A stretch of DNA of 47,554 nt from the NCBI GenBank assembly GCA_000992695.1, contig LBUS01000012.1:1-47554 (forward strand). The letters are read 5' to 3'. The notes beneath the pieces were generated by a model, which saw only the letters and a list, made by a program, of their open reading frames with translations, had not been told where the DNA came from and did no database searches. Positions within the stretch are counted from its first letter, which is position 1, and the number at the start of each line of letters is the position of its first letter. This document shows, piece by piece, positions 1 through 47,554 of the stretch. Position numbers and translations under genes: made by a program. The DNA comes from Candidatus Peregrinibacteria bacterium GW2011_GWF2_38_29. GTDB taxonomy: Bacteria > Patescibacteriota > Gracilibacteria > UBA1369 > UBA12463.

Positions 1-2
1 CT

Positions 3-86
3 GAATATCTTCATTTCTATAACAATGAAAGACCACACATGGCCTTGCAAATGCAAACGCCTATAGAAGTGATGCAAAGGTATTGA
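3..86 (+). CDS. C-terminal end of an rve-type (IS3/IS481-like) transposase, partial
   Basis: The first bases are open in frame 3 and encode 27 residues before a TGA. The sequence contains YNNERPHMAL followed by TPIEV. This is the characteristic tail of DDE (rve-fold) transposases of the IS3/IS481 type, where Y-N-x-x-R-P-H-x-x-L is followed about six residues later by T-P. Only the last fraction of the gene is in the window, so whether the element is intact cannot be judged. It is on the same strand as the next gene but separated from it by a promoter. Confidence 0.7.
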   Translation, partial: EYLHFYNNERPHMALQMQTPIEVMQRY

Positions 87-96
87 CTAGAAAACA

Positions 97-118
97 GTGT
101 CAAAGTGGCAATTTTACA
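97..118 (-). repeat. Candidate terminal inverted repeat of the left-edge insertion sequence
   Basis: Read on the minus strand, this stretch begins TGTAAAATTGCC and continues ACTTTGACAC. It lies 11 bases past the transposase stop codon. Insertion sequences of this type commonly end in TGT...ACA a short distance beyond the transposase stop. The partner repeat lies outside the window, so this is inference from position and sequence style only. Confidence 0.35.
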
Positions 119-155
119 TGAAATTTTATAGACATATTTTTCGATGTTGCGGAAT

Positions 156-184
156 TTGTCTTTTTAGAATAATGGGGCTAAAAT
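156..184 (+). promoter_or_regulatory. Promoter of the nucleotidyltransferase gene
   Basis: TTGTCT (156-161) and TAAAAT (179-184) are separated by exactly 17 bases. The -10 box ends 18 bases before the ATG at 203. The promoter lies after the IS remnant, so this gene does not depend on the IS for expression. Confidence 0.55.
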
Positions 185-202
185 AGGCAGGTAATAAACA
201 CT

Positions 203-1570
203 ATGAAAACGCTTATTCTTGCGGCGGGAAAGAGCAAAAGACTCAAGCCAATTGAGGATAAAAATTTGATGCCATTTTTGGGGAAACCATTGGCTCAGCA
301 TCAACTTGAGACTCTTCAAAAGGCCGGTTTTGGCGATTTTATCTTTATTTGCGGGGAGCATAACCACAAAGAATTTCAGGCGTTAAAGAAAAAAATGCAC
401 CTTAGCATGCCAATCATCATCCAAGAAGATCTTTCGCTCGGGATGGCCGGTGCTGTGATGCAGGCGAGCCCTTACATTGGCAAGGAGCCTATTCTGATTG
501 TCAGTTCGAATGATATTGTTGATGGCAAAATCTTTGAAACCTTAAAAACTGAATATAAGAAAAAGGATGCGGACGGATTTATGGTGGCAAGACATGTTAG
601 TGAATATTTTCCCGGCGGATATTTAAAACTTAATAAACGCGGATTTATAGAGAAGATTATTGAAAAACCGGGTGAAGGAAATGAGCCGAGCAAGCTCGTG
701 AATATTGTGATTCATTTTTATAAAAATGCGCAGGATTTGGTTAAGTATTTAAAAACGGCCAAGACAAATCGCGATGATTTGTATGAAACGGCTGTGAGCA
801 ATATGGCGCGTGACGGATTTCGAATTAAAGCGATCAAATATGATGGTTTTTGGCAGGCTGTGAAATATCCGTGGCACGTGCTTGAGCTATGGAAATTCCT
901 TCTTGAAAATGCTTTGGACAAGAAATCCAAAATCCAAAATCCAAAATCCAAAAGCAGAGGCGCAACGCAAATTATTTCCAAAAAGGCGGAGATTTCAAAA
1001 TATGCGATTATCAAAGGTGATGTGATTATTGAAGACGGCGTTCGAGTGCTTGAACATGCGATAATTAACGGTCCGTGTTATATCGGGAAAAATACACTTA
1101 TTGCGAATTATGCGATGGTGCGCGACAGTCATATTGGGGAAAATTGTGTGATTGGAAAATCGACTGAAGTTGCGAGAAGCTACGTTGGAAATGGCGTCTG
1201 GATGCACTCAAATTATGTCGGCGATAGTGTGATTGGAGATGGAACTTCTTTTGGAGCCGGAGCCATAACCGGAAACTTGCGACTTGATGAGAAAAATATT
1301 CCTGTGAAAATAAATGGTGAAAAAGTTGATAGCCAAAGAAACAAACTTGGCGTAATCACGGGCAAAAACGTACGCGTTGGAATTAATGCAAGTATTATGC
1401 CGGGCGTAAAAATCGGAAATAATTCTTTCATCGGTTCCGGAATTGTGCTTGCGGAAAATATAGATGATAACAAATTTGTAACTGGCAAATGGGAGCTTAA
1501 AATAGCGGAAAATAAGGCGGAGTTGGATAAGAGCGCGAGAGAAGAAATGGCAAAGAAGCTTAAAAGCTAA
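203..1570 (+). CDS. Sugar-1-phosphate nucleotidyltransferase with left-handed beta-helix domain (GlmU-like)
   Basis: A 455-residue two-domain protein. Residues 1-230 are a nucleotidyl transferase fold: the start MKTLILAAGKSKRLKP carries the glycine-rich nucleotide-binding loop (LAAGxxxRLxP), and SNDIVDG is the metal-binding Asp region. A charged linker of about 20 residues follows, then hexapeptide repeats (IIKGDVIIEDGV, IGENCVIG, VRVGINASIMPGVKIG) forming a left-handed beta helix. The order is that of GlmU and of archaeal bifunctional Glc-1-P/GlcNAc-1-P enzymes, so a role in making an activated sugar for cell-wall or surface glycans is likely. The exact sugar cannot be told from sequence. 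The linker is encoded by a tandem heptamer (923-950). The glycosyltransferase downstream fits a glycan pathway. Confidence 0.8.
   Translation: MKTLILAAGKSKRLKPIEDKNLMPFLGKPLAQHQLETLQKAGFGDFIFICGEHNHKEFQALKKKMHLSMPIIIQEDLSLGMAGAVMQASPYIGKEPILIVSSNDIVDGKIFETLKTEYKKKDADGFMVARHVSEYFPGGYLKLNKRGFIEKIIEKPGEGNEPSKLVNIVIHFYKNAQDLVKYLKTAKTNRDDLYETAVSNMARDGFRIKAIKYDGFWQAVKYPWHVLELWKFLLENALDKKSKIQNPKSKSRGATQIISKKAEISKYAIIKGDVIIEDGVRVLEHAIINGPCYIGKNTLIANYAMVRDSHIGENCVIGKSTEVARSYVGNGVWMHSNYVGDSVIGDGTSFGAGAITGNLRLDEKNIPVKINGEKVDSQRNKLGVITGKNVRVGINASIMPGVKIGNNSFIGSGIVLAENIDDNKFVTGKWELKIAENKAELDKSAREEMAKKLKS
923..950 (+). repeat. Four tandem copies of the heptamer AAATCCA inside a coding region
   Basis: Four perfect copies of a 7-base unit encode the Lys/Gln/Asn/Pro/Ser-rich linker between the nucleotidyltransferase and beta-helix domains. 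Seven is not a multiple of three, so gain or loss of one unit would shift the frame and remove the second domain. Confidence 0.9.
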
Positions 1571-1655
1571 ACCCGAAATACGAAGCACGAAATCCAAAAC
1601 AAATCCTAAATTCGAAATTAGAAATTACAAAGAATACCAAACTCTAAATCCCAAA
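1571..1655 (+). repeat. Degenerate AAATYC-type simple repeat between genes
   Basis: The whole gap between the two genes is built from loose variants of a 7-9 base unit (GAAATAC, GAAATCC, AAATCCT, CGAAATT, TCTAAATCCC). The same style appears at 923-950, 13170-13215, 19721-19735 and 43459-43515. No promoter or terminator stands out in it. Confidence 0.6.
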
Positions 1656-2444
1656 ATGAAACTTTCCACAATAACTATAAATTTCAATCACAAATATTTC
1701 CCAAAACTTTGCGTTGAGGCTTTGGAAGCCGCAAAAACCGATTTTAAATTTGAAATAATTTTTGTGGATAACGTTTCGATCGATCCGATCAGTCGTGGAT
1801 TTCTTGATAAAGCTGCCGCAGATAATCGCATCAAATTAATCAAAACTCACAAAAACATTGGCTTTGCAAAAGGCAATAACCTTGGCGCAAAACACGCGCT
1901 CGGTGAATATTTACTTTTCTTAAATCCGGATACAACGGTTTTCCCTGATGCGCTCCAAAAAATGATTGATTACATGGAAAAGCATCCCGATATTGGCGCG
2001 CTTGGTCCAAAACTGATTTATGCAAATGGCGATATTCAAGATTCGTTCCGCAGATTTCCGCATTTCATAGACCTTGTCGCAAAACGCACAATGCTCGGCA
2101 AAATAAAATATTTCAAAAATCGCGTTCAAAAATATGTTATGAACGGACTTGATCCAAACGTTATGCATGACGTGGATTGGCTTGTTGGAGCCGCAGTTTT
2201 GATGCCAAAAAAACTCTTTGAAGAAATAGGAGGGTTTGATGAAAGATATTTTCTGTTTATGGAAGACGCGGATTTGTGCCAAAAAGTTCACGCAAAAGGT
2301 CTTCGTGTTGTTTATTATCCCGATGCGCAAATCAACCATTATCACAAACGTTTGAGTGGTGGTGGAATTTCGCATTTGCTTCTAAAAAAAGTCTTCTGGC
2401 ATCACATCGCCAGCATGGTGAAATATTTTTGGAAGTGGAAATAG
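1656..2444 (+). CDS. Family 2 glycosyltransferase (rhamnosyltransferase-like)
   Basis: A 262-residue soluble GT-A glycosyltransferase. Visible landmarks are the N-terminal strand with the sugar-nucleotide aspartate (IIFVDNVS), NIGFAKGNN in the middle, the DxD-type metal site LFLNPDT, and GGFDERYFLFMEDADLC near residue 200, the acceptor-side motif of the WbbL/RfbF rhamnosyltransferase group. No membrane segment follows. It presumably adds a sugar to a lipid-linked or surface glycan. Donor and acceptor are unknown. It lies downstream of the nucleotidyltransferase on the same strand and converges with the transglutaminase-VWA gene. Confidence 0.85.
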   Translation: MKLSTITINFNHKYFPKLCVEALEAAKTDFKFEIIFVDNVSIDPISRGFLDKAAADNRIKLIKTHKNIGFAKGNNLGAKHALGEYLLFLNPDTTVFPDALQKMIDYMEKHPDIGALGPKLIYANGDIQDSFRRFPHFIDLVAKRTMLGKIKYFKNRVQKYVMNGLDPNVMHDVDWLVGAAVLMPKKLFEEIGGFDERYFLFMEDADLCQKVHAKGLRVVYYPDAQINHYHKRLSGGGISHLLLKKVFWHHIASMVKYFWKWK

Positions 2445-2468
2445 CAATTTTGCAGTCGAAAATCACGC

Positions 2469-5400
2469 TCATCCTCCTTTAGGCAATCTCTTTTTGAAAG
2501 CCTCAAAATCTCTTGCCAATCCCATCATTGACTTTCTGATAAGCTCATCCATCTCCGGCACAGCATCCGAATCGGCTTCTCCAAAAGTTTCTGAAAGTAC
2601 TCTTTTTTGGTCTTCAGAACCAAGCATAAAAGCTTTTTTCAAATGCTTACCCCACCATTCACCGCAATAAGATTCCAATCCATTGAGAAAGTTTTTCAAT
2701 CTGACTCCCGGCAATGTTCCCACCGCATCTCCATCTGTAAACACATAAAGCGCTGAAAGAAATCCTTTTCCGTGTTTTTTTAATGCCGCATTCAACAGTC
2801 TATTGCCCTCCAAAACAGCTTTTCCCATATCATTATTTCCTCTTGCAACAGTCGCCTCCATAAGTCGAGCTTTTATAGTTTTTTTATTTCCTGCGCCAAA
2901 ATCATACCTCTGCTTAGAACTATATTTTTGATCAAAACCCTTCACCAACTCCACGTTTTCGTCATACACCAAAATCGAGAAATCAATATACCCATATTCT
3001 TGTGAAATTTTCTCGAAAAGTTCAGCCCAAAAAATCAACAATTTTCTACAATCACGCATTCTGCCTGTCATGGAACCGCTTATGTCCAAAACCAATTCAG
3101 CCATGAACTTTGGCCTAACGGTAGACTTAATCACCAACGGATTTTTTAGCGTTCCAAAAAGAAGATTCACCGGTTTACTCATAGCTCTTCTATCAACTCT
3201 ACCTTTTCTGCTCACGTCATCTCCAAACTCCGGATCTTCAAATGTTGGCAATTTAGATGCGAAAAATTTATACCATTTTTCAACCAATGGCATTATTTCG
3301 CGCCTTATAGCATCATATTCATTATATAAAGCACTTTCATTGGAAATCCGCTGTTTAATACTCTCAAGACCCTCCGTGAATTCATGACTCTTTAAATCTT
3401 CGATCATTTTCTTTGCCTTTTCCTCATCAAGAAACCCTTCATCTCTCATTTTCTCTATTTTTTTCTTTAATTCATCCTTGAGTTTTTCTTTTTTTGCCTC
3501 CAAATCTTTTTTAAGTTGGTCTTTTATGTCCTCATCCAATTCCGCGTTTTCTAATTCATCTTCAGCGTCCTTGAGATCTTTAAAGTCTTTTGCTTCGGCT
3601 GTTTTATCTTTAATTTCTTTTGTTTTTTTTGCTTTTTCCGCACCTTCATCTTTTGCTCCTTCCACTTCCTCTTCCGTTTCTTTCCATTCTTCATCGCTCA
3701 CGGACTCACCGGACTCGCCTCCTTCTTGAGGTTCGCCATCCTGAGGCTCTCCGCTCTCGCCGCTTTCGCCGGATTCTCCGCTCTCACCATCCTGAGATTC
3801 GCCATCTTGTGGCTCTCCGCCTTCCTGCTTTTCACCTTTTTCGCCGGACTTCTTTTTCTTCTTATCCTTCTCCTCTTTCATCTTTTTCATTTTTTCTCTG
3901 GTTTCATCAGAAACGTCCGAGCCTTTTGTTTTGTCTTTTTTATCTCCTTTTTTTGTTTTTTCAAGCTGATCTTCGACTTTTTTCGCGACTTCTTCCGGAG
4001 TTGGAGCCTGATCTTCATCTCGAGGATCCTGTTCAGGCGCATCAATATCCGTATCTTCATCTTTTCCCCTTCCGCTTTCACCGCCTTCGTCAGAATCATC
4101 GGCTTTTTCAGGAGTTGAATCTATTGTTTGCCATTTATTTGCTTGCTCATTCCAAACTTCAGTCCATGCGTGACCTGTCCCGGAATGGATTATCGCTTTA
4201 CCGTCTTTAACCATATCAACACTGTGCCCCTCGACCAACCTTGAAGGAACTCCGGCTAATCTACAAAGCGCAATAAAATATGTTTGTGCAACATCACAGT
4301 CAACCTGTTTATGCGTTTCTATTTCCGCAAAATATCTTGAAGGATTTTTCTTATAAATAAGATTATATTTTGAATCGTTACTATATTCCAATTTCATAAC
4401 GTTTTTCATGTAATGCACGACTGCTTTTGCCTTTTCCACGTTTGTTTTTCCGCGAAGACTATAAATATAATTAAGTGTTGCTTGAGATAAAGACCCTGAA
4501 GAAATGTCCGCAGTCTCGTCTGCAACCGGTTTATTCGAATTTGCATTTGGCGTTTTTCCAAATCCGATTTCAAATTCATAAGCCGAACCGGTATTATTTT
4601 TTAAACAAAAACAGCCTTTTTCATCTTGATAAATTTCAATTCCCGAAGGAAGCGAAAACGGAGAAGGTGAATAATTCCTTGGCATAAAAATTGGCGCCAT
4701 GCCACCGGCACGACATTTTCCTCTTATCACATGCTCTTTTGATGCGAATCCTGAGTTCACTTTTTTGTATGACGACGTGTTGTCCCACTCAACTTCCCTT
4801 GTATTAAATTTTGCATAAATTTGCCCCTGATAATATCCGGTCAAATCGGGTTCGATTGTATAAATTGGGACTATTTCACTTTTTTCAGCTCCTTTTTTCA
4901 TTGGGTCCATCGAAGGAGAAAGTTTTTTCCTTACATCCGGCGCAACATCCCCTTGCGGTGGCTGAAAATCATTAAACATCTGTTCCAATTGATCCTTCAT
5001 CTCCGGCGGAAGCGCATCCGGATCTTCAAGAGCTTTTTCGATAAAATCATCCAATTTATCTTCCTCTTGCTGTCTCTTGATTTCATCAAAGCTGTCTCTG
5101 ATCTTTTCTGTAAGTTTTTTATGTGCTTTTGGATCACCCGTTTTAACATAATCCTGGAATGCATCTTCCAATGAATCTGCGATGTCGCATAATTCTTCTC
5201 CCACCTGACCTTCAAGCTTCCTTAAATCGTCCTTACTTATTATCCCCTGTTTTTTCATCCATCTTGCCTTCAAAACATCAAATATTTTTTGCGTCCTTTT
5301 TCTGTCCCCGGCTTCCGCCACGTTCTTTTTATGCTCAGCTTCAAGCGCTCTCTTTGCTTGTTGTTTGCCGGTTGTTCCAAGAGCTTTAACAAGATCTGAT

Positions 5401-5822
5401 TGTATTTTTGATCTTGCGATCGAAGAAAAAAGTTCCGTAGCAGTCGCCAAATCCGTATCTTTATCTTTTAATCCATAAAGAAATTCCGCGAATTGACCAT
5501 ATGGGAATCTTTCATAAAATTCTGCAACGTCTCTCACTTTTCCAATCAATCCACCAAGTCCCAACTCTTGAATTTCCGTTGCATCATAAGTGAATCCGTC
5601 CGGTTTCATCAGGCTTTGATCAACCTGCTCAGGACTTATTCTCCCTCTAAGGACATCCTCAAGCTGTTTTTCCCTTTCTGCATTATTTGGATAATGCGGT
5701 GCCCAAGATTTCCCGGGCAAAACTTTTAATTTTACGTCCTTAACATACGAGGCAACCTGAGTAGCCTGCCTTAGCTGCTCTCGAGTCAATCTCCCCGCAG
5801 ATGGTCGCAAGATATCTGACAT
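2469..5822 (-). CDS. Giant transglutaminase-like / von Willebrand factor A protein
   Basis: 1117 residues, no signal peptide or clear membrane segment. Residues 1-300 are helical and charged. Residues 310-440 look like a beta-rich domain. Residues 450-575 are a transglutaminase-like core with all three catalytic positions visible: Cys509 (QVDCDVAQ), His551 (GHAWTEVW) and Asp568 (TIDSTP). Residues 575-830 are a highly charged low-complexity and coiled-coil linker with GES/QDGE repeats. Residues 900-1060 are a VWA domain with the MIDAS motif DISGS (Asp913, Ser915, Ser917) and a later FTDGD. It starts 10 bases after the stop of the MoxR-like gene, on the same strand, so the two are cotranscribed. 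VWA proteins are the usual partners of MoxR AAA+ ATPases. The target of the peptidase/amidase or transglutaminase core is unknown. Confidence 0.8.
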   Translation of the reverse strand: MSDILRPSAGRLTREQLRQATQVASYVKDVKLKVLPGKSWAPHYPNNAEREKQLEDVLRGRISPEQVDQSLMKPDGFTYDATEIQELGLGGLIGKVRDVAEFYERFPYGQFAEFLYGLKDKDTDLATATELFSSIARSKIQSDLVKALGTTGKQQAKRALEAEHKKNVAEAGDRKRTQKIFDVLKARWMKKQGIISKDDLRKLEGQVGEELCDIADSLEDAFQDYVKTGDPKAHKKLTEKIRDSFDEIKRQQEEDKLDDFIEKALEDPDALPPEMKDQLEQMFNDFQPPQGDVAPDVRKKLSPSMDPMKKGAEKSEIVPIYTIEPDLTGYYQGQIYAKFNTREVEWDNTSSYKKVNSGFASKEHVIRGKCRAGGMAPIFMPRNYSPSPFSLPSGIEIYQDEKGCFCLKNNTGSAYEFEIGFGKTPNANSNKPVADETADISSGSLSQATLNYIYSLRGKTNVEKAKAVVHYMKNVMKLEYSNDSKYNLIYKKNPSRYFAEIETHKQVDCDVAQTYFIALCRLAGVPSRLVEGHSVDMVKDGKAIIHSGTGHAWTEVWNEQANKWQTIDSTPEKADDSDEGGESGRGKDEDTDIDAPEQDPRDEDQAPTPEEVAKKVEDQLEKTKKGDKKDKTKGSDVSDETREKMKKMKEEKDKKKKKSGEKGEKQEGGEPQDGESQDGESGESGESGESGEPQDGEPQEGGESGESVSDEEWKETEEEVEGAKDEGAEKAKKTKEIKDKTAEAKDFKDLKDAEDELENAELDEDIKDQLKKDLEAKKEKLKDELKKKIEKMRDEGFLDEEKAKKMIEDLKSHEFTEGLESIKQRISNESALYNEYDAIRREIMPLVEKWYKFFASKLPTFEDPEFGDDVSRKGRVDRRAMSKPVNLLFGTLKNPLVIKSTVRPKFMAELVLDISGSMTGRMRDCRKLLIFWAELFEKISQEYGYIDFSILVYDENVELVKGFDQKYSSKQRYDFGAGNKKTIKARLMEATVARGNNDMGKAVLEGNRLLNAALKKHGKGFLSALYVFTDGDAVGTLPGVRLKNFLNGLESYCGEWWGKHLKKAFMLGSEDQKRVLSETFGEADSDAVPEMDELIRKSMMGLARDFEAFKKRLPKGG

Positions 5823-5832
5823 TTTTTATTTA

Positions 5833-8800
5833 TTATGGCGTAGGTTCAGCAGGTTCAGTTGGCGCAATCGGTGCTCCTGTTGGTTTTTTCGTGCTCCAAC
5901 CCGTCAATTTTTCTTCCAAAGTTCTTGCTTCTTCTCCATTGAAAATATATGAACTATAAACCCTTCTAATAAATTTTCTTGCGGTTTCTTCAGCTTTACC
6001 TATATCTTCTTTTTCCGAAGGGCTCATGTGATTCAAAAGCCATGCGCATCTTCTCATTTCACGCATTGTAAATGGCTGACTGATCGTAAAATCATCAGGC
6101 CCGGTATTTGAGCCATCGATGCCTTTAATAAATGCTTCTCTTATTTCGTTACCAAAAGTTAAGAGCGCAAATATCACTTCTATATCAAATTTTCTTGTAG
6201 GCGTTAAAAGTGGGTTGCTCTCGTCTCCTCTGTTTATGTAAGCGTTCCACATATCAACAAATTCATTTTCGGAAATATCTCCAATCGTAAAATCTTCGAG
6301 CGATCTTATAGATCTCGCTGTTCTTAATGCTTCCGATGCGCCAAATGTTCCATCTTCTTTTTTAAATTTCGGATATCCGACTTTAATCGGAATCATTCTG
6401 GATCTTGTTGCAAACTGAGGCTTATAAGTTTCCGGATAATCGGGATTCATCGAAGAACATATGATTACCGATGGATCTGCTTTTACGATTCTTCCTTGGC
6501 TTGTCTTTAACGTGATTTGTCTTTTTTCATCAAAAAGAGAATGCAAGAATATCTGAGCTTGCTGTGGCATTGCGTTAAATTCATTAAAATACAAAACCGC
6601 ACCAGGTGTTTCCAAGGCCTTCACGATAACCGAATCCTCTTTTACCGTGTAACTCGCGCCACCATCAGCTGCAAGGGAAACATCTTGCGAAAGATCAAAT
6701 TCAGTTGTCCATTTTGAACAGTCAAATGTATATTTTGGCCTTTGCGTTTTTGCACAGAATATACTTACAAGAACATCTTTACCGGTTCCGGCATGTCCTT
6801 CCAAGGAAATCATTCCGTCTCTCAAGTCCAATGACATTTTTGCGTTCGTCGCAAAATCTTCAAGATTTTGCTCGGTTTCTTCATCCAATGTCCAATGTGG
6901 ATTGTCTGACATTTTTGGAATTTTTCCTTGCGAACCGTTTTTCATTTTTCCATTAATTATCCCCTCCTTAAAGCTTCTCATTTTTTGCCAAACATAAAGA
7001 CCTTCTTTGTCTAAAAACTCGTAATATTGTTTTGTCATCGCCCTTCTGTCTGAAAGAAGAGTTGCCCAAATGCTCCCCGGGCCTTTTAATCTAGCTGCTT
7101 CCACAATCCCCGGGAATTTTCCATCCGCTTCTTGCCACTCTTTTGCACTCTCTTTAATTTTCACATGCATTGCACGAATGTTTGTTTGGAATTCTTCATA
7201 TTTAGCCTGCACATCAGGAGCCAAACCAAAGTTCATATTTTTCACTTTTTCGATTATTTTTTTTGCTTCACGCACGGTCATGTATGTTTTACCAAAATCA
7301 AAATCCTCACCAAGAAGGCGCTCATTTGAAAATCCATATTTTCTTTTTTCTTCCTTGGTCAAAAATACTTCCTTTGTACTTCCAGACTTGTCTTTTGTTT
7401 TAAAAACCAATTCACACATATAATCATTTGGCTTTACTCCAGGACCTTTTGTCGCATCATCGACTTTAAAATCCAGCGTAACATTAACGCTAAGTTTCTC
7501 GGCTTTTGCCTCCCAAACGTCGAACATAAAATTGCCAAAGGCAACTTGATTTTTCCCTGTTGAAACTTCCGCTTTTTTCTCCATATTTCTTTTTGATTGG
7601 CTCTTAAGCGCCGCAATACCGATTTTTAATCTCATCGATAATGCATGAGCCTTATCCGGTTCATGATCTTCAATGGTTGATAAAACCTCAGTTATATTTC
7701 TATACAAAGGATGACTATCAACCCAAAGATTAATCTGATCTTTATCTGCGAACTCTCTCCTCTCAATCTTTTCGGAAAGATCTTCCATAAGTTGCGCAAT
7801 CAATAATTCCGCAGTTTTCACTTGTGAACCAATGCCTTCAGCAACATTCGCTTGGACTACGTCATATTGCTCTCTGAATTTTTTCTCATATTCTCTCTTT
7901 AATTTCGTAACCCTTTCGATCGCTTTGGCACCATGCTCCTGAAGTTTTGTTTGTTGAAGAGAAGCAAGCTTCATCTGCATTGTTATTTGCTCCACAATCT
8001 GCGGATAATCAATTTTCACCCACTCTTCCATCTCGCGCAATTTTGTAAAACCATCAAGAGTTGCTTTTACCCTATCAATAACCACATCAATCTCTTGAAT
8101 TAATCTATCCTCGTTTGCGTTTAATACTGTTCTTATTTTTCCATCAACATCATCACATAAGTCCAAAACCTCGCCTTTAAGAGACCTTTCGACTCCCGGT
8201 AAATTTGCATTTGTTCTAAGATAATCAATTCTGCTTTTCAATTTCAAAACGTCCGGAACAGTCATGGCGTCAATGCTATTTGCAACAACCCCAATTCTGG
8301 TTTTTTCGGATATAAGTTCGGGCGTAACAATATCAATCTCTCTTTGCGCGACATATTCCATTAATGACTTAAACATGGCCTCAACGACTTCCGTATCGGT
8401 AACAGCGATGCGTACCACGTCTTTATATTCTGCGATTTCTTTTCTTATTTCTTGAATTCCGGCGATTGTTGTCGCCGCGTCCAATTTTGGTTGAAAAGTT
8501 TCGAGGTTTTGTCGAGCCTGTTCTTGAACCATAGGCGAATTCACCACGATATTCGCCACTTTTGTAGAAGCAGTTGCTCCACTGGTAGCGGCTTTTCTTA
8601 AAGCCTCAAGATGTTCCAATTGTGCAGCCACTCTCAATGCTCTGGCCTTTTCCCTGGATTCATCGGCTTTAGCCGCATTTCTTTCCGCGCCACTTTTGAA
8701 TAAATTAAAGTTTGTAGATATCCTTCTAAGACTTCCATCGCTTACACCAACCAAAATGTTTTGATCGGCACCGTTTTCCTCGCAATATAATGTGCCTTCA

Positions 8801-9648
8801 AAATTGACATCCGGATCTTCGAAAACTTCTCCATATAATTCAAGTGGTCTGGATTGAAAATCATAAATATATAATTTATGACCACATCCAACCAGCAAAA
8901 AGTTTTCTTTGTTGTCCAGGCCAACGCCCGTGATTGGTTCCTGCACCCCTTCAGGCTTAATCGCTTCCGTCGTCCATTGCTTTGGGTCTGTAAATTTAGC
9001 GTCCAAAACATCAATACATCCACCTTCTGACGGTACATGAAAAGCCTTTTTATTCTTTATGCAATCAAACTTTGAACCAACGAAAACGACTTCCTCGTCT
9101 TTGTCTTTTGCTTTTTGATATACGTCGAAATAATTTACATCTTTGCTTTGAAATCCTCTTATTGCATCAATAACGCTTTTATCTGCCACCAATATTGAAT
9201 CTTTAATTCTTTTAAAAATAAGTGCTCTAGAAATTGCTACATTTTGATCGATTTCATATTCAAATATTCTACTATATATTGGCTGGTATTGCTTTGGAAT
9301 AATATTCTTTTCTATATACCATTTCACTCTAAAATTCGTCGTATCACTATAATCTGGGCCGTACATGCTGCTCGTCATATCTTTAATAAATTCCTCATAC
9401 TCTTGCTGAGTTAGAAATTCATTAAAATCACCTGTAATTTTTTGCATTATTTTACCATCAGGTCCGTACAACGTTCTAAAGCCGCCTCTCTTAACTAAGA
9501 CCCTTCCTTCACCATCTCGCTGTATAAAATCAGCCGATTTTCTTGCTTCCACACTGTTTTCCCTCTCAAATTCATTTCTATCCAATGTCGTAAGAACAAC
9601 GGGCATTTTTGGCTCGGCTTCAGGAGCACCTGTAGGCGTAGTATTCAT
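5833..9648 (-). CDS. MoxR-like AAA+ ATPase with very long N-terminal extension
   Basis: 1271 residues, about four times a normal MoxR protein. Residues 1-310 are beta-rich, with segments such as NFLLVGCGHKLYIYDF that resemble propeller blades. Residues 320-680 are mainly helical and coiled coil. Residues 920-1240 form the AAA+ module: Walker A GHAGTGKD (951-958), Walker B AVLYFNEFN (1017-1025), sensor 1 Asn1068 (SSMNP) and arginine-finger region ATRSRM (about 1081-1085). The usual Walker B Asp is Asn1022 here, although Glu1023 is kept. Both termini are Pro/Thr/Ala-rich. It is the first gene of a two-gene unit with the transglutaminase-VWA protein, behind the promoter at 9716-9744. By analogy with MoxR/RavA systems it should remodel or activate a partner protein. 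Confidence 0.8.
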   Translation of the reverse strand: MNTTPTGAPEAEPKMPVVLTTLDRNEFERENSVEARKSADFIQRDGEGRVLVKRGGFRTLYGPDGKIMQKITGDFNEFLTQQEYEEFIKDMTSSMYGPDYSDTTNFRVKWYIEKNIIPKQYQPIYSRIFEYEIDQNVAISRALIFKRIKDSILVADKSVIDAIRGFQSKDVNYFDVYQKAKDKDEEVVFVGSKFDCIKNKKAFHVPSEGGCIDVLDAKFTDPKQWTTEAIKPEGVQEPITGVGLDNKENFLLVGCGHKLYIYDFQSRPLELYGEVFEDPDVNFEGTLYCEENGADQNILVGVSDGSLRRISTNFNLFKSGAERNAAKADESREKARALRVAAQLEHLEALRKAATSGATASTKVANIVVNSPMVQEQARQNLETFQPKLDAATTIAGIQEIRKEIAEYKDVVRIAVTDTEVVEAMFKSLMEYVAQREIDIVTPELISEKTRIGVVANSIDAMTVPDVLKLKSRIDYLRTNANLPGVERSLKGEVLDLCDDVDGKIRTVLNANEDRLIQEIDVVIDRVKATLDGFTKLREMEEWVKIDYPQIVEQITMQMKLASLQQTKLQEHGAKAIERVTKLKREYEKKFREQYDVVQANVAEGIGSQVKTAELLIAQLMEDLSEKIERREFADKDQINLWVDSHPLYRNITEVLSTIEDHEPDKAHALSMRLKIGIAALKSQSKRNMEKKAEVSTGKNQVAFGNFMFDVWEAKAEKLSVNVTLDFKVDDATKGPGVKPNDYMCELVFKTKDKSGSTKEVFLTKEEKRKYGFSNERLLGEDFDFGKTYMTVREAKKIIEKVKNMNFGLAPDVQAKYEEFQTNIRAMHVKIKESAKEWQEADGKFPGIVEAARLKGPGSIWATLLSDRRAMTKQYYEFLDKEGLYVWQKMRSFKEGIINGKMKNGSQGKIPKMSDNPHWTLDEETEQNLEDFATNAKMSLDLRDGMISLEGHAGTGKDVLVSIFCAKTQRPKYTFDCSKWTTEFDLSQDVSLAADGGASYTVKEDSVIVKALETPGAVLYFNEFNAMPQQAQIFLHSLFDEKRQITLKTSQGRIVKADPSVIICSSMNPDYPETYKPQFATRSRMIPIKVGYPKFKKEDGTFGASEALRTARSIRSLEDFTIGDISENEFVDMWNAYINRGDESNPLLTPTRKFDIEVIFALLTFGNEIREAFIKGIDGSNTGPDDFTISQPFTMREMRRCAWLLNHMSPSEKEDIGKAEETARKFIRRVYSSYIFNGEEARTLEEKLTGWSTKKPTGAPIAPTEPAEPTP

Positions 9649-9715
9649 ATTTGTTTTTGTTTAATTTTTATTTTTATATATTTTTAAGCGCACTTGTGCG
9701 CACTCAAATCTTAAT

Positions 9716-9744
9716 ATTATAGCACGAAAAAGCGCTTTTAACAA
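9716..9744 (-). promoter_or_regulatory. Promoter of the MoxR/transglutaminase-VWA unit with embedded palindrome
   Basis: On the minus strand TTGTTA (9739-9744) and TATAAT (9716-9721) are separated by exactly 17 bases. The spacer contains the perfect palindrome AAAAGCGCTTTT (9728-9739), a candidate operator. A second hairpin-forming palindrome, GCGCACTTGTGCGC (9688-9701), lies in the predicted 5' untranslated region. The ATG follows about 60 bases after the expected start of transcription. Confidence 0.7.
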
Positions 9745-9807
9745 TGCAAAAGTGCATAAAGATTGCCGGTAAATGCCAAGACGTTATGGCACTATAAAAA
9801 TAGCCAA

Positions 9808-10371
9808 TTAGCCCCTTCCATAATACGTTAAAATCGTTTCATAAAATCTTCCTCGTCCTCCAACTCTTGTTGCCGCCAATGTTTTAGCTCTATCCAATAT
9901 GTTGCTTGATTTTAATAAAAGATTTAAATCCGTATCCAATCTTCCCGCAATCTCCATGGCTTTCGCTCTATCTATAACCTCACCTCTAGCTTTATATTGC
10001 AAAACAATGCCTCCACAAACGTCCTCTATAAGCCAATCCAATCTGTCCAAAGCCTCTCCATTGCCCCCGTTATTTTCCGTTAAATTGTCTCTTATAAAAT
10101 CAAATATAAGACATGCTGCGCCATTTCCGTCCGGTCCTTCCAGATACCCTTGCGGATCTTCACATTCTTCCGGATCAGCGATATCAACCGCATTAAACCA
10201 TGCCAAAAGAGCCTTTTCCGTTCCTTTCGGCGCAGGAATTGAATCGTCCGGCAAACAACGCTCTTTCCATATTGTTGATCGCCCGTCCTGCCTTTTAACT
10301 GCTCTAAGCCTTAACGATTCAAGCTCGCGTTCTGACGGTGTTCCTTCAGCTGAAACTGGTAATCCTTCCAT
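9808..10371 (-). CDS. Uncharacterised soluble protein, 187 aa
   Basis: No recognised domain. The protein is acidic to neutral, with no membrane segment or signal peptide. It has a Leu/Ala/Asp-rich helical appearance in its C-terminal half (GRLDTDLNLLLKSSNILDRAKTLAATRVGG). It lies between the 152-aa gene and the giant MoxR gene on the same strand. A TATAAT box (minus strand, 10396-10401) overlaps the end of the upstream gene, so it may have its own promoter. Its place beside the MoxR/VWA pair makes it a possible accessory subunit, but this is only context. Confidence 0.6.
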   Translation of the reverse strand: MEGLPVSAEGTPSERELESLRLRAVKRQDGRSTIWKERCLPDDSIPAPKGTEKALLAWFNAVDIADPEECEDPQGYLEGPDGNGAACLIFDFIRDNLTENNGGNGEALDRLDWLIEDVCGGIVLQYKARGEVIDRAKAMEIAGRLDTDLNLLLKSSNILDRAKTLAATRVGGRGRFYETILTYYGRG

Positions 10372-10396
10372 ATTTTAATTTTTAAATAAATTAATA

Positions 10397-10855
10397 TTAT
10401 ACACTAATATCACGAATATCACGCATTGTCGCTTGCATAATAGCCTCGCTCACTCTTCTACCTAGCGCCTTATTAAATAATCTGTTTTTGAATTCACCTT
10501 CTTGAATTAAAGTCCTCAACATATCAACTCGTCCTTTTTTTTCTTCTCCCTGAGGTTTTTTTGCCAATACCATATCGCAAAAAACACTAACAATCACAGG
10601 CGCATTATTTGCAGGAACATAACTTCCAAAAATTTCGCCAATTTCATCGCCAATTTCAGCTAATCTTTCTCTGACTTGTACAAATTTTTGCATTAAAGGA
10701 CTTGTTTCCCAACTTTGCCCTTTATCGTGCTCCATTGTTAAAAATCCTATCAAATTAGGATCTGTCAAAAATGCGTCCGCCTTTTTGCGTATAATTCTTG
10801 AATCTGCTTCCGCTTGATCTGCGTCGCCCCATGGTCCAAATGATACTGTGTTCAT
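10397..10855 (-). CDS. Uncharacterised soluble protein, 152 aa
   Basis: No recognised domain. It is mostly helical, with a central segment resembling a helical bundle (VQVRERLAEIGDEIGEIFGSYV) and no membrane segment. A strong promoter (10886-10914) lies directly upstream, and the next gene on the strand starts 25 bases after its stop. With the 187-aa gene it probably forms a small transcription unit that leads towards the MoxR/VWA pair. Confidence 0.6.
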   Translation of the reverse strand: MNTVSFGPWGDADQAEADSRIIRKKADAFLTDPNLIGFLTMEHDKGQSWETSPLMQKFVQVRERLAEIGDEIGEIFGSYVPANNAPVIVSVFCDMVLAKKPQGEEKKGRVDMLRTLIQEGEFKNRLFNKALGRRVSEAIMQATMRDIRDISV

Positions 10856-10885
10856 CTTTAACCTATTATTAAATTCTGGAGGTTG

Positions 10886-10914
10886 ATTTTAACAATAACC
10901 CTATTTTAAGTCAA
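10886..10914 (-). promoter_or_regulatory. Promoter of the 152-aa gene
   Basis: On the minus strand TTGACT (10909-10914) and TAAAAT (10886-10891) have a 17-base spacer. The -10 box ends 30 bases before the ATG at 10855. No Shine-Dalgarno sequence lies in the leader. Confidence 0.65.
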
Positions 10915-10920
10915 TGCTAA

Positions 10921-11538
10921 TCATTCCGCCTGAATTCTTGCGTTTTCCAAGCTGAATTTCCCTGCCGCAAATTGCCTGATGATTTCCGGATAATATTTTT
11001 TTTCGAGTGTTTGAACTTTTTCTTTAAGTGAATCGGGCGTGTCGGAAGAATCAACCGCAACTTTTTTCTGAAGAATTATTGGGCCTCCATCAACCTCTTC
11101 TGTCACAAAATGAAAAGTACAGCCGGTTTCGGTCTCATGCGCGGCCAAAACAGCTTCATGAACATTTGCGCCAAAGAAATTTTTTCCTGAAAATTTTGGA
11201 ATAAGCGCTGGGTGAACGTTCACGATTTTTCCCAAAAATGCTTTCACAAAAACCGGAGTGAGAATTTTCATATATCCGATTAAGCAAACGAGCTCGACGC
11301 CATTTTCCTTTAAAACTTCACCCAATTTTTCATCATATTGTTCGCGAGTCAGACCCTTTGGGTCAATAAAAACCGTATTAAAACCTTGCGATTTTGCGCG
11401 TTCCAAAGCATATGCATCCGCCTTATTGCTAACAACAACCGCAAGTTCAATTCCGGGCATATTTCCGTTTTTCATTTCGTCAATTATGGCTTGCAGATCC
11501 GTACCTTTTGTACTTGCGAGAACTCCAAATTTGAACAT
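10921..11538 (-). CDS. purN: Phosphoribosylglycinamide formyltransferase
   Basis: 205 residues, the usual PurN length. It transfers formyl from 10-formyl-THF to GAR in step 3 of purine synthesis. The start MFKFGVLASTKGTDLQAII matches the phosphate-binding region. The catalytic triad is visible: VNVHPALIP gives Asn and His, and EEVDGGPII gives the Asp, all in the expected order. The C-terminus carries the usual YYPEIIRQFAAGK. No other purine gene lies in the window, which may mean salvage-linked use or that the rest of the pathway is elsewhere. It follows sdaAA with about 20 bases between and may be cotranscribed with the serine dehydratase genes. Confidence 0.9.
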   Translation of the reverse strand: MFKFGVLASTKGTDLQAIIDEMKNGNMPGIELAVVVSNKADAYALERAKSQGFNTVFIDPKGLTREQYDEKLGEVLKENGVELVCLIGYMKILTPVFVKAFLGKIVNVHPALIPKFSGKNFFGANVHEAVLAAHETETGCTFHFVTEEVDGGPIILQKKVAVDSSDTPDSLKEKVQTLEKKYYPEIIRQFAAGKFSLENARIQAE

Positions 11539-11559
11539 AAAATTTATTTAAATTGCGCA

Positions 11560-12465
11560 CTAACGCGTATTTTTTATTGGAGGAAGTCCGATTTTTGCAC
11601 GAATGCGACAGCCTGTTTTTGTCAGCGCCAAGCCACCAAGAGCAGTTTCACGCAATGCCGAAGGCATCATTTCACCGGTCGTTTTCATGGCTTCAACAAC
11701 ATCGTCAAATGTCACAAAACTTTCGATTCCTGCGAGTGCGATTTCCGAACCTGAAAATGCGTTTGTCACGCCCATTGCATTCCTTTTTACGCATGGAACT
11801 TCAACAAGTCCCGCAATTGGGTCGCACGTTAATCCGAGCATGTTTTTAAGCGACAAAGCTGCTGCATCAAGACATTGTTTTGGCGTTCCACCGCGCATTT
11901 CTGTAATCGCGGCGGCAGCCATTGCGGAAGCAGATCCAATCTCCGCCTGACATCCTCCGTATGCGCCTGCTAGTGTTGCGTTTTCCGCTATAATAAGCCC
12001 AATTGCAGATGCCGTAAAAAGCCCTTTCATTATTTTTTCGTCGCTCAATTTCAATTCTTCTGCGACGCTCAAAACCGCCGCAGGAATAACTCCCGAAGCT
12101 CCTGCTGTTGGAAATGCAACAATTCTGCCCATTTGCGCATTTGTTTCGCCACATGCAATCGCGTATGACATTGCTTTTAGGAGTGTTTTGCTGACGATTT
12201 TTTTGGACCTTGATTCCGCGTATTTAAACATTTTTGAAGCGTTCCCACCCGACATTCCGCTGAATGATTTTTTGTTTAATCTAAGTCCGGATTTAACCGC
12301 TTCACGCATCACGTCCAAATTTCTTTTCATTTTTGCGATGACTTCTTTTTCTGTTTTTTCAGAAATTCCTTGCTCATAATTTAATGCGATTTTCGAAATC
12401 GGCATTTTGTATTTTTCGGCTAATCTAAGCAGTTCTACGCCTGTATGAAAAACAAATCTTTTCAT
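11560..12465 (-). CDS. sdaAA: L-serine dehydratase, iron-sulfur-dependent, alpha subunit
   Basis: 301 residues. With the beta subunit it deaminates L-serine to pyruvate and ammonia using an oxygen-sensitive [4Fe-4S] cluster. Family landmarks are SGGNASKM, FPTAGASGVIPAAVL, GCQAEIGSASAMAAAA and the cluster loop LTCDPIAGLVEVPC with two cysteines spaced as in the family. The ATG overlaps the sdaAB stop in an ATGA, so the two subunits are translationally coupled. In a fermentative cell this provides pyruvate from an amino acid. The beta subunit is a separate protein, as in Firmicutes, not fused as in enterobacteria. Confidence 0.92.
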   Translation of the reverse strand: MKRFVFHTGVELLRLAEKYKMPISKIALNYEQGISEKTEKEVIAKMKRNLDVMREAVKSGLRLNKKSFSGMSGGNASKMFKYAESRSKKIVSKTLLKAMSYAIACGETNAQMGRIVAFPTAGASGVIPAAVLSVAEELKLSDEKIMKGLFTASAIGLIIAENATLAGAYGGCQAEIGSASAMAAAAITEMRGGTPKQCLDAAALSLKNMLGLTCDPIAGLVEVPCVKRNAMGVTNAFSGSEIALAGIESFVTFDDVVEAMKTTGEMMPSALRETALGGLALTKTGCRIRAKIGLPPIKNTR

Positions 12466-13145
12466 TGATCAAGTTTGGTTAATGATCTTACGAATTCAAC
12501 TCCTTTAATTTTTGCGAGCTCAAGAATTTGCTTTAAACTAAAATCGCGACCTTCAAGATTTAAAATCGTTAGCGAGTGATTATCGATGTGTGCAGATTGA
12601 ATCCCCGCAATATAATATTTATCGAATTTTGTAACTTTCTGAAGAACTTCGGTCAAAACCGCTGAATCATTACTATGAGAAATTACGAGATATTTATATT
12701 TACCGGCAATCGCTTTAATATCCACGTCAAAATCATTGATTTTTACAATTCTCGCACTACCTCCACCAATTGACGAACCAATAACTTCCATTGGTCTTTT
12801 TCCGGGCGCTTCAAGAACAACCTTTACTGTATTTGGATGAAATTCCGGACCTAAATCCGTTTTTTTGAATTGATATTTTATGCCGCTTTTTTTGGCTATT
12901 TCAAGCGCATTTTTGATTTGCGGGTCACTGGTTTTAAATTTCATAATTCCGGCCATAAGAGCTTTATCCGTTGCGTGGCCGGCCGAAACCGTCGCAAAAG
13001 ATCCGTGCATATAAAACGTAACTTTTGATGGCGTTTTATCAAAAACCGCACGAGCAAATTGCCCGATTTTCACAGCTCCCGCGGTATGCGAACTGCTTGG
13101 ACCAATCATAACCGGACCTGCGATGTCGAATAATGAATAAGCCAT
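12462..13145 (-). CDS. sdaAB: L-serine dehydratase, beta subunit with ACT domain
   Basis: About 227 residues from the ATG at 13145. An earlier in-frame start at 13175 would add ten residues of poor quality, and the family begins with YSLFDIAGPVMIGPSSSHT, which follows the chosen start directly. The GPSSSHTAGA motif is diagnostic. SIGGGSARIVKIN lies near residue 150, and the last 75 residues form an ACT domain (YLVISHSNDSAVLTEV) that probably senses serine. It is the first gene of the sdaAB-sdaAA unit. A structured RNA element (13223-13312) lies upstream on the same strand and could be part of its leader. Confidence 0.9.
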   Translation of the reverse strand: MAYSLFDIAGPVMIGPSSSHTAGAVKIGQFARAVFDKTPSKVTFYMHGSFATVSAGHATDKALMAGIMKFKTSDPQIKNALEIAKKSGIKYQFKKTDLGPEFHPNTVKVVLEAPGKRPMEVIGSSIGGGSARIVKINDFDVDIKAIAGKYKYLVISHSNDSAVLTEVLQKVTKFDKYYIAGIQSAHIDNHSLTILNLEGRDFSLKQILELAKIKGVEFVRSLTKLDQ

Positions 13146-13222
13146 TTGTGCCAATATCTTAGCAGAAAAAGTCAAAATTTAAAACGCAAAACTCAAAGCC
13201 ACAGCTTAAAAGTCGAAGAAGT

Positions 13223-13312
13223 GTCGGCAGGGTGGAGGCACGGAGAGTCGAACTCCGACGGGAGGGGTATCAATCCTCCAACTAGCATCCTGCTGCCCCC
13301 AACCACACCGAC
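13223..13312 (-). ncRNA. tRNA-like structured RNA upstream of serine dehydratase
   Basis: Read on the minus strand this folds like a tRNA. The acceptor-type stem is GGGGGCA (13294-13300) with TGCCTCC (13234-13240), including a G3-U70 wobble. A perfect 5-bp T-arm has the loop TTCGACT, and an anticodon-like arm GGAGG/CCTCC has a 9-base loop. The base after the acceptor is A, followed by CC and not an encoded CCA. The D region is only 14 bases with at most a 3-bp stem, total 68 bases instead of about 73, so it is not a normal tRNA. An extra outer stem, GTCGG/CCGAC (13223-13227 with 13308-13312), extends the helix. It could be a degenerate tRNA, a tRNA mimic, or a leader element of sdaAB. Confidence 0.4.
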
Positions 13313-13410
13313 GGAACGATTAAAGCATACGAAGATTAAATCTTTCTAAACCAAAGTTAACAAATTCATAAACTGTTTAAATGAGACGAATTTCATGTTA
13401 TAATACAAGC

Positions 13411-13521
13411 AGTATCAATCCCTCGGTAACTGTTGCAAAATTTCGCTCTTAGAGCGATGGTGGAGGCACGAAACGAACTTTCATTGGGCCCAAATCCTCG
13501 TCAGTCTTGGCGGGGATTTTT
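13411..13521 (+). ncRNA. Candidate short leader or small RNA ending in a terminator before lspA
   Basis: A TATAAT box at 13399-13404 with a weak -35 region would start a transcript near 13411. It contains a small hairpin (CGCTC-TTA-GAGCG, 13444-13456). It ends in a 9-bp hairpin, AAATCCTCG (13492-13500) with CGGGGATTT (13511-13519) including one G-U pair, followed by T residues to 13521. It shares GGTGGAGGCACG (13459-13470), CGAACT and AATCCTC in the same order with the plus strand of the tRNA-like element 230 bases upstream, so the two are probably related. lspA has its own -10 box downstream, so this may be an independent RNA. Confidence 0.4.
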
Positions 13522-13537
13522 CGTATGTTTTGCGTGC

Positions 13538-13543
13538 TATAAT
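13538..13543 (+). promoter_or_regulatory. -10 box of lspA, leaderless arrangement
   Basis: A perfect TATAAT ends 6 bases before the GTG start at 13550, which places the expected transcription start at the start codon. The -35 region is poor. The position supports GTG 13550 over the upstream in-frame TTG at 13433. Confidence 0.55.
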
Positions 13544-13549
13544 ATCCTC

Positions 13550-13984
13550 GTGAACAAAAAAACTTCCAAAAATTCGGCGCCTATATTTTCTATAATTTTA
13601 ATTTCAATTACCGCCGTTTTTCTCGACCAACTTTCAAAACTTTTAGTTGCACGATTTTTTCCTGAATTAATTTATAAAAATTCAGGAATTGCTTTTAGCA
13701 TTCCGATTCCGGCATATATTTCGATTGTAATTGCGATTTTTCTTGTAATTGCAGGCCTTTTTGCCGCATATAAATTCCTTGATTTATCAAAAAAGCTCGC
13801 GATTTTTGCGATTTCTCTAGTCATTGGCGGTGCAGTTGGGAACATCATCGACAGAATTATTTCCGGCCAAGTAACCGACTTCATTTCCATCTGGATTTGG
13901 CCGGTTTTCAATCTTGCAGATTCGTTTATCACAATCGGAATTTTGGCTATAATCGTGTTTTATGATAAAATTAAAAAAGTTTAA
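13550..13984 (+). CDS. lspA: Lipoprotein signal peptidase (signal peptidase II)
   Basis: 144 residues from GTG. It cleaves lipoprotein signal peptides after lipidation. There are four membrane segments. Family motifs are FLDQLSKLLV near the N-terminus, GGAVGNIIDRI with the first catalytic Asp, and FNLADSFITIG with the second. An in-frame extension upstream to 13433 reads through the terminator hairpin and lacks family sequence, so it is rejected. Translation without a leader is likely. The next gene follows 18 bases later on the same strand. Confidence 0.9.
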   Translation: MNKKTSKNSAPIFSIILISITAVFLDQLSKLLVARFFPELIYKNSGIAFSIPIPAYISIVIAIFLVIAGLFAAYKFLDLSKKLAIFAISLVIGGAVGNIIDRIISGQVTDFISIWIWPVFNLADSFITIGILAIIVFYDKIKKV

Positions 13985-14002
13985 AAATTAAAAAATAAAA
14001 AC

Positions 14003-14692
14003 ATGTCTGAAAAACCTTCTATAAAATCTTTGGTTATGCGTATTGTCTCCGGTTTTGTTGCCGGAATCGCAGGCACTTTGATTCTTTTTATAACATACAT
14101 TTTGACCGCCACATACGTTCAGCCCTTAATAAATCCAACGACCTCTTTGACCGGCGAAGAAGTTCATCCGATGTTCATTTTTGTTTTCATGGCAATGATT
14201 TTTGTCGCAATCTTAGCCACAAATATCGTTGGTGCATTCCTTATGGGATTTTCTGAAAAAGAAAAATACACTCGCACGACCGAAGCGATAATTAAAATTT
14301 TATACATCAATCTTTTGATTTTTGTTTTAATGATTCCGCTTTATATTGTTGTCGCAAATATGGACATCAAATATCTGATGTATGCAGTTGCAGTTCAAGT
14401 GTTTTTGAGTGGGCAATCCAGTGTTCTTGCTCTTGAAATTATTTCAAATCCAAAATACGCGGTTGTTGGAATTTATAGCACAATTATCGCAATTATTCTT
14501 GGCGCCGCATCACTTCTTGCAATAAATAAATTTTCCGAAACTCCAACTGTATTTTTATTCGCGATCTTCCCTGCAATCTGGATTTTCATGGGACTTTCAC
14601 ACGGCGTTTTATCTTACGTTTATGGCTTACTTGCCAGCGCATCCGGAAAAGATTTTATGGCCGTCGAACATGAAACTCCGCAAGAAAAATAA
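14003..14692 (+). CDS. Polytopic membrane protein of unknown function
   Basis: 229 residues with about six hydrophobic helices, a short cytoplasmic-looking N-terminus (MSEKPSIKSL) and a charged tail (EHETPQEK). I recognise no family. It sits between lspA (18 bases upstream) and the CofE-like gene (1 base downstream), so it belongs to a compact operon. A role at the membrane is all that can be said. Confidence 0.75.
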   Translation: MSEKPSIKSLVMRIVSGFVAGIAGTLILFITYILTATYVQPLINPTTSLTGEEVHPMFIFVFMAMIFVAILATNIVGAFLMGFSEKEKYTRTTEAIIKILYINLLIFVLMIPLYIVVANMDIKYLMYAVAVQVFLSGQSSVLALEIISNPKYAVVGIYSTIIAIILGAASLLAINKFSETPTVFLFAIFPAIWIFMGLSHGVLSYVYGLLASASGKDFMAVEHETPQEK

Positions 14693-14693
14693 T

Positions 14694-15467
14694 ATGGAAA
14701 TTTTACCAATCTCTTCGCCTCTCATAAAAATCGGTGATGATTTGTTTGATGTTTTTTGCAGTGCGTTGAAAAAGTCAGGAAATAAATTTGATAGAAAGAC
14801 CTGCGAAAATTCGATAATCGTTATTGCATCAAAAGTGGTTTCTATTTCAGAAAAAAGAGTTATTGATTTGCGAAAAATAAAACCCGGAAAGCGTGCGAAA
14901 ACTTTAAATTTTAAAAGATATTCCGCGTATAAACCAGACCCTAGATTTACAGAACTTGCACTTAAAGAATCTGACAAATTTTGGCCAAATGAAATGTTTT
15001 TGACTGTAAGAGACGGCATATTTGCGCCATCCGCAGGAATCGATACTTCTAACATTCAAGAAAATTTTGCAGTTTTATGGCCAAAAAATTCGTATAAATC
15101 CGCTGAAGAATTTTTGAAAAAAATAAAAAATAAGTTTGGTATAAAAAATTGTGGAATTATCATTTCAGACTCATTCATTGCGCCACTTAGAGCCGGTGTA
15201 ATCGCAATTGCACTCGGATATGCGGGATTTGAAGGTGTAAAAAACATGCGTGGAAAGCGTGATTTGTTTGGCAAAAAATTAAAAACAACCAGCAAAAATA
15301 TCGCTGATGCATTAGCTTGCTCCGCAAGCGTGTACATCGGCGAATCAAATGAAAAAATCCCGTTTGCATTGATAAAAAACGCTCCCGCAAAATTCACGAA
15401 CAAAAAATCAAACGCAAAAGAAGTTAAAATGCCTGCGGGAAAGTGCTTGTATAAGGCGCTGTATTAA
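14694..15467 (+). CDS. CofE-like ligase (coenzyme F420-0:L-glutamate ligase family)
   Basis: 257 residues from the ATG at 14694, one base after the previous stop. The CofE/FbiB-N fold is recognisable throughout: IIVIASKVVSISEKRVI, APSAGIDTSNI, IIISDSFIAPLRAGVIAIA, LGYAGFEGVKNMRGKRDLFG and GESNEKIPF. In the family these loops bind GTP, the divalent metal and F420-0 while glutamate is added. No F420 genes are visible here and CPR-type bacteria are not expected to make F420, so the substrate may be different. The 3' end overlaps the stop of the convergent 131-aa gene by four bases. Confidence 0.75.
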   Translation: MEILPISSPLIKIGDDLFDVFCSALKKSGNKFDRKTCENSIIVIASKVVSISEKRVIDLRKIKPGKRAKTLNFKRYSAYKPDPRFTELALKESDKFWPNEMFLTVRDGIFAPSAGIDTSNIQENFAVLWPKNSYKSAEEFLKKIKNKFGIKNCGIIISDSFIAPLRAGVIAIALGYAGFEGVKNMRGKRDLFGKKLKTTSKNIADALACSASVYIGESNEKIPFALIKNAPAKFTNKKSNAKEVKMPAGKCLYKALY

Positions 15468-15859
15468 CGTGTTTTAGCTACAAAGCTATATTTAACATTG
15501 TCTCCTATAGAATCGTCGTCAGGTTCTTGCCTCCCAACTTGTGCGGATATAACTGAATTTGTAATTACCGATGCTTCATCAAAATCCGGCGCATTCTGTC
15601 TTGTTATCACTCTTAAACCAGGTTTACCACCACCCATTACACACTTATCCAGCACCACAGGTTCACTTCTAAAAGCACCAACCGTTGGAGTTTTCGTATA
15701 TGCCATTGTTGTAGGTGAATATGGCATAGCTGTAAATCCCGCTTGGGTAAGTCGTTCTGCGATTTCACGCTCTATAGCCTGTAAATGTTCGATACCGTCA
15801 ACTTTTATTGCAGGTACGAAATATGTTCTTGCCTCTTTTCTTTCATTCGGATAATTCAT
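15464..15859 (-). CDS. Uncharacterised soluble protein, 131 aa
   Basis: No recognised family and no membrane segment. The N-terminal half has one predicted helix (EHLQAIEREIAERLTQAG); the rest looks beta-rich. It has a well-formed promoter (15890-15917). Its stop codon overlaps that of the convergent CofE-like gene. It resembles the other orphan soluble proteins of the window (9808, 10397, 20928, 21726) in composition, which is less Lys/Ile-rich than the housekeeping genes. Confidence 0.6.
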   Translation of the reverse strand: MNYPNERKEARTYFVPAIKVDGIEHLQAIEREIAERLTQAGFTAMPYSPTTMAYTKTPTVGAFRSEPVVLDKCVMGGGKPGLRVITRQNAPDFDEASVITNSVISAQVGRQEPDDDSIGDNVKYSFVAKTR

Positions 15860-15889
15860 TTTTAAACTTTGATTAATTATTAGGCTTCT

Positions 15890-15917
15890 ATTTTACTATA
15901 TTCCCCTCCCTTGTCAA
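15890..15917 (-). promoter_or_regulatory. Promoter of the 131-aa gene
   Basis: On the minus strand a consensus TTGACA (15912-15917) and TAAAAT (15890-15895) are separated by 16 bases. It is divergent from and close to the -10 region of ftsW. Confidence 0.65.
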
Positions 15918-15942
15918 TGGTATTTATCTCCTCTAAAACGCA

Positions 15943-15948
15943 TACTAT
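15943..15948 (+). promoter_or_regulatory. -10 box of ftsW, leaderless arrangement
   Basis: TACTAT ends exactly 6 bases before the ATG at 15955, the same spacing as for lspA and the PspC gene. No good -35 box is seen at 17 bases. Confidence 0.4.
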
Positions 15949-15954
15949 TTTCAT

Positions 15955-17169
15955 ATGAAAATCGGTCATAAAGCGGACACAGTGCTTCTCATAACAATCG
16001 GGGCTTTGCTTCTTTTTGGACTTGTGATGATTACCAGTATTGGTGTGCCAAAATCTATACAACTTTCTGCGCCGGATATCCTTTATCCAAGCTGTGATGA
16101 CCCAAATGTTGACTGCTATTTGCTGTTCAAAAGGCACCTTTGGAGGCTTTTAATCGGCGTTTCCGCGTTTCTTATTTTCGCAAAAATTTCATACAGATTT
16201 TGGAGAAAAATTTCGACCGGAGTTTTTGTTGCGCTCGTTGCGCTCCTCGTTATCGTTTTGATTTTTGGCTCATCAAATAATACTTTTGCAAGAAGTTGGA
16301 TTACGATTTTTTATACATCTCTTCAACCAACCGAATTCGCAAAACTTGCCATGATCCTTTATTTCTCCAGGTGGCTTGAGGATAAAAAAATGGAATTAAA
16401 AACCTTTAAATATGGCTTTCTGCCGTTTATTGTAATCATGTTTTTGATTGTTATCCCAGTCATGCTTCAGCCTGATATCGGCAGTGTCGTTATCATCGTC
16501 AGTATTGCTTCCATAATGTATTTTCTGGCAGATACAAAAGTTCGGCATCTTGCGATTGGAATTACTGCCGCTATTTTTGTTGGACTGCTTTTAGCTGTTT
16601 CCGTTCCACATATTCGTGAAAGATTCACAACGTTTATGGGCGCCGGTGAAGAAACTTGTCGTGAAAGTTCGTGCTGGCAAACGGAACAAGCAAACATTGC
16701 GGTTGGAAGCGGCGGATTTTTTGGCAAAGGCTTGACTCAAGGCATTCAAAAATCATATTGGCTTCCACAAGCCTCAGATGACTTTATTTTTGCGGCATCA
16801 GCGGAAGAAATGGGATTCATGAGAATTATTTTTGTAATTATCGCATATGCAGTTATCGGATATCGCGGATTTAAAATTGCAGCAAGAGCGCCGGATACAT
16901 TCTCTATGCTTGCCGCATCAGGGATCACTGCGTGGGTTATAATTCAAGCGTTCTTGAACATTGCGGTCAACACTGGACTTTTCCCTGTGACAGGCATTAC
17001 ACTGCCATTTATAAGCTATGGAGGATCAAGTCTTGTCGCGACCTTGATCGGCGTTGGAATTTTGGTAAATATTTCTACATATACAACATCAAACTATGCG
17101 CATAGTTCTCACGGGTGGAGGCACAGCGGGTCACATCCTTCCAAATATAGCAATTACAGAAGAGGTTAA
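15955..17169 (+). CDS. ftsW: FtsW/RodA/SpoVE-family peptidoglycan glycosyltransferase
   Basis: 404 residues, about ten membrane segments. SEDS proteins polymerise lipid II into glycan strands together with a class B PBP. Recognisable parts are GSSNNTFARSWI, LQPTEFAKLAMIL, MLQPDIGSVVIIV, the loop ending DFIFAASAEEMGF, and the C-terminal ITLPFISYGGSSLVATLIGVGIL. It overlaps murG by 74 bases and is followed by murG as in division/cell-wall clusters, which favours FtsW over RodA. The 3' end is AT-poor where it shares sequence with the murG glycine loop, and the last 25 residues (HSSHGWRHSGSHPSKYSNYRRG) are simply the other frame of murG. Confidence 0.88.
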   Translation: MKIGHKADTVLLITIGALLLFGLVMITSIGVPKSIQLSAPDILYPSCDDPNVDCYLLFKRHLWRLLIGVSAFLIFAKISYRFWRKISTGVFVALVALLVIVLIFGSSNNTFARSWITIFYTSLQPTEFAKLAMILYFSRWLEDKKMELKTFKYGFLPFIVIMFLIVIPVMLQPDIGSVVIIVSIASIMYFLADTKVRHLAIGITAAIFVGLLLAVSVPHIRERFTTFMGAGEETCRESSCWQTEQANIAVGSGGFFGKGLTQGIQKSYWLPQASDDFIFAASAEEMGFMRIIFVIIAYAVIGYRGFKIAARAPDTFSMLAASGITAWVIIQAFLNIAVNTGLFPVTGITLPFISYGGSSLVATLIGVGILVNISTYTTSNYAHSSHGWRHSGSHPSKYSNYRRG

Positions 17170-18178
17170 AAAAATCTGTACTGAATGCGAAATTCTGTAT
17201 ATAGGATCAAAAAAAGGACCCGAAAAAGACATATGCAAAAAAGCCGGAATTTCTTTTGATGGCGTCCACACAGGCAAACTTCGCAGGTATTTTTCGATAA
17301 ATAATTTTATAGATTTATTTAAAATCCCGATGGGGCTGATTCAATCTTATTTTATTTTAAGGCGATTCAAACCTGACGTTATTTTTAGCAAAGGTGGATA
17401 TGTTTCTGTGCCGGTTGTTGTTGCGGGAAGAATTCTAAAAATTCGGATTGTGATTCATGAAGCAGACAGTGTCCCGGGTTTGGCGACGAAAATTTGCGCA
17501 AAATTTGCAGATAAAATTTGCGTGACCTTCCCGGAAACTTGCGGTTTAAATCCAAAGAAAACTATTACGACGGGTATGCCTGTTCGAAAAATGATTTTTA
17601 AAGGATCGGTCGTAGAAGGCCATGAAATAACGAAAATCAAAAACAATAGACCAACTATTATGATTTGGGGAGGAAGCCTTGGGGCGAGTTCGATCAATGA
17701 AGCGGTTTGGGAAATTTTGCCGAGACTTTTGAAAAATTATAATGTTATTCACATAACTGGACGTGGAAAAATCGGTATAAAACATGTGGAAAAACATCTT
17801 GAAAATTATTATCAGGTTGAATATGCGGATAAAGAATTGCCACATCTTTATGCAATAACTGATCTTGTTGTGGGACGTGCGGGCGCTAGTGCTGTGTGTG
17901 AAATTGCGGCTTTAAACAAGCCAAGTTTGCTGATTCCACTTGGAACAAAAATAAGTCGTGGAGAGCAAGTTACAAATGCGGATTTTATGAAAACGATTGG
18001 CGCGAGTGAAGTGATCTATCCGGATGAAAATTTGGCAAAATCAATGACGGAAAAAATACCGGCCTTGATTCGTGATAAAAGACGACTGCAAAGTATGAGC
18101 ACAGCAACAAGATTGTTCGGAGAATTCTGCAGAGACTCTTCTAAGAAAATTGCCGCTTTGCTTGTGCAAAAGCCGTAA
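17096..18178 (+). CDS. murG: UDP-GlcNAc:undecaprenyl-PP-MurNAc-pentapeptide GlcNAc transferase
   Basis: 360 residues, normal for MurG. It makes lipid II from lipid I on the inner face of the membrane. The N-terminal glycine loop GGGTAGHILPNIAI, the middle KGGYVSVPVV, the second glycine motif WGGSLGASSINEAV and VVGRAGASAVCEIAAL with PSLLIPL near the C-terminus are all present. The start overlaps the end of ftsW, which provides its product to the SEDS polymerase. No mur ligases are in the window. Confidence 0.93.
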   Translation: MRIVLTGGGTAGHILPNIAITEEVKKICTECEILYIGSKKGPEKDICKKAGISFDGVHTGKLRRYFSINNFIDLFKIPMGLIQSYFILRRFKPDVIFSKGGYVSVPVVVAGRILKIRIVIHEADSVPGLATKICAKFADKICVTFPETCGLNPKKTITTGMPVRKMIFKGSVVEGHEITKIKNNRPTIMIWGGSLGASSINEAVWEILPRLLKNYNVIHITGRGKIGIKHVEKHLENYYQVEYADKELPHLYAITDLVVGRAGASAVCEIAALNKPSLLIPLGTKISRGEQVTNADFMKTIGASEVIYPDENLAKSMTEKIPALIRDKRRLQSMSTATRLFGEFCRDSSKKIAALLVQKP

Positions 18179-18227
18179 AGGGACTATAGTTTATACGGAT
18201 GAGATGTTAGCCTATAACTACTGAGAT

Positions 18228-18458
18228 ATGATCCTTTGGCTTACCATCATAGTCCTTAATATCATATCCATAGGATTCGCAATAATTACCGCGATTCGAA
18301 TCCGATTTTCTCACGTGAAAAGATATCATTTACCGGAGTCAAAATACACTTTGCTTTTTAGATTTGTATCAATACGCCATATCGCAATAGCGTATATATT
18401 TTTTACGGTTTTCGTGACATGTATGTCGATTATCTTAACTCATTTAACGCTGTCATAA
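18228..18458 (+). CDS. Small membrane protein, 76 aa
   Basis: Two hydrophobic helices (residues 2-24 and 50-72) with a basic loop between (RIRFSHVKRYHLPESK). No family recognised. The next gene starts four bases after its stop, so it is part of the PH-domain/LemA-like cluster. A TATAAC-like box lies just upstream. Confidence 0.65.
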   Translation: MILWLTIIVLNIISIGFAIITAIRIRFSHVKRYHLPESKYTLLFRFVSIRHIAIAYIFFTVFVTCMSIILTHLTLS

Positions 18459-18462
18459 AAAA

Positions 18463-19050
18463 ATGGAAAATTTAATGCAAAATAAGGATAAAATCTTTAA
18501 AGGCCAACTGGCTGATGAGAACTATATTTTATTTTTCAGAAAACATTGGTTATATATGCTGCCGACAATTTTAATATTTTTTGCAGTTTGCATTATTGCC
18601 GCCGGGGCTATTTTTAGCGCTATCGTATTTGGTCTAAAAAATACAAATATCGTTCTTTATCGTTTTATGCTCGTTGCTTTTTTAGTTGGATTTTTGGCTT
18701 ATACTCATTGGTTTTTTGTCAAACTACTTGAGCATTTTTTGACGGTATGCATTTTGAGCGATAAACGCCTTTTGCTGCTCACCAGATCGGTTTATTTGAA
18801 GAATTCAAAAGAAACTGCGGATTTAACCATGATCCAAGACGTCAGAAAAGAACAAAACGGCCTCATGCATAATCTTTTTAAATATGGCGATATGATAATA
18901 ACGTTTTCGTCATCTTCTGCAATAATGGTTCTGCGCGATGTGCCAAATGTTGATTTCCACTTTAGGGCTTTAATGAGGGCAAAAGAGTCCTCTGTAAATA
19001 CACTGCATCACCAAGATGAGGTTGCGGCAAAAGCCGATCTCGTGGGATAA
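18463..19050 (+). CDS. Membrane-anchored bacterial PH-domain (bPH2/YdbT-like) protein
   Basis: 195 residues: a charged N-terminus, two membrane helices at about 29-54 and 60-84, then a soluble domain with the pattern of bacterial PH-like domains (ILSDKRLLLLTRSVYLKNS, followed by DLTMIQDVRKEQ and IMVLRDVPN). Such proteins are membrane-associated and of unknown function. The gene precedes the LemA-like gene by seven bases. Confidence 0.7.
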   Translation: MENLMQNKDKIFKGQLADENYILFFRKHWLYMLPTILIFFAVCIIAAGAIFSAIVFGLKNTNIVLYRFMLVAFLVGFLAYTHWFFVKLLEHFLTVCILSDKRLLLLTRSVYLKNSKETADLTMIQDVRKEQNGLMHNLFKYGDMIITFSSSSAIMVLRDVPNVDFHFRALMRAKESSVNTLHHQDEVAAKADLVG

Positions 19051-19057
19051 TTGTTTT

Positions 19058-19537
19058 ATGTTCATGAATATTTTAGTTATCAGTATTGGCGTTTTTATTC
19101 TGCTTGTTTTTTTAACGATTTTTTATGTTTTCTTCATGAATTTGAAAAGAAATGTTAATAAAAATTGGTTAAAATTATATTTTCCACTCCGAAGAAGGCA
19201 AGATATGACTCCGGCTTTGATTGAGATTTTTAAAAAACATTTTCCGGCAAATAAAAAAATATTTATCGAGACGATTAAAGCGCGACAGAAAGCCTATTTT
19301 GAGATTACAGATGAAAATGTCGCGGAAATGAATTTCATGATAAAAAGAATTATTTCTCACGGAAAAAAATCACAAAAAATGATGTATGATTTGAATTTTC
19401 TGGAAATGAAAAATACTTTTTCGGAAAATAATGAAGCGGTTCAAATTGCGGCGGTTGAATATAACATTGCGGTGAATAAATATAATTTTTGGGGGAAGGT
19501 TTTGCTTCAGAAAAAGGTAGAATTATTTGATTTCTAA
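19058..19537 (+). CDS. LemA-like membrane protein
   Basis: 159 residues from the ATG at 19058. One N-terminal membrane helix (residues 4-27) is followed by the LemA core: RRRQDMTPALIEIFKKH matches the family's N-(x)-R-R-x-D-L-I-P-N-L motif, and AVEYNIAVNKYNFWGK matches the closing EYN helix. It is slightly short, and the usual GLxxVP region is replaced by KVELFDF. It forms a group with the PH-domain protein, a pairing seen in other bacteria. Confidence 0.72.
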   Translation: MFMNILVISIGVFILLVFLTIFYVFFMNLKRNVNKNWLKLYFPLRRRQDMTPALIEIFKKHFPANKKIFIETIKARQKAYFEITDENVAEMNFMIKRIISHGKKSQKMMYDLNFLEMKNTFSENNEAVQIAAVEYNIAVNKYNFWGKVLLQKKVELFDF

Positions 19538-19628
19538 ATAGCGTTTCGGATTATTTTGGGTAGTTTTTGAATTCTGTCTCTCGATATACTTTTCTCAATA
19601 ATTCGATGTTCTGCCCTATTAGACTTGC

Positions 19629-19652
19629 GATTTTTTGCTTGCGCAAAAAATC
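19629..19652. terminator. Perfect 10-bp inverted repeat between the LemA-like gene and lexA
   Basis: GATTTTTTGC and GCAAAAAATC are separated by four bases. The repeat lies about 90 bases after the LemA-like stop and ends two bases before the lexA -35 box. It could be a terminator for the upstream cluster, or a second regulatory palindrome next to the lexA promoter. Confidence 0.5.
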
Positions 19653-19654
19653 TG

Positions 19655-19684
19655 TTGACAGGTGAGTATATCCTCACCTATAAT
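19655..19684 (+). promoter_or_regulatory. lexA promoter with palindromic candidate LexA operator in the spacer
   Basis: Consensus TTGACA (19655-19660) and TATAAT (19679-19684), spacer 18. A 20-base palindrome fills the spacer: AGGTGAG, six bases TATATC, CTCACCT (19660-19679). An operator between the boxes is ideal for repression, and autoregulation is the rule for lexA. The sequence differs from the E. coli CTGT-N8-ACAG and Bacillus GAAC-N4-GTTC boxes. Confidence 0.75.
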
Positions 19685-19715
19685 CTTGGTGTACAAAAAA
19701 TAACCATTTAGAAAA

Positions 19716-20372
19716 ATGACAAAATCTAAAATCCAAATGACAAATGGAGTTGCGTCAAAACCACTTACGGATAAACAGAGTAAACTTCTTCGCTTCATAG
19801 AAAAATATCAGATTTCAAATGGCGGCAGTCCAACATTGCGCGAAATGCGTGAAAGAATGAAAGTGAGTTCAGACAATAGCATCTTGAAACTTTTACATGC
19901 GCTTGAAGAAAAAGGTTATATCCAAAAAGACGGCACTCCTCGCGGAATAAAAATGCTCAACAGTGTTCGTGAGAGACTTGAGAATGTCGTCAATTCGTTC
20001 AAATTGCCCGTCCTTGGAATGATCCCCGCTGGTGGCCCTGTTTTAACGGAAGAATATGTCACCGATTACGTGAATGTCGGTGAAGATTTGGTTTATAAGC
20101 CTGAATCTTGGCTGTTAAAAGTGAAAGGCAACAGCATGATCGATGCCGGAATTATGGATGGCGATACTGCGATCGTTTGCAGCTCCATTGAGCCAAATGT
20201 TTTCGATATCGTTGTCGCACTTATTGATAATGAAAATACTTTAAAAAGACTTGTTAAAGAAAATGGCACAACTTATTTAAGAGCTGAAAATCCGGATTAT
20301 CACGATTTGATCCCTATGAATGAATTGCAAGTGCAAGGCGTTGTAACCGGAATTATTAGAAAATATAAATAG
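19716..20372 (+). CDS. lexA: LexA repressor
   Basis: 218 residues. Residues 17-80 are a winged helix-turn-helix (LTDKQSKLLRFIEK, SPTLREMRERMKVSS). The self-cleavage site is Ala105-Gly106 (MIPAGGPV), the nucleophile Ser140 (KGNSMIDAGI) and the general base Lys177 (TLKRLV). It controls the SOS response and is cleaved with RecA*. The first 13 residues (MTKSKIQMTNGVA) are encoded by an AAATCTAAAATCC repeat tract, so the native start may be the ATG at 19737. No other gene in the window carries the same operator. Confidence 0.93.
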   Translation: MTKSKIQMTNGVASKPLTDKQSKLLRFIEKYQISNGGSPTLREMRERMKVSSDNSILKLLHALEEKGYIQKDGTPRGIKMLNSVRERLENVVNSFKLPVLGMIPAGGPVLTEEYVTDYVNVGEDLVYKPESWLLKVKGNSMIDAGIMDGDTAIVCSSIEPNVFDIVVALIDNENTLKRLVKENGTTYLRAENPDYHDLIPMNELQVQGVVTGIIRKYK

Positions 20373-20446
20373 AGCTGAAATTCATACCAATTCACTCCAA
20401 GTCACACCAACTCACCCCAAATAAATCTCAAATCATAACTTAAAAT

Positions 20447-20584
20447 ATGTTCAAACCAGTAAACACAATCAGGATCCCGTTATTCAAGAGAATGAAAAGG
20501 TCTTTGTATGGCCGAAAAAACATTCTTGGAATAGCGGTGCAAAAAAATCTTATGCAACTTGAACAAAGCCCTCTGTTCAAATAA
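20447..20584 (+). CDS. Possible small basic protein, 45 aa
   Basis: An ORF starting MFKPVNTIRIPLFKRMKRSL and ending QSPLFK. It is strongly basic (six Lys, four Arg) and has no membrane segment. It is the only reading frame in the 300-base gap between lexA and tRNA-Thr. No good promoter or ribosome-binding site supports it, so it may be chance. The preceding 60 bases are loose repeats with CACTCCAA/CACACCAA units. Confidence 0.25.
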   Translation: MFKPVNTIRIPLFKRMKRSLYGRKNILGIAVQKNLMQLEQSPLFK

Positions 20585-20675
20585 AAGATTTCCACTTGGC
20601 GCTTTCAAAGCTTTTGCTATAAAATAGTGCCTGCATCATGCAAAATGATCAGGTATAGTTTGGATGCGCATAAGT

Positions 20676-20751
20676 GCCGCCTTAGCTCAGTTGGTAGAGC
20701 GTCGGTATCGTAAACCGCAGGTCCCGAGTTCGACTCTCGGAGGCGGCTCCA
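20676..20751 (+). tRNA. tRNA-Thr (anticodon CGT)
   Basis: 76 bases including an encoded CCA. The acceptor GCCGCCT pairs fully with AGGCGGC; the D arm is GCTC/GAGC, the anticodon loop ATCGTAA gives CGT, and the T arm is CCGAG-TTCGACT-CTCGG. The discriminator is T. The outermost anticodon-stem pair is a T-C mismatch. A likely promoter (TTGGCG ... TATAAA) lies about 60 bases upstream. Confidence 0.92.
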
Positions 20752-20764
20752 CTACATGTGAGAA

Positions 20765-20865
20765 AAACGGTCCGTAGCGTAGAGTGTGCGTACTCAGCAC
20801 ACTCGAAGCGAAGGAGAAAAAGAGCAGAAATTAGTCAAACGAAGTGAAGACTTATTTCAAGCTTT
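20765..20865 (+). repeat. Trailer element behind tRNA-Thr, homologous to the one behind tRNA-Arg
   Basis: It contains CGGTCCGTAGCGTAG at 20768 and AAATTAG with a following AACGAAGTGAAGA at 20828. The trailer of tRNA-Arg (minus strand, 39845-39940) has CGGTCCGGAGCGAAG and AAATTAG with AGCGAACGCGAGA at almost the same spacing (60 and 59 bases). A hairpin GAGTGTGC/GCACACTC (20782-20804) lies inside this copy. Confidence 0.6.
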
Positions 20866-20927
20866 TTCAGTTTTTCCCTTGTGCGTGCTACATGCGAGAA
20901 ATGTTTTTCAGCATTCCTCTTGTGCTC

Positions 20928-21671
20928 TTATCTAAACACAAACTGAATAAATAGCATGTCGCGAGTAGGTGATACTGCAAAATCGACATGAATTCTTCTA
21001 TTCAGGCCGCCTGCGATAGAAAGTTTTTTATTAAAAAGATCCCACAGCTGTTCAGCTATTCGATCTGTGATTCTTAATCCCACCCATGACTCACTAACCA
21101 ATTTGCAATTAAGAGGCGTTATTTTCGATAAATATTTAATCCAATCCCCTCCGAATTTTCTCTCCATTCTACGACATTCAACTATCGCATACCCTATATT
21201 TATTGTCGATGTCATAGGGTCTAATACCGGAAATACCTTTCTAATAAATTCATCAAAAAATACTTCATCAGGACTTAAAACTTTTCTAACCCTTTCTTGC
21301 GTATCTGAATTACTTGATGTATCAACCCAAAAATCCGGAGCCTCCATTACACCTCTTGCCTTTTCCACGTCATCCGCGTCAACAACGGCTTGTGCAATCG
21401 CTTCTTCACTTCCAAAAATTTCAATGTCAGCCCATGCAGCTCTTCCGTTCAAACGCACACTTCTTGGGTATCCTAACCCCGGAACATTAATTGAAAATAC
21501 GCCATCGCTATAAAGCAAATCGCATATAACGCCTTCTCGCGGCACGCCTCTGCCTTTAAAAACAACTTTAACCTTTAATTCGGGATTTAAAGTATAAGCC
21601 CTTGCAAGCATTAATTCGTTCACAGCTCCAAGACTATCTTGTCCTGAATTTTTAGCGTCCGATCTATTCAT
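20928..21671 (-). CDS. Uncharacterised soluble protein, 247 aa
   Basis: No family recognised. The N-terminal 120 residues look beta-rich (ELKVKVVFKGRGVPREGVICDLLYSDGVF); the C-terminal half is helical with Trp-containing segments. There is no membrane segment. Its TTGACT -35 box overlaps the stop of the upstream 297-aa gene, so it may be transcribed alone as well as from upstream. It is one of several orphan soluble proteins between the two tRNA-Thr genes. Confidence 0.6.
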   Translation of the reverse strand: MNRSDAKNSGQDSLGAVNELMLARAYTLNPELKVKVVFKGRGVPREGVICDLLYSDGVFSINVPGLGYPRSVRLNGRAAWADIEIFGSEEAIAQAVVDADDVEKARGVMEAPDFWVDTSSNSDTQERVRKVLSPDEVFFDEFIRKVFPVLDPMTSTINIGYAIVECRRMERKFGGDWIKYLSKITPLNCKLVSESWVGLRITDRIAEQLWDLFNKKLSIAGGLNRRIHVDFAVSPTRDMLFIQFVFR

Positions 21672-21725
21672 TTCAACTTATCGTGTTAAGTAGTGACTAA
21701 TATACTAACAGATTTTTTTGGTAAG

Positions 21726-22619
21726 TCAAGCTTCTTCGCTCTCCTCGCGCTCTTCATGCAGAGCTGCTGATTCCTCTTCAGTTAATTCGAAAATTAAACG
21801 TCTTGTTTTAAGTATAGTCGTTAAAGCTATAATTTTATCCAATTCAAAGCCGGCTAAACCTATAGCAGATGGACAATAATCCCACTGCTTATGAACCGCC
21901 GCTTGGAGCATTCTCAAGGCTGTAAATGTTAAAAATTGCGTAAATAACATAAACAAATCATATGCTGAACCGCGCATTAACAAATACAGCTGTACGAGCG
22001 CGATCCCGCTCAGCTCTCCAAATGCATCGCTTCCCGTTACTCGGCTCAATTCTTTATATGAATGTTTATGTATAATCGCCCTAATTTCTTTATCCAATGC
22101 TTTTGCCCATCCCTTTGCCGATCTTGCCCCTTCTTTGCTATCACTTCCAACATCCGAAGCCATCTGATCACCATCCAATTCAATTATAATCCCACCCCTT
22201 CTTGTTATTGATGAATCTGGACTTCCGACTGCAATGTCTTGCATTCTCGCTCTTTTCTTTGCTCCAATTGAAAATCCGGCAATGCCTTGTCCTTTTTCAT
22301 CTACACCCATTGGATTTGGAATGTTTTCATATTGCAAATTCGCATTATCGCTTACTTCAAGAGTGGATATCCCAGCGATATATAACACCTTCCATAATAA
22401 AGATAAATTAACGCCTATCATTGCCTGAACCTCTTCCGGTATTTTTGTAATTTCCAATTTACCTAAATAAAACCCTGGAACCAACAATCTGTCGCACTCT
22501 ATAGCCGCAAGCGCTTCTTGCTCTGTGCTGCTCAATGAGTATGTTCCAATCAACTCCTTTCCGTTTATATAATCTAACGGCGCTATTATTGGGCCTCTCT
22601 GTTTGGCTAAATTTTCCAT
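21726..22619 (-). CDS. Uncharacterised protein, 297 aa
   Basis: No family recognised. Residues 1-190 look soluble (GIAGFSIGAKKRARMQDI, GGIIIELDGDQMAS). Residues 200-275 contain hydrophobic helices around LVQLYLLMRGSAYDLFMLF and TALRMLQAAV that could be buried or membrane-associated. The C-terminus is acidic (TEEESAALHEEREESEEA). It is divergent from the Cys-rich protein gene. Together with the 247-aa gene it forms a two-gene unit. Confidence 0.6.
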   Translation of the reverse strand: MENLAKQRGPIIAPLDYINGKELIGTYSLSSTEQEALAAIECDRLLVPGFYLGKLEITKIPEEVQAMIGVNLSLLWKVLYIAGISTLEVSDNANLQYENIPNPMGVDEKGQGIAGFSIGAKKRARMQDIAVGSPDSSITRRGGIIIELDGDQMASDVGSDSKEGARSAKGWAKALDKEIRAIIHKHSYKELSRVTGSDAFGELSGIALVQLYLLMRGSAYDLFMLFTQFLTFTALRMLQAAVHKQWDYCPSAIGLAGFELDKIIALTTILKTRRLIFELTEEESAALHEEREESEEA

Positions 22620-22655
22620 GTTTTTATTATGCGTGGGTGCTATATTAACATATTT

Positions 22656-22683
22656 TTGATTTATTGTTTATATACGTTATAAT
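22656..22683 (+). promoter_or_regulatory. Promoter of the Cys-rich protein gene
   Basis: TTGATT (22656-22661) and a perfect TATAAT (22678-22683) are separated by 16 bases, 25 bases before the ATG at 22709. The upstream in-frame start at 22664 lies inside this promoter and is therefore unlikely. Confidence 0.6.
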
Positions 22684-22708
22684 TTCCTCGAATTTACTCA
22701 ATCTTTCC

Positions 22709-23908
22709 ATGCAACTTTTCCACGAACGATTCAATTTACCCGCACCAAAACTGACAAATCCGCTTGATCGCCAAAAGTTGCGACTGAGTTTTCGAAATGA
22801 ACGCCATCTGCATAAAAGAAAATGTGATTTGACCGGAAAAGATATTATTAGTACTTATCCTGCCGACACGCTGTTTCCGGTTTATCAAAAAGAGGCTTGG
22901 TGGAGCGATGCGTGGGATCCGCTCGCCTTTGGCATGGATTTTGATTTTAAAAAAACTTTTACGGAAAACTTTAAAATCTTGCAGGATAAGACGCCGAGAA
23001 TGGCTTTAAATGCGCAAAATGTAACAAATAGCGATTATGCGAATTATTGTTGCGACGCGAAAAATTGTTACATTGTTTATGGCTCAATCGTTGTTGAAGA
23101 CTGCTATTATGGCTCGCCTTATTACTCCAAAGATTGCGTTGATAATACGATTTTGAGGCATTCGGAACTTTGTTATGAATGCATTGATAGTGAAAAATTA
23201 TACAATTGCGACTGGCTTCAAGACTCTGAGAATTGCCGCGACTGCAAATATGGATATGATCTCAAAAACTGCCATGATTGCGTTTTCTGCGTTGGAATAA
23301 GGGGCGCTTCTTATCACATTTTTAATAAGCCTTATTCAAAAGAAGAATACCTCGTGCGAATAAAAAATATGGATTTAAAGAAGCCTTCTTCGCTTGATTT
23401 TAATAATTTTGAAATGCTAAAAATGCGTATGCCAAGGCAGTTTATGATTGGCGCGCATAATGAAAATGTTATTGGGAATTATCTTTTCCATTGCAAAAAT
23501 GTTTTTGAATCTTTTAATGCGGAAAGATGTGAAGATTGCGCTTATTTGGGCCAAGTTATGGATTGCAAAGATTGTCAGGACGTCAATTATATGGAAAATT
23601 CCGAGCTCTGCTACGACTCTTTTGGCTTCTATAATAACTACATGGTTTGGTTCTGCAATACTGCCGGAAATGGTAAGTTTATGCAGTACTGCGAGTTTTG
23701 TGCAAATTCAAAATATCTTTTTGGATGCATCTCTGTAAAAAATAATGAATATTGCATTTTTAATAAAAAATATAGCCAATTGGAGTTTGAAAAGTTACAA
23801 GCAAAAATCATCGACCACATGAAAGAAACCGGCGAATATGGCAATTATCTTGATAAAAGTTTGGCTCTTTTTAAGTACGAGGATACTGCGGCGAATGACT
23901 ACTTTTAA
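22709..23908 (+). CDS. Cysteine-rich repeat protein typical of CPR bacteria
   Basis: 399 residues. The N-terminal 100 residues include a CxxT zinc-knuckle-like segment (HKRKCDLTGKDI). From about residue 110 there are many irregular repeats with Cys, Asp and Tyr, such as CCDAKNCYIV, SELCYECIDSEKLYNC, SENCRDCKYGYDLKNCHDC and ENSELCYDSFGFYNN. The spacing suggests a stacked solenoid with Cys ladders, perhaps binding metal. I know similar proteins from Patescibacteria metagenomes without assigned function. No signal peptide, so it is probably cytoplasmic. It has its own promoter and precedes tRNA-Thr. Confidence 0.7.
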   Translation: MQLFHERFNLPAPKLTNPLDRQKLRLSFRNERHLHKRKCDLTGKDIISTYPADTLFPVYQKEAWWSDAWDPLAFGMDFDFKKTFTENFKILQDKTPRMALNAQNVTNSDYANYCCDAKNCYIVYGSIVVEDCYYGSPYYSKDCVDNTILRHSELCYECIDSEKLYNCDWLQDSENCRDCKYGYDLKNCHDCVFCVGIRGASYHIFNKPYSKEEYLVRIKNMDLKKPSSLDFNNFEMLKMRMPRQFMIGAHNENVIGNYLFHCKNVFESFNAERCEDCAYLGQVMDCKDCQDVNYMENSELCYDSFGFYNNYMVWFCNTAGNGKFMQYCEFCANSKYLFGCISVKNNEYCIFNKKYSQLEFEKLQAKIIDHMKETGEYGNYLDKSLALFKYEDTAANDYF

Positions 23909-23955
23909 AAATATGTTGCGTGACGATTACCGCCGTGCTAATATTTTTCCGCTAC

Positions 23956-24031
23956 GCCGCCTTAGCTCAGCTGGTAGAGCAACTGTTTTGTAAACAGTAG
24001 GTCTTCGGTTCGAATCCGAAAGGCGGCTCCA
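23956..24031 (+). tRNA. tRNA-Thr (anticodon TGT)
   Basis: 76 bases including the encoded CCA. The acceptor GCCGCCT/AGGCGGC is identical to the other tRNA-Thr. The anticodon stem ACTGT/ACAGT with loop TTTGTAA gives TGT, and the T arm is TTCGG-TTCGAAT-CCGAA. Its last 20 bases are nearly duplicated at 26801-26820. Unlike tRNA-Thr(CGT) and tRNA-Arg it lacks the conserved trailer, as expected if DNA was inserted at its 3' end. Confidence 0.95.
24012..24031 (+). repeat. Candidate attachment site (left) inside tRNA-Thr 3' end
   Basis: The last 20 bases of the tRNA match 26801-26820 at 18 of 20 positions in the same orientation. Integrating elements usually use the T-arm/acceptor part of a tRNA as their target, so this could be one end of an island spanning 24032-26820. 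Confidence 0.5.
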
Positions 24032-24032
24032 T

Positions 24033-24061
24033 TTGACATTTTTTTATACTTGTGTTTTAAT
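24033..24061 (+). promoter_or_regulatory. Promoter of the frameshifted glycosyltransferase gene
   Basis: TTGACA (24033-24038) and TTTAAT (24056-24061) have a 17-base spacer directly after the tRNA. Transcription would begin near 24068, downstream of the TTG at 24061, which supports the ATG at 24082. Confidence 0.5.
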
Positions 24062-24081
24062 TGACTCCTTTAATTATTCTT

Positions 24082-25312
24082 ATGGGAGTTTATTCGTCTT
24101 ATCTAAACTCAAATCAGGCCTATATTGAAAAATGGGATCAAGGCATCGAAGAGGTGCAACTAGACACCCCGACTCCATGCAGTATTAATGGCATAGTCCA
24201 AATTCCAACTCTCGCTCAAGAAGGAGGAATGATTGACACTTTATCGCTTATTGAAGGATCTGATTTTAATCCAGATCATCATGAAGTTATAGTTTTGATA
24301 AATAATAGTGTCGCGGAAGATATAGCTCATATGGTTGAAGGTATAATAAATTTCGCAAGAAGAAGTCCTGGATTCCCGTTAAAATGTTATGTCGCAAGCG
24401 ACCCGAAATTATTTGATAATTTAAGTCAAGCAAGAGCTGCTTTAGACGTTCTGTCTGTAAGGACTTTGCGCGATGATTCAGATGAGACTCTTAATGACAC
24501 ATTTTTTTTTCACACAAGATTCAGATGCAAAAGGTCTTGCGCCTGATTATTTTCATCAAATGGAATCATATCTAGCAAATCCCGACGTGCATATGGTTGG
24601 CGGAGACGTAAGGGTTCATACGAAAAATCCCATCGTCGCCTTATTACATGCCGTCGATAGAGAGACTTACAGGCGATTGCTAGTTACAAGCCATTGTAAA
24701 CCGAAAACATACGGAGGAAATGTTGCGCTTAGAGCATCTACGCTTTTCCGTTTTGGAGGACACAATCTCGGTTATAAAAGAAAAGCCAATAATGCATTAA
24801 GAGAGGCTTTATTAAATACTTTAGGCAAAAAATCTGTTGTATATGGCGAAAACGCATACATAAGCACCAATGATAGAAGGGAATGTGCGTGTGTAGATGA
24901 AGGTATCCCGTATGTATACAAAAATCAACGTTGTTGGGCCGCTAACGACTTTACATACGATCGAACAACAACCGATACAACATCCGCTACCGGTGATTTA
25001 ACGCTCCAACAAAGACTTCCTATGATTGAATTTCAACTCGGCGAAATGCTTTTTAAAAACGTATGTACGTACTTATCCTTTGATGCAAGATTTGATTTTC
25101 AAAATTTTAAAGAAATATCAAAAGATGAGCTCATAGCAAATGCGCGTGAAAATGACGCTTTGCATACCGCTATACTTGAAATGATAGGTCTGTTCAAAAA
25201 TATATGCGAACAATTTGGCACCTCGATAATGGTGAATGACCGCCTTGAAGTTACGATGAGACGAATAAGTCCGGCGATACAAGTTGCACCTATTTATGAA
25301 ATGTGTACTTAA
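24082..25312 (+). CDS. Family 2 glycosyltransferase-like protein, reading frame broken at a T9 run
   Basis: Two overlapping frames (to 24546 and from 24473) make one protein of about 410 residues if one T is removed from the run of nine T at 24502-24510. The joined sequence then reads NDTFFFTQDSDAKGL, giving the GT2 DxD motif. Other GT2 marks lie on both sides: IPTLAQEGG and HEVIVLINNS before, VHMVGGDVRV, YGGNVALRASTLF and FGGHNLGYKRK after. The last 100 residues are helical. The break may be a real frameshift, polymerase slippage on the homopolymer, or a sequencing error. It lies within the putative tRNA-Thr island. Confidence 0.7.
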
Positions 25313-25378
25313 TACGGCTAATGGTGTATTTGTTTTAATTTTCTGCTATCATTGCGTCCGAAACATTCACCCTCACCA

Positions 25379-26071
25379 ATGAACAACTTTAGAAACTTTT
25401 TGAAATACGCATCCTTCCCAATCGGGCTATTTATAGCTATGGGGGTGTTTTTGCTTTTATATCAATTCTTTGGATTGCCAACCTTTGCGGAGATAATTGA
25501 TTATGCGCAAAATGCTTACAATGAACATGGTTATTATGTGATTATCATAGCTTCTTTAATGGAAGGGCTTTTGGTTGTAAACTGGTATTTCCCGGGATCA
25601 ATCGTAATCATCATGGGAACAACTTTTGCAATAACCGGACATCAAAATGTGCCTTTAACGGTCGCTTTAATTACGCTTTGCTTTTTCCTAACTTCAATTT
25701 TAAATTTCCTTCTTTTAAAATTCGGACTAAAATCCGAGATAGAAAGAATGAAACAAAGATTGGAAAAATATGGTCCAAAGATCATATTAATAAGCTATTT
25801 TCATCCTCATGTCGGTTCGCTTACCGCAACCAGCGCGGGAATTTTACATTTAAAAACCCGGACGTTTTTAATTTATTCTTTGCTGGCTTTTTTAATTTGG
25901 AACAGCTTTTGGACTTTGATGATTTACCTTGTTGGTCCGCAAATACTCAAAATCACCAATTTCAAAAACCTAATGATAATAATCGCCGTATGGATAATTG
26001 TTATGGGGATTATTTTTTATAGAAAATCAAAAAAGAAAAAAGCTTTAGCGGAAGCTGTGCCGATTCCTTAA
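25379..26071 (+). CDS. DedA-like (SNARE-associated) membrane protein
   Basis: 230 residues from the ATG at 25379; the TTG ten codons earlier overlaps the end of a TGCTATCAT extended -10 box. Four or five membrane helices are visible. The family's E-x(8)-P-G-S loop is seen in MEGLLVVNWYFPGSIVIIMG, and the second half has FHPHVGSLTATSAGILHLKTRTF, corresponding to the F-x-R-x-x-P...R...AG motif but with the usual Arg replaced by His. DedA proteins are lipid scramblases/flippases for undecaprenyl phosphate or phospholipids. The missing arginine makes the activity uncertain. Confidence 0.72.
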   Translation: MNNFRNFLKYASFPIGLFIAMGVFLLLYQFFGLPTFAEIIDYAQNAYNEHGYYVIIIASLMEGLLVVNWYFPGSIVIIMGTTFAITGHQNVPLTVALITLCFFLTSILNFLLLKFGLKSEIERMKQRLEKYGPKIILISYFHPHVGSLTATSAGILHLKTRTFLIYSLLAFLIWNSFWTLMIYLVGPQILKITNFKNLMIIIAVWIIVMGIIFYRKSKKKKALAEAVPIP

Positions 26072-26075
26072 AAAG

Positions 26076-26104
26076 TTAATTCCGACGGGTGGCTCCGGAA
26101 TTAA
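26076..26104 (-). terminator. Rho-independent terminator of hepT
   Basis: TTAATTCCG and CGGAATTAA form a perfect 9-bp stem with an 11-base loop. On the minus strand it is followed by CTTTTTAAGG. It overlaps the hepT stop codon. On the plus strand (after the DedA-like gene) the downstream side is A-rich, so termination is only expected on the minus strand. Confidence 0.65.
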
Positions 26105-26466
26105 AAAAGCACCTGCCTCTTAAACGTCTTTTTAATTTTTGCTATTTTTTCTTTTAACGCCGGGATATCTTCCCTTATCGCCTCCCAAAGAATTTCGCTA
26201 TCTATGCCAAAATATTCGTGTGTCACTTTATTTCTCATGCCTATTATCTGCTTCCATGGAATTTCTTTATGGCTTTCTTTTAGCTTACTTGGCGCATTTT
26301 TTGCCGCTTCGCCTATTATTTCCAGGTTTCTCACGACGGCATCTATTATCATTTCATCTTTTTTAAATTTCGCAAAATTACATCCTTTCGTATATTTTAA
26401 AATCTTATTGCAAGAGCAATAAATATCATTTACATACAAAAATATGTCTCTTTTAGGCATATACAA
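26101..26466 (-). CDS. hepT: HepT-like HEPN-domain toxin (DUF86)
   Basis: 121 residues, helical. The HEPN RNase motif R-x4-H-x-Y is complete: Arg78, His83 and Tyr85 in GMRNKVTHEYFG. Helices around RNLEIIGEAAKN match DUF86. In studied HepT-MntA systems the toxin cleaves RNA and is silenced when MntA adds AMP to the Tyr of this motif, and Tyr85 is present here. The start overlaps the mntA stop by 14 bases. An alternative start at Met3 exists. Confidence 0.88.
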   Translation of the reverse strand: MYMPKRDIFLYVNDIYCSCNKILKYTKGCNFAKFKKDEMIIDAVVRNLEIIGEAAKNAPSKLKESHKEIPWKQIIGMRNKVTHEYFGIDSEILWEAIREDIPALKEKIAKIKKTFKRQVLF

Positions 26467-26749
26467 GCTCCTTAAGAACTTCTTTTTTTATTGTCGACTT
26501 GATGGCTTTTTTTGTCGTCAAATCAACTTTTGCGCCCAATATTTTGGAAAGGCAATTTTCAAGCTCCATAAATGCGAAAAGACTTATCGGCTGATCAAAT
26601 TCAACCATAACGTCAATATCACTATTTTTATTATTATCCCCCCTCGCAACAGATCCAAAAATAGCTATTCTCTTAACTCCAAATTTGCACTTAAGAGTGG
26701 CTAGATTTTCATTGATTAAGTCTATATGTATTTTTAAGCTTTTTGTCAT
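26453..26749 (-). CDS. mntA: MntA-like minimal nucleotidyltransferase antitoxin
   Basis: 98 residues. The nucleotidyltransferase signature G-S-x10-D-x-D is exact: Gly32-Ser33 (FGSVARGD) and Asp44/Asp46 (SDIDVMVEF). A third acidic residue may be Asp in KVDLTTK. It precedes hepT, and the order antitoxin-toxin with overlap is the standard arrangement. It would neutralise HepT by AMPylation. Confidence 0.88.
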   Translation of the reverse strand: MTKSLKIHIDLINENLATLKCKFGVKRIAIFGSVARGDNNKNSDIDVMVEFDQPISLFAFMELENCLSKILGAKVDLTTKKAIKSTIKKEVLKELVYA

Positions 26750-26800
26750 TGCAATAACATTGTAGCACGATCTTTTGGATGGTTTAAATGAATGTTATAT

Positions 26801-26820
26801 GAATCCGAAAAGCGGCTCTA
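26801..26820 (+). repeat. Near copy of tRNA-Thr(TGT) 3' end (candidate right attachment site)
   Basis: 18 of 20 bases agree with tRNA positions 24012-24031, differing at one A/G and one T/C. It is only a fragment: no D or anticodon arm precedes it. It lies between mntA and the S1-domain gene. Confidence 0.6.
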
Positions 26821-26823
26821 GAA

Positions 26824-27861
26824 TTACACCGGCAACTCTTTCATCACAGTCCTAAAATCAAAAGTCAAAGGTGTTCCGCTATCTATGCTTTCATGAGCCC
26901 TTCTTTCCGATAGCCTTATTCTTCCCGACATATCATCACAATCAATCACTTCCACCACCATTTCATCTCCTTCGTTTACTCCAACCATTTCACGATCGTC
27001 CAGATGACTTTTGTCTAACTGGCTAATGTGAACAAGCCCTTCCATCATATGATCTGACGTTACTAACCCGCCCCTCCCACCTATTGCTTGAGGCTTAATA
27101 CCAATAAAGACTCCAAAATCCATCACTTTTGTTACAACTCCACGATAAATCTCGCCCGCTTTTGGCTTTTCAAATAAAAAATCTGCCAATTTATCCATCG
27201 CAGCCCGACGCTCTTCAAACCCCGATACAACCAATGGAAAATCCGCGTTCATACTCACAACCGCCTGGCTATATGGCGTAAATTTAAATCCGCTAGACCC
27301 TTCGCCAGAACCTTCCATTACCTTTATCCTTTCTGCTAATTCAGGCCTTAAGCTGATTATAAAATACAATCTTCTAAATAATTCTTCCGTGACAGGTCCC
27401 CTGATATATATAGGCCTATTGTCCCTTATTGGCGCATACAAAAACCCTTTCCACGTCATCACCATCTGTTGTCCAACCCCTTTGCCTTTTGGAAAATCCC
27501 TTTGAATAGCCCTTACCCCTTCCGCGTCTACAAAGTCCGGAAACACAAAAAATCCAGGATTGTGATGCCTTTGCTCTTCACGTACTTCATCAGCTCTACT
27601 AGGCCCAATCGCAAGATCTTTTAAAGAATCCGGTGACCTCAAAGATTCAAAAAGTATTGCTGTTCCTTCATGCCTTTCTCCCCCATATTGTCTGAATACG
27701 GCTGCGATTTCACCTCTTGCGGCAAAAATAAATTCTCGACATAGTGAGCTGGTTGCAAGTTTTAAAATCCTCGCTTTATATGCAAAAAGCGCTGTATTTG
27801 TTCTTTCTGGAGAATCTCCTTCTCGTGGTATAAATTGCAAACTCCTATCTAAAGATGTCAT
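26824..27861 (-). CDS. S1-domain protein with unknown N-terminal part
   Basis: 345 residues. Residues 235-322 are an S1 RNA-binding domain: GEIYRGVVTKVMDFGVFIGI, GLVHISQLDKSHLDD, GDEMVVEVIDCD, GRIRLSER. This type resembles the C-terminal S1 of polynucleotide phosphorylase, with a nine-residue insertion (IGGRGGLVT). The first 230 residues match nothing I know; they include WKGFLYAPIRDNRP and helices with many Arg. It probably binds RNA. Its upstream region has TTGACT with a TAAAAA box 17 bases later and a palindrome AAAGCGCTTT (27920-27929) like that in the MoxR promoter. Confidence 0.68.
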   Translation of the reverse strand: MTSLDRSLQFIPREGDSPERTNTALFAYKARILKLATSSLCREFIFAARGEIAAVFRQYGGERHEGTAILFESLRSPDSLKDLAIGPSRADEVREEQRHHNPGFFVFPDFVDAEGVRAIQRDFPKGKGVGQQMVMTWKGFLYAPIRDNRPIYIRGPVTEELFRRLYFIISLRPELAERIKVMEGSGEGSSGFKFTPYSQAVVSMNADFPLVVSGFEERRAAMDKLADFLFEKPKAGEIYRGVVTKVMDFGVFIGIKPQAIGGRGGLVTSDHMMEGLVHISQLDKSHLDDREMVGVNEGDEMVVEVIDCDDMSGRIRLSERRAHESIDSGTPLTFDFRTVMKELPV

Positions 27862-27994
27862 ATATTAAATTTGTTATTAAGAGAATTTTTTACCAATTTT
27901 TGCGCTTAAAGTCAACCAAAAAGCGCTTTATATTTATCCGCTATTGACTCGCTTTAAGTTATGGTAGAATTGATATAGTTTAAACAAGAAATTA

Positions 27995-28957
27995 TTGGTT
28001 GATCCAATACAAACAGATCAGTTTAACCTCCTCAACCGGTTCAACGATTATTTTGTGACGCACGAAGAATCCGCAAAATATAAATCGTTGCTTGATGAAA
28101 TGAGCGAGCCGGTTATTATTGAAGATAAAAACTTCGATATTATTTATGCGAATCCGGGTTTTACAAAGCTTGTCTGCTCAAAACCCGCAGAATGTATTGG
28201 CAGAAGTGTTTTTGATTTTTTCAATGAAAGCAATAAAAAGCATTACATAAAAGAAGTTGAAAAAGGCTTGCGTGGTGATACTCCGGAGCGTCCAATTGAA
28301 GTCAATTCCAAGTCCGGGAACATGGTTCCCGTTCTTATTGGAGCCACGAAAGTCTTTAATGATTGCCGAATGATTACAATGACAGATATAAGCAAAATCG
28401 GCTCTCTTCATAAAAAATATAAAGAAGAATCGGAAAAATATTTCAGCCTACTTCAGGATTCTTATCGCGAAACCGGAACTGTAAAAAGGAAATTAGATTA
28501 TCTTAATGATCTGATAAATTTTATGGCCGTTGATATGCCGGATGATGATTTAAATACGCTGATTGCAAATTCCGTTAGCGCGTTTATGAAGGCTGATGCG
28601 TGCGTTATTCGCCTATATGACACCGATAGAAATAAATTTTTCGTTAAATATACAATGGGCGCAGGGCCTGAGTGGAATAATAAAAAACCTCTGGCGTATA
28701 AAGGAAGTCTTGTTGAAAAAGCCATAAAAGAAGGCGGAATTTTGATCGTTGAAGATATACAAAAAGAAAATATTTATTCATCGCCTGATCTTGCTCGAAA
28801 AAATGGATTTGTCTCGGTTGTTATTGTGCCGCTCGGCGTAAAAGGCCATTTGGCCGGATATGTTTCCTCTTATTTTAAAGACAAAAGTAAGCTGAAAAAT
28901 CTCGATACGGAATTTCTCCTGATGTATCTGAAGCAAGCGGCTATTGCCTTACAATAA
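27995..28957 (+). CDS. PAS-GAF sensor protein without output domain
   Basis: 320 residues from a TTG start. Residues 28-130 are a PAS domain (MSEPVIIEDKNFDIIYANPGF, then IGRSVFDFF and VPVLIGATKVF). A short coiled coil follows, and residues 165-320 are a GAF domain (DLNTLIANSVSAFMKADACVIRLYD, SLVEKAIKEGGILIVEDI, VVIVPLGVKGHLAGYVSSYF). No histidine kinase, GGDEF, HTH or other output domain is present, so it must act through a partner. Its stop abuts the convergent DUF4012 gene with no base between. A TTGACT/TAGAAT pair upstream has a short 15-base spacer. Confidence 0.78.
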   Translation: MVDPIQTDQFNLLNRFNDYFVTHEESAKYKSLLDEMSEPVIIEDKNFDIIYANPGFTKLVCSKPAECIGRSVFDFFNESNKKHYIKEVEKGLRGDTPERPIEVNSKSGNMVPVLIGATKVFNDCRMITMTDISKIGSLHKKYKEESEKYFSLLQDSYRETGTVKRKLDYLNDLINFMAVDMPDDDLNTLIANSVSAFMKADACVIRLYDTDRNKFFVKYTMGAGPEWNNKKPLAYKGSLVEKAIKEGGILIVEDIQKENIYSSPDLARKNGFVSVVIVPLGVKGHLAGYVSSYFKDKSKLKNLDTEFLLMYLKQAAIALQ

Positions 28958-30844
28958 TCAATTATCGATTATTAAAGTTGAGAACATGTTGTAGCCTTTT
29001 AAAACGACTGGCTCTTGCAATTTTGGATATAAATCCGCAATTTTTAATGCTTTTTCCGCGAACATTTTTTTCGTAAATTTCGTTTGGATCAAGCCGGGTT
29101 GGCGCTGAACTGTAAGCCTGTAAGTCGCGGCAGGCGTGAAATCCAATTTAAAAGGAAGTTTGTATCTCAAGACTGCTTTTTTTGTTTGTCCGGGATGCGT
29201 TTCCATAATGAAAGAGAAATAATCTTTATCCAAATCCGCATCGTATAATTTCTTAACATCTTTTATGCCAATACCAAGATTTTCATCTTTTAAAATCACG
29301 CCTTTTGGAACATAAACTCTAAAAATCGCTTTATTTTTACTGCGACCAAAAATATCCATAACCCAATTTGGTACGTTTCTATAGCCAAAATTCGCAAGTG
29401 TTTGTTTTATTTCGCCTTCTTTTTGCCTGCTAAAATTATCAAAACGCTCAATTAAAACTTCGTCATTTATTTCGCCGTCAGAATTAATATAAGTCGTGTG
29501 AGTAACGCTCTGCTCAATGTGCGCATCCGATTTATTTCCGCCGATTGAAACAGAAACCACGTTAAAATAATCTTCATTTTCTCGCGTTTTTATTATTTCA
29601 CCATTCATGCCGATGAGCCTAAAAAGGCTTTGTATATCCGTGTTATCTGAATATCCGAGAATGTTGTTTTTAACAATTTCACTCATGATGATTCCGAGCA
29701 TTTTTTTCTTATCTTTCACGTTGAAAATTGCACTTTTAAATTCTTCGACAAAGTCTTTTAAAATCTTTTTTGGAGTGAATGCGCCCATTAATTTTGATTC
29801 GATTATGTATGAAAGAACGGTTTGGTAATTATCTTTATTTAAGGCTTTATTAAGCCCCGGAACCCAAACTTCGCCTGTTAATTCAAGAATGTTTTTTAAC
29901 AGGCTTTGATTGATTGCGACAACCGTATCAACCTTTATACCTGTCTCTTTTTCGTAAAACCAAATCGCTTTTTTTGCTGAAATTTTGAAATCCGGTGAAT
30001 AGTTTGAATCCCTAAAAAACCACTTGTCTGTGAGCTTTTTAATCTCCGCAGGCGGCTCAACAATTTCTTTAAATCCGCGATCAATATCGTAAACGTCCTG
30101 AAATTTAAAATTGATTTTTCCATTTTGAATTTCCGTAAAAAGAACACTACCAATAAATCCACCCGTAGGCCTTGATTCCGCATCGTTCTGCAACAAAACA
30201 AGAATTGTTTGTTTCTGATTTTCACCAAGAATTGCGGATAAACCTTTCACAAATGACGGCGTATCCGGCATTAAATTTTTTATTTTTTTAATTTGCGCGC
30301 TAAAAGTATTTATTTTTTCTTCAAATTTCTTAGGTAAAAAAGAGGTTTGTTCAGGGCTTAATGCTTTTTCCGCCAAATCAATGTTCTCAATAAATGAAAC
30401 GTATTCTGCATTTATTTTTGCGATTCTGTTGCTAATTGGATATGCTTTTGGGCTATCTGAATTCATGTCGATAAAACCAATCCCTATGCTATTTATGCCC
30501 TCTATAATATTTAAAAAATTCGTTGCCGCTGATGTTAAATATTTGCCAATTTTTATTGTTTGTATCCCTTCCGCGCCGCTTAAAAACCACAAATCTTGAT
30601 TGATTTTTTCGGATTCATTTTCCGCTTTTGATATTAGATTTTTTGCAGAATCAAAGTCTGATTTTTCCGCGAATTTGCCCGCTTCAACCATATTTTTATA
30701 AATGCCGGTTGAAGATTCTTTTACATGCGAAATGATTTTCATTCCGCGTCCATATGAGTTCAGAGAATTGATTAAAATAATTATTACTATGCCAAAAACT
30801 CCGATCCAAACCGCACCGAAATATTTGTGTATTTTCTTTTCCAT
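28958..30844 (-). CDS. DUF4012-family membrane-anchored surface protein
   Basis: 628 residues with one N-terminal membrane helix (about 10-27) and a large extracellular part. The core LLQNDAESRPTGGFIGSVLF and WFFRDSNYSPDFKISA are the family signature. The first 200 residues are coiled coil. DUF4012 proteins are frequent in Patescibacteria and Gram-positives; function unknown, probably surface or envelope. The start codon overlaps the stop of the upstream DUF3352-like gene by one base (TAATG), so the two are translationally coupled. Confidence 0.82.
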   Translation of the reverse strand: MEKKIHKYFGAVWIGVFGIVIIILINSLNSYGRGMKIISHVKESSTGIYKNMVEAGKFAEKSDFDSAKNLISKAENESEKINQDLWFLSGAEGIQTIKIGKYLTSAATNFLNIIEGINSIGIGFIDMNSDSPKAYPISNRIAKINAEYVSFIENIDLAEKALSPEQTSFLPKKFEEKINTFSAQIKKIKNLMPDTPSFVKGLSAILGENQKQTILVLLQNDAESRPTGGFIGSVLFTEIQNGKINFKFQDVYDIDRGFKEIVEPPAEIKKLTDKWFFRDSNYSPDFKISAKKAIWFYEKETGIKVDTVVAINQSLLKNILELTGEVWVPGLNKALNKDNYQTVLSYIIESKLMGAFTPKKILKDFVEEFKSAIFNVKDKKKMLGIIMSEIVKNNILGYSDNTDIQSLFRLIGMNGEIIKTRENEDYFNVVSVSIGGNKSDAHIEQSVTHTTYINSDGEINDEVLIERFDNFSRQKEGEIKQTLANFGYRNVPNWVMDIFGRSKNKAIFRVYVPKGVILKDENLGIGIKDVKKLYDADLDKDYFSFIMETHPGQTKKAVLRYKLPFKLDFTPAATYRLTVQRQPGLIQTKFTKKMFAEKALKIADLYPKLQEPVVLKGYNMFSTLIIDN

Positions 30845-32478
30845 TATTCAACCAAAATAATGCAATTTGATACGATGCTGTAGTCCTCGTATGTTCTACC
30901 AATGCTTACGACTTTTATTGGCGTTAAATAGTCTGAAATCTTTGCCATGAAGTCAGGGAATTTATATAAATTTGCGTAAAAAATTTCGTCTGCGCCACTC
31001 AAAACTTTTTCCGGACCGTTTTTAAATTCGTTCGATTCCGCAAACGTATTTTGTCTATCAATGTATGTATCGATAAGTTTTTTTAATGAATCTAAACTTG
31101 AAGTTACAAAAAGCATATCATTAACGTTTGCCGTATATATACCCCATTTTGCCTGTTCAAGCTGCACGCCAAATGTTTTCATTCCGCGATGAGTGTCTTC
31201 TGAAAAAAGCACATTCCATTGAACTGCGACACTATCTTCGTTCCTTATTGTTCGTCTCATGAATGGGCTTTTTCGTATTGCGACAACCATTGATTTTAAT
31301 TTATTTTCATCAACTTTTCCCGACTTTATTCCAAACATAATGTCGTTTTTGTCTGAAATCGCAAGCGCATATTCGCCTTTTATAAGCGGATAGACGTCGT
31401 TCTCAACCGAGATATCACCAAACGTATCTTTTATTTGGAAAAGAATTAATTCTTTCATGGTTTTTTTAAGATTTGCATTTTCTTGCTCAACCATTGAACT
31501 CAAATTATCTATCTGGCTTGTAAGACTTGAACCGCCATAAAACAATTTAATATCTGATGGAAAATATGAAATAAGTTCGGCATCATAGCTTGGACCTTTT
31601 TGATATTTATACTTTAGATCTGTCGTCGTCGTGGCTTTTATATGCCCATATTGGACACTTGCGCGAATCCACGTATTTTTAAAAATCGTAATCAGCGGAT
31701 CAAAAATCGTAATCAAATATTTATTTTTCACATTCGTATCTTGCGATCCAGAAAATTTTGAAATCAGTTTTGGATTCACATATGTTCTTGAAAAATCAGT
31801 TTCATAACCCGAAGCAAGTCTGTTCGAATCCATAATCCCATCTATAAAATCATTCATTGCGTCCTCGGAAATCGCAACAACAACGTATTTTCCAATAAAT
31901 GTGAATGAAAATGCTTCGCCGGTTTTATATGAATAAACTGTATATTTTTTATATTCATTTTCCGTGAGCGCATCATTTTTATATCTAAGTCCCATGTTTT
32001 TGAAAAACTCCAAAGCAAGGTTTTTATCTTTTACTTCAACAAACAAAAGAACGTTTGCCTGATCTTCGTTTTTAGCGCTTCCAATCAATGCAATTCCACC
32101 ATTCCTACCAATCCATGGAAGAATCGAGCTCTTGAAATTCTCACCTGTAAAATCCTCGGCAACCGCAATCAGATGCTCTTTTCGCATCAATTGATTTGAC
32201 TTAATCATATCGAAAAAAGCCTGAACTTCTTTATCATTGCCATCGATTTTCATTTCCGTATAAGCAATTGTTTTATCTTCCGGAAGCAAACTGCTAATCG
32301 GCACAACCATGCTGACATATTTCCAAATAACAAACCCGGCAAAAACAACCGTAATTATGTTTATCAAAACAATACCGAGCATTGGAATTTTCTTGAAATG
32401 CTTTTCTTTATGCGGATGCGCAGGCTTTGCAGGAATTTCCCCTTTGTGTATTTTTTTTGAGGAGGATTTCTTTCCCAT
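30844..32478 (-). CDS. DUF3352-like membrane-anchored protein
   Basis: 544 residues. A Lys/His-rich cytoplasmic N-terminus (residues 1-32) and one membrane helix (35-56) are followed by an extracellular domain. SLLPEDKTIAYTEM, SSILPWIGRNGGIALIGS and later EYALAISDKND fit DUF3352, where each half pairs a strand with a helix. Function unknown. It is the first gene of the unit with the DUF4012 protein; the promoter region is shared with the palindromic element at 32494-32709. Confidence 0.65.
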   Translation of the reverse strand: MGKKSSSKKIHKGEIPAKPAHPHKEKHFKKIPMLGIVLINIITVVFAGFVIWKYVSMVVPISSLLPEDKTIAYTEMKIDGNDKEVQAFFDMIKSNQLMRKEHLIAVAEDFTGENFKSSILPWIGRNGGIALIGSAKNEDQANVLLFVEVKDKNLALEFFKNMGLRYKNDALTENEYKKYTVYSYKTGEAFSFTFIGKYVVVAISEDAMNDFIDGIMDSNRLASGYETDFSRTYVNPKLISKFSGSQDTNVKNKYLITIFDPLITIFKNTWIRASVQYGHIKATTTTDLKYKYQKGPSYDAELISYFPSDIKLFYGGSSLTSQIDNLSSMVEQENANLKKTMKELILFQIKDTFGDISVENDVYPLIKGEYALAISDKNDIMFGIKSGKVDENKLKSMVVAIRKSPFMRRTIRNEDSVAVQWNVLFSEDTHRGMKTFGVQLEQAKWGIYTANVNDMLFVTSSLDSLKKLIDTYIDRQNTFAESNEFKNGPEKVLSGADEIFYANLYKFPDFMAKISDYLTPIKVVSIGRTYEDYSIVSNCIILVE

Positions 32479-32493
32479 GAGATTAGTTTAGCA

Positions 32494-32709
32494 AATTTTG
32501 AGCTTTAAGAATATCTATTTTTCTTTTTTCTTTTCCTCTTCAACGTTCGCTTCGTAGATAAAATTGGACTCGATTTTTTAGCAAAAATCTACCCCCATCC
32601 CCTTGAAAGGGGACAATTTTTGCTAAATCTCGTCTCAATTTTATTTCTACTCATCTCAACGTTTCATCGAAAAACAAAAAAAGAAAAACATCCCTATTGA
32701 GCTTAAAAT
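32494..32709. repeat. Large imperfect palindrome, MITE-like
   Basis: About 216 bases are arranged symmetrically around CCCCTT-GA-AAGGGG (32598-32611). Segments match outward on both arms: TAGCAAAAAT against ATTTTTGCTA, TAAAATTG against CAATTTTA, AACGTT against AACGTT, TTTTTCTTTTTT against AAAAAAAGAAAAA, and GAGCTT (32500-32505) against a partner around 32698-32706. A full-length hairpin of about 100-bp arms with bulges is possible. No coding frame inside. It separates the DUF3352 gene from alaS. Confidence 0.7.
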
Positions 32710-32883
32710 ATAACCACGTATAGGTTTTTGGATTTTTCGAGATCAAAAAGTGTCACGGAGACCGAACGGGCAAGGTGTTTGCGTTAGCAAACGAGTGAGG
32801 TCGAGTGCCAAGCTAAAATTTACACGCAGGGGAAATTTATAGCGTCTTTTTGAGAGCGAAAATTCAAAAGCTTTCAAATGTGT
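32710..32883. other. Non-coding region upstream of alaS with short hairpins
   Basis: A perfect hairpin GTTTGC-GTTA-GCAAAC lies at 32777-32792 within GGAGACC ... GAGGTCGAG. This stretch is a weak relative of the tRNA trailer elements. No gene is seen. Confidence 0.4.
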
Positions 32884-32889
32884 TATAAT
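32884..32889 (+). promoter_or_regulatory. -10 box of alaS
   Basis: A perfect TATAAT, 21 bases before the ATG. No convincing -35 box at 16-18 bases. Confidence 0.4.
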
Positions 32890-32910
32890 CTTTTTGCTTA
32901 AAAAATAACT

Positions 32911-34773
32911 ATGACGGCAAACGAATTAAGAAGGAAATATATCGAGTTTTTTGTTAAACAATGCGGGCATAAAGAGATTTCATCCGCATCGATAATTCCG
33001 GAAAATGATCCAACGGTTTTGTTCACAACCGCCGGAATGCATCCGCTTGTGCCATATCTGATTGGCGAACCGCACCCTGCCGGAAAAAGGCTCACCGACG
33101 TGCAAAAATGCGTTCGCACAGACGATATAGATGAGGTTGGCGACATGACTCATTGTACGTTTTTTGAAATGCTCGGAAACTGGTCACTTGGAGATTATTT
33201 TAAAAAAGAAGCGATTGAATTCAGTTATAAATTTCTTACTTTGCCTGATGAAAAAGGCGGACTAGGATTTGATATAAAAAATTTAGCGGTCTCGTGCTTT
33301 GCAGGAGATAGCGATGCTCCTCGTGATGACGAAGCCGCAAATGCATGGAAATCTTTTGGGATTTCCGAAGAACGAATTGCATTCTTACCAAAGAAAAATA
33401 ACTGGTGGGGTCCGGCCGGAAAAACCGGTCCGTGCGGCCCTGATACGGAAATGTTTTATTGGACCGGTGAAGGAGTAGCGCCAAAAAAGTTCGATCCTGA
33501 TGACGCAAATTGGGTTGAGATTTGGAATGACGTTTTCATGCAATACAACAAAACCGCGGAAGGAAAATACGAGCCTTTGAAACAAACAAATGTTGATACA
33601 GGTATGGGCCTTGAAAGAACTTTTGCAATTTTGCAGGGCAAGAAATCGTGTTTTGAAACAGAGCTTTTCGCTGATGCTTTAAATTTAATAAAACGATTAT
33701 CGAACAAATCTGATGATATATCTGAACTTGAAATCGAACATAGAGAGCGAATTATCGCAGATCATTTGCGAGCTGTAACATTTATCATGGGTGATGATTT
33801 AGGTGTAGTCCCTTCAAATGTCGATCAAGGCTATATCGTACGTAGATTGATTAGAAGAGCCATGATGAGTGGACGATTTTTAGGTATCAAAGAAAATTTT
33901 ACAGACAAGATTGCGCAAATTTATATAAATATTTACAAAGATACTTATCCCGAATTGGAAAGAAATAGTAATCGTATTTTAGGTGAATTAAAAAAAGAAG
34001 AAGATAAATTTAGGAAATTATTAGAGAAAGGATTAATAGAAATAGATAAAATGATTGAAAAATGGAAGCAAGAGCCTCGTATGGCACACGGCATTGATCC
34101 TAATATAGATCTTCCTCCTTCGAAAGCCTATGTAAACGCTCTTAACCCAAAATGGGCTTTTGATTTATATCAAACATATGGATGGCCATTAGAATTGATA
34201 AATGAGGTATTAGCAAGACATGCGCTTCTTATTGACGAACAAGAATTTAAAAAATTATTTGACGAAGCTTATAAAAAACACCAAGAAATGTCCCGCGCCG
34301 GAGCTCTGCAAAAGTTCTCCGGAGGGCTTGCGGATCATAGTGAACAAGTTAACAAATTGCACACCGCGACGCATTTGCTTAATCAAGCTTTAAGGCAAGT
34401 TTTGGGCGATCACGTTTATCAAAAAGGCAGCAATATAACCGCGGAAAGATTGCGTTTTGATTTCTCACATCCGCAAAAAGTAACGCCGGAAGAACTCGCA
34501 AAAATTGAAGCGATTGTGAATGAACAAATTAAGGCAAATTTGCCGATTAATTGCGATGAAATGGCTGTTGATGAAGCGAAAAGCAAAGGCGCAATCGGCG
34601 TTTTTGACGCAAAATATGGCGATAAGGTTAAGGTTTATTTTATGGGCGATTTCAGCAAAGAGATCTGCGGCGGTCCTCATGCAAATAACACCGGTGATTT
34701 AAAAAGTTTCAAAATTCTAAAAGAAGAAGCGGTTGCTTCGGGAATAAGAAGAATTAAGGCTGTGATTGGATGA
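32911..34773 (+). CDS. alaS: Alanyl-tRNA synthetase lacking the C-terminal (C-Ala) domain
   Basis: 620 residues against about 870 in most bacteria. The class II catalytic domain (VLFTTAGMHPLVPYL, THCTFFEMLGNWSLGDYF, NVDTGMGLER) and tRNA-recognition domain are present. The editing domain retains its zinc/active-site residues His484 and His488 (HTATH), Cys586 and His590 (CGGPH). The protein stops right after the editing domain (SGIRRIKAVIG), so the C-Ala/DHHA1 oligomerisation domain is absent. No frameshift is visible: the TGA is followed by intergenic sequence and a -10 box for the next gene. Short AlaRS forms are known from reduced genomes. Confidence 0.92.
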   Translation: MTANELRRKYIEFFVKQCGHKEISSASIIPENDPTVLFTTAGMHPLVPYLIGEPHPAGKRLTDVQKCVRTDDIDEVGDMTHCTFFEMLGNWSLGDYFKKEAIEFSYKFLTLPDEKGGLGFDIKNLAVSCFAGDSDAPRDDEAANAWKSFGISEERIAFLPKKNNWWGPAGKTGPCGPDTEMFYWTGEGVAPKKFDPDDANWVEIWNDVFMQYNKTAEGKYEPLKQTNVDTGMGLERTFAILQGKKSCFETELFADALNLIKRLSNKSDDISELEIEHRERIIADHLRAVTFIMGDDLGVVPSNVDQGYIVRRLIRRAMMSGRFLGIKENFTDKIAQIYINIYKDTYPELERNSNRILGELKKEEDKFRKLLEKGLIEIDKMIEKWKQEPRMAHGIDPNIDLPPSKAYVNALNPKWAFDLYQTYGWPLELINEVLARHALLIDEQEFKKLFDEAYKKHQEMSRAGALQKFSGGLADHSEQVNKLHTATHLLNQALRQVLGDHVYQKGSNITAERLRFDFSHPQKVTPEELAKIEAIVNEQIKANLPINCDEMAVDEAKSKGAIGVFDAKYGDKVKVYFMGDFSKEICGGPHANNTGDLKSFKILKEEAVASGIRRIKAVIG

Positions 34774-34815
34774 ATAAATCACATTTTCAGTATGGATTTT
34801 TTGGCTAAAACATGC

Positions 34816-34821
34816 TATAAT
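34816..34821 (+). promoter_or_regulatory. -10 box of the 39-aa/HExxH gene unit
   Basis: A perfect TATAAT ends eight bases before the small ORF at 34830, an almost leaderless arrangement. Confidence 0.45.
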
Positions 34822-34829
34822 ATTTAGAT

Positions 34830-34949
34830 ATGTTAAAAAATCATCTCGACAAATTCGAGCAAGTTTTAAAAAAAATGGCTGCGCTTAAAAAAATTGAAAA
34901 TAATAAAAAAGCCGTCAATTTAAAACGTACAAATAAAACTCAAAAATAA
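34830..34949 (+). CDS. Small basic protein, 39 aa, upstream of the HExxH protein
   Basis: It starts MLKNHLDKFEQVLKKMAALK and is rich in Lys and Asn, probably one helix. It lies directly after a -10 box, and its stop is separated by one base from the start of the next gene. This tight coupling suggests a translated leader or small partner protein. No homologue is known to me. Confidence 0.5.
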   Translation: MLKNHLDKFEQVLKKMAALKKIENNKKAVNLKRTNKTQK

Positions 34950-34950
34950 A

Positions 34951-36849
34951 ATGGCTAATAACAGCCAAAAACGTGGAGCTGATACTGGCGCAAATAGCGA
35001 TGTTCAGCGTGATCAAACCGATTTGCAGGCTGCACCTGAAGCGACAGATGAGTCGCGTCATTTAGCCGCATTGTCCACTGGCTTTTCCAGCAGAGTGAAT
35101 CTTGTGATGGAAGATTCTGATGAGCGCGCAATAATTGAAAGGCTTGAGAGATGCGACAATCTGCCTGACTTCTTCGAAACGATAAAGGATGAAATCAATG
35201 CACTCATTGATTCTCCTAGATTCAAAGTTCTCGCTGAAAGCTTTGAAGAATACGGCGAAAACGTAATTCAAGCCATAAAAGTGAGCGATTTTGAACCTTT
35301 AGCAATGATTTATAAAGATAGGCTTGATTTGTATCTTGCCGCACTTGAACTCGGAACAATAAAAAATGAAATGATAAAAGAAATAACTGAAAAAGCTCTT
35401 GAAGCGCATGGTGAGAGACTTGGAGTCAGCCCTGCTGAAAAAACGTTAATAGTCGGTCTTTTAAAAACAACAACCCCGATTGATAAAGCTTATTTGGATT
35501 GGAATAAAAAACTATATCCGGCTTCATTGATGAAAAGATTCAAAAATCGTGGTGGAAAATTTGAAAAATTTTTAGCTGAAAATGAACTTGATGATCCTTA
35601 TGCTGTTGTTCATGAAGAAAGCGAAGGTGTTTATAAAAATGTTCCTTATGCAATTGCTTTTAAAGAAAATGTTGAGGCGCATGCAGCAGAACTTCAAAAT
35701 TTAATCGACACACTTGGACAGCATCAAGATAAAGACTTTGGCGGAGGCCTGGACAAACAAAAAATGATTGCTTATTTGGAAGCATATAAAGCTGCTTTAT
35801 TGTGCGACGAAAGCGTAAAAGATGATGGAGAATGGAAATCGGTTAATATGTGGAAAGAAGTTGATAAGCTTTGGCTCCAATTAAAAGGCCGCATTCAACT
35901 TGTACATCAAATTGAATCCGGTTATGCAACTTTTATCGATCCTGCAAAAATAAAAGTTATGCCTGATATCAGGATTATGGTCCAAAATACGACTTTGGAA
36001 GAAGATAAAATGATGGGAGAAATGAGCCGTGATAATGCCGTCTCTATGCGTGAAATTGCCGGTGAAGTTTTGAACGAAAGACAAATGAAAAGACTGGAAC
36101 CTTCTTTAATTGCCATGTCAAAATCCGATGCCTCAATTGCAGCTACAATCGCAGGCGCCGGAGACGCTTTAAGGCTTATGGGATCCGGCCAAGGTGGCGT
36201 TAGATATGATGATATCCAAGATTCATATGGCGCAAAATCTTATTGTTTTTCCAAAGAAACCTTTGAAAGAGAAGAATTGAGCGCTGCTGTTGCAAAAAAG
36301 ATTTTTGGAGATTCCATGGATTTTTTGAAAGATAAAACTTCAAAAGGGCAATACATTGTTCAAGGTCTTGGCGGACATGAAGTTGGACACTCTTTCATGG
36401 GAACGGTAAAAGATTTTGAAGAAGTAAAATCTTCTTGGGTTGCAATTTTAGCCTTAAAACAGCGAAATATTTCACCTCGCATTATGAATGAGATGATGGT
36501 CGGTCACGCTCGAACCTGTTTGCGATATTTGGATATTCCTGATAAATCTGATGATTATGCCGTTGAAGGAATCGTGAATGTAAAAATATTTTTGCGCACC
36601 GGTTTGATTGCAAAAAGCCCTGATGGTAAATGGGTTTTTAATTATGAAAAAATTGATGAAACTTATGATGCGATACGCGCTGAATTTTTGAAATTAATCC
36701 AATATCATATGACCCCGAAATTGGCTTCCGAATACAAAGAATGGAGAAAATCGCTTGCTGATGCATCAGGTGAATTTGCCGCAGAATTAAAAGAATTATC
36801 AGACTTAGCAGTGGAAGGTGAAAAAGAATATTTGGAAAATATAAAATAG
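34951..36849 (+). CDS. Large uncharacterised protein with HExxH metalloprotease-like motif
   Basis: 632 residues, soluble, mostly helical and acidic. A HEVGH motif (His476, Glu477, His480) in GLGGHEVGHSF is followed by acidic residues (DFEEVKSSW) about ten residues later that could serve as the third ligand, as in gluzincins. The first 60 residues look disordered (NNSQKRGADTGANSDVQRDQTD). No family recognised. It could be a zinc peptidase acting on cellular protein or an inactive relative. It is translated after the 39-aa ORF and converges with miaB. Confidence 0.65.
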   Translation: MANNSQKRGADTGANSDVQRDQTDLQAAPEATDESRHLAALSTGFSSRVNLVMEDSDERAIIERLERCDNLPDFFETIKDEINALIDSPRFKVLAESFEEYGENVIQAIKVSDFEPLAMIYKDRLDLYLAALELGTIKNEMIKEITEKALEAHGERLGVSPAEKTLIVGLLKTTTPIDKAYLDWNKKLYPASLMKRFKNRGGKFEKFLAENELDDPYAVVHEESEGVYKNVPYAIAFKENVEAHAAELQNLIDTLGQHQDKDFGGGLDKQKMIAYLEAYKAALLCDESVKDDGEWKSVNMWKEVDKLWLQLKGRIQLVHQIESGYATFIDPAKIKVMPDIRIMVQNTTLEEDKMMGEMSRDNAVSMREIAGEVLNERQMKRLEPSLIAMSKSDASIAATIAGAGDALRLMGSGQGGVRYDDIQDSYGAKSYCFSKETFEREELSAAVAKKIFGDSMDFLKDKTSKGQYIVQGLGGHEVGHSFMGTVKDFEEVKSSWVAILALKQRNISPRIMNEMMVGHARTCLRYLDIPDKSDDYAVEGIVNVKIFLRTGLIAKSPDGKWVFNYEKIDETYDAIRAEFLKLIQYHMTPKLASEYKEWRKSLADASGEFAAELKELSDLAVEGEKEYLENIK

Positions 36850-36867
36850 CTTAGTTGCAAAATAAAC

Positions 36868-38274
36868 TTAAATGCGCCCGACCGCTTTCCCCTCCAAAAT
36901 CCACTCATACGCTTTTGTGATTTTAATCGGCACGATTTGCCCAACTAGAGATTTTTTTGATTTGAATTGCACGATTTTGAAGTGCTCGCTTTTGCCTGTG
37001 TTAAAGCCTTTTTTGAAAGATTCTACAAGAACGCCGACTGTTTTTCCAACAAAAGTTTTGTTTCTTGCGAATGCAATTTCGCGAAGCAAATCATTCAATT
37101 TATGAAATCTGCGAGCCTTTTCTTTGGCCGGCACATCGTCTTTTAACAGCTTTTCAGAAACCGTCCCGGGACGCGGAGAATATTTCGCGATGTAACACAT
37201 TTCCCACTTTATTTTTTTGAATAATTTATATGTATTCATAAACTGCTTTTCGGTTTCGCCGCAAAATCCAACGATAATATCCGTTGTGATCGAACAGTTC
37301 GGAACGCGCTTTCTGATGCGCTTAATTATGTCCGTGTAATGCTCGGCGGTATATTTGCGATTCATTCTTTTTAAAGTTTCATTATCGCCGGATTGGATCG
37401 GAAGGTGAATGTATGGCATAACTGTTTTTAATTTGCCCATAGCGTCAATAAAATCGTCGGTGACATCGAGCGGATATGGAGATGTAAAACGAACGCGCTG
37501 CAAACCTTTTGAATGGAATTTGTCTATTTCCTGAAGAAGGCGGGTGAATGGGGATGCGGGGACGGAGGCAGTTTTTGATGTATTTTTTTGCGCGAATTCT
37601 TTTGTCTTTTTATCCGCCGCACTAAGTCCATATGAATTAACTGTTTGTCCAACAAGTGTGATTTCTTTATAACCTTTTTCGACGAGACTTTTCACTTCCG
37701 CAAGAATATCTTTCATCGGGCGAGAATGCTCGCGACCGCGCGCATAAGGCACAATACAGTATGAGCAAAATTTATCGCAACCGGTTGAAATCGGAATAAA
37801 TGCTTGCGCTTTTGATGTGTGTTTTGGATCAATATGAAAATAATTTTGAAGCTCTTGAGGTGCAATTTTTTCGTTTTCTTTGCTAATTTTCGCGTTTTTT
37901 ATGCCAAGAATTTCCGGAAGTTTTGCAATTTCCTCAATGCGAACCGTAAAATCTATAGACGCAATTCTCTTTAAAAGTTTATCAACTTTTTCGCCGTTTT
38001 TTTCTTGTTTGCGAGTTGATGTTTTTCGCACCATACAGCCTGTTAGGCCAACTTTGAAATTCTTATTTTTTTGATGCATCAAATCATATTGAAGCGCAAA
38101 ACCAAAAATACGATCCTCCGCATGCTGGCGAACAGAGCACGAATTCATAATTATTAAATCCGCTTTTTTTGGATCCTGCGTTTCGGTATAGCCCAAGCGC
38201 TCGAGAACGCTCTTTAAACGCTCCGAATCCGAATAGTTCATCTGACAGCCAAATGTACGAACAAGAAATTTCAT
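36868..38274 (-). CDS. miaB: tRNA-2-methylthio-N6-isopentenyladenosine methylthiotransferase
   Basis: 468 residues. An N-terminal UPF0004 domain with its cluster cysteines (TFGCQMNYSDSE, MNSCSVRQHAED, GLTGCMV) is followed by the radical SAM motif C-x3-C-x2-C in GCDKFCSYCIVPYARGREHS and a C-terminal TRAM-like part. The motif set and QMN near the start favour MiaB over MtaB/RimO. A 20-residue insertion (about 205-225, AADKKTKEFAQKNTSK) is unusual. The start is three bases from an in-frame ATG of the divergent small gene. A minus-strand small RNA/attenuator lies 280 bases upstream. Confidence 0.9.
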   Translation of the reverse strand: MKFLVRTFGCQMNYSDSERLKSVLERLGYTETQDPKKADLIIMNSCSVRQHAEDRIFGFALQYDLMHQKNKNFKVGLTGCMVRKTSTRKQEKNGEKVDKLLKRIASIDFTVRIEEIAKLPEILGIKNAKISKENEKIAPQELQNYFHIDPKHTSKAQAFIPISTGCDKFCSYCIVPYARGREHSRPMKDILAEVKSLVEKGYKEITLVGQTVNSYGLSAADKKTKEFAQKNTSKTASVPASPFTRLLQEIDKFHSKGLQRVRFTSPYPLDVTDDFIDAMGKLKTVMPYIHLPIQSGDNETLKRMNRKYTAEHYTDIIKRIRKRVPNCSITTDIIVGFCGETEKQFMNTYKLFKKIKWEMCYIAKYSPRPGTVSEKLLKDDVPAKEKARRFHKLNDLLREIAFARNKTFVGKTVGVLVESFKKGFNTGKSEHFKIVQFKSKKSLVGQIVPIKITKAYEWILEGKAVGRI

Positions 38275-38302
38275 AATATGTACGAATATAATAGTGATTC
38301 TT

Positions 38303-38330
38303 TTGACATTGGCAACAATTTTAGTAAAAT
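38303..38330 (+). promoter_or_regulatory. Promoter of the small gene beside miaB
   Basis: Consensus TTGACA (38303-38308) and TAAAAT (38325-38330) are separated by 16 bases. The -10 box ends seven bases before the ATG at 38338, so translation would be leaderless. Confidence 0.6.
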
Positions 38331-38337
38331 TCCCCTT

Positions 38338-38541
38338 ATGGGACTTGAAACTAATTATTTTTTGGAATTAATCGCTGCTAAAGCTGGACTTGATCCATCG
38401 ACCATAAAACCTCCGTATGCCGATGGACAGTATCCAAATGACGACGGCACAACAACCTTGACGTTAAATTATTTTGTAGGCGACGAATTGAAACAAGCCT
38501 CCGTTACAGTTACCGATGAAGAGCTTGGTATTAAGCCGTAG
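38338..38541 (+). CDS. Small uncharacterised protein, 67 aa
   Basis: The start at 38338 is chosen because a good promoter lies directly before it and inside the longer reading frame that begins at 38278. The protein has a helix (LETNYFLELIAAKAGLDPS) and a beta-rich C-terminus ending EELGIKP. No family recognised, no membrane segment. The longer form would have 87 residues. Confidence 0.5.
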   Translation: MGLETNYFLELIAAKAGLDPSTIKPPYADGQYPNDDGTTTLTLNYFVGDELKQASVTVTDEELGIKP

Positions 38542-38555
38542 CTGTTTTTATATTT

Positions 38556-38642
38556 AAAAACCCCGACTTTATAGGTCGGGGGCGAACCCCCTTGTGAGAG
38601 GCCGGTAAGTAGAAGTGGACGAAGCCAAGCTTCTAAACTTAC
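38556..38642 (-). ncRNA. Candidate small RNA or attenuator with mutually exclusive hairpins
   Basis: On the minus strand a promoter (38649-38677) is followed by about 87 bases that end in a perfect terminator: CCCCGAC/GTCGGGG stem (38561-38581) and TTTTT. Just before it, GGGGG-TTCG-CCCCC (38578-38591) can form and uses the same bases as the 5' arm of the terminator. A third, imperfect hairpin pairs TAAGTTTAGAAG with CTTCTACTTA in the 5' part. No reading frame. It could act alone or regulate miaB, the next minus-strand gene. Confidence 0.6.
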
Positions 38643-38648
38643 ATATAT

Positions 38649-38677
38649 ATTATACTATAAAACATGGAGGAAGTAAA
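38649..38677 (-). promoter_or_regulatory. Promoter of the candidate small RNA
   Basis: On the minus strand TTTACT (38672-38677) and TATAAT (38649-38654) are separated by exactly 17 bases. Confidence 0.55.
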
Positions 38678-38704
38678 GCCCGTGGAGATGAGGCAATTTT
38701 CATG

Positions 38705-38710
38705 TATAAT
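38705..38710 (+). promoter_or_regulatory. -10 box of the PspC gene, leaderless arrangement
   Basis: A perfect TATAAT ends exactly 6 bases before the ATG at 38717. This supports that start over the in-frame upstream codon at 38615, which lies inside the small RNA locus. Confidence 0.5.
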
Positions 38711-38716
38711 AATTAT

Positions 38717-39172
38717 ATGAAAAATGAAACTAAAAAATTATATCGTTCCAAGTCTGATCGCGTGCTTTTTGGCATCTGCGGCGGAATTGCGAAATATTTT
38801 AACATCGATGCAACCGTTATCAGAATCCTGTTTTTGCTCCTTGCTTTGAGTGGAATCGGAATTCTATTTTATATCGCTTTGGCGCTTATTATTCCCGAAG
38901 ATCCAACTGAACAAGTCGAAGGCGATCGCGAACATGCGGCAAAAAAATTCATTGAAAATATCGGCCATAATGCGCAAAAAATCGCGCATGAATTAAAGCA
39001 CGGAAAAAATTGGTGGAGCGATTCGAAAAACGTTCTTGGAATTATTGTCTTGGTTATCGGCGTTATTCTTTTGGCGCAAGTGTTTTTCCCGATTATCTTC
39101 ATGCCTTTACATATGCTGCTCCCGATCGTTGTGATTGGAATTGGGTTGTATTTTTTGGTGAGGAAAAAGTAG
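38717..39172 (+). CDS. PspC-domain membrane protein
   Basis: 151 residues. The PspC domain covers residues 6-60 (KLYRSKSDRVLFGICGGIAKYFNID, then IRILFLLLALSGIGILFYIALALIIPE). A charged stretch (EQVEGDREHAAKKFIENIG) and two more hydrophobic helices follow. PspC proteins sense membrane stress, but no other psp gene is nearby. The start follows a -10 box at leaderless spacing. Confidence 0.85.
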   Translation: MKNETKKLYRSKSDRVLFGICGGIAKYFNIDATVIRILFLLLALSGIGILFYIALALIIPEDPTEQVEGDREHAAKKFIENIGHNAQKIAHELKHGKNWWSDSKNVLGIIVLVIGVILLAQVFFPIIFMPLHMLLPIVVIGIGLYFLVRKK

Positions 39173-39179
39173 AAACGCC

Positions 39180-39208
39180 TTGCGTATATCGCAAAATTTT
39201 ACTATAAT
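39180..39208 (+). promoter_or_regulatory. Promoter of the HicBA-like pair
   Basis: TTGCGT (39180-39185) and TATAAT (39203-39208) with a 17-base spacer, 21 bases before the ATG. Confidence 0.5.
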
Positions 39209-39229
39209 GAGCTACACTAACTTTTATAA

Positions 39230-39565
39230 ATGAAAAGAATCTTTACTACAAAAGTGATTTGTTACAAAAAAAATGACAAGTTCATTGCAGTTGCTTTGGA
39301 TTTTGATTTATTAGATGAGGGCGACTGCATGGTCAAAGCTTTATCAAATCTGCATGAAAATATAATCAGCTATTTAAAAATGTGCGTAAAAGAACATGAA
39401 AGTGATAAAAATATTTACAGAAAAGCTCCGAAAAAATACTATGATATATGCGATCTTTTCGTTGAATTGCAGAAAAAGCATGAAGAAAAAAATGAGAATA
39501 AATTTTTAGGCAACTTATCTTTTAATAGCGAACACTTTGACAAACACGCCTGCTGTAAGTCATAA
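39230..39565 (+). CDS. HicB-like antitoxin
   Basis: 111 residues. The first 55 residues resemble the HicB partial RNase-H fold (KVICYKKNDKFIAVALDFDLLDEGDCMVKALSNLHENI, split by weak matches). The C-terminal half is charged and helical without an obvious DNA-binding fold. The overlap of 29 bases with a HicA-like gene supports the antitoxin role. The order hicB-hicA is less common than hicA-hicB. Confidence 0.6.
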   Translation: MKRIFTTKVICYKKNDKFIAVALDFDLLDEGDCMVKALSNLHENIISYLKMCVKEHESDKNIYRKAPKKYYDICDLFVELQKKHEEKNENKFLGNLSFNSEHFDKHACCKS

Positions 39566-39767
39566 AGAGGCCACCAAAGTCGCAGAGACCTTGGGTTTTA
39601 TTAAAAAGTCGCATGAGGGAAGTCACATGCAGTTTAAGCATCCAACAACCGGTAAGAAAGTTACAATTCCATTATACAAAGAAACATATGGTCCGGATCT
39701 TTTTAGTTTTATTTGTCGACAAATGGGAATAACTAAAAAAGAGTTTTTTAAATATTTAAAACGTTAG
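39537..39767 (+). CDS. HicA-like mRNA interferase toxin
   Basis: 76 residues from a TTG inside the preceding gene. The double-stranded RNA-binding-like HicA fold is clear: SHKEATKVAETLGFIKK, EGSHMQFKHP with the catalytic His, KKVTIPLYKE and ITKKEFFKYL at the end. The usual H-x-x-L/GxSH motif is kept. It would cleave mRNA when not bound by its antitoxin. Confidence 0.8.
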   Translation: MTNTPAVSHKEATKVAETLGFIKKSHEGSHMQFKHPTTGKKVTIPLYKETYGPDLFSFICRQMGITKKEFFKYLKR

Positions 39768-39844
39768 ATTTTCAGTTTATTTTCTATCTTTGTTCGTCAA
39801 CATTCTTACATTGCGCGTGCAATAGAGTTTTGCTGGCCTCGTTC

Positions 39845-39940
39845 AAAAATAATTCTCGCGTTCGCTCGCCTAATTTTTGATTCGGCCTCCTGCGCTACGC
39901 AATCGCTAAATACGCGACTGCTTCGCTCCGGACCGCAAAA
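39845..39940 (-). repeat. Trailer element behind tRNA-Arg
   Basis: Minus-strand sequence directly after tRNA-Arg with CGGTCCGGAGCGAAG (from 39935) and AAATTAG followed by AGCGAACGCGAGA (from 39876). The same modules at the same spacing follow tRNA-Thr(CGT). No gene is present between the hicA stop (39767) and the tRNA. Confidence 0.6.
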
Positions 39941-39952
39941 CTCGCTATTATT

Positions 39953-40027
39953 TGGTGGTCCCAGCAAGAATTGAACCTGCATCCTCGCCTTAGGAGTGCG
40001 ATGTTCTATCCGTTGAACTATGGGACC
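39953..40027 (-). tRNA. tRNA-Arg (anticodon CCT)
   Basis: 75 bases including the encoded CCA. The acceptor GGTCCCA pairs fully with TGGGACC, discriminator A. The D arm is GTTC/GAAC, the loop CTCCTAA gives CCT, and the T arm is GCAGG-TTCAATT-CTTGC. The innermost anticodon-stem pair is A-G. Confidence 0.92.
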
Positions 40028-40123
40028 ATGCCGAAGACAAATTTCTAAGTGCACTAATTGACCTAATTTCTACTAAATTTTTAGCGTCTCCTAAGCGCTA
40101 AAAGTGCGACAATCGATTTAACT

Positions 40124-40774
40124 TTATACTGTTGGTTTTAATATAACAAAATCCGTGTGATCTTGTGGAAGCTGAGACTTTGATGCAATCGAGTATTTTT
40201 CAAGCTCAAGCGGATTTTTGACACCTTCCTCTTTCAAGAAATTCGCAATTGGATCAACGTCCAAGGTTTCGCCATCAAATTTATAAAGCATCGGAATAAC
40301 AACATTTGGCTCAATTTCTTCAATAACTTCGTGTGCTTTTTTGGCGTCCATTGCATATTTTCCACCGACCGGAACAAAAAGAACGTGAATATTTTGCAAA
40401 TGCTCCATCATATCGTCCGTTAATTTGTGTCCAAGATATCCAAGATGGCAAAATCGAACTCCTTCAAGCTCAAATACAGAAACATTGACTGAATTTTTTG
40501 GTGCACCTTTGTCTTCTTCGCTTTTTGGAATATCCCATGCTTCAATTGTAAAAATCGGAATTCCTTTAACGTCATATTCGCCCGGCCAATCAATTATTTT
40601 TGGCTCGCCTTCAACGTCTTCATATTTACCGTCTTTTGATGGCTTGCTAACAAGCACGACATCTCCTTTTAGCTTTGGCGCCTTAAATCCATCTGCGATT
40701 ATTGGGTCTAAAACAACGGTTCCGTCTTTGCTTTTGACTGTAAAACACGTTCGAGAGTGCCATGTAATATCCAT
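40124..40774 (-). CDS. Metallo-beta-lactamase-fold protein with lost metal-binding motif
   Basis: 216 residues with the order of strands of UlaG-like MBL proteins: MDITWHSRTCFTVKSKDGTVVLDP at the start, a GEYDVKGIPIFTI turn, FCHLGYLGHKLTDDM and LFVPVGGKYAMDAKKAHEVI. Where active enzymes have H-x-H-x-D-H after VLVS/VTH, this protein has VSKPSKDGKY, so the main zinc site is gone. It is probably non-catalytic or uses another site. It is divergent from eno; a TAGACT/TATTAT pair upstream is a possible promoter. Confidence 0.78.
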   Translation of the reverse strand: MDITWHSRTCFTVKSKDGTVVLDPIIADGFKAPKLKGDVVLVSKPSKDGKYEDVEGEPKIIDWPGEYDVKGIPIFTIEAWDIPKSEEDKGAPKNSVNVSVFELEGVRFCHLGYLGHKLTDDMMEHLQNIHVLFVPVGGKYAMDAKKAHEVIEEIEPNVVIPMLYKFDGETLDVDPIANFLKEEGVKNPLELEKYSIASKSQLPQDHTDFVILKPTV

Positions 40775-40883
40775 AAGGTATTTTGTTAAATTTTCATTTT
40801 ATGCGCCATGATAATACTTAAAATCAGCCAAAAAGTCTAGAGATTCGATCCTTGCGAAAAGTGACACAAAAAGGTAAAGTTAA

Positions 40884-42185
<1,302 letters not shown>

Positions 42186-42198
42186 TAAAAATTCGCAT

Positions 42199-43458
42199 AT
42201 GAAAATTGACGCGCAAAAAATTGCACAGGCGGCAAAAACGGCTTCAAAAAGCGCCGGATTAATGTCGACTAGTCAAAAAAATAAAGCACTTTTGGCGATT
42301 GCAAAATTCATAAAAAAATATGAAAAAGAAATTCTAAAAGAAAATGCGAAAGACGTTTTGACGACGGAAAAAGCCGGACTTGGTCCAATGGTTGATCGCG
42401 TGCTTTTAAATAAAGAAAGAGTAAATGGAATTTGCAATGATATTAAGAATGTCGTTTCACTTCCTGATCCTGTTGGGAAAATTTTGAGCGAACGAAAGCA
42501 ACCAAGCGGACTAAAAATTCAACAAGTTTCCGTACCATTTGGTGTCATTTTGATGATTTATGAATCGCGCCCAAACGTTACTGTTGATGCCGCAACTTTG
42601 GCTTTAAAAAGCGGAAATACGGTTATATTAAAAGGCGGAAAAGAAGCAATAAATTCAAATCGCGTGATTATAAAAGCAATAAAAGCGGCATTAAAATCCG
42701 TTGGCGTAAATGAAAATATTATTCAGTTTGTGGATTCAGTTGAAAAAGATTCTATTGCGGATTTCCTCAAGATGAAAAACTTAATCGACGTCGTGATCCC
42801 TCGCGGCGGAAAAGGTTTGATTAATTTTGTAGTTGAAAATTCAAGCATTCCTGCGATAAACACCGGTGCGTCCGTCGTGCATACTTATGTTGATAAAAAG
42901 TTTGATTTAAAAATTGCCGTACCGATTATCGTTAATGCAAAAACGCGCAGAGTTTCAATTTGCAATACGCTTGACACGTTACTTATCCATAAAGATTCCG
43001 CAAAAACATTACTTCCAATTTTGGCTAAAGAACTTGCAAAGCACGATGTTGAGATCCGTGCGGATGAAAGAGCATATAAAATTTTAAATAAAAAATATCA
43101 AAAATTAAAGAGCGCTAATGCTCTAGATTTTGATACGGAATTTTTGGATTATATCTTGGCGATTAAAATTGTTGATAGTCTTGATGAAGCGCTTACTCAC
43201 ATTGAAAAACACTCACTCAAACATTCCGAAGCAATAATCACAAGTGATAAAAAATCCGCGGAAAGATTTTTAAATGAAGTTGATGCGGCATGCGTTTATG
43301 TTAATACTGCGACGCAATTTACAGATGGTGCGCAATTTGGACTTGGCGCGGAAATTGGTATTTCTACACAAAAATTACATGTACGCGGACCGTTTGCGCT
43401 TGAAGGGTTAACGACTTATAAATGGAAAATTTATGGCAGTGGACAGTGTAGGAAATAA
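42199..43458 (+). CDS. proA: Glutamate-5-semialdehyde dehydrogenase (gamma-glutamyl phosphate reductase)
   Basis: 419 residues. Reduces glutamyl 5-phosphate with NADPH in proline synthesis. Visible parts are PFGVILMIYESRPNVTVDAA, LKGGKEAINSN, IPRGGKGLINFV, the catalytic Cys in VSICNTLDTLLIH, and QFGLGAEIGISTQKLHVRGPFALEGLTTYKW. proC follows after a repeat tract; proB is not in the window. Confidence 0.95.
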   Translation: MKIDAQKIAQAAKTASKSAGLMSTSQKNKALLAIAKFIKKYEKEILKENAKDVLTTEKAGLGPMVDRVLLNKERVNGICNDIKNVVSLPDPVGKILSERKQPSGLKIQQVSVPFGVILMIYESRPNVTVDAATLALKSGNTVILKGGKEAINSNRVIIKAIKAALKSVGVNENIIQFVDSVEKDSIADFLKMKNLIDVVIPRGGKGLINFVVENSSIPAINTGASVVHTYVDKKFDLKIAVPIIVNAKTRRVSICNTLDTLLIHKDSAKTLLPILAKELAKHDVEIRADERAYKILNKKYQKLKSANALDFDTEFLDYILAIKIVDSLDEALTHIEKHSLKHSEAIITSDKKSAERFLNEVDAACVYVNTATQFTDGAQFGLGAEIGISTQKLHVRGPFALEGLTTYKWKIYGSGQCRK

Positions 43459-43520
43459 CTCAAAAGTCAAAACTCAAAGCTCAAAACCACAACTTAAAAC
43501 TCAAAACTTTTAATAAATTA
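43459..43520 (+). repeat. Degenerate CAAAACTCAAA repeat tract between proA and proC
   Basis: Loose repeats of TCAAAA with C/G changes (CTCAAAAGTC, AAAACTCAAAG, CTCAAAACC, ACTTAAAACTC). Similar to 13170-13215 and in style to 1571-1655. Confidence 0.6.
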
Positions 43521-43524
43521 AAAA

Positions 43525-44313
43525 ATGAAAATTGCAATTCTTGGCGGAGGAAATATGGGCGGAGCCTTTGCAAAAGGCATAAGCAAGCAACTTGAAAAAT
43601 GCGAAGTCGTTGTTAGCGATAAAAATTCTGCAAAATTAAACGAACTAAAAAAGCGCACAAATATAAAAACCGTATCAAATAATGTCGAAGCGATTAAAGG
43701 TGCGAATGTCGTTATTTTGGCTGTAAAACCGCAAGACTTCGAACCGTTTTTAGCCGAATTAAAAGGTAAAATTCCGGCTCACGCAATTATTATTTCGATT
43801 GCCGCGGGAGTAAAAATCAAAACAATTGAAAAAGGAATTTCTCATAGATGCGTTGCGCGAATTATGCCAAATTTGCTCGCATTGATTGATGAAAGCATGT
43901 CGGCTTGGATTGCGCCAAATCTCAATCCAAAGCAAAAAGAAGTTGTAAAAAATATCCTTAAATCAGTTGGGGAAGAAATTGAAATGAAAAACGAAGATGA
44001 TATAAATAAAGTTACGGCAATGTCCGGAAGTGGCCCCGCTTATGTCTGGTATTTCATGGAAAATATGATAAAGGCGGGCGTGAAATTGGGGCTTAAAGAA
44101 GAAGTTGCGCGTAAATTGACCAGTCAAACTTTTGCCGGTGCTTCAGAGATGAGCTTGCTTAGCGCGGAAACTGAAAAAGAATTACGCCTGCGCGTTACTT
44201 CTAAAAAAGGGACAACCGAAAAAGCTATAAAAACTTTAGAAAAAGGCAAGTTCGGAAAACTGATTGAGAATGCTATAAAAAATGCATACAATCGCGCAAA
44301 AGAACTTGGATGA
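43525..44313 (+). CDS. proC: Pyrroline-5-carboxylate reductase
   Basis: 262 residues. Last step of proline synthesis. N-terminal Rossmann motif AILGGGNMGGAFAKGI, NAD(P) region VILAVKPQDF, RIMPNLLALIDESMSAW, and the C-terminal signature TAMSGSGPAYVWYFMENMIKAGVKLGL (in two parts), with TSKKGTTEKAI near the end. Together with proA it gives the last two steps of the pathway. Confidence 0.95.
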   Translation: MKIAILGGGNMGGAFAKGISKQLEKCEVVVSDKNSAKLNELKKRTNIKTVSNNVEAIKGANVVILAVKPQDFEPFLAELKGKIPAHAIIISIAAGVKIKTIEKGISHRCVARIMPNLLALIDESMSAWIAPNLNPKQKEVVKNILKSVGEEIEMKNEDDINKVTAMSGSGPAYVWYFMENMIKAGVKLGLKEEVARKLTSQTFAGASEMSLLSAETEKELRLRVTSKKGTTEKAIKTLEKGKFGKLIENAIKNAYNRAKELG

Positions 44314-44377
44314 TTTTGGCTTTTATATTGATAAATCCTGTATTAGAATTAATCGCGTCAATAAATAATTTTTATAT

Positions 44378-45529
44378 ATGAAAAATTTTATGTTTACGTC
44401 GGAATCCGTGACGGAAGGACACCCCGACAAAGTTTGCGACCAAATTTCAGATGAAGTTTTGGATCAGATCATCAAGCAAGATAAATATGCGCGCGTTGCG
44501 TGCGAAGTTTTTGCAGGAATGGGATTTATTATGGTTGGTGGAGAAGTCACAACAAACGCATGGGTTGATATCAACAATCTTGCGCGTGAAGTTGTGCGCG
44601 ACATTGGATATGATAACGCGGAATACGGCTTTGATTGGCATACTCTTGCGGTTTTCAATACTATCCACGGACAATCGCCGGACATTGCGCAAGGTGTTCG
44701 AACAACCGGTACGAAAAAACAAGGTGCCGGAGACCAAGGTATGATGACCGGATTTGCAACAAATGAAACTCCGGAATTAATGCCTTATCCAATTATTACA
44801 GCGCATAAACTTGCCAAGCAGCTTGCAGAAGTTCGCAAAAGCAAAAAATTAAAATGGCTCAGACCGGATGGGAAAACCCAAGTTACTGTTGAATATAAAA
44901 ATGGCAAACCTGTTTCAATTCACTCGGTTGTAATTGCGGCGCAACACGATCCTGACGTAACCGACAAAAAGCTTAAAGAAGCCATAATCGAAGAGGTGAT
45001 CAAACCTGTTTGTGGAAAATTTTTAAGCAAAACCTCAAAATTTTATATTAACAATACGGGACGATTTGTTATTGGCGGACCTGTCGCGGATTGCGGCGTT
45101 ACTGGTAGAAAAATAGTTGTCGACACGTATGGCGGAATGGGACACATGGGTGGTGGATGTTTCTCCGGAAAAGATCCAACAAAAGTTGATAGATCAGGAG
45201 CTTATATGGCTCGCTACATTGCAAAAAATATTGTTGCCGCAGGGCTTGCCGATAAATGCGAAATCCAACTTGCTTATGTTATCGGCGGAACAGAGCCATT
45301 AAGTGTAAACATCAATACTTTTGAAACCGGAAAAGTTTCCGAAGAAAAGCTTGTTGCGGGTGTGAAGAGAGTATTTGACTTATCACCGGGCGGAAGCGTT
45401 ACAATGCTTGATTTGCTTCGACCAATATATCGAAAAACCGCAGCTTACGGCCATTTTGGAAGATCTGAAAAAGAATTTACATGGGAAAAAACAGATAGAA
45501 TCACAGCGTTGAAAAACGCCGTGAAATGA
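44378..45529 (+). CDS. metK: S-adenosylmethionine synthetase
   Basis: 383 residues. Makes SAM from methionine and ATP. Start [23 protein letters not shown] region [32 protein letters not shown], the glycine loop [18 protein letters not shown] and [15 protein letters not shown]. In most bacterial MetK the loop reads G-A-H-G-G-G-A-F-S-G-K-D; here Met and Cys replace two residues. It precedes the SAH hydrolase, so SAM supply and SAH removal are linked. Confidence 0.95.
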
Positions 45530-45568
45530 TGAAATTTTAAGTTTTAAATTTTAAAATAAATTATAAAA

Positions 45569-46834
45569 ATGGATAAAGGAGAAGCGTTTGAAGTATGCAG
45601 TTTATCGTTTGCCGATCAGGGAAAATTAAATGCTGATTTTGCGCGACAAAACATGGGATCGCTCATGAAAATTAAAGAAAGATTTGCAAAAGAAAGACCT
45701 TTGGAAGGCCTTAAAATCGGTATGGCTTTGCATGTTACAAAAGAGACTGCAATGCTTGTTGAAACCTTGCAAGCCGGTGGTGCCAAGATCTTTATAACCG
45801 GTTGCAATCCCCTTTCAACGCAAGACGACGTCGCGGCGTATTTGGCTAGGGAAGGCGTGAATGTCTATGCATATAAAGGCGAAACGCGTGAAGATTATTA
45901 TCGATATTTGGGATATGTCATTGATGGTGAGCCGGATATTACAATTGATGACGGATGCGATTTGGTCAGTGAAATTCATAAAAATCACAAAGAGCTTTTG
46001 CCAAAATTGATTGGTGGAACAGAAGAAACTACAACGGGCGTAATAAGACTGCGTGCAATGGAACGTGACAAAGCTCTTAAATATCCCGTTATTGCAGTCA
46101 ACGATAATAAAACAAAACATTTGGTCGATAATTATTATGGAACAGGGCAATCGACTCTTGATGGAATAATTCGCGCTTCAAATATTTTGTTTGCCGGAAA
46201 AACAGTTGTTATTGTCGGATATGGAGATTGTGGAAAAGGCGCAAGCATGCGAGCAAAAGGCCTTGGAGCAAATGTTATTGTTTGCGAAGTTGATCATTTT
46301 AAAGGTCTACAAGCTTATTTTGACGGATTCCGTGTTATGAAAATGGAAGATGCTTGCAAGCTTGGCGATATTTTTATAACTGTTACCGGTGATATTCACG
46401 TCATTGCAAAAGAACATTTTTCAGAAATGAAAAATGGCGCAATAATGGCTAATTCAGGTCATTTTGATTGCGAAATTGACATTAAAGAACTTGAAAAAGC
46501 TGCGACTAAAAAACGCCGAATCAGGCCTTATCTTGATGAATATACTTTGAAGAATGGTCGCGTGATTTACCTCGCGGGCGAAGGAAGGCTTATCAATCTT
46601 GCGGCTGCAGAAGGCCATCCAAGCGAAGTCATGGGGCTTAGTTTTTGTGGACAGGCACTTGCGTGTGAATTCCTTGCAAAGAATCGAGGCAAATTAGAAA
46701 GCAAAGTTCATACACTGCCTGTTTCAATTGATGATGATATTGCAAAAATCGCACTTACTTCTTTTGATGTTCAAATAGATAAACTTACGGAAGAGCAAAT
46801 TAAGTATTTGAATTCGTGGGAAGAAGGAACCTGA
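45569..46834 (+). CDS. ahcY: Adenosylhomocysteinase (SAH hydrolase)
   Basis: 421 residues, the short archaeal/thermophile-like form without the eukaryotic insertion. Splits SAH into adenosine and homocysteine with bound NAD. Motifs are FITGCNPLSTQDDVAAYL, the substrate region AVNDNKTKHLVDNYYGTGQS, the NAD loop IVGYGDCGKGASMRAKGLGA, TGDIHVI and LAAAEGHPSEVM near the end. Its stop abuts that of the convergent His-rich protein. SAH hydrolase is uncommon in reduced bacteria, which often use the nucleosidase route. Confidence 0.95.
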   Translation: MDKGEAFEVCSLSFADQGKLNADFARQNMGSLMKIKERFAKERPLEGLKIGMALHVTKETAMLVETLQAGGAKIFITGCNPLSTQDDVAAYLAREGVNVYAYKGETREDYYRYLGYVIDGEPDITIDDGCDLVSEIHKNHKELLPKLIGGTEETTTGVIRLRAMERDKALKYPVIAVNDNKTKHLVDNYYGTGQSTLDGIIRASNILFAGKTVVIVGYGDCGKGASMRAKGLGANVIVCEVDHFKGLQAYFDGFRVMKMEDACKLGDIFITVTGDIHVIAKEHFSEMKNGAIMANSGHFDCEIDIKELEKAATKKRRIRPYLDEYTLKNGRVIYLAGEGRLINLAAAEGHPSEVMGLSFCGQALACEFLAKNRGKLESKVHTLPVSIDDDIAKIALTSFDVQIDKLTEEQIKYLNSWEEGT

Positions 46835-47392
46835 TTATTTAACCTCAAGCTCCCCAACTGCCGTAACTTTGAAATCATATTTTGTTGTTGGTGGAAGCAT
46901 ATCCGGATTTACCAACTGAACAATCAAATATCGATATGATTTTGCAGGGACAACAACGTTCACGTTCAATTTGAATTCAAGTGAGCCGTTTTGTTCTGTT
47001 TGGCCAATTACGGAAAGATAATCTTCTGAATTTGCTTCTGAAATAATAAGCTTATAATCAGCGCCTTTTGCATAAGCTCCACCATCTTCCAATTTCAAAG
47101 AAGAGAATGAAACCGGCAAGCCGTTTGCGTTCGTAATTTTGACCCTTCCGACTTCTTGAGGCGCCGGAGTGGCACTTTCTATCGTTACAGATGAAACGGT
47201 GCTTCCTGAGCTAAATAAAAGGCCTTTAAGAAGTCCTTTTTCTCCAGCCATGACAAGCCCTGCAATTAATACAACTGCGGCAAACATAGCAATCAAAAAT
47301 TTCTTACTTTTGTAGTAAGCATAATGCTCGGGATGCTGATGCTCGATCACATGAGTGTGATGATGCGCAACATGATGCGTAGAATGTTCCAT
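46835..47392 (-). CDS. His-rich N-terminus, single-pass membrane protein
   Basis: 185 residues from the ATG at 47392; the frame is open further upstream, but the next start (TTG 47452) overlaps the -35 box. The cytoplasmic N-terminus has nine His in about 25 residues (HSTHHVAHHHTHVIEHQHPEH) and then a helix (FLIAMFAAVVLIAGLVMAG). The exported part is beta-rich (VSSVTIESATPAPQEVGRVKI, YRYLIVQLVNPDMLP). The His stretch may bind metal. No family recognised. Confidence 0.7.
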   Translation of the reverse strand: MEHSTHHVAHHHTHVIEHQHPEHYAYYKSKKFLIAMFAAVVLIAGLVMAGEKGLLKGLLFSSGSTVSSVTIESATPAPQEVGRVKITNANGLPVSFSSLKLEDGGAYAKGADYKLIISEANSEDYLSVIGQTEQNGSLEFKLNVNVVVPAKSYRYLIVQLVNPDMLPPTTKYDFKVTAVGELEVK

Positions 47393-47423
47393 TTTTATTT
47401 TTGTTATTTGTTTTATTATTAAA

Positions 47424-47452
47424 ATTATACCAGAAATCAGCTCAAAAGTCAA
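47424..47452 (-). promoter_or_regulatory. Promoter of the His-rich membrane protein
   Basis: On the minus strand TTGACT (47447-47452) and a perfect TATAAT (47424-47429) have a 17-base spacer. The leader before the ATG is about 25 bases of A/T without a Shine-Dalgarno sequence. Confidence 0.7.
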
Positions 47453-47554
47453 AGCTTGTTTAGTTGCAGAGTTCCAGTCACATTTTTTAAATGGGGTTGC
47501 ATGGGCTTTAAGAATGAAGTGTAGAGTATCTTTTGAGCCGGAGTTAAGCCTTTC

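Follow-up and report, generated by a model that had tools for sequence, protein, structure and literature searches.

An accessory gene pair encoding a giant AAA+ protein and a transglutaminase-VWA chain in a Peregrinibacteria genome, and its relatives in Patescibacteria

Introduction

The transglutaminase TgpA belongs to gene clusters of the MoxR-DUF58-TgpA type. In the NorQD system, the partner protein NorD consists of an N-terminal domain, a linker and a VWA domain and has a finger inserted in the pore of NorQ, and it was proposed that ATP turnover twists the VWA domain against the N-terminal domain and thereby stretches the linker (PMC13036017). For the MoxR-vWA ternary conflict systems, the features reported include peptidase domains, FGS domains that are in some cases diversified by diversity-generating retroelements (DGRs), and a patchy distribution (Kaur 2020, PMC7159879). 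Among the DGR targets of CPR bacteria, the most frequent architecture is stated to be a fusion of the CLec-AAA type (PMC10907252, citing Paul et al. 2017), and the clade-2 DGR targets of CPR are described as usually being without recognisable domains (Roux 2021, PMC8144416). A transglutaminase-VWA partner is not mentioned in the available portions of these three papers (PMC10907252, PMC8144416, PMC7159879).

Here we report the analysis of a stretch of 47,554 nucleotides from Candidatus Peregrinibacteria bacterium GW2011_GWF2_38_29 (GCA_000992695.1, LBUS01000012.1:1-47554), called the window in the following, in which a first-pass annotation made from the sequence alone had pointed to a giant MoxR-like ATPase and an adjacent transglutaminase-VWA protein as a dedicated protein-processing machine. 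The host is a bacterium with a tiny genome. The window copy is a member, DGR-less and with an unusual ATP site, of a Patescibacteria family that is often joined to DGR-diversified recognition domains.

The gene pair and its accessory island

ORF calling in the window confirmed both reading frames, which lie on the minus strand: the gene of the AAA+ protein P0001 (1271 aa; 5833..9648), assigned by its ORF, an AAA_5 match of 1.6e-12 and NorQ/CbbQ as best PDB relatives, and, separated by a gap of 10 bp as given by the ORF positions (5823..5832, minus strand), the gene of the transglutaminase-VWA protein P0002 (1117 aa; 2469..5822), assigned by its ORF, Pfam and predicted fold. As to the single promoter that had been suggested for both genes, one match to TTGTTA-17-TATAAT lies upstream of the AAA gene on the minus strand (9716..9744) and is a possible promoter, in a motif scan of the region that is overall at chance level (21 matches found versus 20.8 expected). 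A membrane-type hydrophobic stretch or a signal peptide is not evident in P0001 or P0002 by sequence check.

The pair is part of a block of four genes (2445..10920, minus strand) between a glycosyltransferase gene and purN, as seen from the comparison with three genomes. In one of these, from the same genus (G002), 217 bp separate the glycosyltransferase gene from purN and all four genes are missing from this interval, and in the other two (G004 and G005) a single other gene occupies the site, for which reason we regard the block as an accessory island. The two further genes in it, both on the minus strand, encode fast-evolving proteins of 187 aa (9808..10371) and 152 aa (10397..10855) that belong to no known family and were found in the sister genome only. 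In this sister, Candidatus Peregrinibacteria GW2011_GWC2_39_14, the counterparts of P0001 and P0002 (locus L084) are about 93-94% identical as proteins, with 91-94% given for the two genes; the segment with the small genes gives no DNA alignment, though its flanks are about 90% identical, and the 152- and 187-aa proteins show 27% and 37% identity, respectively, over part of their length. Neither small gene was found in relatives beyond the sister genome. The co-occurrence of the two with the AAA/transglutaminase-VWA pair, which the first-pass annotation had proposed to look for, thus extends to the sister only: they share the island with the pair, and as conserved partners they were rejected. 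The anti-phage models of PADLOC-DB 2.0 gave no match for P0001-P0004 at E 0.01.

The AAA+ protein and its rearranged Walker site

Pfam assigns residues 949-1085 of P0001 to AAA_5 (E 1.6e-12), and Pfam, PDB relatives, alignment and profile together delimit an AAA+ core of the CbbQ/NorQ-midasin type (residues 944-1199; 6052..6819, minus strand). The family of MoxR proper, AAA_3 (PF07726), had no match in the whole genome, with 13 of 14 controls positive. The nearest solved relatives of the AAA domain are NorQ and CbbQ, followed by CobS (NorQ 2.1e-8, phmmer against PDB), and a profile built from 16 AAA sequences finds CbbQ (7e-28), NorQ (8e-24) and repeated midasin modules. P0001 is therefore placed in the wider MoxR clade, on its CbbQ/NorQ side. 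Judged from its sequence, the AAA+ domain is of the dynein/NorQ type (AAA_5), so that the label MoxR-like holds in the broad clade sense only. Rea1/midasin as a direct orthologue was rejected, since the profile matches individual AAA modules of this six-module protein, which indicates membership of the same clade only.

The AAA domain is preceded by an N-terminal extension of 940 aa, for which a propeller-like and a coiled-coil part had been suggested. The model of this extension, of low confidence (pLDDT 50, pTM 0.30), contains beta strands at residues 200-318 (8695..9051, minus strand), possibly a repeat or a propeller, and then helices; the latter belong to a long helical or coiled region at residues 320-700 (7549..8691, minus strand) that was modelled to residue 480 only. 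The propeller is not established.

The alignment shows two replacements at the ATP site, both on the minus strand: Walker A reads GHAGTGKD (residues 951-958; 6775..6798), with Asp instead of Ser/Thr, and Walker B has Asn-Glu (residues 1022-1023; 6580..6585), with Asn instead of Asp. The canonical combination of GxxGxGK[ST] and hhhhDE is accordingly not present in P0001 (GHAGTGKD, FNE), and the same swap occurs in 6 of the 18 clade members compared (16 aligned class members, the sister and L146). The P-loop position that is normally Ser/Thr is Asp in six genomes, Asn in ten and Thr in two, and the two sites covary strictly: GKD is paired with Walker B NE (6/6), GKN with DE (10/10) and the two Thr forms with Asp, by which the two Mg positions together keep exactly one acidic residue in 18/18 members. 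In a tree calculated after masking of the two columns, the Asp/Asn group is a single clade (92/89), which argues for one coupled change kept over a long divergence and not for many independent ones. Furthermore, the P-loop Lys, the Walker B Glu (E123), the sensor-1 Asn (N168) and the arginine finger (R184; numbering as in A6) are invariant in 16 sequences. The altered residues could result in weak or absent ATP hydrolysis of P0001. Such a strict D/N versus N/D covariation at Mg-ligand positions, in an AAA+ site that is otherwise intact, represents a rare natural rearrangement of the Walker site.

The transglutaminase-VWA protein and the exchange of enzyme domains

All features of P0002 are given on the minus strand. 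Alignment and model place an N-terminal helical domain at residues 33-280 (4983..5726), a degenerate counterpart of an HExxH metallopeptidase-like domain of relatives, and a beta domain at residues 320-421 (4560..4865) that precedes the transglutaminase core and lies within the match to TgpA (288 columns). The transglutaminase core itself (residues 447-571; 4110..4484) is supported by Pfam (Transglut_core, E 3.5e-11, residues 459-568), alignment and model. It is followed by a linker of 320 residues (575-894; 3141..4100) that is charged and partly disordered, and by the VWA domain (residues 895-1112; 2487..3140; profile, alignment and model) with the MIDAS motif DISGS and D1030. The single sequence matches VWA in Pfam with an E of 0.03 only, below threshold; the domain is nevertheless firm by homologue matches and predicted fold, with a VWA_2 match of 1.5e-8 in the homologue L106 and a profile search from the VWA region that matched the VWA domain of ITIH4 (7.7e-6). 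The full-chain model (mean pLDDT 71) has its best Foldseek match in the PDB with the transglutaminase TgpA (6g49, E 9e-10), and it also matches NorD in NorQD (9qhe, E 3.5e-7) and the MIDAS domain of Rea1 (6qt8, E 1.4e-6). All 13 homologues compared share C509, H551 and D568, and D913-x-S915-x-S917 plus D1030 show no variation in 15. The complete triad and the MIDAS-bearing VWA domain postulated initially are thereby borne out, and a model in which either fold is missing was not obtained. Regarding the reaction, the sequence would be compatible with a peptidase as well as with a transglutaminase and does not tell them apart.

No VWA partner in the class of the window has an intact transglutaminase together with an intact HExxH metallopeptidase-like domain; each carries one of the two. 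The transglutaminase-less partners L106, L107, L109, L110, L111 and L113 have an N-terminal HExxH followed by [VF]ED. This motif is lost in the transglutaminase-bearing partners of the window (VRDVAEFYERF) and of L103-L105, and in L115-L117, which also bear a transglutaminase, the N-terminal domain is absent. HExxH is thus found in 6/6 partners without and 0/8 with a transglutaminase (Fisher p 0.0003, a value that ignores relatedness), and the tree of class members requires two switches between the enzyme types. The HExxH-bearing relatives matched no metallopeptidase family of Pfam, so the metallopeptidase call rests on motif and position; CobT_C was matched in the related HExxH-VWA protein L147. 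Taken at the level of sequence, the pattern points to the HExxH and transglutaminase domains being interchangeable processing enzymes.

Distribution of the pair in Patescibacteria

The fusion of a transglutaminase core and a VWA domain via a charged linker is present as first described but is not peculiar to this genome, as it belongs to a family found throughout Patescibacteria: with the window's genus set aside, 380 sampled genomes gave 13 loci, spread over 12 of them, and fusions also occur in named Berkelbacteria, Uhrbacteria, Falkowbacteria, Moraniibacteriota, Kaiserbacteria, Doudnabacteria, Gracilibacteria and others. Of the 24 transglutaminase-VWA loci in the phylum where the contig permits a test of adjacency, 22 have an AAA gene either as the direct neighbour or one gene further on; the exceptions are L039 and L044. 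The commonest gene order has the transglutaminase-VWA gene first, and in the window the AAA gene comes first. In the class, AAA genes of the window's subgroup form a clear group, with E 1e-49 or better in 17 of 353 genomes, followed by a gap to 1e-16. The system is rare in the class (21 of 353 genomes). The AAA gene is directly beside the VWA gene at 11 class loci (the window, L103-L107, L111, L115-L117 and L146), and at three more it is within five genes. Scans with the single protein and with the family alignment found no relatives in viral contigs, and none were found on plasmids; the match in phages is to the AAA domain of Gordonia phages only, with 26% identity.

Diversity-generating retroelements at related loci

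CPR bacteria are rich in DGRs. A DGR-type RT, TR/VR pairs or both were present at 12 relative loci. TR/VR pairs of 68-128 bp were found at 11 of these (L034, L037, L040, L041, L042, L043, L045, L047, L066, L070 and L078), with 295 of 312 mismatches located on template adenines, adenine making up 25% of the template. Most of the TR/VR loci, and L083 as well, have an adjacent RT gene whose motif is of the DGR type (e.g., LPIGNLTSQ). The AAA gene and/or a separate gene that shares its tail carries the variable repeat at the 3' end, and the encoded tail has a lectin-like ending ('...GRLVYVGYFESGG...LGVSFSRS'); the usual DGR target in the relatives is this lectin-like tail of the AAA protein. Other neighbours are leucine-rich repeat proteins downstream at L077 (LRR_6; three full-length and one shorter) and a repeat protein alongside at L039. 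The window's own genome has no DGR, its sole RT match having a motif of the group II intron type, and for the window a DGR-driven system was rejected. The window member has no lectin tail, and the N-terminal architecture of P0001 differs from that of the DGR-linked AAA proteins.

Discussion

A dedicated protein-processing machine, as initially proposed, is still the best class of explanation, with an added link to retroelement-diversified recognition domains in the relatives. Within this class we consider it somewhat probable that the pair is an accessory, ATP-driven two-protein remodelling machine of the NorQ/NorD kind which carries an enzyme on its VWA partner and likely performs processing triggered by recognition in conflict. 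The AAA+ protein would assemble as a ring on which the VWA domain docks, with the MIDAS holding an acidic side chain of the client. As reported for NorQD, ATP turnover may then stretch the charged linker by twisting the VWA domain against the front half of P0002, so that the client would be opened or presented to the cysteine enzyme of transglutaminase fold that resides there. This enzyme would most likely cleave the client as a peptidase, or alternatively deamidate or cross-link it. Recognition in the relatives may be provided by C-type-lectin-like tails that a DGR hypermutates, borne by the AAA protein or encoded in adjacent genes, and, on weaker evidence, by the neighbouring LRR or repeat proteins; in the window it may come from the large N-terminal part of P0001 and/or from the two fast-changing small genes. 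As the ring protein of the relatives frequently bears a self-mutating recognition domain, a recognition-driven protein-handling machine, perhaps for defence, is suggested. A putative role of the pair in conflict, on which the island behaviour and the DGR link in relatives bear, would consist in the processing of proteins as a defence against mobile elements or competitors.

The most serious competitor of this reading is a maturation chaperone modelled strictly on NorQD/CobST: it would prepare one metalloenzyme or complex for cofactor insertion by remodelling it, and the domain of transglutaminase fold would act as a structural clamp or would trim the client a single time. NorQ/CbbQ and NorD are indeed the nearest AAA and VWA relatives and CobT_C is matched in L147, but the island is missing at the same site in sister genomes, the system is rare in the class (21 of 353 genomes), no client enzyme gene lies beside the pair, and hypermutated tails as found in relatives would make no sense for one fixed client, which together render the chaperone unlikely. 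Very unlikely, in our view, is a machine for protein cross-linking or for surface or cell-wall assembly, a soluble analogue of TgpA with its clustered MoxR and DUF58 genes: the best Foldseek match and the invariant Cys-His-Asp triad speak for it, yet a signal peptide or membrane segment is not evident in either protein, and hydrolysis is the reaction suggested by the exchange with a metallopeptidase-like HExxH domain.

The ATP site also bears on the remodelling machine itself. That both Mg-site residues are altered in the window protein (Walker A Asp and Walker B Asn) would fit a pseudo-ATPase, a non-hydrolysing scaffold that switches by nucleotide binding alone. We regard this as highly improbable, given the P-loop Lys, Walker B Glu, sensor-1 Asn and arginine finger that are invariant over 16 sequences and the one acidic residue at the Mg positions in 18/18 members, which is expected if Mg-ATP binding is under selection.

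More tentatively, as a possibility that goes beyond the window, Patescibacteria may share an unnamed recognition-driven protein-processing system. It would comprise a CbbQ/NorQ-clade ATPase, a VWA partner whose built-in protease, of transglutaminase fold or of HExxH type, can be exchanged, and plug-in variable recognition modules such as DGR-mutated lectin tails, LRR arrays, repeat proteins and replaceable small genes, and the ATPase of Gracilibacteria/Peregrinibacteria would work with a charge-swapped Walker site whose acidic Mg ligand now lies in Walker A instead of Walker B. With a conserved AAA/transglutaminase-VWA pair next to DGR targets, a concrete hypothesis can be put forward on the machinery that the hypervariable domains serve, and the exchange of metallopeptidase and transglutaminase indicates which kind of output to look for.

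Comparison with known systems

Relatives found here are of the kind of the CLec-AAA proteins of CPR, AAA proteins whose lectin-like domain at the C-terminus is hypervariable (PMC10907252, citing Paul et al. 2017), while the window member differs by having neither a DGR nor a lectin tail. With the ternary systems (Kaur 2020, PMC7159879), the family shares the AAA+/VWA couple, peptidase domains, DGRs in some members and a patchy distribution; different from these, the enzyme is fused to the VWA chain itself, and diversification in the relatives affects the AAA side. A third component of the VMAP, iSTAND, FtsH or beta-propeller type had no Pfam match in the neighbours of the pair. The likeness to TgpA comprises the fold, the Cys-His-Asp triad and, in general terms, the association with an ATPase of the MoxR clade and a VWA-like protein, whereas P0002 is soluble, without membrane segments, and forms one chain with a NorD-like VWA domain. 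The resemblance to NorQ/NorD and CbbQ/CbbO extends to the AAA core by sequence, the VWA domain by fold, the adjacency of the genes and the plan of the partner, with an N-terminal domain, a linker and a VWA domain. In contrast to both, the pair described here lies on an accessory island with no metalloenzyme gene beside it, its AAA protein has an N-terminal extension of 940 aa and altered Walker residues, and its VWA partner carries a transglutaminase-fold enzyme in front of the linker.

Variation Among Related Loci

Over the segment that carries the genes of the 152- and 187-aa proteins, no DNA aligned between the window (9752–10866) and the sister-genome locus L049 (1556–2771), while its flanks are 89–91% identical and both proteins bear only a distant likeness to their sister counterparts. 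Judged from these sequences, the segment looks like a cassette, either fast-changing or swapped. In the Gracilibacteria locus L077, tandem LRR_6 protein genes (14913–18665; three full-length proteins sharing a helical N-terminus and one shorter protein) lie immediately downstream of the gene pair for the transglutaminase-VWA and AAA proteins, at the position held by lectin-like targets in relatives.

The beta-domain/transglutaminase module is shuffled, as seen in another Peregrinibacteria genome (L085, 7946–11305), where it is part of a 1119-aa protein with no recognisable VWA and no recognisable AAA neighbour, whose gene is adjoined by ATP-grasp-like genes. In the transglutaminase-VWA gene of L044 (7536–10937), the VWA half passes into serine-recombinase-like sequence right after the start of the MIDAS metal-site motif, a junction that is possibly an insertion or an assembly chimera. 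The reverse transcriptase of the diversity-generating retroelement in L065 (16546–17534) occupies two successive ORFs, both 83–86% identical to the intact enzyme of L034, and a frameshift possibly underlies this split.

The L147 locus encodes a HEGAH and CobT-type VWA protein (16075–18135; CobT_C, 1e-11) with an AAA gene close by and the gene order unchanged, a layout that is possibly more ordinary and ancestor-like. In Absconditabacteria, CGA and CGG are reported to be reassigned to Trp. Translation of L116 (4350–7058) with code 25 gives Arg where Trp is conserved (HARTEIRD for HAWTEVWD), which would fit such a reassignment.

Follow-up and report, generated by a model that had tools for sequence, protein, structure and literature searches.

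Trans-acting small RNAs (sRNAs) of bacteria that end at an intrinsic terminator have a promoter of their own, a length of 80-100 nt, a 5' hairpin, a conserved stretch and a terminator with a U-run, and are conserved at the genus level. In attenuators and in the expression platforms of riboswitches, a terminator overlaps an alternative hairpin. To our knowledge, the regulatory RNAs of the Patescibacteria, with their small, reduced genomes, have been little described, and a literature search yielded no sRNA paper for Peregrinibacteria. Here, we describe a candidate small RNA gene in a 47,554-nucleotide stretch of contig LBUS01000012.1 from Candidatus Peregrinibacteria bacterium GW2011_GWF2_38_29 (hereafter, the window), a Peregrinibacteria genome, and compare it with the corresponding loci in two other genomes of its genus. 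The window genome and these two are denoted G000, G001 and G002, respectively. The kind of RNA is a known one, and none of the sources searched describes this family.

A predicted RNA gene bounded by a promoter and a terminator

On the minus strand of the window, a sequence scan identified a sigma-70 type promoter, TTTACT-17-TATAAT (38649..38677), in which the -35 hexamer TTTACT (38677-38672) is separated by a 17-nt spacer from the -10 hexamer TATAAT (38654-38649). The RNA is predicted to start at about 38642, 7 nt past the -10 hexamer, and would be ~87 nt long (38556..38642, minus strand). At its end lies an intrinsic terminator (38556..38581, minus strand) with a perfect 7-bp stem, CCCCGAC-CTATAAA-GTCGGGG (38581-38561), followed by T5 (TTTTT, 38560-38556); on the opposite strand, the hairpin has no T-run after it. 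An earlier note on this DNA had described the same promoter with its 17-base spacer, the ~87 bases and the perfect terminator as an unannotated small RNA gene. The promoter and the terminator were found as described, the length holds with the start placed from the -10 hexamer, and the gene itself is supported by the promoter spacing, structure and terminator that are kept in two diverged lineages.

Single promoter-like or terminator-like sites occur at about the chance level in the AT-rich DNA of the window (12 promoter-like sites vs 7.3 expected, and 4 terminator-like sites vs 2.5 expected). A strict pair, defined as a promoter matching at least 10 of 12 bases and, at a spacing of 50-200 nt, a perfect stem of at least 7 bp with T5, was detected a single time in the window, and 20 Markov shuffles of the window contained none. 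The entire genome (1,231,801 bases) contains two strict pairs, the second of which precedes the 23S rRNA gene. Intrinsic terminators of the strict type number just 13 in its 1.23 Mb, and this scarcity makes the small RNA gene stand out. We count the near absence of strict pairs elsewhere in the genome as support for an RNA gene.

The other strict pair (G000:C4:112425-112303, minus strand; L192 ~12425-12303), ~130 nt upstream of the 23S rRNA gene, encompasses a leader with a long hairpin and with GGTGTGC..GCACACC plus a T-run, and looks like an attenuated rRNA leader. A convincing match to it was absent from the portion of G002 that was read.

Predicted folding of the RNA

The predicted end fold consists, in both lineages, of three hairpins, namely, H1, H2 and the terminator. 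In H1 (38605..38642, minus strand), GUAA and UAGAAG, separated by a 3x1 internal loop, pair with CUUCUA-UUAC around the inner stem UGG-CUUCGU-CCA. In H2 (38585..38603, minus strand), which is compatible with the terminator, GGCCUC pairs with GGGGGUU (GGCCYC with GGGGGYU across the lineages). The conserved core, UCUACUUACCGGCCUCUCAC (38594..38613, minus strand), carries a single substitution in G002. The predicted energies are -30.1 and -35.9 kcal/mol, with z-scores of -1.9 and -2.7, for the window and G002 copies, respectively.

An alternative hairpin, GGGGG-UUCG-CCCCC (38578..38591, minus strand), excludes both H2 and the terminator; its CCCC also forms part of the terminator's 5' arm, which makes the two helices mutually exclusive, as the earlier note had seen, and this exclusion is kept in G002 as GGGGG-CUUG-CCCCC. 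When growing prefixes of the RNA were folded (by minimum energy, not as a kinetic simulation), H1 appeared first and was followed by H2, GGGGG-CCCCC then displaced H2, and, finally, H2 and the terminator displaced GGGGG-CCCCC; the full-length predicted fold always contained the terminator. Because the prefix folds end in H2 and the terminator, we expect the overlapping hairpin to be no more than a transient fold during synthesis.

In H1, one A-U pair of the window copy is G-C in G002, with both sides changed, and the inner stem is UGG/CCA in the window and UGAG/CUCA in G002 (UGAG-CUUUGU-CUCA), in each case around CUUYGU. In H2, two pairs are G-U/U-G in one lineage and G-C/C-G in the other. The terminator is kept in G002, where an A.C mismatch replaces one pair and the inner stem is longer. 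In the three-hairpin structure, 98.6% of the cells are paired, compared to 32-57% for slid partners, a figure that leans towards the structure given that the latter was derived from these same sequences. The covariation comes from two independent lineages only and is statistically weak, being equalled by 158 of 500 shuffles; these base changes, therefore, support the fold without proving it.

Conservation within the genus

All three genomes of the genus compared here carry the element as a single copy, and a near-identical locus is found in the Peregrinibacteria record GW2011_GWC2_39_14. The G001 copy is nearly identical to that in the window and has the same promoter hexamers. G002 is far more diverged, with a median protein identity of 64% (424 reciprocal best hits, with about three quarters of G002 covered) and 49% identity at third codon positions (30 gap-free ortholog pairs). 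The G002 copy of the element is ~75-76% identical over 112 query bases (BLAST E 5e-16), and the flanks cannot be aligned. The G002 promoter, TTGACC-17-TATAAT, occupies the same position, and the best-kept part is the core CUCUACUUACCGGCCYCUCAC, where one base differs between the window and G002; G002 also keeps GGGGG-YUYG-CCCCCGAC and GGGGUUUUU. The MAFFT alignment used includes the -10 hexamer. Identity of ~76%, against 49% at third codon positions and unaligned flanks, points to a real element under selection, and because the element is conserved in G002 (E 5e-16, and 107 bits with a covariance model of which G002 is itself a member), a chance origin is ruled out. Lack of conservation of the hairpins in relatives was part of what the earlier note would have held against its own reading; all three hairpins are kept in the diverged G002. 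At the sequence level, the element is non-coding because a 1-nt indel beside the core shifts any reading frame between G000 and G002 and no frame is shared, which argues against a small protein.

Beyond the genus, BLAST and covariance model searches found no relative in g2, the sister genus within the family, or in the order, nor was there any in 288 genomes sampled from the class and 379 from the phylum, or in phages or plasmids; the model was built on two lineages, which limits its sensitivity and may have let a diverged relative escape. A synteny search in g2 beside tRNA-Arg and the metallo-hydrolase gave no candidate. The covariance model also gave weak matches, of 29 to 18 bits, elsewhere in the Patescibacteria; read one by one, these were rejected because they fall mostly on the -10 hexamer and a terminator rich in GC rather than on the core and H1 together. 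The BLAST matches in g2 (L026, L035) and elsewhere in the order (L028) are confined to the AT-rich promoter region. The exact 16-mer core had 85 matches in 84,980 genomes. Among the matches that were re-scored, which leaves aside most of the actinobacterial loci, the element was found only in LBWJ01000012 and JACRIA010000032, both from Peregrinibacteria and corresponding to the G001 and G002 loci; the many matches in Streptomyces and Nocardiopsis are what chance would produce with a 16-mer. On the searches made, the RNA gene appears to be restricted to one genus.

Genomic neighborhood

The gene order in the window is miaB (minus), an 87-aa open reading frame (ORF; plus), the element (minus), a PspC gene (plus), a small ORF and HicA (plus), tRNA-Arg CCU (minus) and a metallo-hydrolase gene (minus). 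As the earlier note stated, miaB is the next gene on the strand some 280 bases on; it is co-directional, with its start at 38274, 282 nt past the T-run of the element, and its own promoter-like site, TTGCCA-16-TATTAT (10/12; 38288..38315, minus strand), lies between the small RNA and the gene. The 67-aa gene of the note exists as a convergent ORF, but 67 aa is the product of the shorter start at ATG 38338, and the ORF encodes 87 aa from ATG 38278.

The surroundings differ between the genomes. In G001, a 189-aa convergent ORF replaces the 87-aa one, and ~700 nt separate the element from miaB. In G002, too, the element is found between miaB and tRNA-Arg(CCU)/metallo-hydrolase, but its orientation to both is reversed, such that it points at the convergent tRNA-Arg and away from miaB, ~4 kb off. 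The downstream side, thus, is different in all three genomes (the 87-aa ORF and miaB, the 189-aa ORF, and tRNA-Arg). Given that the neighbors and the orientation differ, and that miaB has its own promoter-like site, what was conserved is neither a miaB leader nor antisense control of one fixed neighbor. The earlier note had suggested looking for the same hairpins upstream of miaB in relatives; G002 has the hairpins, but they point away from miaB.

The 87-aa convergent ORF (38278-38541, plus strand) has no Pfam match. Only 7 nt separate the end of a TTGACA-16-TAAAAT site from the inner ATG 38338, and therefore the 67-aa form would be leaderless. At 39230-39767 on the plus strand, between the small RNA and tRNA-Arg and beside the PspC gene, a small ORF is followed by a HicA toxin gene (identified with Pfam). 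This block is absent from the corresponding place in G002, and our search of G002 returned no PspC gene.

Possible functions and alternative explanations

Taken together, these features make it probable that the element is a stand-alone, genus-restricted gene for a small non-coding RNA, which probably acts in trans. Transcription, its start and end, action in trans and the mode of that action we infer from sequence. The RNA would be read from its own strong promoter, fold into three hairpins and stop at its own terminator. Action in trans would most likely involve the conserved 20-nt stretch UCUACUUACCGGCCYCUCAC, which runs from the 3' arm of H1 into the 5' arm of H2 and could work by base-pairing or protein binding; the GGGGG-CCCCC hairpin would be short-lived, yielding to H2 and the terminator once the 3' arm of the latter is made. 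In a search for base-pairing with translation starts in 406 ortholog pairs, the best combined score was -5.8, compared to -6.1 +/- 0.9 for shuffles, and 31 of 60 shuffled seeds were as good as the conserved stretch; this is a weak test, given its dependence on the gene finder, the choice of starts and the coverage of about three quarters of G002. It is also conceivable, albeit quite unlikely, that the RNA is self-timed, with the kept GGGGG-YUYG-CCCCC intermediate holding GGCCYCUCAC open for target pairing, or permitting polymerase readthrough unless a partner binds. If so, the RNA would act differently during its synthesis and after release.

The possibility that the DNA of the terminator or the promoter acts on the neighboring genes, as a terminator or a cis-antisense element, the RNA itself having no role, would suit the setting of the element, which is flanked by convergent and divergent genes in the genomes examined. 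We nevertheless consider this unlikely because the interior core is the best-kept part while the neighbors differ, and the other strand has no T-run, unlike a terminator for convergent genes. An attenuator or riboswitch leader, the layout envisaged in the earlier note, would use GGGGG-CCCCC as an antiterminator, with the readthrough feeding miaB or being antisense to the 67/87-aa gene. The geometry agrees with this reading, as helices that exclude each other in pairs are real and kept in G002, and miaB is co-directional and close in the window. Regulation of miaB is unsupported, however, because the RNA of G002 faces away from this gene and into tRNA-Arg; the distance and the longer convergent ORF in G001, the promoter-like site of miaB itself, the predicted end state with H2 and the terminator in both lineages, and the lack of matches to Rfam riboswitches also speak against a leader, which makes it very unlikely.

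Still less probable is a piece of a mobile or selfish element that spread in the genus. The variable locus, with its different neighbors and the inversion between species, and the dispersed repeats nearby in G002 would fit such an origin, but the element is single-copy in each genome and has no phage, plasmid or viral relative. We give the least credence to a diverged housekeeping RNA, such as the signal recognition particle (SRP) RNA or 6S RNA, missed by the models. A family search of the three genomes turned up no SRP RNA, but this is no evidence of absence because the same type of search, run on the whole genome, missed the 6S RNA gene that cmscan finds (RF00013, 48 bits; G000:C16:30293-30451). 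Against a housekeeping role, the element lacks the SRP domain IV loop motif and has no significant Rfam match with permissive filters, and the 6S and RNase P RNAs are located elsewhere in the genome. Read as a stand-alone sRNA gene strongly conserved in one genus, the element offers a concrete way into the question of whether these bacteria regulate genes with trans-acting RNAs.

Other features of the genomes

Dispersed intergenic repeats are common to G000 and G002, for example, G000:C1:9233-9393, C3:11839-12075 and C4:14085-14213 (with about three quarters of G002 covered). The intergenic regions of both genomes also contain many GGGGACGGAGGT / GGGGACGGGGGTG boxes near gene starts, which we take to be reminiscent of the repeats associated with REP transposases. 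A group I intron was detected in the window's genome (G000:C2:17288-17518; Rfam, 106 bits), and another one lies within a 23S rRNA gene from a distant member of the Patescibacteria (L149 912-1141).

Comparison with known RNA families

No Rfam family matches the element, even with permissive filters. The anti-hemB sRNA (RF02837) gives a weak match (17.9 bits vs the cut-off of 49.5, E 0.46), probably via the terminator, far under the gathering score, so membership was rejected. The covariance models of 6S RNA (RF00013) and the bacterial small SRP RNA (RF00169) did not match the element, the domain IV motif of the latter is missing, and no described aptamer family among the known riboswitch classes was matched. 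With attenuators and riboswitch expression platforms, the element shares the overlap between the terminator and an alternative hairpin; it differs from them in having neither a kept co-directional downstream gene nor an aptamer family, and in that the terminator state is the predicted end. From the trans-acting sRNAs of bacteria, it differs in the lack of an Rfam family and in its origin from a Patescibacteria lineage, and it is like them in the promoter of its own, the length, the 5' hairpin, the conserved stretch, the terminator with a U-run and conservation at the level of a genus.
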